From: Alphaproteobacteria bacterium | GTDB lineage: Bacteria > Pseudomonadota > Alphaproteobacteria > Caulobacterales > Aquidulcibacteraceae | Assembly: GCA_018971945.1 (NCBI GenBank) | Contig: JAGWZH010000016.1 | Coordinates: forward strand, 1 to 43,556 | Direction of reading: 5' to 3' | DNA length: 43,556 bases | Part shown: positions 1 to 43,556 of the stretch, in pieces | Layout of the letters: each line of letters starts with the position of its first letter | Position numbering within the stretch: position 1 is the first letter of the stretch | The notes under the pieces: generated by a model | What the model saw: the letters and a program-made list of their open reading frames with translations, nothing else | Databases searched by the model: none | What the model was told of the DNA's origin: nothing | Translations under genes and position numbers: made by a program

Positions 1-136
1 CTGACTGCGAAAACCACACAAGGGCGACTTCAGCCGGGGCCTGGCTCGCTCAGCCCTACATTTCACGCAGCAGCTACGGAATTCGCTTCAGAGACTATAG
101 GGCAGTTTAGGGCTCGAGGATGCCGTTGAGGGCGAT

Positions 137-153
137 GAGGTGAAGCTCACCTC
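137..153. promoter_or_regulatory. perfect 17-bp palindrome before a short ORF
   Basis: The bases GAGGTGA-AGC-TCACCTC form a perfect inverted repeat with 7-bp arms and a 3-nt loop. It ends one base before an ATG at 155. Its left arm contains a GAGG that could act as a ribosome binding site and would be sequestered in a hairpin. Palindromes near the start of toxin-antitoxin operons are commonly operators, so an operator is the alternative reading. Neither role is proven. Confidence 0.35.
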
Positions 154-154
154 T

Positions 155-271
155 ATGGCCGCGAGCATCAGGAAGGCGCAGGCGCTTTATCAGGCGCATG
201 TCAAAGACGACCAATCGAGCAAAGACTTCCTTGAGGCTCGAAAGGCCGAAGCTGCGCGCGAGCCGGGCTAA
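155..271 (+). CDS. short ORF directly upstream of PIN toxin (possible antitoxin remnant)
   Basis: A 38-codon reading frame starts at ATG 155 and stops with TAA at 269-271, two bases before the GTG of the PIN toxin. The frame is open back to a stop at 98, so a GTG at 140 is another possible start. The product is charged and helical-looking, rich in K, E, A and Q, and I do not recognise a family. Position and spacing are those of an antitoxin gene, but 38 residues is short for a VapB-type antitoxin, so it may be the surviving C-terminus of a larger gene. Function is inferred from position only. Confidence 0.35.
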   Translation: MAASIRKAQALYQAHVKDDQSSKDFLEARKAEAAREPG

Positions 272-273
272 GC

Positions 274-660
274 GTGGCGCGCGCTGTTCTGGATGCTTCG
301 GCGGTGATTGCGCTCCTGCGCAATGAGCCGGGCGCTGAATTGATCGCGTCTTATGTTGGCGATGCGCTGATATCGACCGTGACTTTGCAGGAAGTGGTCA
401 AAGCGCTCCTGGTGCGTGGCTTCACGCTGGAGCTGGCCCGAGTCATGATCGAGGCGCTGCATCTGGAACCGCGCGCCCACACCGTCGAAGACGCCTATGC
501 GGCGGCGGCGCTTTATCAGGCGACGAAGGCCCAAAGCAACGGCTTGGGCGACAGCACCTGCATGGCGCTGGCGATCGCGGCGGGCTTGCCGGCGATCACG
601 ACTGACCGGCAATGGAACGCGCTGGCAATTCCTGGCCTTGATGTCATACAGGCTCGATGA
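274..660 (+). CDS. PIN-domain ribonuclease toxin (VapC-like)
   Basis: This 128-residue protein begins with VLDASAVIALL, the typical first strand of a PIN domain. The acidic residues expected to bind the catalytic metal are visible: D7, E40 in TLQEVVKAL, D93 in GLGDSTCMAL and D111 in TTDRQWN. PIN toxins of the VapC group are Mg-dependent RNases that cut tRNA or rRNA and are held inactive by a partner antitoxin. The start is a GTG two bases after the stop of a short upstream ORF. The stop overlaps the ATG of a TIR-domain remnant (ATGA at 657-660). All four acidic positions are intact, so it may still be functional although its surroundings are broken. Confidence 0.85.
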   Translation: MARAVLDASAVIALLRNEPGAELIASYVGDALISTVTLQEVVKALLVRGFTLELARVMIEALHLEPRAHTVEDAYAAAALYQATKAQSNGLGDSTCMALAIAAGLPAITTDRQWNALAIPGLDVIQAR

Positions 661-731
661 CCGACATATTCCTCTCCTACAACCGCGAGGATCAGGCGCG
701 GGCGACCGGCTGTTTAGGGCCGGCGGACTAA
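657..731 (+). pseudogene. N-terminal remnant of a TIR-domain protein
   Basis: The ATG overlaps the PIN toxin stop (ATGA). The first 16 residues, MTDIFLSYNREDQARA, are a recognisable start of bacterial TIR-domain proteins (first beta strand plus the SYN/S-x-D loop). After about base 704 the similarity ends abruptly and the frame stops at 729-731, giving 24 codons. TIR proteins usually act as NAD-consuming defence effectors or signalling enzymes. Here no catalytic region remains. The break lies between the PIN gene and an integrase fragment, so loss by insertion or deletion is the likely history. Confidence 0.7.
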
Positions 732-854
732 ACCGCTCCCGCGGTAGGCCCATCCTGCGAGGGGAGAGCGCTACGACAAAGGCCCGTGTGGGCGCCTGCT
801 TCTACTGGGCCGGCCTGGATGGTCCGGGTCGTGCCCGTGATGGGAGCGGTCCTC

Positions 855-1472
855 ATGACCACCAACGCCTATTTCACCAGCCACACCGACGCAGACGCCG
901 CCGCAAGGCCGATGACGCCGCTTCGGCGACGGATGATCGAGGACATGGTCCTGCGCCGTCTCGCCCCGACGACGCAAAAGCACTATGTCCGCGCGGTGGC
1001 GATGTTCGCCAAGCATTTCAATGCCTCGCCGGACACGCTTGATTACGAAGACGTGCGCAGCTTTCGCCTGCACCTCGTCGAGACTGGGCATAATGTCGCC
1101 TATGTCAATCAAGTCCTGACGGCGTTGCGGTTTTTCTACCTGCGCACGCTTGGGCGCTCCGACGCGGTATGGATGATCCCGCTCGCCAAAGACATGCCGC
1201 GCAAGCTGCGCGTCATCCTCACGCGTGAACAGATCGCTCGATTGATCGCGGCGGGATCGAGCGCACGCGACCGGTGCGCCACGCGCAGCCGCCATAACGG
1301 GCTGGCCACCGGCCTCTCAATGCACGGTTCCCGCAGGCCCGGCGCCGCAGCATTTTTTCCATTTCTTGCCGGAACCGCAGGGGCAAGGCTCGTTGCGACC
1401 GATTTTTTCAACGCGGACGGGTTCAGATCGCCGGGTTGGCCAGGCAGGCGATTGCGGTCCAAGCCCCATTAA
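855..1472 (+). pseudogene. truncated tyrosine recombinase (IS91-type integrase) fragment
   Basis: From ATG 855 the frame encodes MTPLRRRMIEDM and then LAPTTQKHYVRAVAMFAKHF, the SAM-like N-terminal core-binding domain of integrases that accompany IS91-family elements. It continues through VRSFRLHLVETG and LRFFYLRTLG to LTREQIARLIAA near base 1257. Homology then stops. The catalytic domain with the R-H-R-Y tetrad is missing. The ORF stays open to 1472 only because it reads through the antisense of the neighbouring SEC-C gene, so its last ~70 residues are not integrase. ATG 840 is an alternative start. The gene is a remnant of a mobile element. Confidence 0.75.
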
Positions 1473-2792
1473 GCGCGAAGACCTGCGCTGTTGCGATAGC
1501 CAATAATCGCTGAGGACTTTGAGGTTTGAGGGCAGATCATGCAGGGCGAAGCTGCGATCCACCTCGTCCAGCGCGCCGTTTTCAGCAAGATCAACGATCG
1601 AAGCGATGGCCAGCGCCAGCTCCTCATCATTCTCCATCTCAGCCCAAGCCTGCGCCCGGATCGCGACGCCTTTCAGGAACCCTTTCGCCCATATTACGCC
1701 AGGCTCGACCTCCTGCCAGCGCTCTAGATGCGGAGCAAATACCCCGTTTGCGCTGCGCCGCGCAGCGATCGCGTTCCAATGCCGCTGGATCAAGGCCATG
1801 ATGGCTTGCGCTTCTTGCATGTCTTCAAACACCGGCCCATCGTCCCAGACAACCGGCAAATACTCCGAAGGCATGACGAGGTCAGGTCCGATAACGAGCG
1901 CATGCATAAAGCCATCAAATTCCTCAAACCGCATAGTCTCAGGAGGATTATCCGCACGCTGAAGAATATGGTCTAGTCTACGCACCGCGCGCCAGTCCAG
2001 CGCATCATGGGCGCCTGGCTCAGGGCCGTGGCTATCGATGATCGCCGTCATCCAATGCAGCGCGGCGGCGGGATCGGTGAACGCCTTGACGCCGGCTTCG
2101 TCGAAATGAGCGAGGTCGTTTCCTGCCGCCGCCGCTTTTTCAAGTCGCGCCAGCGCGTCCACCTGATCAACCTCTTGAAAACTCCTGAAGGCGGGAGTTT
2201 GATAAAGTCTAAGCAGAAGGTCTCTGCGTTCCTCAACGCCGGCCAAAGCAATGGCGTGTTCGACTGCCCACGCGTTGCCCTGATCCTCTTGCGGCCAGGA
2301 CGCGACATCGTCCAGAAGCGCGACAAAAGCGTCGCGCGGAAAACGCCCCTCCGCCATGAACCGCGCCAAGACCTCAAACAAAGACCACCGCACTAGAGAA
2401 CCGATCAGGGGATCAGCGATCAGCGGCGCGAGCTCAGCAGGCTCGAACGCGGCCCCCTGCCCCGCGGCCAAGCCCATGGTGATTCGGGTGACGGCGAAGG
2501 ACGCGCCATCGCCGAACAGGCCCTCGATCAGGGCCTCATCGGGATCGCGGAGCAGGTCGCACCAGAGCCCCCAGGCCGGCCCGTGCTGAGCGCAGGCCAG
2601 CACATGCAGGCCATAAAGAAGTCGCTGCTCTTCCGATGGCGACAGCCAAGCGCCTGCGCCCAAAAGCCGGACCAACGGACGCATGGCTTCGAGCACCGCT
2701 GGCGCATGAGGTTTCAGCGCCTCAATCGCCTCGGCCGGCACGCTCGGCGCATGGGCGATGTCCTGCATGAGGTCGTCGTATCTGGTGGTCAT
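1317..2792 (-). CDS. DUF1186 / UPF0149 (YecA-like) protein with SEC-C zinc motif
   Basis: This 491-residue protein has three recognisable parts: an N-terminal alpha-helical DUF1186-like region, a UPF0149/YecA-like segment around [19 protein letters not shown], and a C-terminal SEC-C motif [24 protein letters not shown] is a small zinc-binding module also found at the end of SecA. I chose ATG 2792 ([11 protein letters not shown]) because the 79 codons upstream in the same frame do not look conserved. The role is unknown; ribosome or chaperone association has been proposed for YecA-like SEC-C proteins. Its 3' end abuts the truncated integrase, so it is the first intact gene beyond the scarred edge. 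Confidence 0.8.
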
Positions 2793-3169
2793 CGCCGGGT
2801 CTCTACCCAATACTCGGCCAAAGAACCACCCGAGAATAAGGCGTCGCCACGACCGATCGGGCTGGTCGTCGCCGCCTTCAACGGCGGCGAGCGGGGCGAT
2901 CCCTGACCCTGTGAGGAACCAGAGCCTTTTGTCAGCCCGTCTTTGCCTTCTCCTTCGATGGAAGGCGACCGCATCGCGGTGAGCGGGCGTTCCAAGGATG
3001 CGCCCATGGGTGAGGTCGTAAAGCCACACAGGATGCCGGAAAAGCGTTAATTTTCCCTTGCCTCTTGCCGCGTTTCACACATCAGCAATAAATCCTTCCA
3101 AGTTGTTAACGGGCGGAGAGGCCGGGTCGAAGAGCCGGAAGGTTCTCCTGTCCTTTCGGTAATGGCTCA

Positions 3170-3188
3170 ACCCGGCGCTGCGCCGGGT
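3170..3188. promoter_or_regulatory. leader hairpin upstream of the autotransporter
   Basis: ACCCGGCG-CTG-CGCCGGGT forms a perfect inverted repeat with 8-bp arms. It lies just before the ribosome binding site AGGGAG (3194-3199) of the autotransporter gene at 3208. There is no T-tract after it, so it is not a standard terminator. It could stabilise the leader or limit translation. Confidence 0.35.
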
Positions 3189-3207
3189 CGTCCAGGGAGA
3201 TTTGAGA

Positions 3208-6200
3208 ATGGCTAGACGGTCAGTGCTGTCACGTTTTGCAACGCGCCTTTTGCAAACGGTTGGGCTGGCGACCCTCGGCGCCGCCGCCGCCATGTCGGCG
3301 ATGGCCCCCTTGACGACCGCTGAGGCCATCGTCGTACGCGGCGACTCAACGCCAAACGCAGCCCGCGACACCAACAATACCTTCCCCTGGGTCGGGCAGA
3401 TGATCGCCTGGAACAACCGTTCCTCTCTGTCCTTCGGGACCTGCAGCGGACAAGTCATTGCGCCCCGCGTCGTTCTGTTTGCAGCCCACTGCTTCGGCGG
3501 CGTGGCCAGCGGCGCGGGCGAATTATACGGCACCGGCGCCGGCTTGCGGGACATGGCGTTCATATTTAACGCGAGCAATCTTGGGGCTCTTCGCCAATGG
3601 GTCGGGCTCGACCCTTCCACCGCCGCGATCGGCGCCTCCCACGAGGCTAACCGTGTTTATCGGGTGATCGATCTTATTGGCCATCCGCTCAACGCCGCGA
3701 ATGAATTCACGGCGGGCAACGCAGACATTGCGCTTGCCGTGCTCGACCAGCCGGTGGCCGGCTTCAACGGATACGGCATGCTGTTCTCGCCGCTGACAGC
3801 CGTGGAGCGGGTGGAATTGGCCGGCTACGGCAGGACGGGCACGATGGAAACGGGCCAATCAATTGGGGTGGATTGGTGGCGTCGGGTCGGCGAGAACACC
3901 ATGAGCTTCCTCGGGTCAGACAACGACGTGTTCGCCTCGGATCTTTTTGGAAACGGAAGTCCGTTCCCTGGATACAACGGCGACCTCTACTGGATGGACT
4001 CAGATAGCCACATCGACCCGCGCCCGGCAGGCGACTTTAACATTTTTGGCGGCGCAGCTTTACCCAATGAAGTGGGCATCGCCCAGGGGGATTCCGGCGG
4101 CGCCATGTGGGTTCGCCGCAACGGCGTCCCCCTTGCCGTCGGCGTAGCGTCTTATGGGTATTTCTTTGGTTCGGGGGCGCCCTCGGCGCGCTTCGGAAGA
4201 GGCACCATCACAGCCCATACGCCCTTGTTTCCCTATTGGGACTTCATCGTCGCCAACAACGCCTATGTCTACACGGCTGCCGTGACCGGCGGCGGCGCTT
4301 GGGAGAGCGGGGCCACATGGGTCCAGATGCTCGATCCCAACTATTTCATTGTGAACGGGCAGGGCCAGCTGGTGAACGCTCTGCCGACCACGCCTCCGGT
4401 CAGCGATACAGGCGCTGCGCCCAATGTGGGGGGCGTTCGTCCCTTGCCGCTCTTCCCAGTTCCGAACAGCAGCAGCCAGGGCTTGATAGGCGATTTCACA
4501 GGCTGGGCGGGCGCGACCGGCGGCCTTGAGGTGACCCTAGACGGCGACTTCACAGACAGCGCGCCTCCGAAGGACTGGTTGGCCGGGGAGGTTTCGCCGG
4601 ATGGAACTTTGCGGGTCCAGCGCGCCATCGCGGCGAGCGCCGCCGGCGGGATTGATGACGACCGGTTGCGCATGAACGGCCTCGGCAACGCCCAGCTCAT
4701 TGGGCTGGATGGCGAACCGGGCGGAGCGCCGACGAGCCTAGGCGTGATCGAACCCGGAGGCCCGATCGCGGCGTCCTCCGGCTATTTCCCGGTCGGAACA
4801 GCGCCCCTGACGGGCCCTGGCTCCACCAATTTTGTGCCGAACAACACCAATGGCGCCCCAGGCGCGCCATTTGTGAACGCCGCTCGCTTCTTCGAGGTGC
4901 AGCTTGTGAATAGCGGGACGGTGACCCTTTCCTCGACGCGGACCATTGACCGCCTGCGGATCATGAGCGGCCCGGCCGGTCTGACCATCAACGCCAATGG
5001 CGCTCTGACCACAGTCATGGGGTCTTCGCTGGAAGCGGGCAACCTGATCGTGAATGGCTCCCTGCGGGCGCGGGGCGTGACCGTCACGGGCGGTGTGTTG
5101 TCGGGAACTGGGACGATCCAGGCTTCTGGCGGCGTCGGAGTCTCGGGGGCTATCCAGTCGGCCGGCATCACCAGCATCACGGGGGGCACGCTCTCCCCAG
5201 GCGGCGCCGGCTCGGTCGGCGTCCTGACTTTCCAGGGCAATGTCGGCATGGGCTCTGCGGCCCAAACCCAGATAGACATCGCCAGCGCCGCTTCCAATGA
5301 TCGGATCGTGGTGGCGAACCTCGCTGGGGCCACCTCCGGCACGAACGGCGGTTTGGCTGTGAGTGGGGCTCTCGGCCTGAACTTCCTCGGAAGCTACCGT
5401 CCCACATTCGGGACTAACTGGACCGTGGCGACCTCCGTCGGCGGAGCCAGCGGGGCCTTCACGAGCATCTCCTCCTCCGCGCCCCTGGGCCTATTGTTCC
5501 CCGTCGCATCCACCGACGCCAACAGCGTGACGGTCCGCATGGACGCACTGGCCTTCCAGAGTTTCGTCAGTCCGAATTCTGAAGCGCAACAATCGATCGG
5601 CGGCGTCTTAGATGTCTTGCGGTCAAGCTATGCGGCCAACAGCGCCCTGTTCGACAGCCTGGACCAGCTGACCCCTGCCCAGGCCCGAGTGGTTCTCGAG
5701 CAGATCGCCCCCAACGACAACCTGGCCGGTCGGCAATTGATCACCGCAAGCGTCGATAATCTGAGCGACGTGTTGCTCCAGCGGTCACTGCGCGCGGGCG
5801 GCAGCGCCGCCATGGCGGGAGATTTCTCGTCCGGAGCAGCGTTGGCGCTCCGCAGCGCGGCAGGCGGTCGCGCCGCCACGGCGGATCAGATGCTTGCCAA
5901 CCCAGGCCCCATCCAAAGAGCCCTAGGCGACGGGGTAAGCGTCTTTGCTGACGTGCGCCAGATCGAGGGCTCGACGACGCCATCGGCCTCCTATGTCAAC
6001 GCAGACTTGGAGGGGACGGTGACCACTTTCGGCATGGATATGCTGCTGCGCCCCGGCCTACACGTCGGCGTCGCCGGCCAGCTTTCCGATGCGGACTCGA
6101 CCTTAGCGGGGTCTGTCGGCTCCGCTTCAGGCGATGGAGGTCAAGGCGCGGTGTTTGCAAGCTACGCCTCGCCGTCCGGGGCGCTGTTTGACGCCTATTT

Positions 6201-6762
6201 CGCCGTAGGCTCGGTTGATCTGGAGCTTCGCCGCTCCGTCGGCGCCAGTGTTCTGCGCGCTGCGCCAAGCGCTGACACACAGGCCTATGGCTTTGCTGTC
6301 TCCACCGTCCTGCAGGGCGCCCGTCTGGGGTTTGTGCCGCGTGTCGCAATGGATCGTGTCGAGGTAGACATCGGCGGATACACCGAAACGGGCGGACCGA
6401 CGGCCCTCGTCATGCCTGGACAGGAGGCGACGCAGGCCACGATCACAGCGGGCGCAACGGTTTTCGCGACCTTCGGCCACCCCGACGGCGTGCGTGTCTT
6501 CCCGCGGGCCACGATCAACGGCGTTTGGGACACGAGCGACGAGGCTGACCAGGTCTCCGGCGCCGCGTTCGCTTCTGCGCCGGGGACGCAGTTCCGTCCG
6601 TTTAACGGCGGCGCGCCAGACTCGATGTGGTGGGACGCGACCTTGGGGTTGGATGTGCAGATCGGTGATCGTTTCACAGTGGGAGCCAGCTACAGCACCG
6701 ATCTTGGTCGGGATGATGTGGACACCGACACCGTTCGCGTTGCGGCCCGCATGGCGTTCTGA
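3208..6762 (+). CDS. trypsin-like serine protease autotransporter
   Basis: This 1,184-residue protein begins with a Sec signal peptide cleaved after TTAEA (about residue 40). A chymotrypsin-fold (S1) protease domain follows, with H94 in AAHCFGG, D173 in NADIALAVLD and S296 in GDSGGAMW, so the triad is complete. Residues ~350-900 are Gly/Ala/Thr-rich, as in a beta-helical passenger. The segment LTPAQARVVLEQIAPNDN introduces a C-terminal autotransporter beta-barrel (~920-1184) ending in Phe (ARMAF), as outer-membrane proteins do. ATG 3208 is preceded by AGGGAG at 8 nt. It is predicted to be exposed on or released from the cell surface. The substrate is unknown. It is monocistronic, with a terminator directly behind. 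Confidence 0.9.
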   Translation: MARRSVLSRFATRLLQTVGLATLGAAAAMSAMAPLTTAEAIVVRGDSTPNAARDTNNTFPWVGQMIAWNNRSSLSFGTCSGQVIAPRVVLFAAHCFGGVASGAGELYGTGAGLRDMAFIFNASNLGALRQWVGLDPSTAAIGASHEANRVYRVIDLIGHPLNAANEFTAGNADIALAVLDQPVAGFNGYGMLFSPLTAVERVELAGYGRTGTMETGQSIGVDWWRRVGENTMSFLGSDNDVFASDLFGNGSPFPGYNGDLYWMDSDSHIDPRPAGDFNIFGGAALPNEVGIAQGDSGGAMWVRRNGVPLAVGVASYGYFFGSGAPSARFGRGTITAHTPLFPYWDFIVANNAYVYTAAVTGGGAWESGATWVQMLDPNYFIVNGQGQLVNALPTTPPVSDTGAAPNVGGVRPLPLFPVPNSSSQGLIGDFTGWAGATGGLEVTLDGDFTDSAPPKDWLAGEVSPDGTLRVQRAIAASAAGGIDDDRLRMNGLGNAQLIGLDGEPGGAPTSLGVIEPGGPIAASSGYFPVGTAPLTGPGSTNFVPNNTNGAPGAPFVNAARFFEVQLVNSGTVTLSSTRTIDRLRIMSGPAGLTINANGALTTVMGSSLEAGNLIVNGSLRARGVTVTGGVLSGTGTIQASGGVGVSGAIQSAGITSITGGTLSPGGAGSVGVLTFQGNVGMGSAAQTQIDIASAASNDRIVVANLAGATSGTNGGLAVSGALGLNFLGSYRPTFGTNWTVATSVGGASGAFTSISSSAPLGLLFPVASTDANSVTVRMDALAFQSFVSPNSEAQQSIGGVLDVLRSSYAANSALFDSLDQLTPAQARVVLEQIAPNDNLAGRQLITASVDNLSDVLLQRSLRAGGSAAMAGDFSSGAALALRSAAGGRAATADQMLANPGPIQRALGDGVSVFADVRQIEGSTTPSASYVNADLEGTVTTFGMDMLLRPGLHVGVAGQLSDADSTLAGSVGSASGDGGQGAVFASYASPSGALFDAYFAVGSVDLELRRSVGASVLRAAPSADTQAYGFAVSTVLQGARLGFVPRVAMDRVEVDIGGYTETGGPTALVMPGQEATQATITAGATVFATFGHPDGVRVFPRATINGVWDTSDEADQVSGAAFASAPGTQFRPFNGGAPDSMWWDATLGLDVQIGDRFTVGASYSTDLGRDDVDTDTVRVAARMAF

Positions 6763-6781
6763 GCTGATGGTCAGCTGACAT

Positions 6782-6815
6782 AAAAAGCGGGGTCGCGGGT
6801 CGCGGCCCCGTTTTT
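6782..6815 (+). terminator. rho-independent terminator after the autotransporter
   Basis: CGGGGTCGCG (6788-6797), loop GGT, and CGCGGCCCCG (6801-6810) form a 10-bp stem with one G-T pair, followed by TTTTT. An A-run precedes it, so it may also work in the opposite direction. It lies 19 bases after the stop codon. Confidence 0.9.
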
Positions 6816-7274
6816 CTTTCGGGGCAACATCGCAGCGCGCGTGAGAACCGCCGCTTCCGTCTCTGCAGCGATCGCTTTTGCCGATCTTGGGCGATCAGGA
6901 GACGAGCGGCCTCGAAAACCGGATGAGCTCCCTCAGGGATCAATCCCTGAATGATTGGATGCGCTTTGAGCATTGGCGTCCATACGAAGCCGATCGGCGG
7001 AATCGGGCCCAGGCGCGTCATCCCGACGCCGGATGATTGGCAGATCTTGGCGGAGGGGAACGCCGCGGCCTTAACGCCGACGCCACAGCCGGGCTGGCGC
7101 GCGCACTTCCGCCAACGAATGGGCGCGGACCGTCCTGGCGCGGCTGTCATGAGGTCTTGAGCCTCTGCGACGGCTCAGATGCGGCGATCTTGAGGCTTTC
7201 CCTGTTCAGCCGATGAAGACGAAGATAACCCCTCAATCGACATGGCGGCCAAGACCCGCCTCAGGGAGGAACCC
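6816..7274. other. intergenic, no supported gene
   Basis: This 459-base stretch separates the autotransporter terminator from the next lipoprotein gene. Open frames on both strands overlap each other, and the minus-strand one runs through the terminator. I could not assign any to a family. A decayed gene cannot be excluded. The last bases (7263-7270, AGGGAGGA) are the ribosome binding site of the downstream gene. Confidence 0.5.
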
Positions 7275-8870
7275 ATGAACAATCGCGCAGCGGCGTTGGC
7301 GGCGTTGACAGGGCTTCTGGCGGCGTCGGCTTGCGCGACCCCGCGGAACGGCATAGGTGCGTTTGCCGGCGGGATAGACAATCCGGCCATGGCGCCGGGC
7401 GGCCCTTCGGGCATTCATGACGGCGCCTATGCGCAACAAAGTTCGCGGTGGGCAGGTCCAGTCCATGGCGAGGGACTGTCGGCGCAATTCCTCGCGACCG
7501 ATACCTTCGGCGTCCCCCTTGTTGGGCCGCCCTATGACGACGGACGACGCCCAGTATGGTTGTCGACCCATGGCTTCGTTTACAAGCTGGAGCTCTCCGC
7601 AACGCAGATGCGGGTGATTGACGCGCTGGCCAAGCCGACGGGCCTGGGGCTTCAGAGAGAGGGCCTCGACGCCCACATCGCGGCTCTGGACGCGGCCGAA
7701 ACACCCCTCGCGATGTTGCGCTATATGAGCGAAACGATGCGTCTCGGGGAACGCATTTCAAGCGACGGCGTCTACGCCGTCACGACCGCAGACGGCCGAA
7801 TCCTTTTCTCCGAAGGGCGAAACCGCCTGGTCGCTTATGGAGACGCGGGACCAGAAGGAATGGAGGCGCGCGTCGCCCGCCTCGGTCATTTTGAAATTCC
7901 TGCTGACCAACTGACCAATCCCGCTGAGCGCCTTTATGGTTTGATGGCGACCTTTGACGGGCATATCGCTTTCGTCACAACCCATGGCCTTCTCGGAGTG
8001 GTCGCCACTTCCCTAGACCCCGCCACGGCCCGGTTTCTTCGTTTGTCCGGCGAGGGGGTGTCCAACTCGATCGCTGTGGACGAGACGGGCGGGATTTACG
8101 TGGTCACGGATCGGGCGATGCATCGGGTGCAGTGGACCGGCGAGGCCCTCTCGCTTGATCCAGCCTCAGGCGCGTGGACAGCCAGCTACGATACCGGCGG
8201 CGCGCAGGGCGATATCCGCCTTGGCGCAGGCTCGGGATCGACGCCGACCCTGATGGGCGGCCCCGATGATCCTGACCGTTTGGTCGTGATCACCGACGGC
8301 GCGCAGCGGATGAATCTTGTCGCGTTCTGGCGCGACGAGATCCCCGCTGACTGGCCTGGCTTGCCCGGTCAGGAGCGCAGGCTCGCAGGAGTTTTTCCCG
8401 TGACTTTTGGGGACCCCGACCAAGCTTCGATCCAGTCAGAGCAATCGGTGTTGGTGAGCGGTTACGGGGCCTTCGTGGTTAACAATACTTTGGCGTCCGC
8501 CCCAGCGCCCACGCCGACGGCGAACGTGTTCCTGTCTGGTCTGCCGGGCGTTGCGCCTCACGGGGCGGAACGCTTCGCCTGGGATCCGGACCAAAACCGC
8601 TGGCACGGCGTTTGGGCCCGAAACGATGTGAGCTTTCCGAACACGATCCCGTTCATGAGCGCCCCCTCAGGAGTGATCTATGGGGTCGGGGCGCGGACAA
8701 CGGGGGAATGGACCCTGTTGGGACTGGATTGGGAGACCGGGGCGACGCGCATTGATGTCAGCCTCGGTCGATCGATCCGATGGAACTCGACCTATATGCC
8801 CACAACGGTCTTTCCAGATGGCGCGATTGTCTATGGCGCCGCCTTCGGCGTCGTCCGGATCGGGCCCTGA
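7275..8870 (+). CDS. putative lipoprotein of unknown function, possible beta-propeller
   Basis: The 531-residue product starts at ATG 7275 with a strong AGGGAGGA site. Its N-terminus, LAALTGLLAASAC, is a signal sequence with a lipobox-like Cys at residue 20, so membrane anchoring is likely, though Ala rather than Leu at -3 is atypical. The rest is rich in beta-strand-like blocks with recurring G-x-Y/V-V patterns (GGIYVVTDRAMHRVQW, GVIYGVGARTTGEW, GAIVYGAAFGVVRIG). That resembles a propeller fold that binds sugars or quinones, but I recognise no catalytic motif. It stands alone, with ~380 bases before the next gene. Confidence 0.75.
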   Translation: MNNRAAALAALTGLLAASACATPRNGIGAFAGGIDNPAMAPGGPSGIHDGAYAQQSSRWAGPVHGEGLSAQFLATDTFGVPLVGPPYDDGRRPVWLSTHGFVYKLELSATQMRVIDALAKPTGLGLQREGLDAHIAALDAAETPLAMLRYMSETMRLGERISSDGVYAVTTADGRILFSEGRNRLVAYGDAGPEGMEARVARLGHFEIPADQLTNPAERLYGLMATFDGHIAFVTTHGLLGVVATSLDPATARFLRLSGEGVSNSIAVDETGGIYVVTDRAMHRVQWTGEALSLDPASGAWTASYDTGGAQGDIRLGAGSGSTPTLMGGPDDPDRLVVITDGAQRMNLVAFWRDEIPADWPGLPGQERRLAGVFPVTFGDPDQASIQSEQSVLVSGYGAFVVNNTLASAPAPTPTANVFLSGLPGVAPHGAERFAWDPDQNRWHGVWARNDVSFPNTIPFMSAPSGVIYGVGARTTGEWTLLGLDWETGATRIDVSLGRSIRWNSTYMPTTVFPDGAIVYGAAFGVVRIGP

Positions 8871-9254
8871 CCCTCGTGACCCAAAGAATGACTTCCGGGA
8901 CCAATCATAGAAAAGGCCGCAAAGCCCGGCATGCGACGGAAGCGGTTGGCCCGCCCCGATAGGCGGATCGGCTCAGTCTTGCCAAGACGTCGCAAAGCCG
9001 CAAAGCGGGCCTTATTGCGGAACCCAGCGACAAGCGCCCAGACACTGGCGCTGTCGCAGCGAGCGCTCTTATCCGCTGTGGCGGAACAATCGGAAGCGAC
9101 ATCGCGGCGAGGACTGCCTAAAGAGGCGCAAGATCGCTCGACCCAGTCCTAAGGGGCCCCGGAGACACGAAAAGCGCGCCGCGCCTGTGACGCTTGCCGA
9201 TGACCGTCCGCCGAGGCTAGATCCGGAGGAAGATGGAAAGGTGATTCCAGACCC
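8871..9254. other. intergenic, no supported gene
   Basis: This 384-base spacer has overlapping low-complexity, Arg/Ala-rich frames on both strands with no recognisable domain. It presumably contains the promoter and leader of the yggT-folD cluster. No hairpin with a T-tract was seen. Confidence 0.5.
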
Positions 9255-9554
9255 ATGCTCGCCCTCGTGTTCAGTTTGATCGGCATCATCGTCCAGCTCA
9301 TACTGGTCGTTCTGGTGGCGCAGGCGGTTCTGTCTTGGTTGATCGCCTTCGAGGTCGTGGACCGGCGCAACAACGCCATCGCGAGCATCTACGGCTTCAC
9401 CCAGAAATTGACCGAACCCATGCTTCGGCCGATCCGCCGCCTGGTTGGCCCTGTAGGCGGCATCGACCTTGCGCCTTTGATCTTGGGCTTGGGGTTGATT
9501 TTCGGCTTCCAGCTCCTGCAAACACTGGTATTCAGCGGCGTGTTTCGCGGCTGA
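9255..9554 (+). CDS. YggT family membrane protein
   Basis: The 99-residue protein has two hydrophobic segments, one at the N-terminus (ALVFSLIGIIVQLILVVLVA) and one near the C-terminus (LILGLGLIFGFQLLQTLVF). Between them sits a conserved YggT loop with TEPMLRPIRRLV and the GGIDLAPL motif. YggT proteins are small inner-membrane proteins implicated in osmotic or cation stress and cell-division gene clusters. In many alphaproteobacteria yggT precedes a DUF167 gene and folD; here folD follows but no DUF167 gene is present. The start lacks a close Shine-Dalgarno; AAGG lies ~15 nt upstream. Confidence 0.9.
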   Translation: MLALVFSLIGIIVQLILVVLVAQAVLSWLIAFEVVDRRNNAIASIYGFTQKLTEPMLRPIRRLVGPVGGIDLAPLILGLGLIFGFQLLQTLVFSGVFRG

Positions 9555-9865
9555 AGCGCGCAGACAGGAGCGCAGCGAGAGGCCCCCTCCTTCTGTCGCA
9601 GACGTCTGAAGCAACGGCCGCTCGGGCGCGCGCAGTGGGCGTCGCTGGTCGCTCTGCCTGTTTTTGTTCACACGCGCCGCCGTCTTTGTCTTAAGGCGAA
9701 GGCGCAGTCGCGAGCGACCGCCCCCTGCAGCGCGAGCAGATCCCTGGCGTCGCCCTCTCCGCTGTCCATTGGATTGGCGGCGGGTCGCGGCTATAAAGAC
9801 CTGTACATTGAGAACAAAACCGTCGAGGTGGTCGGCGCTGTGTTGGCCGTTTAGAAAGACCGTCC
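9555..9865. other. gap between yggT and folD with an orphan C-terminal-like peptide
   Basis: No complete gene is supported. The end of the stretch, up to TAG 9852-9854, reads [20 protein letters not shown] plus V in one frame. This fits the final strand pattern of S24/LexA-like peptidases, and its base use is less GC-rich than its surroundings. Upstream of it the frame loses any likeness. It may be the 3' scrap of a deleted gene. No DUF167 sequence, which often sits here, was found. Confidence 0.35.
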
Positions 9866-10747
9866 ATGACCGCCGCCCTCATCGACGGCAAAGCCATCGC
9901 CGCCGATCTCCGCGCAGCCGTCGCCGCCGCCGTGAGCCGCCTTCCCCGCGCCCCAACCCTGGCGGTGGTGCTTGTGGGTGAAAACCCAGCAAGCCAAGTC
10001 TATGTCCGCTCGAAGGTGAAACAAACCGCGGAAGCGGGCATGGTTTCCAAGGAGTTTCGCCTGCCCCTTGGCGCGAGCCAATCCGAGGTGGAGGGGCTGG
10101 TCCAAGCTCTCAGCGCCGATCCTGAAATCGATGGGGTCTTGGTGCAGTTGCCTTTGCCGCAGGGCCTGGACGAGGCCGCGGTCCTTGCTGGCCTGGATCC
10201 TGCTAAAGACGTGGATGGTCTGACCGAGATCGCCGCTGGACGCCTGGTCCTTGGCAAGCCGGGCTTGCGCCCCTGCACGCCTGAGGGCTGCGTGATCCTG
10301 GCCAAGACCGTTCATGAGGACCTGACCGGCGCCCATGTCGTGGTGATCGGCCGCTCGATCCTGGTCGGCAAACCTGCGTCGCTTTTATTCCTGGAGCAGA
10401 ACGCCACCGTCAGCATGGCGCATTCTAAGACCAAAAACCTCCCCGCCCTCTGCCGAAGCGCCGATATCCTTGTCCCCGCCGTCGGCAGGCCCTTGATGGT
10501 CAAGGCTGATTGGGTACGCCCTGGGGCCACGGTCATCGATGTCGGCATCAACCGGGTTCCCGCTTCTGATCAGGGAGAAGGAAAAACCCGCTTGGTTGGC
10601 GACGTCGATTTCGACGCGGTCAAAGATGTGGCCGGCGCCCTTACGCCTGTCCCTGGGGGGGTAGGCCCCATGACCATCGCTTGTTTATTGCGCAACACCG
10701 TCATCGCCGCTTGCCGGCGGCGAGGCTGGCCATTGCCTTCCCTGTGA
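9866..10747 (+). CDS. folD: bifunctional methylenetetrahydrofolate dehydrogenase/cyclohydrolase
   Basis: FolD interconverts 5,10-methylene-, methenyl- and 10-formyl-tetrahydrofolate with NADP in the cytosol, supplying one-carbon units. At 293 residues the protein has normal length. The N-terminal catalytic domain has [14 protein letters not shown] with Tyr46 and catalytic Lys50. [16 protein letters not shown] and the NADP domain [19 protein letters not shown] follow. The C-terminal signature [16 protein letters not shown] is complete. It starts at ATG 9866 and converges with the SIMPL-domain gene 26 bases downstream. Confidence 0.97.
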
Positions 10748-10773
10748 GCGCCTTTGGCGACGCCAAACCTCTC

Positions 10774-11526
10774 TCAGCGCAACTCCACCGCCACAGACAC
10801 GGTGACGCGGGTTTCGACTTCCCCTGGCGCGACTGGCGTCGAGGCCATCGCGTCTTCCATCCGCGCCATGGCGTAGGGGGCGAAAGGCGGCGGCCTCGCG
10901 CTTGCGCCTTCTGAGATCGAGATAATCCGATGCAGCCGAAGGCCTGCGGCTTCAGCATAAAGGCCCACTCGCGCCAGCGCGTCTCCCATCGCATCCCGTC
11001 GCGCCGCGTTCAGCGCCGCCTGCTGATCCTGCAACCCGAAGGAGATCCCGTTCATGGTGTTGCCTCCAGCCGCGATGGCTTGATCCACAATTCGACCAAG
11101 GCGATCGAGAACCCGCACCCTGACCGCCACCTGGTTCGACGCCATGTAACCCGAGATCTGGGGCGGTTGGTTCTCGACATAATAATACTGGGGGTTCACG
11201 CTCAGCCCGCTTGTCTGGATGTCCCGCTCCTCGACGCCTGCCCGACGCAACACTTGGAAAAGACGCTCCATCCGCTCTGCGTTCGCCCGCAGGGCGGCGT
11301 CGGCGGTGGCGCCTTCAGTGGTGACGCCCAACGACACGGTCGCCATATCGGGAGAAGCCGCCACCGAGCCCTCTGCGGAGATCGTCAAGACAGTCCCTTC
11401 GATGACGGGCCCGCTTGGCGACTCGTGCGCCGCCGCTGGCGCCACAAGCGCTGCAGGCGCAGCGGCGGCGACGACGGCGACAGCAACGGCGGCCAAAAGA
11501 GGACGGGCCGAAAACGGGGCGCGCAT
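10774..11526 (-). CDS. SIMPL (DUF541) domain periplasmic protein
   Basis: The 250-residue protein has an N-terminal signal peptide (AAVAVAVVAAAAPAALVAPA, cleaved near AAAHE). A DUF541/SIMPL domain follows, with typical phrases such as ISAEGSVAASPDMATVSLGV, ANAERMERLFQVLRRAGV and ERDIQTSGLSVNPQY. SIMPL proteins are periplasmic or outer-membrane-associated and are linked to oxidative stress tolerance; no enzymatic activity is firmly assigned. ATG 11526 follows AAGGGAG; the five in-frame codons upstream (TTG start) are not needed. It is divergent from dnaG. Confidence 0.9.
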   Translation of the reverse strand: MRAPFSARPLLAAVAVAVVAAAAPAALVAPAAAHESPSGPVIEGTVLTISAEGSVAASPDMATVSLGVTTEGATADAALRANAERMERLFQVLRRAGVEERDIQTSGLSVNPQYYYVENQPPQISGYMASNQVAVRVRVLDRLGRIVDQAIAAGGNTMNGISFGLQDQQAALNAARRDAMGDALARVGLYAEAAGLRLHRIISISEGASARPPPFAPYAMARMEDAMASTPVAPGEVETRVTVSVAVELR

Positions 11527-11680
11527 AGGAACTCCCTTCAAAAAAGTTCTGTCTCAGCGTGTCTTCCTCTCGAACCCGGCCAAAGTGAGGCGTGAGAGCC
11601 GCTCTCCCGAATCACGTCCGAACCCCGAATCAAGGCCGAATCAGTGTAGCCAGAGGTTTGGCATGGCGGAGTCCGCGCGT

Positions 11681-13735
11681 ATGCGTTTCACAGAATCGTA
11701 TCTGCGGAGCCTGAAAGAGCGCGCATCGATCGTCGCCTATGCTGGGGCAAAGATCGCTTGGGATAAGCGAAAATCCAATCCAGGCCGCGGCGATTATTGG
11801 GCCTGCTGCCCTTTTCACGGCGAAAAAAGCGCCTCATTCCACGTCATGGAGGACAAGGGGGCTTATAAATGCTTCGGCTGCGGCGAAGCAGGCGGAACCC
11901 TCGACTTGGTGATGAAGCTCGAAGGGCTGAGCTTCCCCGAAGCGGTAGAGCGGCTGGCCGCCTTCGCGGGTGTTCCCCTGCCCGAGGAGCCCAAAGGCGA
12001 AGCGATTGATCAGGAAGAGGCCTTGCGCCGCAGGGCGTTGGCCGCCGCCGCAGCCGCCCAAGCCCTCTTTGTGGCGGCTCTCAATAGCCCCGCTGGCGGG
12101 CCTGTCCGCGCCTATCTTTTAAGCCGCGGCTTGGGTCCGGCCGAGTGGGAGCGCTTTGGATTGGGCTTTGCCCCCGATGGTTGGACGACGCTTGTGGAGG
12201 CCCTGCAGGACAAGGGCTTTACCCTTGAAGAGCAGATCGCCGCCGGCGTGGCGCGTCCTGGCCAAGACGGGCGGCGTCCGATCGCCACTTTCCGCAATCG
12301 TCTCACATTCCGGATCGACGACCCGCAAGGCCGGATCATCGCCTTCGGCGCCCGCGCTTTAGAAAAGGACGCGCAGGCCAAATACCTCAACAGTCCTGAC
12401 TGTTTGATTTTCCACAAGGGCCAGACCCTCTACCGGCTAAAAGCCGCGCGCGAAACGCTCGCCAAAAGCCGCGGCGCCTTCCAGGGATTGGTAGTGGCGG
12501 AAGGCTATCTGGATGTCATCGCCCTTGAGCGCGCCGGCGTCCCCGCCGTGGCGCCTTTGGGCACCGCCCTCACCGCCGAGCAGCTGGCGCTTCTGTGGAA
12601 AGCCGGCCCGGAACCCATTTTCTGCTTTGACGGCGACGATGCCGGCGCCCGCGCCGCCGCCCGCGTCCTGGACATGGCTTTGCCTCAAGTGGGCCCAGAG
12701 CGCACTTTGTCGGTGGTCTCTCTTCCCGCGGGCCAAGATCCCGACGATCTTTATCGGAAAGCGGGTCCCGACGCTCTCCGAAAGGCGCTGGACGAGGCAG
12801 CGCCCGCGGTCGAGGCATTGTTTCGGCGGGAGGCGGCCGCCAAGCCTCTGACGACGCCGGAAGCCAAAGCGGGTTTCAAGGCGCGGCTTAAAAAGGCCGC
12901 CGGAGCGATCCTCGACGAGGAAACGAGAAAACTTTATTTGCGTGACTTGCTGGACCGGGCCGACGCTTTCATTCGGCCCGCCCCACAGCCCCCCTCCGCA
13001 GCCCGACCCTTCGCGCAACGATCTCCCCAAGGCTTGGCGCCCCGCGGCGCCAGGGGTGGTCGAGGGGCGAAACCAGGTCCGTTTCTGGCCCCTCCAGTCC
13101 CAACGCCGGAAACCAAAGCCGCCCTGTCAAAGCCGGCTTTGTCGGATTTCGAGCGCCTCTTGGGCGGCTGCCTTGATTATCCTTCCCTTGCGGCGGACCA
13201 TGCCGAGCTGCTTGTGGAGATCGCATTTCCTCCGGGCGCTTTGACAGAAATCCGGGATGAGCTTCTCGCCGCAGTGGCGGAGCGAGCCCCCTGCGACCGT
13301 TCCGCTATCGCTGAACGTCTGACGCGCATCGGCTTGGTTGACGCGGCGCGAATCATTACCCATCTCCCCGTTCTGACCAGTGAGCGCAGCGAGACCGTGA
13401 AAGACAGCCAAGCCGAGGCGGTGCGGGCGGCTCTCCTCGCCGAGGAACGCCAGACTCCTGCGCAGATAAAGGCGCCGGGCGCAACAAGCGTGCGGGTAGC
13501 AAAGCGCGCGTCGGCGCGTCGGATGCTGACCCAAGATGTCGGCATGGAGGCTGGGCCGCAATTCGCCCGGTTGGCGCATGAACTTTACGAACGCGCTGTC
13601 CGTGCGCGTGAGGAAGAAGCCCTTAAACAAGAAGACGGCGACGCCGCTTTCGAGAGAGCCCAGGCCCTACATTTTGACCGGCTTCGAGCCGCTCGGCTGT
13701 CCGCCAGCGAATCCGATCGTCGGTCCGAACCATGA
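11681..13735 (+). CDS. dnaG: DNA primase
   Basis: DnaG makes RNA primers at replication forks. Starting at ATG 11681 (GGAG 9 nt upstream; ATG 11663 is an alternative) the protein is 684 residues. The CHC2 zinc finger has C43, H46, C64 and C67 ([20 protein letters not shown]). The primase core contains a TOPRIM domain with [16 protein letters not shown] (~270) and [12 protein letters not shown] (~314), holding the acidic metal ligands. The C-terminal ~170 residues form the less conserved DnaB-binding region after a Pro/Ala/Arg-rich linker. The last codon overlaps an ATG at 13732 (ATGA) and rpoD follows, the conserved macromolecular-synthesis arrangement. Confidence 0.97.
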
Positions 13736-13794
13736 CCCGCCAAAAATCCAACAGAAGCGTTGAGCAAGCAGTGACGAACGCACGGAAGCCAGCC

Positions 13795-15729
13795 ATGAGC
13801 AAGACCGAAGCAGAAGCGCCGGAAAAGGAAGAGGCGGCCGAAGCGCCGCTTCTCGATCTCTCCGACGCTGCGGTCAAAAAAATGATCAAGTCCGCCCGTA
13901 CGCGCGGCTTCGTCACCCATGAAGAACTGAACAAGGTCCTCCCCTCGGAGGAGTTCACCGCCGACCAGATCGAGGACATCATGTCCCAGCTGTCGGAAAT
14001 GGGGATCTCCGTTGTGGACTCCGAGGAGGAGGCTGAGACGCCGGAGGAGGAAGGCCAACGCGCCGTCGTCGCAAGGGAGGAAGGCAAGCCCCCCGTCGGC
14101 AACACCCGCGAGGACGCGGATCGGACCGACGACCCTGTGCGCATGTATCTGCGAGAGATGGGCTCGGTGGAGCTTCTCTCGCGGGAAGGCGAAATCGCCA
14201 TCGCCAAGCGGATCGAGGCAGGCCGCGACGCCATGATTCGGGGCTTGTGCGAGAGCCCTCTCACGTTTGAAGCCATAATGGTCTGGCGCGAGGAATTGCG
14301 TAACCAGCAGATCCTGCTTCGCGACATTATCGATCTTGAGGCCACTTATGGCGCCGAAGCCGGAGCCCCGCCGCCGCCCGCGCTGGACGGCCCAGCCGAT
14401 GGTGAGGCCCCTGAAGGGGTGGAAGGCGAAGAGAACGAAGAGGGCGACTTCGACGACGAGGCCGCGATCTCGATGTCGGCCATGGAAGCGGAGCTCCGCG
14501 AAGGGGTCATGGCGACCCTTGACGCCATAGCCGCCGAGTTCGAGCGCTTCCGCACCTTGCAAGACAAGCGCATCGACCTGCGCCTGAAAGGCAAAGGTCT
14601 GCCCGCCGCTCAGACCGAGGCCTATAACGGGGCCCAGGCCCGGATCACCGAAGAGCTGAAAAAGCTGAAACTCAACAACGCCCGGATTGAGACCCTGGTG
14701 GAGCAGCTTTATGCGATCAATCGCAAACTCATTGGGCTTGAGGGGCGTTTGATGCGGCTGGCGGAAGCCAATGGAGTGCCGCGCGGGGAGTTTTTGGCTT
14801 CTTATATCGGCTCCGAGCTCGACCCGAAATGGATCGACGCGGTGAAGAGCCGTTCGAAGAAATGGTCCATCTTTATCGAAGAAGAGCGCGCAGCAGTCCA
14901 AGATCTGCGCTCAGAGATTGCCGTTCTTGCTCAAGAAACAGGCGTCCCGATCGATGAATATAAACGTATTGTGTCAGCCGTTCAGAAAGGCGAGAGAGAA
15001 GCGCGCCAAGCAAAAAAGGAAATGGTGGAGGCGAACCTTCGCCTGGTCATTTCGATCGCAAAAAAATACACCAACCGTGGCCTGCAGTTCCTGGACCTTA
15101 TCCAAGAGGGCAATATTGGCCTCATGAAGGCCGTGGATAAGTTCGAATACCGTCGCGGCTATAAATTTTCGACCTACGCCACCTGGTGGATTCGACAGGC
15201 TATTACGCGTTCGATAGCGGACCAGGCCCGTACCATCCGTATTCCGGTGCACATGATCGAAACGATCAACAAGCTCGTGCGCACCAGCCGCCAGATGCTG
15301 CACGAGACCGGTCGCGAGCCCACGCCTGAAGAGCTCGCCGAAAAGCTCGGCCTGCCCTTGGAAAAAGTGCGCAAAGTGATGAAGATCGCCAAAGAACCGA
15401 TCTCTTTGGAGACCCCGATCGGCGACGAAGAAGACAGCCACCTTGGGGATTTCATCGAAGACAAGAGCGCCATCTTGCCTGTCGACGCTGCAATCCAGTC
15501 AAACCTTCGCGAAACCACGACCCGGGTTCTGGCGAGTCTCACCCCAAGGGAAGAACGCGTCCTCCGCATGCGCTTCGGCATCGGCATGAACACGGACCAC
15601 ACTCTTGAGGAGGTGGGCCAACAATTCAGTGTGACGCGGGAGCGGATCCGGCAGATCGAAGCAAAGGCGCTGCGCAAGCTCAAGCATCCGAGCCGTTCGC
15701 GGAAGCTGCGGAGCTTTTTGGACAACTAA
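13795..15729 (+). CDS. rpoD: RNA polymerase sigma-70 (housekeeping sigma factor)
   Basis: The protein is the primary sigma factor directing RNA polymerase to housekeeping promoters. It contains an acidic region 1.1 ([20 protein letters not shown]), region 1.2 ([12 protein letters not shown]) and a long non-conserved region. Region 2 follows with [20 protein letters not shown] and the -10-binding [17 protein letters not shown], then region 3. Region 4 has the helix-turn-helix [21 protein letters not shown] chose ATG 13795 (GGAAG upstream; MSKTEAEAP resembles known starts), giving 644 residues. The ATG at 13732, overlapping dnaG, is a second candidate without a ribosome binding site. Confidence 0.96.
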
Positions 15730-15990
15730 AGGGAACGCCGACCCGTCCTCGAACGACGCAGGCGCGCCAGTGGCGGAACGGCCCTTTGGGACCGATCGAC
15801 CGCGGCCAAGCGCGATCCTCTTTTTTCTGCGTTGAGAACGGGCAAGAGCGCCTCATTAGACCCGCTGAGCGAGAACGCGCCCGTCAAAGGCCCGTAAGAT
15901 CTCCATTGAGACGTTGCGCGAAGGTCTTGGAGATGTGAGGCTCCCAAGGTCAGTCTGCCGCGCCGATCGACGAGTCTGAAGAGGTCACAG

Positions 15991-16599
15991 ATGCAGCGCT
16001 TGTTGTCGGGCTATCGCCGCTTTCGCGCAGAGCGCTGGCCCAAGGAGCGGGCGCTTTACCGGGCGCTTGCTGCAGGTCAAACGCCAAGGCTTCTGGTGAT
16101 CGCCTGCTCTGACAGCCGCGTCGATCCCGCCACGATATTCGCCGCCGAGCCGGGTGAGCTCTTCATCATACGCAACGTCGCCAATGTTGTGCCGCCCTTC
16201 GTCAATGACGGAGGGCTGCACGCTGCCTCCGCCGCCATTGAGTTTGCGGTTAAAAAGCTCAAGGTTCGCACCATCTTGGTGATGGGCCATGCCGCCTGCG
16301 GGGGCGTCAGCGCCGCGCTGTCGGAAGATCGCGACGCCGACAGTCCTTTTCTTGCCGCCTGGATTGATCTGATCGCGCCAGCCAAGGCCCGCTGCGCCGC
16401 CTGCTCTGATGGCGATCTTCAGACCGCCCTGGAACGCGAAAACGTCAAGCTCAGCCTGGAGCGGCTCTTGACTTTCCCTTTCGTGGCCGAAGCCGCGTCG
16501 GACGGCCGTTTGGCCCTCGAGGGAGCGCGCTTTGGGATCCAAGACGGCAAGCTGGAGATTTACGATGCGATCGAAGGCGTATTTCAAAGCCTTGATTGA
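15991..16599 (+). CDS. beta-class carbonic anhydrase
   Basis: This 202-residue cytosolic zinc enzyme hydrates CO2 to bicarbonate. Zinc ligands are C39 in ACSDSRVDP, H100 and C103 in GHAACGG. The Asp41-Arg43 dyad that gates the zinc is also present. ELFIIRNVANVVPPF is the conserved substrate-cleft segment. Length is normal for the bacterial beta class. ATG 15991 is preceded by AGAGG. The following Mpo1-like gene starts 57 bases after the stop on the same strand, so they may be co-transcribed. Confidence 0.95.
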   Translation: MQRLLSGYRRFRAERWPKERALYRALAAGQTPRLLVIACSDSRVDPATIFAAEPGELFIIRNVANVVPPFVNDGGLHAASAAIEFAVKKLKVRTILVMGHAACGGVSAALSEDRDADSPFLAAWIDLIAPAKARCAACSDGDLQTALERENVKLSLERLLTFPFVAEAASDGRLALEGARFGIQDGKLEIYDAIEGVFQSLD

Positions 16600-16656
16600 C
16601 GTCTCCTCCGCCCTATGCTGCGGCGATCGAAAAAAAACCGCGAAAGGGGCATCGCT

Positions 16657-16974
16657 ATGAGCGCCGCGCCGAGGTCCGAACGCTATCAAAGCTTTGCAGC
16701 CTTCTACCCATTCTATATCGGCGAGCATCAGAACCCGATCTGCCGTCGGCTGCATATCGTCGGCACGGGCCTGTCCATCGTGATGCTGGGAGCAGGCGCA
16801 TTGGTCGATCCTTGGTTTTTCCTTTTGGCGCCTCTGGTGGGCTATCTGTTCGCCTGGATCGGCCATTTCTTTTTCGAGAAGAATAAGCCCGCGACCTTCT
16901 CCTACCCGCTATGGAGCCTGATGGGCGATTATCGGATGTTCGCCGAGACCCTCGCGGGTCGCAGGCGCTTTTAG
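16657..16974 (+). CDS. Mpo1-like (DUF962) membrane protein
   Basis: The 105-residue protein starts at ATG 16657 with AAAGGGG upstream. It matches the DUF962/Mpo1 pattern: SFAAFYPFYIGEHQNPICRR, a hydrophobic stretch (~45-75), then GHFFFEKNKPATFSYPLWSL. The H-x-N and F-FEKNKPATF blocks hold the conserved His residues. Yeast Mpo1 is an iron-dependent dioxygenase in 2-hydroxy fatty acid (phytosphingosine) alpha-oxidation. The bacterial function is not established. It could act on membrane lipids, but nothing in the immediate neighbourhood supports that. Confidence 0.88.
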   Translation: MSAAPRSERYQSFAAFYPFYIGEHQNPICRRLHIVGTGLSIVMLGAGALVDPWFFLLAPLVGYLFAWIGHFFFEKNKPATFSYPLWSLMGDYRMFAETLAGRRRF

Positions 16975-17248
16975 ATGAGCTTCCGATCCGTTCTGAGCTC
17001 GGATTGGACATCAAGGAGAATGCCGGGGCGGTTCGGCTGAGGAGCGCTCAAGAGCTTATGATCGGGCAAATGCATTGAAGCGCCGCAGCGAGGGTCAAGC
17101 CTGTTTCTCGCGGCATTGAGACCATGACGACCGTCTTGACCATAGGCGGGTCTTTAGCGCCCAACTGGGCTGCGATCGGCCTGGCGCGGCGGCGTCCGCG
17201 AGGCCTTCGCGAGAGCCGCATTCTTGACCAAGATGCTGCGCTGGCCGC

Positions 17249-18127
17249 TCAGAGCACCAGTTTTCCCCGAACGAGATTGGCGTAGTCGTTCAGCATCGTC
17301 TCGCACACCGCCCCCGGTTTGAACTTGATCCCAGCGATCTCGTTTACCGGCGTCACCTCCGCCGCCGACCCCGTGAGGAAGACTTCGTCGAAGGACGCAA
17401 GCTCGCCTGGAAAGATCGGCCGCTCGATCACCTCCAGATTGCGACGCCGCGCCAATTTGATCACTGTCTGCCGGGTGATCCCGTTAAGAAAGCAATCGGG
17501 CGTGGGCGTGTGGATCGCGCCGTCGCGAATGAGAAAAATATTGGCGCCCGTCGCTTCCGCGATCTGCCCGCGCCAGTCCATCATCAGGGCGTCCTGGAAG
17601 CCGGCGTCCTCCGCGGCGTGTTTGGACAAAGTGCAGATCATGTAGAGACCCGCAGCTTTGGCCTCGCAAGGGGCGGTATCCGGGGCCGGACGCCGCCATG
17701 GCGCGACCATCATCCGGATGCCGGTCATTTTGTTTTCGAAATAACTGCCCCATTCCCAAACGCAGACGGCGGCATGGATTGTGTTGGCCTTCGCCGATAC
17801 GCCCAGAGCTTCCGAACCCCGCCAGGCGAGGCAGCGCACATAGGCTGTTTCAAGGCCCATCTTGCTCAAAACAGCGGTTTTCGCCGCCGTAATCTCCTCA
17901 GCTGTGAAGGGGATCTGAAAACCCAGGAGCCGTGCGGATTGATGCAAACGCTGGGCGTGCTCCGCCGAACGGAACACCACCCCGTCATAGGCCCTCTCCC
18001 CTTCGAACACGCAGCTTCCATAATGCAGGGCGTGCGTCATCAAGTGCACCTTGGCTTCTCGCTGCGGGATGATCTCGCCATCCATCCAAACCCAACCCTC
18101 GCGATCGTGGAACGGGACCAAAGCCAT
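17249..18127 (-). CDS. ilvE: branched-chain amino acid aminotransferase
   Basis: This PLP-dependent transaminase of fold type IV makes leucine, isoleucine and valine from their keto acids with glutamate. The 292-residue protein has the N-terminal HALHYGSCVFEGERAY block. The PLP lysine K157 is in CEAKAAGLYM, where most relatives have K-A/S-G-N/L-Y. C-terminal EATGANIFLIRDG and FLTGSAAEVTPV bind the cofactor phosphate. ATG 18127 is divergent from the MarR regulator, with an 84-base shared promoter region. Confidence 0.95.
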   Translation of the reverse strand: MALVPFHDREGWVWMDGEIIPQREAKVHLMTHALHYGSCVFEGERAYDGVVFRSAEHAQRLHQSARLLGFQIPFTAEEITAAKTAVLSKMGLETAYVRCLAWRGSEALGVSAKANTIHAAVCVWEWGSYFENKMTGIRMMVAPWRRPAPDTAPCEAKAAGLYMICTLSKHAAEDAGFQDALMMDWRGQIAEATGANIFLIRDGAIHTPTPDCFLNGITRQTVIKLARRRNLEVIERPIFPGELASFDEVFLTGSAAEVTPVNEIAGIKFKPGAVCETMLNDYANLVRGKLVL

Positions 18128-18211
18128 TTTGCAAAACTCCGATGAAACCCGTTTGCGGCGGGCGTGACGGCTTGTGCGCGCCGAGACTCCGCCGCATGTT
18201 TAGCGAACACC

Positions 18212-18715
18212 ATGGCGACACATCAAACACGGGCGGACCCAAAACAAAACCCTCCTGCTTCCAGCGCGGAGGCGAGGCTGTTTTTACGCGAAGATGAGCT
18301 CGACAGGGCTGCCGATCTGATTTTGGCCGCCGCCCGCACCTTTTTCAAGGCGGCCGAGCCCTCCTTGTCGCGCTGGAAACTCGGCCCCGCCCATTATCGG
18401 GCGCTGGCGGCGATCCGGCGCGAAGCGGATCTGACGATTACAGAGCTGCTGCAACGGCTGCATGTGCGCAAACAAAGCCTCGCCCGGGTCCTGAACGAGT
18501 TAGAGGCTGCAGGGCTTATCGAGCGCCGCCCAAGCCCCAAGGACGGCCGCGCGCGCCTTCTTCGCCTCACCCCCGAGGGCGCCATCGCCGAGCGAGACGC
18601 ATCCAACGCGCTCCGCGAGCGGCTTGCAGGGGTCTTTCGCGCCAAAGGGCCGGATGCTGTGTTCGCCGCACGTTCTGTATTGACGGCCCTCTTGCAAGAA
18701 AACATGTCCCCATGA
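18212..18715 (+). CDS. petP: MarR-family transcriptional regulator, PetP-like
   Basis: The 167-residue protein carries a winged helix-turn-helix of the MarR type: LTITELLQRLHVRKQSLARV (recognition helix region), then LIERRPSPKDGRARLLRLTP (wing). Its TGA overlaps the ATG of an OmpR-type response regulator. This gene pair matches petP-petR of Rhodobacter capsulatus, where PetR is required for cytochrome bc1 expression; the name rests on arrangement and family, not on alignment. ATG 18212 lacks a Shine-Dalgarno. The bases just before it, TGTT-TAGCG-AACA at 18197-18209, form an imperfect operator-like palindrome. Confidence 0.8.
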   Translation: MATHQTRADPKQNPPASSAEARLFLREDELDRAADLILAAARTFFKAAEPSLSRWKLGPAHYRALAAIRREADLTITELLQRLHVRKQSLARVLNELEAAGLIERRPSPKDGRARLLRLTPEGAIAERDASNALRERLAGVFRAKGPDAVFAARSVLTALLQENMSP

Positions 18716-19422
18716 GCGAGCCCCTCGCCATTCTCGACGCCTCTGGCCAGCCCGCCCACATCCTGATCGTCGACGACGACGACCGGATCAGGGAGCTGTT
18801 AAAACGCTATCTGGCCAAAGGCGGGGCGCGGGTCTCGGCGGCCGCGGACGCCGAAGCGGCCCGCCGGCTGCTCGCATCTTTTGAATTTGACGTTCTGATC
18901 CTGGACGTGACGATGCCGCGCGAGGACGGATTTTCCCTCGCCGCCTCGATCCGCAAGACGAGCCATGTGCCGATTATCCTGCTGACGGCGCTGGGGAACC
19001 ACGAAGATAAGGTGAAGGGCTTCAGCCTAGGCGTTGACGACTACGTGCCAAAGCCTTTCGAACCCGAAGAACTGGCGATGCGGATCAACGCCATCCTTCG
19101 CCGCGCCTATAATCGCCGGGCCCGGCCCCTTGAGGCGGCGGCGTTCGGCCCCTACGCGTTCAATCTTCAGCGGGGCGAGCTGACCAAGGACGGCGCCACC
19201 ATCAAATTGACGGAGTCTGAAACGAGCCTCCTGAAGGTCCTGGCGCTCAAATCGGGGGACCCGATCAGCCGGGAGGAGCTTGCCCGCAAAACCGGCGCGG
19301 GCTTGGAACGCAGCGTCGACGTGCAGGTGACGCGGTTGCGTCGCAAAATCGAAACGGACCCCCGCGCGCCGGTCTATCTGCAGACCGTGCGCGGGGTAGG
19401 CTATCGATTGGCGCTTGATTAG
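18712..19422 (+). CDS. petR: OmpR-family response regulator, PetR-like
   Basis: The 236-residue protein has a receiver domain with the acidic cluster DDDD (21-24), phosphoacceptor D65 in VLILDVTMPREDG, the switch Thr in ILLTALG and Lys in YVPKPFEPEE. A winged-helix DNA-binding domain follows, ending VYLQTVRGVGYRLALD. Translation is coupled to the MarR gene (ATGA). No kinase is adjacent. The EnvZ-like kinase at 23394 is the plausible partner. Targets are not visible; by analogy with R. capsulatus PetR they could include the petABC operon that begins at the window's right edge. Confidence 0.93.
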   Translation: MSEPLAILDASGQPAHILIVDDDDRIRELLKRYLAKGGARVSAAADAEAARRLLASFEFDVLILDVTMPREDGFSLAASIRKTSHVPIILLTALGNHEDKVKGFSLGVDDYVPKPFEPEELAMRINAILRRAYNRRARPLEAAAFGPYAFNLQRGELTKDGATIKLTESETSLLKVLALKSGDPISREELARKTGAGLERSVDVQVTRLRRKIETDPRAPVYLQTVRGVGYRLALD

Positions 19423-19429
19423 GGCCCTC

Positions 19430-21007
19430 TCAATCCTGATTGGACCAAACGGTATCGGATCGGGTCTGATAGGTCTTGCCGTTCCGGGCCTTATGCGGTT
19501 TGGCCCCAGCCCGATGATCGCTGCGCCCATCGCTGCGCCCATCGCTGCGTCTGGCGTCGCTGCGGCCTTTGTCGGCCATAGTCTCAAGACGCCGATCGTC
19601 CTTGCGTCCAGGCGGACACAGCCCCTCACCTCTCCCGCCAAGGTCGCGGGCGGTCTTCGTGCGCTGGTCCTGACGGCGCCGCTCTTCGTTTGCCCGGGTC
19701 TCCGGGCGTTCGCTGCGGCGCTGCGGCTCCCTTTGCCCCTGCCGACTTCCTGACGCTTCCCCGCGCTGCGCCCCGCTCCGCTGGCCCTGGTTGCGCTGCG
19801 GCTGGCCGCGGCCCTGACCCCGGCCGCCGATCGGCGGCGGCTTTGGGACAGGATCTTTCAGCCCCGGCGTGGGCAGAGCGAGGGCGTGGGCAATGACTGC
19901 AACCGGCGCTTTTGTGAGCCTTTCGATATCTCTGAGCCAGGCCCGCTCTTCGGGCGCGCAGAAACTGATGGCCTGCCCCTCCGCACCCGCCCTGGCGGTG
20001 CGGCCGATCCGGTGCACATATTGTTCCGGAACATTCGGCAGATCGTAATTGATCACATGGCTCACCTCATCGATATCGATGCCCCGGGCCGCGATCTCGG
20101 TCGCCACCAAGAGCCTTGCCTTTCCCGCTTTGAAGGCCGCCAGGGCCCGCTCGCGTTGGGCTTGGCTCTTGTTGCCATGGATCGCCTCGGCTGCGTGACC
20201 CTGCGCCCGCAACGCGGCGACAACCCGATCAGCGCCGTGCTTCATGCGGGTGAAGACGATGGCCCGATCGATCTCGGGCTTTTCTTTCAAGAGCGCGTCG
20301 AGCAGCGCGCCCTTGCTGTCCTGGGCGATATGAATGACACCTTGGCTGACCCGCTCGGCGGTGGAGGACACGGGCGCCACCGCCACTTTCTGAGGATCGG
20401 TGAGGAATTGCTCCGCCAGGGCGGCGATGTCGGGAGGCATGGTTGCCGAGAAGAACAGGCTCTGCCGCTTTGAGGGCAGGAGCTTGGCGATCCGCCGCAA
20501 GGCATGGATGAAGCCCATATCCATCATGTGATCGGCCTCGTCGAGGACGAACATGGAAACGGCGTCGAGCCGCACGGCGCGGTTTTCCACGTGGTCGATA
20601 AGACGCCCGGGCGTTGCGACGAGCACATCGACCCCCCGCGCCAATTGCTCCCGCTGCCGCCCGAGCGCGACCCCGCCGAACACCACAGCGACGGACAATT
20701 TCAGATTCCGCCCATAAGTCTCAAAGGAGGTCGCGATTTGGGAGGCGAGCTCCCGGGTCGGGGCCAACACCAGAACGCGGCAGGTCCTGGGCTCGGCCCG
20801 TCCTCCTGTGGCTTGCAGCCGGTGCAGAATGGGCAGGGCGAAGGCTGCAGTCTTGCCTGTTCCAGTTTGCGCAAGGCCCACAATGTCGGCCCCCGTCATG
20901 GCGATGGGGATCGCCTGGGATTGGATAGGGGTGGGGGTGTCATAGCCCTCCGCGGCGAGCGCTTTCAAAAGCGGCGCGGCGAGGCCGAAGTCTTGGAATG
21001 ATGTCAC
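19430..21007 (-). CDS. rhlE: DEAD-box RNA helicase, RhlE-like
   Basis: This ATP-dependent RNA helicase has the full motif set: Q motif (TPTPIQSQAIP), Walker A AQTGTGKT, PTRELA, TPGR, DEAD, SAT, then VATEIAARGIDID and HRIGRTARAG. The first ~380 residues are the two RecA domains. The ~145-residue tail is basic and Gln/Arg/Gly-rich, as in RhlE proteins that act in ribosome assembly or cold adaptation. It includes a short tandem repeat of RSDG. The start is GTG 21007. The stop lies eight bases from the end of the response regulator gene (convergent). Confidence 0.95.
   Translation of the reverse strand: MTSFQDFGLAAPLLKALAAEGYDTPTPIQSQAIPIAMTGADIVGLAQTGTGKTAAFALPILHRLQATGGRAEPRTCRVLVLAPTRELASQIATSFETYGRNLKLSVAVVFGGVALGRQREQLARGVDVLVATPGRLIDHVENRAVRLDAVSMFVLDEADHMMDMGFIHALRRIAKLLPSKRQSLFFSATMPPDIAALAEQFLTDPQKVAVAPVSSTAERVSQGVIHIAQDSKGALLDALLKEKPEIDRAIVFTRMKHGADRVVAALRAQGHAAEAIHGNKSQAQRERALAAFKAGKARLLVATEIAARGIDIDEVSHVINYDLPNVPEQYVHRIGRTARAGAEGQAISFCAPEERAWLRDIERLTKAPVAVIAHALALPTPGLKDPVPKPPPIGGRGQGRGQPQRNQGQRSGAQRGEASGSRQGQREPQRRSERPETRANEERRRQDQRTKTARDLGGRGEGLCPPGRKDDRRLETMADKGRSDARRSDGRSDGRSDHRAGAKPHKARNGKTYQTRSDTVWSNQD
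19517..19548. repeat. 12-bp tandem repeat inside the helicase tail
   Basis: ATCGCTGCGCCC is repeated in tandem 2.75 times (19517-19528, 19529-19540, 19541-19548). On the coding (minus) strand it gives repeated R-S-D-G residues. Because the unit is a multiple of three, copy changes would not shift the frame. The intergenic arrays in this window mostly use 13 or 14 bp units. Confidence 0.85.
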
Positions 21008-21217
21008 GATATGCCCGTCAAAGGCCGGGAGCGTAAGGCTCCGGGTCCTTCCTGCTGAAGTCTCGAAACGGTGCGACGGCGAAGAAAGGCGAAGCGGCGA
21101 AAAGGGTCCGCCAAGAGGCCGAACGTCGATGGAGGCGTTCCGCGAATGATCCGGTGGAGGCAGGAGCTGCCAACACGGTCGCTGCGCGCCTTATGGGCCC
21201 TCTCGTCCTAACAGTCA

Positions 21218-21256
21218 ATGAACGGGGCCCATGAACGGGCCCCATGAACGGGTCCC
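21218..21256. repeat. 13-bp tandem repeat x3 upstream of rhlE
   Basis: Three contiguous 13-mers read ATGAACGGGGCCC, ATGAACGGGCCCC and ATGAACGGGTCCC. They differ only at the tenth base. The array lies in the 269-base spacer between the helicase start and the end of the thioesterase gene; the rest of that spacer shows no gene. Confidence 0.9.
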
Positions 21257-21276
21257 ACGCGTCAAGCGGCTTATCG

Positions 21277-22092
21277 CTAGGGAAAAAGGCGCAGAATGGC
21301 GCTTTGGCTGGCGGTGGCCATCAGCAACCCGTCATGGCTAAAAATATGCATTCTGCCGTGAACAAAGCCAGATCGAACCCCGTGAATGCGAATATCAAGG
21401 CACATCCACTCCGTGTCCACGAGCTGCCGGATCCTTATCGTATTGTCGAGACTATTGGCGCCCGCGTGCCGGCCGAGCGCGTGACCTGTGGCTGAGGGCA
21501 CAAAGTCGGCCAGGATGGCGAGAAGCCCACTTGTAACCGGCACGCCGTCCACGGCCCGACCCCACAAGACCGCATGACCGTCCTCGGAGAACTGACCATC
21601 CGCCCGGGCCGCGCCGTAGCGTCCTTTTGCAACCCGCAAATCGATTTTGTCGTGCATGTCCTTGTCTTGCGGGTTCCAGCGCGGCATCGGCAGGCAGTCC
21701 TCCGGGGGCGGCACGTCCGGCTTTTGCGCCCACTGGCCTTCAACGGCGTTCGGCCGCTCGCCCAGGGCGGCGTTGACGGTGAAAATCTCGGTGTCCGCCA
21801 CATGCCCCACGACCCGGGCCTGGGTCACGTTGTTTCCCGATCGCGGCACGATCACGTCCAAATCAACCATCGCCGGAGGGTGCGCGTAGGACAAATACTG
21901 CGCGGTCGCCCAGATTGTGGGCCGTCCCGTGGTCCGTTCCATCGCGGTGATCGCCGAGGCGAGGCCCACGCCGCCAAATAGGAATTTCTTTCCCGGCGGC
22001 CCCACGGTCACGTCCTGGGTGACCGGCAGATACCAACGGTGGGAATTGTGGGTTGCGCGCAAGTCGAAGAGGTCGGTCATGCGCCCTGACAT
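21277..22092 (-). CDS. acyl-CoA thioesterase family protein (double hotdog)
   Basis: The 271-residue protein fits the TesB-like thioesterase superfamily. The N-terminal hotdog has LFGGVGLASAITAMERTTGR and ATAQYLSYAHPPAMVDLDV. The C-terminal hotdog has NSLDNTIRIRQLVDTEWMCL and GRMHIFSHDGLLMATASQSA. The conserved segment DNTIR holds the Asp/Thr typical of the catalytic site. Substrate is not deducible. ATG 22092 has AGAGG eight bases upstream and follows the membrane-protein gene stop by ~20 bases, so the two form an operon on the minus strand. Confidence 0.85.
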   Translation of the reverse strand: MSGRMTDLFDLRATHNSHRWYLPVTQDVTVGPPGKKFLFGGVGLASAITAMERTTGRPTIWATAQYLSYAHPPAMVDLDVIVPRSGNNVTQARVVGHVADTEIFTVNAALGERPNAVEGQWAQKPDVPPPEDCLPMPRWNPQDKDMHDKIDLRVAKGRYGAARADGQFSEDGHAVLWGRAVDGVPVTSGLLAILADFVPSATGHALGRHAGANSLDNTIRIRQLVDTEWMCLDIRIHGVRSGFVHGRMHIFSHDGLLMATASQSAILRLFP

Positions 22093-22113
22093 GGGGCCGA
22101 CCTCTGATCCTGT

Positions 22114-23307
22114 CTAGGTCGCCATATGAGCGGCTGCTGCCGGGTTCATGGCGCGGCGGGTCACGCCCACGGCTGTAACCAAAAACGCCAGAACGAAGGC
22201 TAAAAGCGCAGTCTTGAGCGAGAAATCGCCCAGGTCTGCAAGATCAAACAGCAACCCGAGCATGCATCCCCCGACCACAAGCCAGCTCACCGCTCGGAAC
22301 ACGCCCGGGGCGGCGGCCCGTGCGGCGAACACAACAGCGAGCATCCCCGGCGCCAGCAGATAGACATCGATGGCCATGAGCCGTGGGATCAGGAGCGTGC
22401 CAAGAGCGAGGCCCATCCACACCCGCTCGCGGGCCGACAGGCCCGCCTGCGCCGCGATCGCCCACCCCGCCAGCGTCAGGATCGCTGCGAACGCGGCATA
22501 CCCCATCAACGCCGACGGGGCGGCGCCGGACACCCCGAAGACGGCGAGCCAGCCCCAGAAACCGTCCCCGGGGGCTCGCTCCACCGCCATGAAGCGGGTG
22601 ATCTCCACCCAGGCGTCCCACTCCGCCCCTCCCATATGGTAGGACCAAGCCCAGGGCCCGAGCGCCAAGCCGAGCGCCACAAGCCCTCCTAAGATCCGCC
22701 GCGGCCAGGAGACCGGCGCAACCAGGAACACGACCCCGAAAGTCAAAAGAACCGGTTTAAAGGCCCCCGCCACCCCCAGCGCCAGAGCGAGCGGCCAGAC
22801 GCTGGCCGTTGCCAGCAACGCTCCGGCAAGGACCAACGCGTGCAGGATAATGGCGACATTGCCAAGCACCACCGCGCTGCCGGTGATCAGGCCCAAAAAC
22901 AGAACCCGTTCCAACAACCGCCCCGGCGTCGCCCTGTTGAGGAACACCTGAAATGCAAGAAACGCCAACGCCAAGAGATAGAGAGCGACATAGGCTGCGA
23001 CAAAGCTGAACTCCCCAATCGAGTCGATGATCGCCCCCGCCCCCCGCGCCGCCCATGGCGCGTAGACGAACGTCGTGTGCCCAGGGATGTCGGCGCACAC
23101 AGCCTCCACGCCGTAGAACGGCGCGCCTGCCGAAGCGAGCCTTCCAGCGCACTGCACCGCCTCGAAATCATCCAGGAAACCGCCTCCCCCTTCGGCGATG
23201 CGGTTGACCAGGCCCTTCAACACAGGCAACCCAAACAGGAACGCGATCAAAACCCGGGTGGAAGTCTTGCGCGTCCGGGCGGCGAACCAGGCGAGGGCGT
23301 CCATCAT
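22114..23307 (-). CDS. multi-pass membrane protein, GT87 (DUF2029)-like
   Basis: The 397-residue protein has about ten hydrophobic segments. The N-terminal loop DDFEAVQCAGRLASAGAPFY followed by FVYAPWAARG resembles the first periplasmic loop of GT87-type polyprenyl-phosphate mannosyltransferases, where an Asp lies after the first helix. GNVAIILHALVLAGALL and GAFKPVLLTFGVVFLVAP are also typical. The sugar and acceptor are unknown. Start ATG 23307 (or 23304) has no clear ribosome binding site. It is divergent from the histidine kinase and upstream of the thioesterase. Confidence 0.75.
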   Translation of the reverse strand: MMDALAWFAARTRKTSTRVLIAFLFGLPVLKGLVNRIAEGGGGFLDDFEAVQCAGRLASAGAPFYGVEAVCADIPGHTTFVYAPWAARGAGAIIDSIGEFSFVAAYVALYLLALAFLAFQVFLNRATPGRLLERVLFLGLITGSAVVLGNVAIILHALVLAGALLATASVWPLALALGVAGAFKPVLLTFGVVFLVAPVSWPRRILGGLVALGLALGPWAWSYHMGGAEWDAWVEITRFMAVERAPGDGFWGWLAVFGVSGAAPSALMGYAAFAAILTLAGWAIAAQAGLSARERVWMGLALGTLLIPRLMAIDVYLLAPGMLAVVFAARAAAPGVFRAVSWLVVGGCMLGLLFDLADLGDFSLKTALLAFVLAFLVTAVGVTRRAMNPAAAAHMAT

Positions 23308-23393
23308 GTGCAAAGTTTAGCCATGTTGAACGGCAAGGCGCAATCCGGCGCCCGCGTGCGGTGAAGACGCCCGAAAAAGAAGGAGCGCGGTCT

Positions 23394-24755
23394 GTGCAGC
23401 TAACGTCCTCCCCATTGACCCGGCTATTTGGCAGGAACTGGCTGCCCAAGGGCTTATACTGGCGGACGCTGTTGATCATTGTGGCGCCAGCTGCCCTCTT
23501 GCAGCTGATCGTGACAGTCGTGTTTCTCAACGATCATTGGCAAACGACGTCTAAGCGCATGAGCCAAGCTGTCGCCGCCGACGTCACTCTGCTTTTGCAA
23601 CTTTATGAGCGGGACCCGACCCCGGCGACCTTCGCCGAGCTTCAGCGCCTCGCCCATGTTCCTTTGCGCCTGGAGATCACCCTTGACGAGGGGGGGGCTC
23701 TGGCGCTGCCCCGGTGCCGCGCCGTCGAACCCGCCATCGACCGTTATCTGACCCGTTCCCTGCGCGAGGATGTGGCGCGCGCTGTTTGGTATGACTCAAC
23801 CTGCCCCGGCAACCAGGTGAAGATCCGCGTCCCCGTCACCGGTGGCGTGTTGCAGGTGGAGGCCTTTCGCGACCGGGTGCAAGCCCGCTCAGGCCCTCTC
23901 TTCGTGGCCTGGATTTTCGGCGCGACGATTTTTCTGTGCGTCGTCTCGGTCCTGTTCATCCGCAACCAGGTGCGGCCCATCGAACGCCTCGCCAGGGCGA
24001 TGGCCGCCTTTGGCCGCGGAGAGGACGTCTCCACCTTTAAGGCGCGCGGAGCCCGTGAGGTGCGCGAAGCCGCCCATGCTTTTTTCGAGATGCGCAACCG
24101 CATCAAACGCCATATCGCTCAGAGGGCGCAGCTTCTGGCGGGCGTAAGCCACGACCTGCGCACGCCTATCACCCGCTTAAAACTACAATTCGCCCTGATG
24201 GACCAGACCTCGGACGTGGTCGCCGCCAAGCGCGACCTCGCCGACATGGAAGAGACCTTGGAGGAATATCTGGCGTTCGCCCGCGGCGAATGGACTGACG
24301 AGCTTGAGCCTTTGAGCCTGACAGACTTGGTGGCCGAGGTGACGAGCGCCCACATGCGCTCCGGCGCGACCCTGACTATTCTTCAGCCTGATCAGCCCAT
24401 CCAGGTGACCGGCCGCCCCAACGCCCTCAAGCGGTGCCTTGCAAATCTCATCGACAACGCGGTCGCACACGGCGGGGCGGTGCAAGTGGAGACGGCGGCC
24501 ACTGGCCAAGGGGTGGAGGTCAGGGTTGACGATGACGGCCCTGGCATCGACCCGACCCTTTACGAGGACGCTTTCCGGCCGTTCTCGCGACTGGATGAAA
24601 CCCGCACCCGCAACGCCAAGGGCGTGGGGCTGGGCCTCGCCATCGCCCGCGACGTGGCCCGCGCCCATGGCGGCGAGATCACCCTATCGAAGAGCCCTCT
24701 TGGGGGCTTGCGTGCGGCCCTGCGTCTGCCCCAGCGGATGTCCCATCGGGTTTAG
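23394..24755 (+). CDS. EnvZ-like sensor histidine kinase
   Basis: The 453-residue kinase has two transmembrane segments (~24-45 and ~165-190) flanking a ~120-residue periplasmic sensor. A HAMP domain (RNQVRPIERLARAMAAFGRG) follows. Phospho-acceptor H253 is in GVSHDLRTPITRLKL. The ATPase has NLIDNAVAHGG (N box), DDDGPGID (G1) and GVGLGLAIARDVARAHGG (G2). I chose GTG 23394 because AGGAG lies eight bases before it; GTG 23361 is in frame but lacks a site. The likely partner is the orphan response regulator at 18712, which is inference. Its 3' end overlaps the convergent TetR gene by 77 bases. Confidence 0.93.
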   Translation: MQLTSSPLTRLFGRNWLPKGLYWRTLLIIVAPAALLQLIVTVVFLNDHWQTTSKRMSQAVAADVTLLLQLYERDPTPATFAELQRLAHVPLRLEITLDEGGALALPRCRAVEPAIDRYLTRSLREDVARAVWYDSTCPGNQVKIRVPVTGGVLQVEAFRDRVQARSGPLFVAWIFGATIFLCVVSVLFIRNQVRPIERLARAMAAFGRGEDVSTFKARGAREVREAAHAFFEMRNRIKRHIAQRAQLLAGVSHDLRTPITRLKLQFALMDQTSDVVAAKRDLADMEETLEEYLAFARGEWTDELEPLSLTDLVAEVTSAHMRSGATLTILQPDQPIQVTGRPNALKRCLANLIDNAVAHGGAVQVETAATGQGVEVRVDDDGPGIDPTLYEDAFRPFSRLDETRTRNAKGVGLGLAIARDVARAHGGEITLSKSPLGGLRAALRLPQRMSHRV

Positions 24756-25323
24756 CGCTTTCGAAGCCCGCGAAACGCCCAAAAAGATCCTCCGCCCGAC
24801 GCAAGCCCTTATCGAGAGCGCTCATGGTCCGAGCGAAGTCGCCGGCGGTATCCTGCCGCCAAGCAGCCCTTGCCTGGGCTATGATCACCGCAAGCCCCTG
24901 CGCCCGCGCTCTGCCGGCCATGCCGTCGGCGTCGAGCCCGGCGAGCGCCATGACCCACTCCGCCAGCCTGACATGCCGCAGATGCTGCTGCGTCAAGGCG
25001 ACAGGCTCGCCTGGGGTCTCCATGGCCAACACCGCGGCCCGATGCGGCTCCATGGCCTCAAACCGCTGCATGATGAGATCGAAGAGCCGGTCTCGCAGGG
25101 ATTGGCTCGCGTCCGGCGCTGTCAAGCCTTCTCCCACCGCGCGATCAAAGGCCTCCTCCACGCAGTCTGCGGCCGCCGTGAGGCTTGCGCCGTAGAAATC
25201 ACCGATGGGCCGTCCGGCCGCCGCGGCGAGGTCAAAGAGGCTGACCCCGCGCCAACCGCGCACGGCTGCGACCTGCAGCGCCGCCTTGGCAAGGGCTTCT
25301 CGGATCTCCGCTTCAAGATGCAT
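24679..25323 (-). CDS. TetR-like transcriptional regulator
   Basis: The 214-residue protein has an N-terminal TetR-type helix-turn-helix (REALAKAALQVAAVRGWRGV, then SLFDLAAAAGRPIGDFYGAS) and an all-helical C-terminal domain that resembles COQ9-like TetR relatives. The ligand and targets are unknown. The start lies 13 bases after the proC stop, so it is the third gene of ybjN-proC-tetR. Its last 25 codons overlap the end of the histidine kinase on the other strand. The C-terminal tail is Gly/Ser/Ala-rich and probably disordered. Confidence 0.78.
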   Translation of the reverse strand: MHLEAEIREALAKAALQVAAVRGWRGVSLFDLAAAAGRPIGDFYGASLTAAADCVEEAFDRAVGEGLTAPDASQSLRDRLFDLIMQRFEAMEPHRAAVLAMETPGEPVALTQQHLRHVRLAEWVMALAGLDADGMAGRARAQGLAVIIAQARAAWRQDTAGDFARTMSALDKGLRRAEDLFGRFAGFESAKPDGTSAGADAGPHASPQEGSSIG

Positions 25324-25336
25324 CTCTGCATAAACC

Positions 25337-26164
25337 TTAATGGCCGTCCCGACCCAATGTGCGGGATCTTTCCGCCGCAGCGATGATAGCCCGACGAACC
25401 AGTGGACCCAAGCCGTCCATGCCGGTCAAGACATCGAGCGCGGCCTGGGTGGTCCCGCCGGGTGAAGTCACGGCCTTGCGGAGCGCCCCCGGGGTTTGTC
25501 CCGTCTGCAGCATCAGCGCGCCGGCGCCCGCCACGGTCTGCCGCGCCAGCCGTTCAGCCACGTCCTTTGGCAGGCCCTCCAACTCCGCCGCGGCCGCCAG
25601 AGCCTCCGCGAGAAGAAAGACATAAGCCGGCCCAGACCCCGACACTGCGGTCACGACATCCATTTGCCGTTCGATGTCCATCCGCTCGACCGGCCCCAAG
25701 GGCGCAAGCAGCTGTTCGGCGAGCAACAGGTCTTCTTCGCTGACCCCGGCTCCTGCCACATAGGCCGTCACCCCCTGGCCGATCTGCCCTGGCGTATTGG
25801 GCATGGCCCGCACCAGCCGCGTGGTGTTCAAGACCCGACCGAGGCCGTGCAGCGTGACGCCCGCCATCACTGAAACCACGAGCGTTTCGGGCCCCAGGAA
25901 TGGCTGCGCCGACTGCGCTGCAGCTGTGAACTGGTTAGGCTTCACCGCAAAGACCAACACGTCCGTCGGTTGGGGCGCCTCTGGATTCAAAACGGCGCCC
26001 GCCGCCTCCAGCGCTTCGCCCAGAGCAGGATCGAAGGAGGGCTCGAGAACATGGAGCGTCAGGCCGCCGCCAAGCTTGACGGCCTCCGCCCAGCCGCGCG
26101 CCAAAGCCCCGCCCATCTGGCCGCATCCTACCAACGCGACGACAGGATTGTCTCTCCGGCTCAA
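25337..26164 (-). CDS. proC: pyrroline-5-carboxylate reductase
   Basis: ProC reduces pyrroline-5-carboxylate to proline with NAD(P)H. The 275-residue protein has the Rossmann motif VALVGCGQMGGALARGW, FAVKPNQ, the MPNTPGQIGQG block, and the C-terminal signature VTSPGGTTQAALDVL with SGSGPAYVFLLAEAL. No ATG or GTG lies close to the Rossmann strand. A TTG at 26164 overlaps the TGA of ybjN (TTGA) and sits just after GGGGGAA. I take this TTG as the start; the ~75 codons further upstream in the same frame are the shadow of ybjN. Confidence 0.95.
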   Translation of the reverse strand: MSRRDNPVVALVGCGQMGGALARGWAEAVKLGGGLTLHVLEPSFDPALGEALEAAGAVLNPEAPQPTDVLVFAVKPNQFTAAAQSAQPFLGPETLVVSVMAGVTLHGLGRVLNTTRLVRAMPNTPGQIGQGVTAYVAGAGVSEEDLLLAEQLLAPLGPVERMDIERQMDVVTAVSGSGPAYVFLLAEALAAAAELEGLPKDVAERLARQTVAGAGALMLQTGQTPGALRKAVTSPGGTTQAALDVLTGMDGLGPLVRRAIIAAAERSRTLGRDGH

Positions 26165-26670
26165 GCTTCCCCCACGGTTTCGAAAAGGCTCGCCTTGGCC
26201 GCCTCCGCGGGCGCATAGCCTCCATGGATCAGAAGGGCAAAGGCGGGTTGGAACCGATCCGCAGCGTCCAGCGCGGCGGCCAGCAAAGCCTGAAACTCTC
26301 CTTCCGACACCTCGCTCCGGCCCACCATGGGCAGCGAGTGCCGCATCACGATGGCCCCGTCTTCGCTCCAAACATCGAAATGCCCAAGCCAAAGATTTTC
26401 ATTGATAAGGGCGCATAAACTGGCCGCTTCCGCCCGTTTATGCTCAGGCGCGGCGAGGTCCAGTCCGAAAGTAAACAAGACAGCCGGCAACTCTGCGCGA
26501 TAGCTGAAAAAGCCGACCGCCTCCCCCCACGGGGCTTGAAAACTGAACTGCAGATCATGGTCCTCGATCCGCTCGACCTCAAATCTGGGATCGTCGTTCA
26601 TCACCGCTTCGGCCAGAGCCAGGGGATCGTCCGCATCCAACCCGTCGTCGTCGTCCAGCGTTAAGTCCAT
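26161..26670 (-). CDS. YbjN domain protein
   Basis: The 169-residue protein begins at ATG 26670 after a strong GAGGAGGG. It matches the YbjN fold seen in type III secretion chaperone-like proteins: RFEVERIEDHDLQFSFQAPW, LCALINENLWLGHFDVW and IVMRHSLPMVG. YbjN proteins are cytosolic and often found before proC in alphaproteobacteria; the molecular role is unknown. Its stop overlaps the proC TTG start, which implies translational coupling. Confidence 0.9.
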   Translation of the reverse strand: MDLTLDDDDGLDADDPLALAEAVMNDDPRFEVERIEDHDLQFSFQAPWGEAVGFFSYRAELPAVLFTFGLDLAAPEHKRAEAASLCALINENLWLGHFDVWSEDGAIVMRHSLPMVGRSEVSEGEFQALLAAALDAADRFQPAFALLIHGGYAPAEAAKASLFETVGEA

Positions 26671-26897
26671 AGGGCCCTCCTCAGGCGAGCCGCTCCCACA
26701 CTCTGGGAAACGACTCCAAGAGCGCGTCGTCCCCGACGCTGTCCTCCCTCCAGGGCCGCGCTTCACCGGCACGGACGAATCAAACCCCAAAAGCACAATA
26801 GATGCGTTTGTGGAGCGCAGCAATCGTTGTCAGCTCTCTTGTCCGACCGGGGTCTTTCGCTGAGGCCGACGCCTCGCCTCCTCACGAGTTGTCGCGT

Positions 26898-26918
26898 GGG
26901 CCCCTCTCAGCGGGGCCC
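26898..26918 (-). terminator. GC-rich hairpin at the ubiK stop
   Basis: GGGCCCC (26898-26904) and GGGGCCC (26912-26918) pair across a 7-nt loop that contains the ubiK stop codon. There is no T-tract on either side, so a terminator or mRNA-stabilising role is only suggested. Confidence 0.3.
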
Positions 26919-27164
26919 CGAGGCAAGCCGCTCCTCGAGCGCGGCGAGCCTCTCTTTGAGCGTGGCGACTTCCTCTTGCGCCCTGGCGGCCAGCACTTTC
27001 ATCGCCTCGAACTCGTCCCGCCCGACCAGATCCATATCCGCCGCCGCTTTCTCTATCTGCGCGCGCACAAAGCTCTTGGCTTCCTCTTGCACGCCCTGGG
27101 CGACGCCCACCGCGCCTGTCATGAGACGGGCCATGTCGTCGAAAAGGCCTGAGGCGCGCTGCAT
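26907..27164 (-). CDS. ubiK: ubiquinone biosynthesis accessory factor UbiK (BMFP family)
   Basis: This 85-residue, mostly helical protein ends in a coiled coil (RDEFEAMKVLAARAQEEVAT, then LKERLAALEERL). The N-terminal part, LFDDMARLMTGAVGVAQG, is the membrane-fusogenic helix of BMFP/UbiK proteins. UbiK associates with UbiJ and the ubiquinone synthesis complex in gammaproteobacteria. VGRDEF is the family's conserved turn. It is divergent from lgt, with a ~96-base shared promoter region. Confidence 0.9.
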   Translation of the reverse strand: MQRASGLFDDMARLMTGAVGVAQGVQEEAKSFVRAQIEKAAADMDLVGRDEFEAMKVLAARAQEEVATLKERLAALEERLASGPR

Positions 27165-27260
27165 GTGACATCACTTTGCGTTTGAGGGTTGCTGCCAAGC
27201 TATTTATGAAACCGTATGAGGCGGCGCAACGGCGAGCCTGCGCGTCTGGGAGCTTTTTGC

Positions 27261-28169
27261 ATGACCGAGGTTTTGGTCTTTCTGCTTGCGAGCGCGTCCC
27301 CGGGCGCGGCAGGAACCGGTCTTCCGTTTCCCAATATTGATCCTGTCCTGCTCGAGATCGGCCCCTTCAAGCTCCGTTGGTATGCCCTGGCCTACATCGC
27401 AGGCCTGCTGATCGGCGCTCGCTATATCGTGCTGCTTGTCAAGAACCAGCGTCTTTGGGGCGGCAAGCCGGCCCCAATGACCGTGTCGCATGCGGAAGAT
27501 TTCCTCTTTTGGGCGACGCTCGGCGTTATTTTGGGCGGCCGGCTGGGCTATGTTTTGTTTTACATGCTTCCAGTCGAAGCAGCCCGTGAAAGTCTTTTTG
27601 CGGCCCCATGGCGCGTCTTCGCGATCTGGGAAGGGGGCATGAGCTTTCATGGCGGCCTGATCGGCGTCGCTTTGGCGGTCGCCTGTTTCGCCCGCGCCAA
27701 CAAGATCCCGCTGCTCTCTGTGGGCGACCTCGCCGCCTGCGCCGCTCCTATCGGGCTTTTCTTCGGCCGCATCGCCAACTTCATCAACGGCGAACTCTGG
27801 GGCCGTCCGACCGATTTGCCCTGGGGCTTTGTGTTTCCTGCTGCAGGCGACGGTCTCGCGCGCCACCCAAGTCAGCTCTATGAGGCGGCCTTGGAGGGTT
27901 TGGCGCTGTTTTTCATCATTCGCTTCGCCACCCATAGAAGCCGCGCCCTGACCAAACCGGGGCTCGCCGCAGGCCTCTTCTTGTTTTTCTATGGGGTCTT
28001 TCGCTTCAGCGTGGAGTTCGTTCGCGAACCTGACCGCAGCATGCCGGAAGCGCTCCAGAATTATGTGACCATGGGCATGCTTCTGTGTCTGCCCATGATC
28101 GCTGCGGGGCTCTATCTGATGAGCCGGGCCGGCAAAGGCGCGAGGCCTCTGGCGCCCAGCTCCGCGTGA
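27261..28169 (+). CDS. lgt: prolipoprotein diacylglyceryl transferase
   Basis: Lgt attaches diacylglycerol from phosphatidylglycerol to the lipobox Cys of prolipoproteins, the first step of lipoprotein maturation at the inner membrane. The 302-residue protein has about seven membrane segments. Signatures seen are LRWYALAYIAGLLIG, GGRLGYVLFY, EGGMSFHGG and GRIANFINGELWGRP, plus RHPSQLYEA. ATG 27261 follows GGGAG by eight bases. It heads an operon with midA and pgeF by overlapping stops and starts, and prs 22 bases later. Confidence 0.96.
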   Translation: MTEVLVFLLASASPGAAGTGLPFPNIDPVLLEIGPFKLRWYALAYIAGLLIGARYIVLLVKNQRLWGGKPAPMTVSHAEDFLFWATLGVILGGRLGYVLFYMLPVEAARESLFAAPWRVFAIWEGGMSFHGGLIGVALAVACFARANKIPLLSVGDLAACAAPIGLFFGRIANFINGELWGRPTDLPWGFVFPAAGDGLARHPSQLYEAALEGLALFFIIRFATHRSRALTKPGLAAGLFLFFYGVFRFSVEFVREPDRSMPEALQNYVTMGMLLCLPMIAAGLYLMSRAGKGARPLAPSSA

Positions 28170-29245
28170 CCCCGTTGGCTGCCCGTCTCCTGGACGAAAT
28201 CCGCCAGGAAGGGCCGATCACGATCGCCCGGTTCATGCAAGCTTGCCTGTTCGACCCGCACCATGGCTACTACGCGACCGGGCCCCTGATTGGCGGAGCG
28301 GGCGAAGGCGACTTTCTCACCGCTCCTGAAACAAGTCAGATGTTTGGCGAGCTTTTAGGCCTTTGGTGCGTCCATGAATGGACCACGATGGGCAAACCCG
28401 ATCCGTTTGTCTTGATCGAGCTCGGCCCTGGCCGCGGAGCCTTGATCGCGGACGCTTGGCGCGCCGCCAAGGTGGCCCCTGGTTTCCACGATGCGGCGCA
28501 GCTGCGCCTCATCGACCCAAGCCGCCCTCTGCGGCGCCTTCAGGCCGAAAGCCTGGCCAAGGTCGGCGCCGAAGGCGTCTGGCTCGACAGCATCGAGGAG
28601 GCGCCCCAAGGCCCTATGCTGTTGCTGGCCAACGAGGTCCTCGACTGTCTTCCGATCCGTCAGTTCGTAACCACGCCGGAGGGCTGGCGAGAGCGCCTGG
28701 TCGGCGAGGCCTCGCACGGCTTGGGCTTTGGCCTTTCTCATCCTTTGCCGATCGCAAAACCTGAAACCGCCCCTGACGGCTACTGGCGTGAAGTGGCGGA
28801 AGGGGCTGAGACATTTTTGCGCCCCCTTTTGGCGAGGCTGATCCAAAGTCCAGGACGCGCGCTTTTCCTCGACTACGGCTATGAAGATCCAAACGGCGCA
28901 GACACCCTGCAGGCGGTGCGGCGACACCAAAAGCTCCATCCTCTCGAGGCGCCGGGGCAAAGCGATCTGACCGCCCAGGTGGATTTCGCAGCGATTGCCG
29001 CGCGCGCGGCCGATGTCGGCGTGCAATCTTATGGCCCCCTTCGCCAGGGCGTGTTTCTGAAGAGCCTGGGGATCGCGGAGCGTGCGGCGGCCCTGGCGCA
29101 GAGGAACCCCGACAGGCAAGAGCGTCTGGACCGCGAGTTGAACCGCCTGGTCGCCCCCGATCAGATGGGGGACCTTTTCAAGGCCTTGTGCCTTTCCTCG
29201 CCCTTGCTTCCTCCCCCCGCAGGCTTCCCCGCATGCAGCCTTTGA
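28166..29245 (+). CDS. midA: SAM-dependent methyltransferase, MidA/NDUFAF7 family
   Basis: This 359-residue class I methyltransferase-fold protein (COG1565) starts at a GTG overlapping the lgt stop (GTGA). Typical blocks are ITIARFMQACLFDPHHGYY, GDFLTAPETSQMFGELLG, the SAM loop VLIELGPGRGALIADAWRA, LLLANEVLDCLPIRQF and FLDYGYE. Mitochondrial NDUFAF7 methylates an arginine of complex I subunit NDUFS2. The bacterial homologue may do the same to NuoD, but that is unproven. The last codons overlap the start of pgeF. Confidence 0.92.
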   Translation: MTPLAARLLDEIRQEGPITIARFMQACLFDPHHGYYATGPLIGGAGEGDFLTAPETSQMFGELLGLWCVHEWTTMGKPDPFVLIELGPGRGALIADAWRAAKVAPGFHDAAQLRLIDPSRPLRRLQAESLAKVGAEGVWLDSIEEAPQGPMLLLANEVLDCLPIRQFVTTPEGWRERLVGEASHGLGFGLSHPLPIAKPETAPDGYWREVAEGAETFLRPLLARLIQSPGRALFLDYGYEDPNGADTLQAVRRHQKLHPLEAPGQSDLTAQVDFAAIAARAADVGVQSYGPLRQGVFLKSLGIAERAAALAQRNPDRQERLDRELNRLVAPDQMGDLFKALCLSSPLLPPPAGFPACSL

Positions 29246-29997
29246 CATTCGAAAGCCTTAATCTCTCGGGCCTCCGCCATGGCTGGTTCGGCCGGGAGGG
29301 CGGCGTCTCAAAAGGCGCCTACGCGACCCTTAACGCCGGCCCAGGCTCACAGGACGACCCTGCGGCGGTCGCGGAAAACAGGCGCCGCATCGGGGCGTGG
29401 TTCAGCGAGGGGCCGGACCTGCTCCTGAGCCCATACCAGGTTCATTCTGCGCGGGTCGTCGTCGCGTCTGGTCCCTGGGCTGGGGATCGGCCGCAAGCGG
29501 ACGCGGTCGTCACCAAGGCCAGAGGAATTGTGGTCTCCGTTCTCACCGCCGATTGCGCACCGGTGCTTCTGGCTGACCCCGAAGCGGGAGTCGTCGCTGC
29601 GGCCCATGCCGGTTGGAAAGGCGCGCTTGGTGGCGTCTTGGCCAACACCGTGGCCGCCATGCGCGCTTGCGGCGCGGACCCGATGCGCATTGTCGCCGTG
29701 GTCGGTCCCACGATCCAACAGCAAAGCTATGAGGTTGGCGCGGAGTTTGTCGACCGGTTCTTGAGCGACGATCCGTCCAATGCTCGCTTTTTCCTTCCTG
29801 GAAGGGCTGGAAAAGCCTTTTTCGACCTCCCCGCCTATTGCGTGACACAATTGCAACAAGCCGGTGTGAATAGCGCCGTCGCACTGACCGTGGACACATA
29901 CGCCGAGAATGGGCGCTGGCATAGCCATCGCCGATCGGTGCATGAATCGCTATCAGACTACGGGCGTAACTGCGCCGCGATTCAAATAGCGCGCTGA
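29233..29997 (+). CDS. pgeF: laccase-domain purine nucleoside phosphorylase (YfiH family)
   Basis: The 254-residue protein has the multicopper-like, zinc-binding site of YfiH proteins: H71 in [11 protein letters not shown]108 in TADCAPVLL and H125 in AAHAGWKG. Members phosphorolyse adenosine and inosine. A role as a peptidoglycan editing factor has also been described for the E. coli protein. ATG 29233 overlaps midA by 13 bases. [20 protein letters not shown] is the usual N-terminus. Confidence 0.94.
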
Positions 29998-30019
29998 GCC
30001 AGACAGGGAGGCCGCCGCT

Positions 30020-30955
30020 GTGAAGCTATTGGCTGGAAACTCTAATGGGGCCCTGGCGCGAGCCATCGCCGACCACCTCGACGCGCCTTTGGCCTCGGCC
30101 GAGTTTCGGCGCTTCAAAGACCATGAGATCTTCGTGACCATCGAAGAGAACGTTCGTGGCGAGGACGTGTTTCTGCTCCAATCCACGTCTCGGCCGGCCA
30201 ACGACCATCTGATGGAGCTTTTGATCGGCATCGACGCCCTAACACGGGCCTCCGCCCGCCGCATTACCGCCGTCGTTCCTTATTTCGGCTACGCCCGCCA
30301 GGATCGGAAGGTCGGCGGCCGCACGCCGATTTCGGCCAAACTCGTGGCCAATCTGATCGCCAAGGCCGGCGCCCATCGGGTTCTGACGCTGGAGTTGCAT
30401 GCCGGTCAGATCCAGGGTTTTTTTGACATCCCGACCGACAATCTGTTCGCAACCCCAGTTCTTGAGAAGGATCTTCGCGATCGCTACGGGCGCTGCGAAG
30501 AGCTGATGATCGTCTCTCCTGACGTCGGCGGGGTCGTCCGGGCGCGGGCCTTGGCGAATCGGCTTGGTGCGGACCTTGCGATCGTCGACAAGCGTCGGCC
30601 GACGGCGGGTCTCTCCGAGGTGATGAACATTATCGGCGACGTCCAGGGCCGACGCTGCATCCTCATCGATGACATTGTCGATTCTGCAGGAACCCTCTGC
30701 AATGCCGCAGCGGCGCTGAAGGAAGACGGCGCAGAGAGCGTCTCCGCGGTGGTGTGTCATGGCGTTCTCTCGGATGGCGCTGTGGCGCGGGTGGCGAAAA
30801 GCCAGCTCGACGAACTGGTGGTGACAGACAGCATCGCCCCCACCGAGGAAATGAACGCCAGCGACAAGATCCGGGTTGTCTCCGTCGCCCCGCTGATCGG
30901 CGAAGCGGTCTGGCGCATCGCCAACGAGCAGTCGATTTCTGTTCTGTTTGAGTAA
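30020..30955 (+). CDS. prs: ribose-phosphate pyrophosphokinase
   Basis: Prs makes PRPP from ribose 5-phosphate and ATP for nucleotide, His and Trp synthesis. The 311-residue protein starts at GTG 30020 after AGGGAGG. ATP-binding [17 protein letters not shown], the FGYARQDRK loop, [17 protein letters not shown], and the PRPP-binding [14 protein letters not shown] are complete. It is the last gene of lgt-midA-pgeF-prs and supplies the substrate of apt elsewhere in this window. Confidence 0.96.
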
Positions 30956-31043
30956 AGAAAACGGAGAATTGGCCGATCGCCTCGCTGAGGCGCTGTGGCG
31001 GCGGCCTCCGCGCAATCCCTGAGACTGCCGCCGCTGGCCGGAG

Positions 31044-31124
31044 CCCAGGCCGCGCCAACGACCCAGGCCGCGCCAACGACCCAGGCCGCGCCAACGACCC
31101 AGGCCGCGCCAACGACCCAGGCCG
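31044..31124. repeat. 18-bp tandem repeat, 4.5 copies, in the prs-hydrolase spacer
   Basis: CCCAGGCCGCGCCAACGA repeats perfectly at 31044, 31062, 31080 and 31098, with half a unit to 31124. The unit length is a multiple of three and lacks stops in several frames, so it creates repetitive ORFs on both strands (TQAAPT on plus, WVVGAA and ARPGSL on minus). None of these has gene-like flanks. I treat it as a minisatellite. Confidence 0.92.
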
Positions 31125-31215
31125 ACCGCCCGCGCCGACCCGTCTTTTGGCCTTGCCGCCTCGTTAGACCAAGGCCACTAGATCTCTGATCGATCCGTTG
31201 CAGGGCCACAACTCG

Positions 31216-32133
31216 ATGCGCCGATTATTCACAGCCGTCGCCTCTGCTCTCGCCTTGGTCGCCTGCACCGCGACCGGCGCCGAAGACGCGTCCGCCGCCC
31301 AACGCCGCTTCCCTACTTCGGCCGATTACGGACCTGACGTCATGCAGCGCTTCTCTTTTCAGGCGGGCGGGGACTTTGGCTGGCGCCTATCGGGCTTGCG
31401 CACGCCCCGGCCCGAGGCGCCTTTGCGGGTTGTGGTCGTCTCAGGCACCCCATCCTGGAGCGAATACTGGGCCCCGGTTCTAGCCGCGGCGCCGCAGACT
31501 TGGGAAGTCATCGTGGTCGACCGCCCGGGATTTGCTCAGAGCGAGCCTCGCGAAGCTGTTCCTCGCATCGCCGATCAGGCCCTGGCATTGAGCCCGCTGC
31601 TCGAGGTCGGCGCGGACCGCCGGGTTGTGCTGGTAGGCCAGTCTTTCGGCGGCCCAATCGCCGCCTGGATGGCCGCCGCCGCGCCAGCGGAGGCGCGGCC
31701 GGCGGGTCTTGTCCTGCTTTCGGCGTTTTTTGGCGAGCGCGGCCGCACCGCGGACCGACTGATGGCCTTGGGCGGGGTCGCCCAGCCTTTGCTGCCCCGG
31801 GACTTGCGCAACGCCGTCAGCGAAGTCCGCGGCCAGTCGAGCCAGCTGTCTTCGATCAACGCCGCTCTGCAGGCCTTGGATCTGCCGATATTGGTCGTGC
31901 ATGGCGGAGTGGACTCGTTTGTGCCTGTCTCCGCCGGCGAGGCCTTGGCCGCCAACCTGGGCGCAAGAGCCGAATGGCGACTGATCCCTGATGGAGACCA
32001 TTTCCTCAATGCCTGCTGCGTGCCGGACATTCTGGCGGCGATCGCGGCTGTGGCCGGGCCGGAAACAGGGGCGCCCATCGCCCGGATAAGCCCAAGCACG
32101 CACCCCATTGCATCCCGGCCCCATCTCCGCTAG
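31216..32133 (+). CDS. alpha/beta hydrolase lipoprotein
   Basis: The 305-residue protein begins at ATG 31216 with a signal peptide ending LALVAC, so Cys17 is a lipidation site. The alpha/beta hydrolase fold shows the oxyanion strand RVVVVSGTPSWSEYW, the nucleophile elbow VLVGQSFGGPIAAW, an acid in LPILVVHGGVDSFVP and a His in IPDGDHFLNACC. Esterase or lipase activity is likely and the substrate unknown. It would be anchored in the envelope by the Lgt pathway, whose gene lies 4 kb upstream. Confidence 0.88.
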   Translation: MRRLFTAVASALALVACTATGAEDASAAQRRFPTSADYGPDVMQRFSFQAGGDFGWRLSGLRTPRPEAPLRVVVVSGTPSWSEYWAPVLAAAPQTWEVIVVDRPGFAQSEPREAVPRIADQALALSPLLEVGADRRVVLVGQSFGGPIAAWMAAAAPAEARPAGLVLLSAFFGERGRTADRLMALGGVAQPLLPRDLRNAVSEVRGQSSQLSSINAALQALDLPILVVHGGVDSFVPVSAGEALAANLGARAEWRLIPDGDHFLNACCVPDILAAIAAVAGPETGAPIARISPSTHPIASRPHLR

Positions 32134-32249
32134 ATGCGCACCCTTGTTTTCGAAACCAAGGCCAGCCTAAGGCCTCCGCGGCGCGGGGTCCCTGAAAAGG
32201 CGGCGTAAACCAAAAGGCCGACAGGGCCTGATTGACAGAGGGTCTTCCC

Positions 32250-32855
32250 GTGGCGGGCATCGTTTTGAACGTGGAAGTGCGTGAAAAAGCCGGCACTGGC
32301 GCGGCCAGGGCATCGCGCCGCGCCGGCAATGTTCCGGGCGTTCTTTATGGCGGCCCGCGCGGTCCTGTGTCCATCGAGACGCCGCGACGCGAGTTGGACA
32401 AGGCGCTGCGTTCGGGCAAGTTTGTGGCCCATATGGTCACCCTGTCGTACAAGGGTGAAACCCAGCCCGTGATCCCCAAGGCCATCCACTATCACCCGGT
32501 GACCGATGAGCCCCTCCATTTCGACCTTTACCGCGTCGAGGAGAACGCGCTGATCGATGTGGAGGTGCCAGTTCGCTTCCTGAACCAGGACATTTGCCCT
32601 GGGCTGAAGAAGGGGGGCGCTCTGAACATTGTGCGCCATACGGTCTCGCTAAAGGTCTTGGCCGGTAATATTCCGGAAGAAATCAAGATTGACCTAGCCA
32701 ATGCCGATATCGGCGATGTGGTGCATGTGTCCAACATCACCCTTCCTGCCGGGGCGAAGCCCACGATCCAGGACCGGGATTTCACCATCGCCACCATCAT
32801 TGGTCGCGGCGGCAAGCAGGACCAGGACGACGGCGGCCAGGGCGCGGCAGGCTAG
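32250..32855 (+). CDS. rplY: 50S ribosomal protein L25/general stress protein Ctc
   Basis: This is the long, two-domain CTC form of L25 that binds 5S rRNA (201 residues). The N-terminal L25 domain starts LNVEVREKAGTGAARASRRA and contains VPGVLYGGPRGP. The C-terminal TL5 domain ends at FTIATIIGRGG. I chose GTG 32250 after AGAGGG; the TTG at 32232 is in frame. The stop TAG lies inside the first unit of a 13-bp tandem repeat. rplY followed by pth is a conserved bacterial pair. Confidence 0.95.
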   Translation: MAGIVLNVEVREKAGTGAARASRRAGNVPGVLYGGPRGPVSIETPRRELDKALRSGKFVAHMVTLSYKGETQPVIPKAIHYHPVTDEPLHFDLYRVEENALIDVEVPVRFLNQDICPGLKKGGALNIVRHTVSLKVLAGNIPEEIKIDLANADIGDVVHVSNITLPAGAKPTIQDRDFTIATIIGRGGKQDQDDGGQGAAG

Positions 32856-32887
32856 CGCGGCAGGCTAGCGCGGCAGGCTAGCGCGGC
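32842..32887. repeat. 13-bp tandem repeat x3.5 spanning the rplY stop
   Basis: GCGCGGCAGGCTA occurs three times without mismatch (32842, 32855, 32868) and then GCGCGGC. Unit 1 includes the first bases of the rplY stop codon TAG. Since each unit plus the next base regenerates CTAG, copy change would leave the L25 sequence unchanged. Confidence 0.92.
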
Positions 32888-33078
32888 GTCTTCAGCGCGC
32901 CATCCTTATGGAGCCGCAGGGACCATGTCTTATTGATACGTCTCTCGCCGCGCAGCCAAGCTATTCGCGAGCCTGGCAAGTGGAGCGGTTCGAGGGTTTC
33001 CGGTTCATGGTCTCGGCGGCGCCGCCCTGGTCGAACCCCGGCCTGGGCGTCTTGCTTTTCAAGGGAGTTTCCTAAAGG

Positions 33079-33167
33079 CAGGGTCGCAAAGACAGGGTCT
33101 CACAGACAGGGCCCCATAGTTAGGGCCCCATAGTTAGGGCCCCATAGTTAGGGCCGCATAGACAGGG
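33079..33167. repeat. 14-bp tandem repeat x6 forming the pth leader
   Basis: Six 14-mers follow one another: CAGGGTCGCAAAGA, CAGGGTCTCACAGA, CAGGGCCCCATAGT, TAGGGCCCCATAGT twice, and TAGGGCCGCATAGA. A last CAGGG lies eight bases before the pth ATG and serves as its ribosome binding site. Each unit carries an AGGG like the true site. Outer units have diverged and inner ones are identical, as in arrays that expand from the middle. Confidence 0.93.
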
Positions 33168-33174
33168 CGCCGCG

Positions 33175-33798
33175 ATGCTGCTGCTTGTAGGCCTAGGCAA
33201 TCCAGGCCCCAAATACGCCCGCAACCGCCATAATATTGGTTTCATGGCCATCGACGTCATCGCCGCACGTTATGGCCTAGGCCCTTGGCGCAAGCGATTT
33301 CAAGCGGAAGCCGCCGAAGGCGCCATCGCTGGCGTTAAGGTCCTGGCGCTCAAACCGCAGACTTTCATGAACCAAAGCGGTCGCAGCGTCGGCGAGGCGG
33401 CGAGCTTCTTCAAGGTGAGCCCCGCCCAGGTCGTGGTCTTCTATGATGAACTCGATCTGGCCCCAGGCCGTTTCCGGATGAAGACGGGAGGCGGCGCTGC
33501 GGGGCACAACGGCATCCGCTCCATCGCCGCAAGCCCTATTGGCGAGGCCTTTCGAAGGGCGCGCTTGGGCATCGGCCATCCTGGCGACAAGGCCAAGGTT
33601 CTAAGCCATGTCCTGGGTGATTTCGCAAAGTCTGATGAAGCCTGGGTCGAGGCGTTATTGGACGCGTGCGCCGCCGCCGCTCCACTGCTTATAGCCGGAG
33701 AAGACGAGAAATATCAGGCTGAGATAATGCGCTTAGCCCCTGCCGAAAAGAAAGATCCAAAGCAGCGGCCTGCCGACGTCGAGGATGGGGAGGCGTGA
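33175..33798 (+). CDS. pth: peptidyl-tRNA hydrolase
   Basis: Pth cleaves peptidyl-tRNA that falls off ribosomes, recycling tRNA. The 207-residue protein has VGLGNPGPKYARNRHNIGF with catalytic H19 and N9. KPQTFMNQSG, D91 in FYDELDLAPG and GGGAAGHNGIRSI complete the active site. A basic/acidic tail (~180-207) extends past the usual end. Translation starts at ATG 33175 directly after the 14-bp repeat array. Confidence 0.96.
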   Translation: MLLLVGLGNPGPKYARNRHNIGFMAIDVIAARYGLGPWRKRFQAEAAEGAIAGVKVLALKPQTFMNQSGRSVGEAASFFKVSPAQVVVFYDELDLAPGRFRMKTGGGAAGHNGIRSIAASPIGEAFRRARLGIGHPGDKAKVLSHVLGDFAKSDEAWVEALLDACAAAAPLLIAGEDEKYQAEIMRLAPAEKKDPKQRPADVEDGEA

Positions 33799-33817
33799 GG
33801 GTCGCGCCGCCGCCGAT

Positions 33818-33840
33818 GGGCGGAAAACGGCAATCCGCCC
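33818..33840. terminator. hairpin between convergent pth and DUF808 genes
   Basis: GGGCGGA (33818-33824) pairs with TCCGCCC (33834-33840) across nine bases. It lies 20 bases after the pth stop. There is no T-run after it, so termination is possible but not certain. Confidence 0.35.
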
Positions 33841-33972
33841 CCTCAATACGGCAAAGGCGAGCCCTCTCAGAGCATAAGGAGGAAGGACAAGCGGACCAAA
33901 GCCTCCGCGTCTTCGGATGAGGGAGCCCGCCGAGAGCTCTTGCAAGACCGGAGCCCGCAATGGCGAGGGCCC

Positions 33973-34980
33973 TCAGGTCCTGGGTGCAGGCTCAGGCTTC
34001 GCGCCCCTCAGGAGCGCGATCAACGGGACGATGACGTGCTTGACCAGGGGATCGACAAGGGCCCCGACGCCAAGCCCGATTATCGCTGACAGTCCCGCCT
34101 GCACGAACCAGGCGATGAAGCCCTCCATGGCGGGGATGGCGTGGCCGATCCCATGGGCGAGCGCGTGGATGGTCTCTTCGGGCCATGCCCACCAATGCTC
34201 GACATGCAACCCGTGGATGATGATTCCGCCGCCGACCCAAAGCATCGCCACCATGCCCACATGCGACAGGGCTGAGAGAAAATAGGGCATCCCCTTGACG
34301 ATGCCGCGCCCGCAGGCCCGGATCACGGGGGTCCGCCCCTTCTGGGCCATGGCGTAGCCGACATCATCCGCCTTCACGATCAGGGCCACAGCGCCATAAA
34401 CCACAATGGTCATGACCACGCCCACCAGGGCCAAGATCACCGCCTGCAGCCAGATCGGCGTCCGCTCGCCCGTCTGCGCTGAAACGGCGATGGTTGAAAG
34501 CGCGATGACCATGATTTCCGCCGACAGAATAAAGTCTGTCCGGGTGGCGCTGGTCACCATGCGATCTTCGACCTCTTTCGACGTGGCCGCGAGCATCTCC
34601 GCCGCCTCTCCAGACGGCGCGTGCGGCATAAAGAGATCTTTGACTTTGTGGTAGCCCTCCATGCAAAGATAGCCGCCCCCGATCATCAGGATCGGCGTTA
34701 TGCTCCATGGCGCAAACGCGGAGAGCAGAATCGCTGCGGGCAAGATGAAAACGAGCTTATTGATCAGGCTGCCCTGAGCGATGCGGGCGATGATAGGCAG
34801 TTCCCGGTCGGCGGAGAAGCCGACCACATAGCGTGGCGTCACAGCGGCATCGTCGATCACGATCCCAGCGGCTTTGCTCGCCGCCTTTGTCGATTGCGCC
34901 GCCGCGTCGTCGAGCGTCGCCGCCGCCATTTTGGCAAGCGCGGCGATATCGTCCAGGAGAGCGATAAGACCTGTGCTCAC
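33973..34980 (-). CDS. DUF808 (YedI) family inner-membrane protein
   Basis: The 335-residue protein matches DUF808: N-terminal GLIALLDDIAALAKMAAATL, the soluble DDAAVTPRYVVGFSADRELP, then several membrane helices (~75-100, 150-175, 180-205, 245-270, 290-315). Phrases such as GSLINKLVFILPAAILLSAF and GYLCMEGYHKVKDLF are typical. A transport role is suspected for the family but unproven. The start is GTG 34980 with AGGGG upstream. The gene lies in opposite orientation between pth and ychF, which are adjacent in many bacteria. Confidence 0.92.
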   Translation of the reverse strand: MSTGLIALLDDIAALAKMAAATLDDAAAQSTKAASKAAGIVIDDAAVTPRYVVGFSADRELPIIARIAQGSLINKLVFILPAAILLSAFAPWSITPILMIGGGYLCMEGYHKVKDLFMPHAPSGEAAEMLAATSKEVEDRMVTSATRTDFILSAEIMVIALSTIAVSAQTGERTPIWLQAVILALVGVVMTIVVYGAVALIVKADDVGYAMAQKGRTPVIRACGRGIVKGMPYFLSALSHVGMVAMLWVGGGIIIHGLHVEHWWAWPEETIHALAHGIGHAIPAMEGFIAWFVQAGLSAIIGLGVGALVDPLVKHVIVPLIALLRGAKPEPAPRT

Positions 34981-35048
34981 TGTGCGCCCCTGTCCCAGAA
35001 ATCGCCAGCCTGCTTTGGCAAGATTTGACCCTGCCGGGAAAGGTCGAG

Positions 35049-35082
35049 GACGTCAAACAGGCTTTGCTTTGTTTCAGACGTC
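35049..35082. promoter_or_regulatory. interrupted inverted repeat upstream of ychF
   Basis: GACGTC-AAACA and TGTTT-CA-GACGTC face each other across ten bases. It lies ~170 bases before ychF and ~70 before the divergent DUF808 start. It could be an operator for a dimeric regulator or chance; no protein is implied. Confidence 0.25.
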
Positions 35083-35253
35083 GCGCTTCATGCACGCCGC
35101 TCCACCGGGGCCGCCGCTGCTGCCCCAGCCACAGTCTCCGCATGCCCTCTTCTCACCCTTTCCTCACCCTGGCCGAGCCTTGGGTTTGCACGGGATCCGG
35201 ACCCCTGCTATCCCCGCCTCGAACGCTTCCCAACGCTTGGCTCCGAGGACTCC

Positions 35254-36351
35254 ATGGGCTTCAAATGCGGCATTGTGGGCTTGCCGAACGTCGGCAAGTC
35301 CACCCTTTTCAACGCCTTGACAAAGACGGCCGCCGCCCAGGCAGCGAACTACCCATTTTGCACCATCGAACCAAATATTGGCGAGGTGGCGGTCCCCGAG
35401 CCGCGTTTGAAGAAACTCGCAGAGATCGCCAAATCCAAAGAAATAATCCCCGCACGGATGAATTTCGTCGATATCGCCGGTCTTGTTCGCGGCGCCTCCA
35501 AAGGCGAGGGCCTCGGCAACCAGTTCCTCGCCAATATCCGCGAATGCGACGCCGTCGCCTATGTGCTGCGCTGTTTTGAAAACGACGACATAACCCATGT
35601 CGAAGGCCGCATTGACCCTATCGCAGACCTGGAAACAGTTGAAACTGAACTCATGCTCGCCGACCTGGAGAGCCTGGAGAGGCGTGTGGTCAATCTCGAA
35701 AAAAAAGCAAAGTCCGGGGACAAAGAGGCCAAGGCGAGCCTTGACTTGATCTTGAGGGCCAAAGCGCTTTTGGAAGCCGGAAAGCCTGCACGTTTGACAG
35801 CGCGCTCGCCAGAGGAGGAGCGCGCTTTCCAGATGCTCCAATTGCTGACTTCTTTGCCGGTGCTTTTCGTCTGCAATGTCGACGAATCCGATGCCGCCAA
35901 GGGCAACGCCTATTCAGAAAAAGTCATGGCCCGCGCGCGACAGGAGGATGCGGCCTGCATCGTCATCTGCGCCCAGATGGAGGCCGATCTGGCCGCGCTC
36001 TCCGAGGAGGAGCAGGCGGAGTATCTTGCTGCAGCGCAGCTAGAAGAGCCGGGTCTCGCCAAACTAATCCACGCTGGATATGATCTGCTCGGCCTTCGGA
36101 CATATTTCACAGCAGGACCGAAAGAAACCCGCGCCTGGACGATTCACAAAGGCTGGACGGCTCCGAAAGCCGCGGGCGTCATTCACACCGATTTCGAGCG
36201 TACCTTTATCCGGGCAGAGACGATCGCTTTTACCGATTATGTCCAATTTCAAGGCGAAGCGGGCGCCAAGGAGGCCGGCAAGATGCGCTTGGAAGGAAAG
36301 GACTATGTCGTGCAGGACGGGGATGTGATGCATTTCCGCTTCAGCGCATAA
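35254..36351 (+). CDS. ychF: redox-regulated ATPase YchF (Obg family)
   Basis: YchF is an Obg-like P-loop NTPase that prefers ATP and binds the ribosome. The 365-residue protein has G1 GLPNVGKSTLFNALT, PFCTIEPN, the G3-type segment NFVDIAGLVRGASKGEGLGN, a coiled-coil insertion (~125-155, ETVETELMLADLESLERRV) and FVCNVDES. The C-terminal TGS domain is GLRTYFTAGPKETRAWTI and FERTFIRAETIAF. ATG 35254 follows GAGG. It is monocistronic. Confidence 0.97.
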   Translation: MGFKCGIVGLPNVGKSTLFNALTKTAAAQAANYPFCTIEPNIGEVAVPEPRLKKLAEIAKSKEIIPARMNFVDIAGLVRGASKGEGLGNQFLANIRECDAVAYVLRCFENDDITHVEGRIDPIADLETVETELMLADLESLERRVVNLEKKAKSGDKEAKASLDLILRAKALLEAGKPARLTARSPEEERAFQMLQLLTSLPVLFVCNVDESDAAKGNAYSEKVMARARQEDAACIVICAQMEADLAALSEEEQAEYLAAAQLEEPGLAKLIHAGYDLLGLRTYFTAGPKETRAWTIHKGWTAPKAAGVIHTDFERTFIRAETIAFTDYVQFQGEAGAKEAGKMRLEGKDYVVQDGDVMHFRFSA

Positions 36352-36749
36352 CCAAGGAGGATCGGCAATAGGCGCAGGCCCTGCCGCATTCTTTGGCCAG
36401 CAGCCTCAGAGGCATGCCCTTATGGCAAAAAGCAGAGAGCCCAAGAAAGGCGCTTTCAGTATGGCTCGACGCCAAAGCGCATGCGGTCGGCGACGGGCGA
36501 ACGCCGGGCGTCCAACGCCAAAGCGCTTCAGAAACGGGGTGGGGTGCTCCCAACCGCCGAAGTCCTTTTTACGCCTCGTCATCGCCTGATCGAGGAGGAT
36601 GTGAAGAGAGCTGAAGCTGGCCCTGGCTCAAGCGGCGGCGTCTGAGAGGGAGTTTTCTCGTGTCTTTCCCTGAGAGGCGACTTGGGCTTCATGGCGAAGG
36701 GCGCTGCTGAGGCTTTCAATGAAAGAGCCCGTCCGATAAGATCAAGCCA
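36352..36749. other. intergenic, no supported gene
   Basis: This 398-base spacer follows ychF. It contains a 55-codon frame (36422-36589, plus) starting MAKSREPKKGAF and overlapping minus-strand frames, all without family likeness or a convincing ribosome binding site. No terminator with a T-tract was recognised. Confidence 0.5.
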
Positions 36750-37421
36750 ATGCCCCTCACCACGCTCATCTCAAGCTGCGATGGCTTTGCCGTCCCGGTC
36801 TTTCGCGTCCCAGCCGAGGGGACGCGACGGGGCGGGGTGGTGGTGATCCAGGAGATTTTCGGCGTCACCGCGCATATTGAGGAGATGGCTCGGGAGTTTG
36901 CTGGGGCGGGCTATGAGGCCATCGCCCCGGCGTTGTTCGCCCGCATCGATCCGGTTTTTCAGGCTGCCCACGACGAAGAGGGCTTCGCCAAGGGCCGAGC
37001 TGCGGTGATGGCGACGCCGTTCGATCAGGTCGCCAGCGATGTCCAAGCCTGCCTCGACGCGCTGGAGGCGCCCGCCTTCGTCACAGGCTTCTGCTATGGG
37101 GGCGCCGTCAGCTGGCTCGCCGCGGCGCGCTGCAGTGGGGTCGCTGGCGCGGCGGGCTTTTATGGACGCCTGATCGCGGCTCAGATGCTGGACCTCGCGC
37201 CGCGGGCGCCGACGATACTGCATTATGGATGCGCTGATCCTCACATCCCAATGACCGATGTCGAGGCCGTCGCCGCTCGTCATCCCGGCGTGCCGATCCA
37301 TCTTTATGAGGCTGGCCATGGTTTTTGCCGCGCAGGCTCCGCTGATTACGACGCGGCGTCGCACCAGCGTGCGATGGCCATCACCCTTGCCCATTTCACC
37401 GCTTGCGCAGCGGCGATGTGA
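36750..37421 (+). CDS. dienelactone hydrolase family protein
   Basis: The 223-residue alpha/beta hydrolase has the dienelactone hydrolase triad C115 (GFCYGG), D163 (YGCADPHIP) and H190 (YEAGHGFCR). The conserved Glu is in VVVIQEIFGVTAHIEEMARE. The classical enzyme opens dienelactone in chloroaromatic degradation, but most chromosomal homologues like this one have unknown substrates and no degradation genes nearby. The gene stands alone. Confidence 0.93.
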   Translation: MPLTTLISSCDGFAVPVFRVPAEGTRRGGVVVIQEIFGVTAHIEEMAREFAGAGYEAIAPALFARIDPVFQAAHDEEGFAKGRAAVMATPFDQVASDVQACLDALEAPAFVTGFCYGGAVSWLAAARCSGVAGAAGFYGRLIAAQMLDLAPRAPTILHYGCADPHIPMTDVEAVAARHPGVPIHLYEAGHGFCRAGSADYDAASHQRAMAITLAHFTACAAAM

Positions 37422-37724
37422 ACCCGCATTGGAAAGACCATGGCCAGGCATGAGGGACGTCGGCGGCCTAACAGTCTCTCAAAGCAGCGCGGACCAAAGG
37501 GCCTGGCCCCGAAGGCGCGCGCTCCGATTGAAGGCCATGAAGGCACGGCTCCTCAGAACAGGGCAAGACCGTTCCAGAAGCGGGCGGCGCGCCCTGTCTG
37601 CGATCGAGAAACAGCGATGGGCGAAAGCGGGTGGGCGGCTGCGCGCGCTCCTCAAGGCAAAACGAGGACGCGCCGCATCGTCTGCGCCGCGGCGAACAAA
37701 CGCGGTCGGGCCTTTTTTGACGGG
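37422..37724. other. intergenic between convergent genes, no supported gene
   Basis: Plus-strand frames here are open but encode Arg/Ala/Lys-rich low-complexity sequence, and one runs on antisense to the RraB-like gene. No domain was recognised. A six-base T-run at ~37713-37718 has no clear stem before it. Confidence 0.5.
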
Positions 37725-38120
37725 TTAGCGCACCGGAGTCTTGCCGCTGCGCACCACCTGGCACTCCCAGCCGTCGAACTCGAGGCTGTGGACCTCCGCC
37801 CAGTGCTCCATCAGCCGCCGTGCGGCGTTGACCACGTCCACATCCATCGATTGGTCGATCTCGAGGACCAAAAGATCCGGCCGCTGTTCCCCGACCCGGA
37901 AACCGATCTCCATGCTCTCTTCTGAAAGAGCCGTGAAACGGTTGGTCTGGTCCTCGTCGTCGCCGGACCGTGGATGAAAATAGAAGCGGGTGTGTCGGGC
38001 CGGCCGCAGCGGGTCTCCCTGCGCGGCCAAAAGGCCCAGGATCCGCCGGTCGTCGGCATTGGCCAGGACCGTCAGGTCCATAGCCTGGGGTTTAGATTTG
38101 CGCTGCAAAAGAGCGAGCAT
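37725..38120 (-). CDS. RraB-like (regulator of RNase E) family protein
   Basis: The 131-residue protein starts at ATG 38120 after AGGG. The region DRRILGLLAAQGDPLRPARH followed by TRFYFHP and later LLVLEIDQSMDVDVVNAARR fits the RraB fold (ferredoxin-like), with the closing WAEVHSLEFDGWECQVV. RraB of E. coli binds and inhibits RNase E. Whether this relative does so is inferred only from fold likeness, and the N-terminal half is divergent. Confidence 0.65.
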   Translation of the reverse strand: MLALLQRKSKPQAMDLTVLANADDRRILGLLAAQGDPLRPARHTRFYFHPRSGDDEDQTNRFTALSEESMEIGFRVGEQRPDLLVLEIDQSMDVDVVNAARRLMEHWAEVHSLEFDGWECQVVRSGKTPVR

Positions 38121-38198
38121 GGCGGAGATCCCTGAGTGCAATAGCTTTCGGGGATCGCATATAGCGACAATCTTTCAAAAACCGGTCAACGGAAATGA

Positions 38199-38726
38199 CT
38201 AATGTCCCGGAAAGGAAATCAAGGATTTCACTGGGGCTCCCATGGCTTGAATTCTTGCTGCGCCCCCAAGGTCTGGCAGATCGACCAGGAACACAGCCCC
38301 CGCCACACACGCGCCCGCCCTTCGGATCAGCGTGATCGCCGCTTCTGCAGTGCCCCCGGTGGCGATCAGATCGTCGACAAGAAGCACGCTTTGCCCAGGT
38401 TGAAAGGCGTCAACATGGATTTCCACCTCGTCTTGCCCGTATTCAAGCGCGTAGGTCTGCCGCAGCGTTTCAGCGGGCAATTTCCCTTTCTTGCGCACCG
38501 GCGCGAACCCGGCGGATAATTGGTGGGCGACCGCGCCCCCGAGGATGAACCCCCGCGCCTCCACCCCCGCCACCATGTCGATCTTGGCGCCAGCGAAGGG
38601 CTGGACCAGTTCGTCGACCGCCCGCCGAAAAGCCCGTGCGTCCCCCAAGAGCGTGGTGATGTCGCGGAACATGATCCCCGGCTTGGGGTAGTCGGGAATG
38701 GTGCGGATGGTTTCGGCCAGTGTCAT
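38199..38726 (-). CDS. apt: adenine phosphoribosyltransferase
   Basis: Apt salvages adenine to AMP using PRPP. The 175-residue protein has [55 protein letters not shown] and the PRPP motif [21 protein letters not shown] 38726 follows GAGGG by eight bases. It is divergent from the ClpP-like gene, with a 259-base spacer that shows no further gene. Confidence 0.96.
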
Positions 38727-38985
38727 CAGGCGACCCTCAACACCGCAAGCGCGCGGCGCTTTCTCTTGGCCGGAGTTGCGTCCAGGCGCAACCGGTCGCT
38801 CTGACAGGTTGTCTGGGACCGACAGGTCCAGAGGAAGCGGAAAAGAACCGCGCCTGCAGCCGATGTGGAAGCGAAGGATCCTTTGCAACGCGCCTGCGAA
38901 CATGTCTAGGAAGTCGGCGAAAGCCTCCCTACCTTAGAGCCACGATGACAGGGGCTGCGCCCGGAGGCCGCCCAAGGAGCCTGCA

Positions 38986-39582
38986 ATGATCCGCCTCGCC
39001 GATGAAGACAAATCACAGCCCGAAGCCCCGCCTTCCTCGCCTGTGGAGAAGGCTCTCTTCAATGCGCGGGTTGTGATGTTGACAGGCGAAGTGAACGATC
39101 AGCAGGCCCGCCGGGTCACCGAGCGCCTCTTCGCCTTGGCGTCGGAGAGCCAGGACCCGATCACTTTCGTGGTCTCTTCCCCCGGCGGCCACGTCGAGAG
39201 CGGAGATATGATCCACGACGTGATAAAGTTCATCAAACCGAGGGTGAAGATGCTGGGCGCCGGCTGGGTCGCCTCCGCCGGAGCCCTGATTTACGCCGCC
39301 GTGCCGCGGCAGGACCGCTTCTGCCTTCCCAATACGCGTTTTCTGCTGCATGAACCCCGCGGCGGCGTCGGCGGCTCAGCGTCCGATGTTGAGATCCAGG
39401 CGCGCGAAATCCTGCGCATGCGTGAGCGGCTGAACCAGATCTTCGCCGCCGCGACCGGACAGCCCCTTGAGCGGATCAAAAAAGACACCGACAGGGACTA
39501 TTGGATGTTCCCCCAAGAGGCGCTGGACTATGGCCTTGTTGGTCGCATCGTGGTGAGCCAGGCCGAACTCGACGCTGCCTAG
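38986..39582 (+). CDS. clpP: ClpP-like serine peptidase subunit
   Basis: The 198-residue protein has the ClpP fold and triad: S97 in GWVASAGALI, H122 in TRFLLHEPRGG and an Asp in DTDRDYWMFPQEALDYGLVG. VVSSPGGHVESGDMIHDVI is the oxyanion region. It differs from the main ClpP, which has G-x-A-A-S-M-G-A and M-I-H-Q-P; its N-terminus also lacks the usual RGERAYDIYSRLL-like segment. It is probably a second ClpP paralogue with a special ATPase partner or substrate. AAGGAG precedes ATG 38986. Confidence 0.9.
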   Translation: MIRLADEDKSQPEAPPSSPVEKALFNARVVMLTGEVNDQQARRVTERLFALASESQDPITFVVSSPGGHVESGDMIHDVIKFIKPRVKMLGAGWVASAGALIYAAVPRQDRFCLPNTRFLLHEPRGGVGGSASDVEIQAREILRMRERLNQIFAAATGQPLERIKKDTDRDYWMFPQEALDYGLVGRIVVSQAELDAA

Positions 39583-39627
39583 GCGATCCGATCGCGGCGG
39601 CTCCGTGCGCGGGGGACGATCCAAGGG

Positions 39628-39663
39628 CGCCGATCCCACCTCGCCGATCCCACCTCGCCGATC
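39628..39663. repeat. 14-bp tandem repeat x2.6 after clpP
   Basis: CGCCGATCCCACCT occurs twice in tandem (39628 and 39642), then CGCCGATC. It lies between the ClpP stop and the end of the minus-strand small membrane-protein gene. Confidence 0.85.
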
Positions 39664-39754
39664 ATAGGACGCTGATCGCCGTCGCCCCCCGCCGGGGGCG
39701 CAGCGCGTCCCCCGCATGCGTTGTCTGGCCTAAGGCTCAGAGGAACAGGGACCT

Positions 39755-40003
39755 CTAACGCCCCGCGGCGACGCTCTGGGGACTGTTGTTCGGTTCAGGC
39801 AAGGCTACGCTGTCGGCGCCCAGCAACAAGGCCGCCGCCAAGCTGCCCATGATGAGGAAGAATCCGACCCTTTCTTCAAGCTCGATGGCGGTCGCCATCG
39901 CGGTGACCATGCTGTCGCCTCGCGCCTTACGAGGGTCTTTCAGCTCAGCTGACGCACGCTCTTTGGAGGTTTCAGTCATCGCGGCGAGGCTCATGTCGCG
40001 CAT
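39755..40003 (-). CDS. small membrane protein of unknown function
   Basis: The 82-residue frame starts at ATG 40003 (ATG 39994 and 39979 are in frame), 12 bases after the stop of the interrupted gene upstream. It has a charged N-terminal half (TETSKERASAELKDPRKARG) and one membrane segment (VGFFLIMGSLAAALLLGA) followed by a short polar tail. I recognise no family. Its position as third frame after the desaturase and the hydrophobic helix support a real gene. A GAGG lies just before the first ATG. Confidence 0.5.
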   Translation of the reverse strand: MRDMSLAAMTETSKERASAELKDPRKARGDSMVTAMATAIELEERVGFFLIMGSLAAALLLGADSVALPEPNNSPQSVAAGR

Positions 40004-40015
40004 GGCCTCAAGGGA

Positions 40016-40360
40016 CTAAGGGCTCAAACCCGCGCCAAGGAGCGAACTGACAAGCAACGCGCCGGCGGCCACGCGACGTAAGACGAACAGCGAAACAAGC
40101 AGCCCAAGCATGATGGCCAGCAGCGCCGCCAACGCAAAAGAGTTCGGATCTCGCCTTTCCTGGTCGAAGCCGCGCGAAATTTGTCCGCCGTTCAACTGCT
40201 GCAGGTCAAGGCTCGGCTGAAGCTACCCAGCCATCAACTGAAGACCCGTTCCCGTCGCCACCTCTGCCTGCGAACACGCGATGGCCGCCCAAGGCAAAAA
40301 GAACCCACTGATGGCGATGATCTTGGCGACCCTCTCCAAAACATTGAGAGCGCGCACCAT
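40016..40360 (-). pseudogene. small FLPW-type membrane protein gene interrupted by an in-frame amber codon
   Basis: From ATG 40360, 22 bases after the desaturase stop, the frame encodes MVRALNVLERVAK, a hydrophobic IIAISGFFLPWAAIACSQ and TGLQLMAG. It then meets TAG (40225-40223) and continues in the same frame for 68 more codons, through RRDPNSFALAALLAIMLG, LLVSLFVLRRVAAG and ALLVSSLLGAGLSP, to the final TAG at 40018-40016. The first half resembles small two-to-four-helix membrane proteins with an F-LPW-x3-S/A-C motif followed by SG-x-QL-x2-G. The second half supplies the remaining helices such proteins have. Nonsense mutation, sequencing error or readthrough would all fit. Confidence 0.6.
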
Positions 40361-40381
40361 CCGCCCACTATGCAGTGTCCG

Positions 40382-41350
40382 CTAAGCGCCCTGATCAGAC
40401 TGCGCGCGAGATGGGGTCGCGGTCGCCTCGCGCAGCACCTGGCCATAGCCATGCGCCAACGTCATGCGGCGGTGCAGTCCCTTTTCGCCCAAGAGCCGGT
40501 GCATCAAACCGAGATGGTAGCAGGGCGTGTGCATAAAGAGATGGTGCTCGGCATGGAAGTTCACCCAATAGGGCGCGACCATCAGCCCCTCCCACCACGA
40601 GGTTTTTGTTGTCCGCGCCTGGCCGAAGGGATCATGGGGGCTTGGCAACGACGCGTGCTCAGCGATGTTGCGAAGCCGGGTCACCCATTGGCTCCAGGTG
40701 GCGAGCGGCGTCAGCCAGAGCGCGAAATAGGCCCACCACAGACCCACCATGGCGAGCCCAACCAGAAGGCCAAGATTGAACGCCAGAAACGGCAGGGCGC
40801 CGGCCGGAGGGCTGGTCTTGTTGTCCTGGCCCTTGAGCCGCCGGACCTGAAACCGGAAAAAGCCGCCGAGTTGGGCTGTACGCTGCTTGAGAAAGGTCTG
40901 CCCGGTAAGATCCCGGACCGCCTTGCGCCATAGGCTTTCGCGCGTGGTCGGAAATGCTTCCGCAAGCCCGAGATCGGGGTCCTCAGGCCGGTTGGCGAAC
41001 TTGTGATGCTTCAGATGATAGGCGCGGTAGCTTGCCAGAGAGGCGCCCACCGGTGCTGCGCAGAGCCACTGCCCAACCCAGTCGTTGAGCTTCTGATGGG
41101 GCGACAAGCCAAGATGGGCCGCCTCGTGCATAAGGATCGCCAGCCCCAATTGCCGCGTTCCGATGACCATAACCGCGAGAATGAAGGTCAGCGGGTTCGG
41201 CCATTGCAGGAAAATCCAGCCCGCAAGAGCGATCAGCCCCCAGGCATGCGCCACAAGAGCCATGCCCCGCCACGTCGACCGCGCGCGCAAGCGGCCCCAT
41301 TCTGCGGGGGTAAAAATATCTGACGGTGCGAGGCGGACGGCGGCGTCCAT
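40382..41350 (-). CDS. membrane fatty acid desaturase
   Basis: The 322-residue membrane di-iron enzyme has the three His boxes: H75-E-A-A-H79, H112-L-K-H-H116 and H266-A-E-H-H270, plus an extra His in NIAEHAS. Four or so membrane helices surround them. Proteins of this type put a double bond or hydroxyl on acyl chains or carotenoids using O2. The exact substrate is not clear. Two small membrane-protein frames follow on the same strand within 30 bases of one another, an apparent operon. Confidence 0.92.
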   Translation of the reverse strand: MDAAVRLAPSDIFTPAEWGRLRARSTWRGMALVAHAWGLIALAGWIFLQWPNPLTFILAVMVIGTRQLGLAILMHEAAHLGLSPHQKLNDWVGQWLCAAPVGASLASYRAYHLKHHKFANRPEDPDLGLAEAFPTTRESLWRKAVRDLTGQTFLKQRTAQLGGFFRFQVRRLKGQDNKTSPPAGALPFLAFNLGLLVGLAMVGLWWAYFALWLTPLATWSQWVTRLRNIAEHASLPSPHDPFGQARTTKTSWWEGLMVAPYWVNFHAEHHLFMHTPCYHLGLMHRLLGEKGLHRRMTLAHGYGQVLREATATPSRAQSDQGA

Positions 41351-41607
41351 GGGCTGAAGGGTGCGCTTTTGCGCGGAGCTAAGTCAAGCCGCGCCTGGCG
41401 TCTGGGGCGGTCGATCTGGCCCTGTCGGCGCCTTGGAAGTCCATTGGGGGCGCCCATCAAACGGCCGCGCCCTTCCCTCCGAGGGCGCAGCGGGTCGCAT
41501 GGGAGGCCGGCGGGGGGATGAGGCGGGCCGGCGGCCCGGAGCGCTGCTTGTCTCCCAGTTATGCTGGTTTTCCCCGAGGAGCGGTCACGGACCCGGTCCT
41601 CTCTCTG

Positions 41608-42477
41608 TCAGGCCCACCTCGCCTCGGGCGGCATGGAGCTCAGGATCGTCTCCACATTGCCTCCCGTCTTGAGGCCAAAAGTCGTCCCGCGGTCATAAAG
41701 CAGATTATATTCAACATAGCGGCCACGGCGATGAAGCTGCTCTTCCCGATCAGCTTCGGTCCAAGGCTGGCTCATCCGTTTGCGCAGGAGGGGGGGATAG
41801 GCTTCGAGAAACGCCCGCCCGACTTCTTGGGTTAGGGTGAAATCCCGTTCCCAGTCGCCGCTATTGTGATGGTCGTAGAAAATGCCTCCGACCCCGCGAG
41901 GCTCTTGCCTGTGCGGCAACCAGAAATACTCGTCGCACCACGCCTTGAATTTGGGGAAATAGCCTTCGTCGAAACGGTCGCAGGCGGCCTTGTAGGGCGC
42001 GTGGAAGGCCTGGGCGTCCTCGAATTCTTGGCTGCGCTGATAATCCTGTGTCGGGTTCAAGTCGCCTCCGCCGCCGAACCACCACTGGGTGGTCTGGATA
42101 TGGCGGGTGTTCATGTGGGCTGCCGGACAATGGGGGTTGCGCATGTGCGCGATCAAACTGACCCCGCAGGCCCAAAAGCGCGGATCTTCAGCCGCTCCGG
42201 GTATTTGCTTGGCGTAATCGGGGCTGAAAGCGCCGTGCACTTGCGAGAAATGCACGCCGACCTTTTCGAAGAACCGCCCCTTCATGAAGCCGCCGATTCC
42301 ACCACCTTCGTCTTCACCACGCGACCAGGGCTTGCGCTCAAACCGCCCTGGCGCGCCCGGATAGAGCGCCGCCGGCGCCTCGTCCTCAAGCTGCTCGAAG
42401 GCCTTGATCAGAAGCCCCTGCAGCTCCTGAAACCAGGCGACGGCGCGGGCGCGGCAGGCAAAGGCTTGCTCAATCAT
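41608..42477 (-). CDS. hemF: oxygen-dependent coproporphyrinogen III oxidase
   Basis: HemF decarboxylates coproporphyrinogen III to protoporphyrinogen IX in haem synthesis using O2. The 289-residue protein shows RKPWSRGEDEGGGIGGFMKG, FWACGVSLIAHMRNPHCPAA, HMNTRHIQTTQWWFGGGGDL and the C-terminal block RRGRYVEYNLLYDRGTTFGL. Length is normal. The ATG overlaps the trmL stop by eight bases. Haem made here could serve the cytochrome bc1 complex whose petA begins 0.7 kb away. Confidence 0.97.
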   Translation of the reverse strand: MIEQAFACRARAVAWFQELQGLLIKAFEQLEDEAPAALYPGAPGRFERKPWSRGEDEGGGIGGFMKGRFFEKVGVHFSQVHGAFSPDYAKQIPGAAEDPRFWACGVSLIAHMRNPHCPAAHMNTRHIQTTQWWFGGGGDLNPTQDYQRSQEFEDAQAFHAPYKAACDRFDEGYFPKFKAWCDEYFWLPHRQEPRGVGGIFYDHHNSGDWERDFTLTQEVGRAFLEAYPPLLRKRMSQPWTEADREEQLHRRGRYVEYNLLYDRGTTFGLKTGGNVETILSSMPPEARWA

Positions 42478-42973
42478 GGGCGCTCCGATCCTCCGTGACG
42501 GCGTGGGGCGTGTGCAAAGCGGCCATACGCCCGGTTTGGCGCAGAGCCTCCGCCAGAGCGACGGCCCCAGCGGCGACTACATTTAATGACCTCAGTCCGG
42601 CCGCCATCGGAATGCGCAACACCGCCGCGGCCGCGGCCTCGAGGACCGGCGGTGAGCCGGCGCTCTCCCGGCCGAGTACGAGGGTGTCGCCGGACGTGAA
42701 GGCGAAGTCGTAAACACTGCTAAGGCCTGTGGTTTCGATCAGCAACAAGCGCCCCCCGCGACGTTCGGGCGCAGAAAAAAATGCGGCCAAATGAGGGTGG
42801 CGCGTGACCGAGACATGGTCGCCATAGTCCAACGCAGCCCGCTTCAAGGCCTTATCTGTCAAGGGGAAACCACAGGGATCGATGATGTCGAGCGGAGTAG
42901 CGAAACACGCCGCAAGCCGCATCGCCGCCCCGAGATTCTGTGGAATGTCTGGTTGATAGAGGGCAAGACGCAC
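42470..42973 (-). CDS. trmL: tRNA (cytidine(34)-2'-O)-methyltransferase
   Basis: TrmL is a SPOUT-class enzyme that methylates the wobble 2'-O of certain leucine tRNAs. The 167-residue protein begins LALYQPDIPQNLGAAMRLAA and carries the trefoil-knot motifs LVLGRESAGSP and IPMAAGLRSLNVVAAGAVAL. The start is GTG 42973 without a clear ribosome binding site. It is divergent from petA and translationally coupled to hemF. Confidence 0.94.
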   Translation of the reverse strand: MRLALYQPDIPQNLGAAMRLAACFATPLDIIDPCGFPLTDKALKRAALDYGDHVSVTRHPHLAAFFSAPERRGGRLLLIETTGLSSVYDFAFTSGDTLVLGRESAGSPPVLEAAAAAVLRIPMAAGLRSLNVVAAGAVALAEALRQTGRMAALHTPHAVTEDRSAHD

Positions 42974-43153
42974 GATAAGCGCATGATCCTTTGCTGGGGA
43001 ACCCGGGCTTCAGAGGCCCTGGCGTTGGTCGCCTGCGGCGTCTGGCCGCGTGCTCATCAACGCTCCCCGTCATAGCTATTGTGGCGCGGTTGACAACGGC
43101 GCTGATGGCGCGGCCCCTGCGGAGTAAGGGACGCGCTTTAAGGGACGCGGGAG

Positions 43154-43556
43154 ATGAGCGTGGCCGACACGGCGACTAATGCATCGAACACGGGCGGAGA
43201 GACCCGCCGGGATTTTATCTTTGTAGCCACGGGCGCCATGGGTGCGGTCGGCGCGGCGTTGACGGTCTGGCCGTTCATCGACCAGATGAATCCGGCGGCG
43301 GATACGCGTGCGCTCTCCACAACGGATGTGGACCTGACCAAGGTCGAAGCGGGTCAGCAGATGATCGCGATGTGGCAGGGTCGTCCGGTCTTTGTGCGAC
43401 ATCGGACTGAGGCCGAAGTCGCAGCCGCTCAGCGTGACGACTACGCCGCCATGAAAGATCCGGCGACCGATGACAGTCGGATCGCTCAGAAGGATGGCGC
43501 GCCTGGCAAGGCTGCTTATCTCGTAGTGCAAGCGAACTGCACCCATCTGGGCTGTG
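43154..43556 (+). CDS. petA: ubiquinol-cytochrome c reductase Rieske iron-sulfur subunit (partial)
   Basis: The first 134 codons are present and the gene runs off the right edge. The twin-arginine segment TRRDFIFVATGAMGAVGAAL is the Tat signal-anchor of Rieske proteins. VWPFIDQMNPAADTRAL and GQQMIAMWQGRPVFVRHRT are family-typical. The last visible residues, CTHLGC, are the first Cys-His cluster-binding box of the 2Fe-2S site. The second box lies outside the window. petB and petC would be expected to follow. AAGGGA lies eight bases before ATG 43154. Confidence 0.95.
   Translation, partial: MSVADTATNASNTGGETRRDFIFVATGAMGAVGAALTVWPFIDQMNPAADTRALSTTDVDLTKVEAGQQMIAMWQGRPVFVRHRTEAEVAAAQRDDYAAMKDPATDDSRIAQKDGAPGKAAYLVVQANCTHLGC

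Follow-up and report, generated by a model that had tools for sequence, protein, structure and literature searches.

In-frame stop codons in genes with dN/dS < 1 have been reported to be widespread in bacteria and tend to persist for only a short evolutionary time (Belinky et al. 2021, PMC7918605); the portion of that study drawn on here focuses on stops that are common to the orthologs of two or more species. The claudin fold, as set out in the portion of its description used here (PMC13307082), comprises four helices and an extracellular sheet of five strands, the third and fourth of which are linked by a disulfide. We describe here a locus to which both are relevant. It lies on the minus strand of the window (the whole stretch of DNA analyzed, 43,556 nucleotides), and is very probably a recently inactivated gene, the pseudogene of a displaced copy carrying two nonsense changes. 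Its product is a small membrane protein of about 190 to 200 residues, known here from one bacterial family.

An earlier note on this DNA had reported a hidden small membrane-protein gene with an open frame of 115 codons and one TAG at codon 46, lying behind a desaturase and ahead of another small membrane protein. This frame is not on the plus strand at 40016-40360; on the minus strand, 40360..40016 comprises 45 codons, a TAG (40225-40223), 68 codons, and a second TAG (40018-40016). The frame from 40360 to 39755 has 202 codons, with stops at codons 46, 115, and 202 only, all of them TAG. The next ORF, mechanically listed as a separate 82-amino-acid frame (40003..39755), starts four codons (12 bases) past the second TAG, and its start shares one frame with position 40360, so the gene has 201 codons and two internal TAGs (Table 1). 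The interrupted frame of the earlier note is thus real, although its length and number of stops are not as described. The desaturase does lie upstream, its end at 40382 leaving 21 bases before the broken gene, and an ORF does begin 12 bases downstream, but this ORF, taken in the earlier note for a further small membrane protein, belongs to the gene as its third piece. No frameshift or deletion is present in the gene's 606 bases.

Table 1. Features of the interrupted gene and its upstream neighbor (window coordinates)
Feature	Coordinates	Strand	Observation
Whole gene	39755..40360	-	201 codons + terminal TAG, two internal TAGs; single frame; 17 uninterrupted relative copies
Piece 1, codons 1-45: first membrane helix and FFLPW segment	40226..40360	-	Relatives' profile, E 1.4e-17
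First in-frame TAG, codon 46	40223..40225	-	Sense codon in 17/17 relative copies
Piece 2, codons 47-114: loop and following hydrophobic helices	40019..40222	-	Relatives' profile, E 2.2e-14
Second in-frame TAG, codon 115	40016..40018	-	Sense codon in 17/17 relative copies
Piece 3, codons 116-201	39758..40015	-	Relatives' profile, E 0.0024, sole match among 9,503 segments
Terminal TAG	39755..39757	-	End of single frame
Upstream neighbor: fatty acid desaturase, intact	40382..41350	-	PF00487, E 8.4e-39

The joined 201-residue protein was searched against 60 genomes of the same bacterial family, including its own. Full-length uninterrupted homologs, whose presence the earlier note had proposed as a check, were found as 17 copies in 16 of the 59 other genomes (one genome has two; E 1.6e-28 to 1.4e-7), with 43 genomes giving no match and the own genome giving one match only, to the gene itself. 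All 17 copies span both TAG positions, and none has a stop. The same 17 places are found when the query is limited to the first 114 residues, and adding piece 3 increases the score at 16 of them (for example, from 49.0 to 74.4 bits in G065 and from 83.2 to 98.6 bits in G007), the sole copy scoring lower being that of G021 (35.4 to 32.2 bits). The ORF at 40003..39755 matches the C-terminal third of the relatives' protein; with that ORF in frame, and with 15 of the 17 relatives being 186 to 202 residues long, a gene end at 40016 is ruled out. The other two relatives, of 528 residues (L005:1492-3075, G009) and 509 residues (L099:241-1767, G068), share the N-terminal membrane module and continue into a large C-terminal part. 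A match in G033 to residues 15-58 (E 0.0093), with one TGA inside, is absent at E 0.001 and was treated as chance.

Profiles were also built from the relatives alone, cut at the two stop columns, and run against 9,503 stop-to-stop segments of the own genome's sampled sequence; each of the three pieces is the sole match to its profile at E up to 10 (Table 1). No congeneric genomes turned up in the searches. The protein family was not seen in 24 genomes from four further families of the same order, nor in 384 other genomes sampled across the class, at a threshold (E up to 1e-5) too strict for the weakest known member, nor, by profile, in 397 other genomes across the phylum. As listed, the class sample includes no other member of the own bacterial family, and the phylum sample includes two, in both of which the gene had already been found lacking.

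The pieces also retain the character of coding sequence. The 522,499 sampled bases of the own genome yielded 215 long ORFs for training a codon model, under which pieces 1, 2, and 3 have mean log ratios of 0.151, 0.124, and 0.208 (long-ORF medians near 0.185) and third-position G+C of 0.73, 0.71, and 0.77 (medians near 0.75), all within the genome's long-ORF range. These values, together with the profile match to each piece, bear out the proposal that the hydrophobic, gene-like parts before and after the TAG belong to a hidden membrane-protein gene. Coding selection acted on the gene until recently, or still does, and because the frame, the codon bias, and the third-position G+C of every piece are normal, any decay would be recent. 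In favor of a broken gene, the own sequence differs at 3 of 15 columns that do not vary among the other 17 rows, more than any other row does, and its end branch (1.74; median 0.18) is the second-longest of 18. The excess is small, however, and another divergent row differs at 2 of 14 such columns and has a longer end branch. Nor is the own sequence clearly over-diverged, since in all seven pairs compared its identity to the relative equals or exceeds that predicted from desaturase identity, on a line extrapolated below its fitted range. The choice of stop is unremarkable, since 31 of 50 single-base routes to a stop in this gene give TAG. Among the origins that the earlier note had listed, a fresh nonsense mutation fits best, with uninterrupted relatives spanning both stops.

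Programmed readthrough was another of those origins; both TAGs would be leaky, so that some 201-residue protein would still be made, at a low level, and used. Preservation of the frame and of codon usage in all three pieces is in keeping with this, as is the reported prevalence of in-frame stops in bacteria (see above), and because codon usage is still normal we allow it a very small probability. Conservation lends it no support, because none of the 17 relative copies has a stop; the conserved TAG that was to have been its signature was looked for in each and is present in none. The reportedly short persistence of in-frame stops also argues against it, two leaky stops in series would multiply the loss, and TAG appears to be an ordinary terminator in this genome, ending 47 of the 215 long ORFs. 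We found no CTA anticodon among 37 tRNA matches (36 anticodons were assigned by ARAGORN, and that of the 37th, which is cut by a contig end, was read by eye as CGT), in a set that must be incomplete, since tRNAs for Asp, Gln, and Ile are also absent from it. A second tRNA-Cys (gca; L174, contig C79) and a second tRNA-Phe (gaa; L177, contig C81), at 50.6 and 39.7 bits, score below the first copies; they are possibly decayed copies or contamination.

How TAG is read was also addressed by a scan for interrupted genes in 522 kb, 15% of the genome on contigs that are not a random choice, covering 2,960 stops with open frame on both sides. Ten stops were flagged, one of which is the second TAG of the broken gene. 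Eight of the other nine have different Pfam domains on each side and are pairs of neighboring genes, and the ninth has a domain on one side only; none of the nine has a Pfam domain across the stop, and no other clear interrupted gene was found in the 522 kb. The scan recovers 1401 of 4300 stops at random internal codons (sensitivity, 0.33) and passed over the broken gene's own first TAG, showing that it misses true cases; given this sensitivity and the non-random 15% sample, the absence of other interrupted genes is a weak bound. Within that bound, the many genes with in-frame TAG that would mark a TAG-reassigned code were not seen. Elsewhere in the window, at 21280-23316 on the minus strand, two coding-like frames in the same phase flank a TAG at 22116, and a Pfam acyl-CoA thioesterase domain lies only after the stop; this is likely to be a pair of neighboring genes.

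The earlier note had also considered a sequencing error. The stops could be assembly or sequencing errors, or a minority allele in the consensus, with the organism's gene being intact; the assembly consists of 233 contigs, its contamination is estimated at 1.8%, and apart from the stops the frame is faultless, which is what one would see if they were not real. Nonetheless, this needs two independent substitutions within 210 bases of one gene and no frameshift, and no other clear interrupted gene was found in the scanned 522 kb (at the low sensitivity given above). We regard an error as improbable, and nonsense mutation as the better account.

The most confident model of an intact relative (L003:1489-2085, G017) has a pLDDT of 81.3 and a pTM of 0.74, and the other four models average 55.7 to 73.9. 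When the two stops are placed on the L003 model, the first cut falls shortly past a beta hairpin, and the second lies within a long helix (residues 91-134). Proteins terminated at either TAG would not be expected to fold. The position of the second cut also bears on whether the gene has been split into two or three separately translated proteins, with translation restarting after each stop. An ATG four codons past the second TAG and a TTG ten codons past the first could provide the starts, but that ATG aligns inside the relatives' single frame, none of the relative copies is split, and the second cut lies within the modeled helix; we give such a split hardly any credence.

The genomic position of the broken gene differs from that of its relatives. 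A mesaconyl-CoA hydratase gene is within about 2.5 kb in 15 of the 17 relative loci (one locus per copy), the exceptions being L161, with only DUF885 in the stretch taken, and L099, with none of the genes sought; sdhC matches occur in nine loci and DUF885 in nine, with at least one of the two in 15 of the 17. In the own genome, the hydratase (contig C64) is followed 110 bases on by sdhC (L227:995-2544), and no family row matches this site at E up to 1e-3. A conserved pairing with the desaturase is ruled out, as no convincing relative of the gene is present in 109 other desaturase loci: 80 loci with flanks of up to 3 kb gave only L071 (E 0.13) and L020 (E 0.45), both weak and taken as chance, and 29 loci with 1.5-kb flanks gave none at E up to 0.01. 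Conversely, none of the 28 loci holding relatives (these overlap, and cover the 17 copies) has a desaturase. With the hydratase slot empty, and the broken copy behind a desaturase in a pairing unseen elsewhere, the copy appears to be displaced, being either a moved gene or a paralog whose partner has been lost.

We therefore consider a displaced and then inactivated copy to be the best explanation. In this sequence of events, the copy would have been displaced first and then broken by nonsense changes to TAG at codon 46 and again at codon 115. Translation would then end after residue 45, so that only a single membrane helix and the beginning of the loop behind it would be made. No intact copy was found elsewhere in this assembly, and we infer that function has been lost, that the loss is recent, and that displacement preceded the breakage. 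The locus is probably an ordinary and recent double-nonsense pseudogene that was mistaken for two small genes, and it illustrates that one broken gene can pass for two or three small 'hidden' genes if stop-to-stop frames are read singly. The analysis removes a candidate for readthrough; leaky readthrough, if true, would make this ordinary chromosomal gene an example of double amber readthrough.

The family itself has no name. P0001 and P0004 have no Pfam match, and Pfam searches with 15 intact members gave weak matches only, the best being to Trp_oprn_chp (PF09534; E 0.0002), with six of the 15 matching it at E up to 1; its best member scores 21.7 bits, below the curated cut-off of 29.6, and ten members rescanned with Pfam are not over any cut-off. 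The best NCBIfam matches have E 0.0022 (2 of 16 members) and 0.0083 (1 of 16). Foldseek comparison of the L003 model with the PDB gave claudins and TARP subunits as the best matches (E 3.8e-3 at best, none ≤0.001). With VIA-align, claudins, TARPs, GARLH4 complexes, a designed claudin fold, and two calcium-channel complexes, in which we take chain E to be the gamma subunit, make up the 50 matches listed; these have Z of 11.1 to 12.4 and rmsd of 2.4 to 4.3, and the program cautions that, for helical bundles, Z values under about 13 may carry little meaning. The read-through window protein gave a poor model (pLDDT 63.2, pTM 0.41), in which the strands of the L003 model do not appear. At the level of sequence, the Claudin_2 profile matches 3 of 15 members weakly (best E 0.047), and the family profile gave two unrelated weak matches to PDB chains and no claudin up to E 10. 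The modeled resemblance of the intact family to claudins and TARPs is thus only a lead. It is possible, but rather doubtful, that this protein family, found here only in one alphaproteobacterial family, folds as a reduced claudin/TARP, with four helices and a small extracytoplasmic sheet, and that the present genome either is losing the gene through two amber stops or makes a trace of the protein through leaky TAGs. No literature on claudin-like proteins in bacteria stood out among the matches listed, which is no proof of absence from print. A claudin-like fold in an unnamed bacterial family would interest students of that fold's origin; the significance of the locus is low for stop codons and moderate for the unnamed family.

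Comparison with the known systems places the locus as follows. The one confident model of an intact relative resembles the claudin/TARP fold in having four long helices, with strands following helix 1 and another strand preceding the last helix. The family differs in being bacterial, in having no significant sequence match, and in having three strands of three or more residues in that model rather than the five given in the portion of PMC13307082 used here; its single invariant cysteine leaves no conserved pair for the disulfide. Like the genes under purifying selection in the portion of PMC7918605 drawn on here, the present gene has an in-frame TAG with coding-like sequence on both sides, but its stops are in one genome and are absent from all 17 relative copies. 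With bacterial nonsense pseudogenes it shares a single stop-interrupted frame, intact orthologs in related genomes, and an otherwise gene-like sequence; it differs from them in having no frameshift or deletion as yet, in that its two stops are of the same type, and in its location away from the relatives' usual locus.
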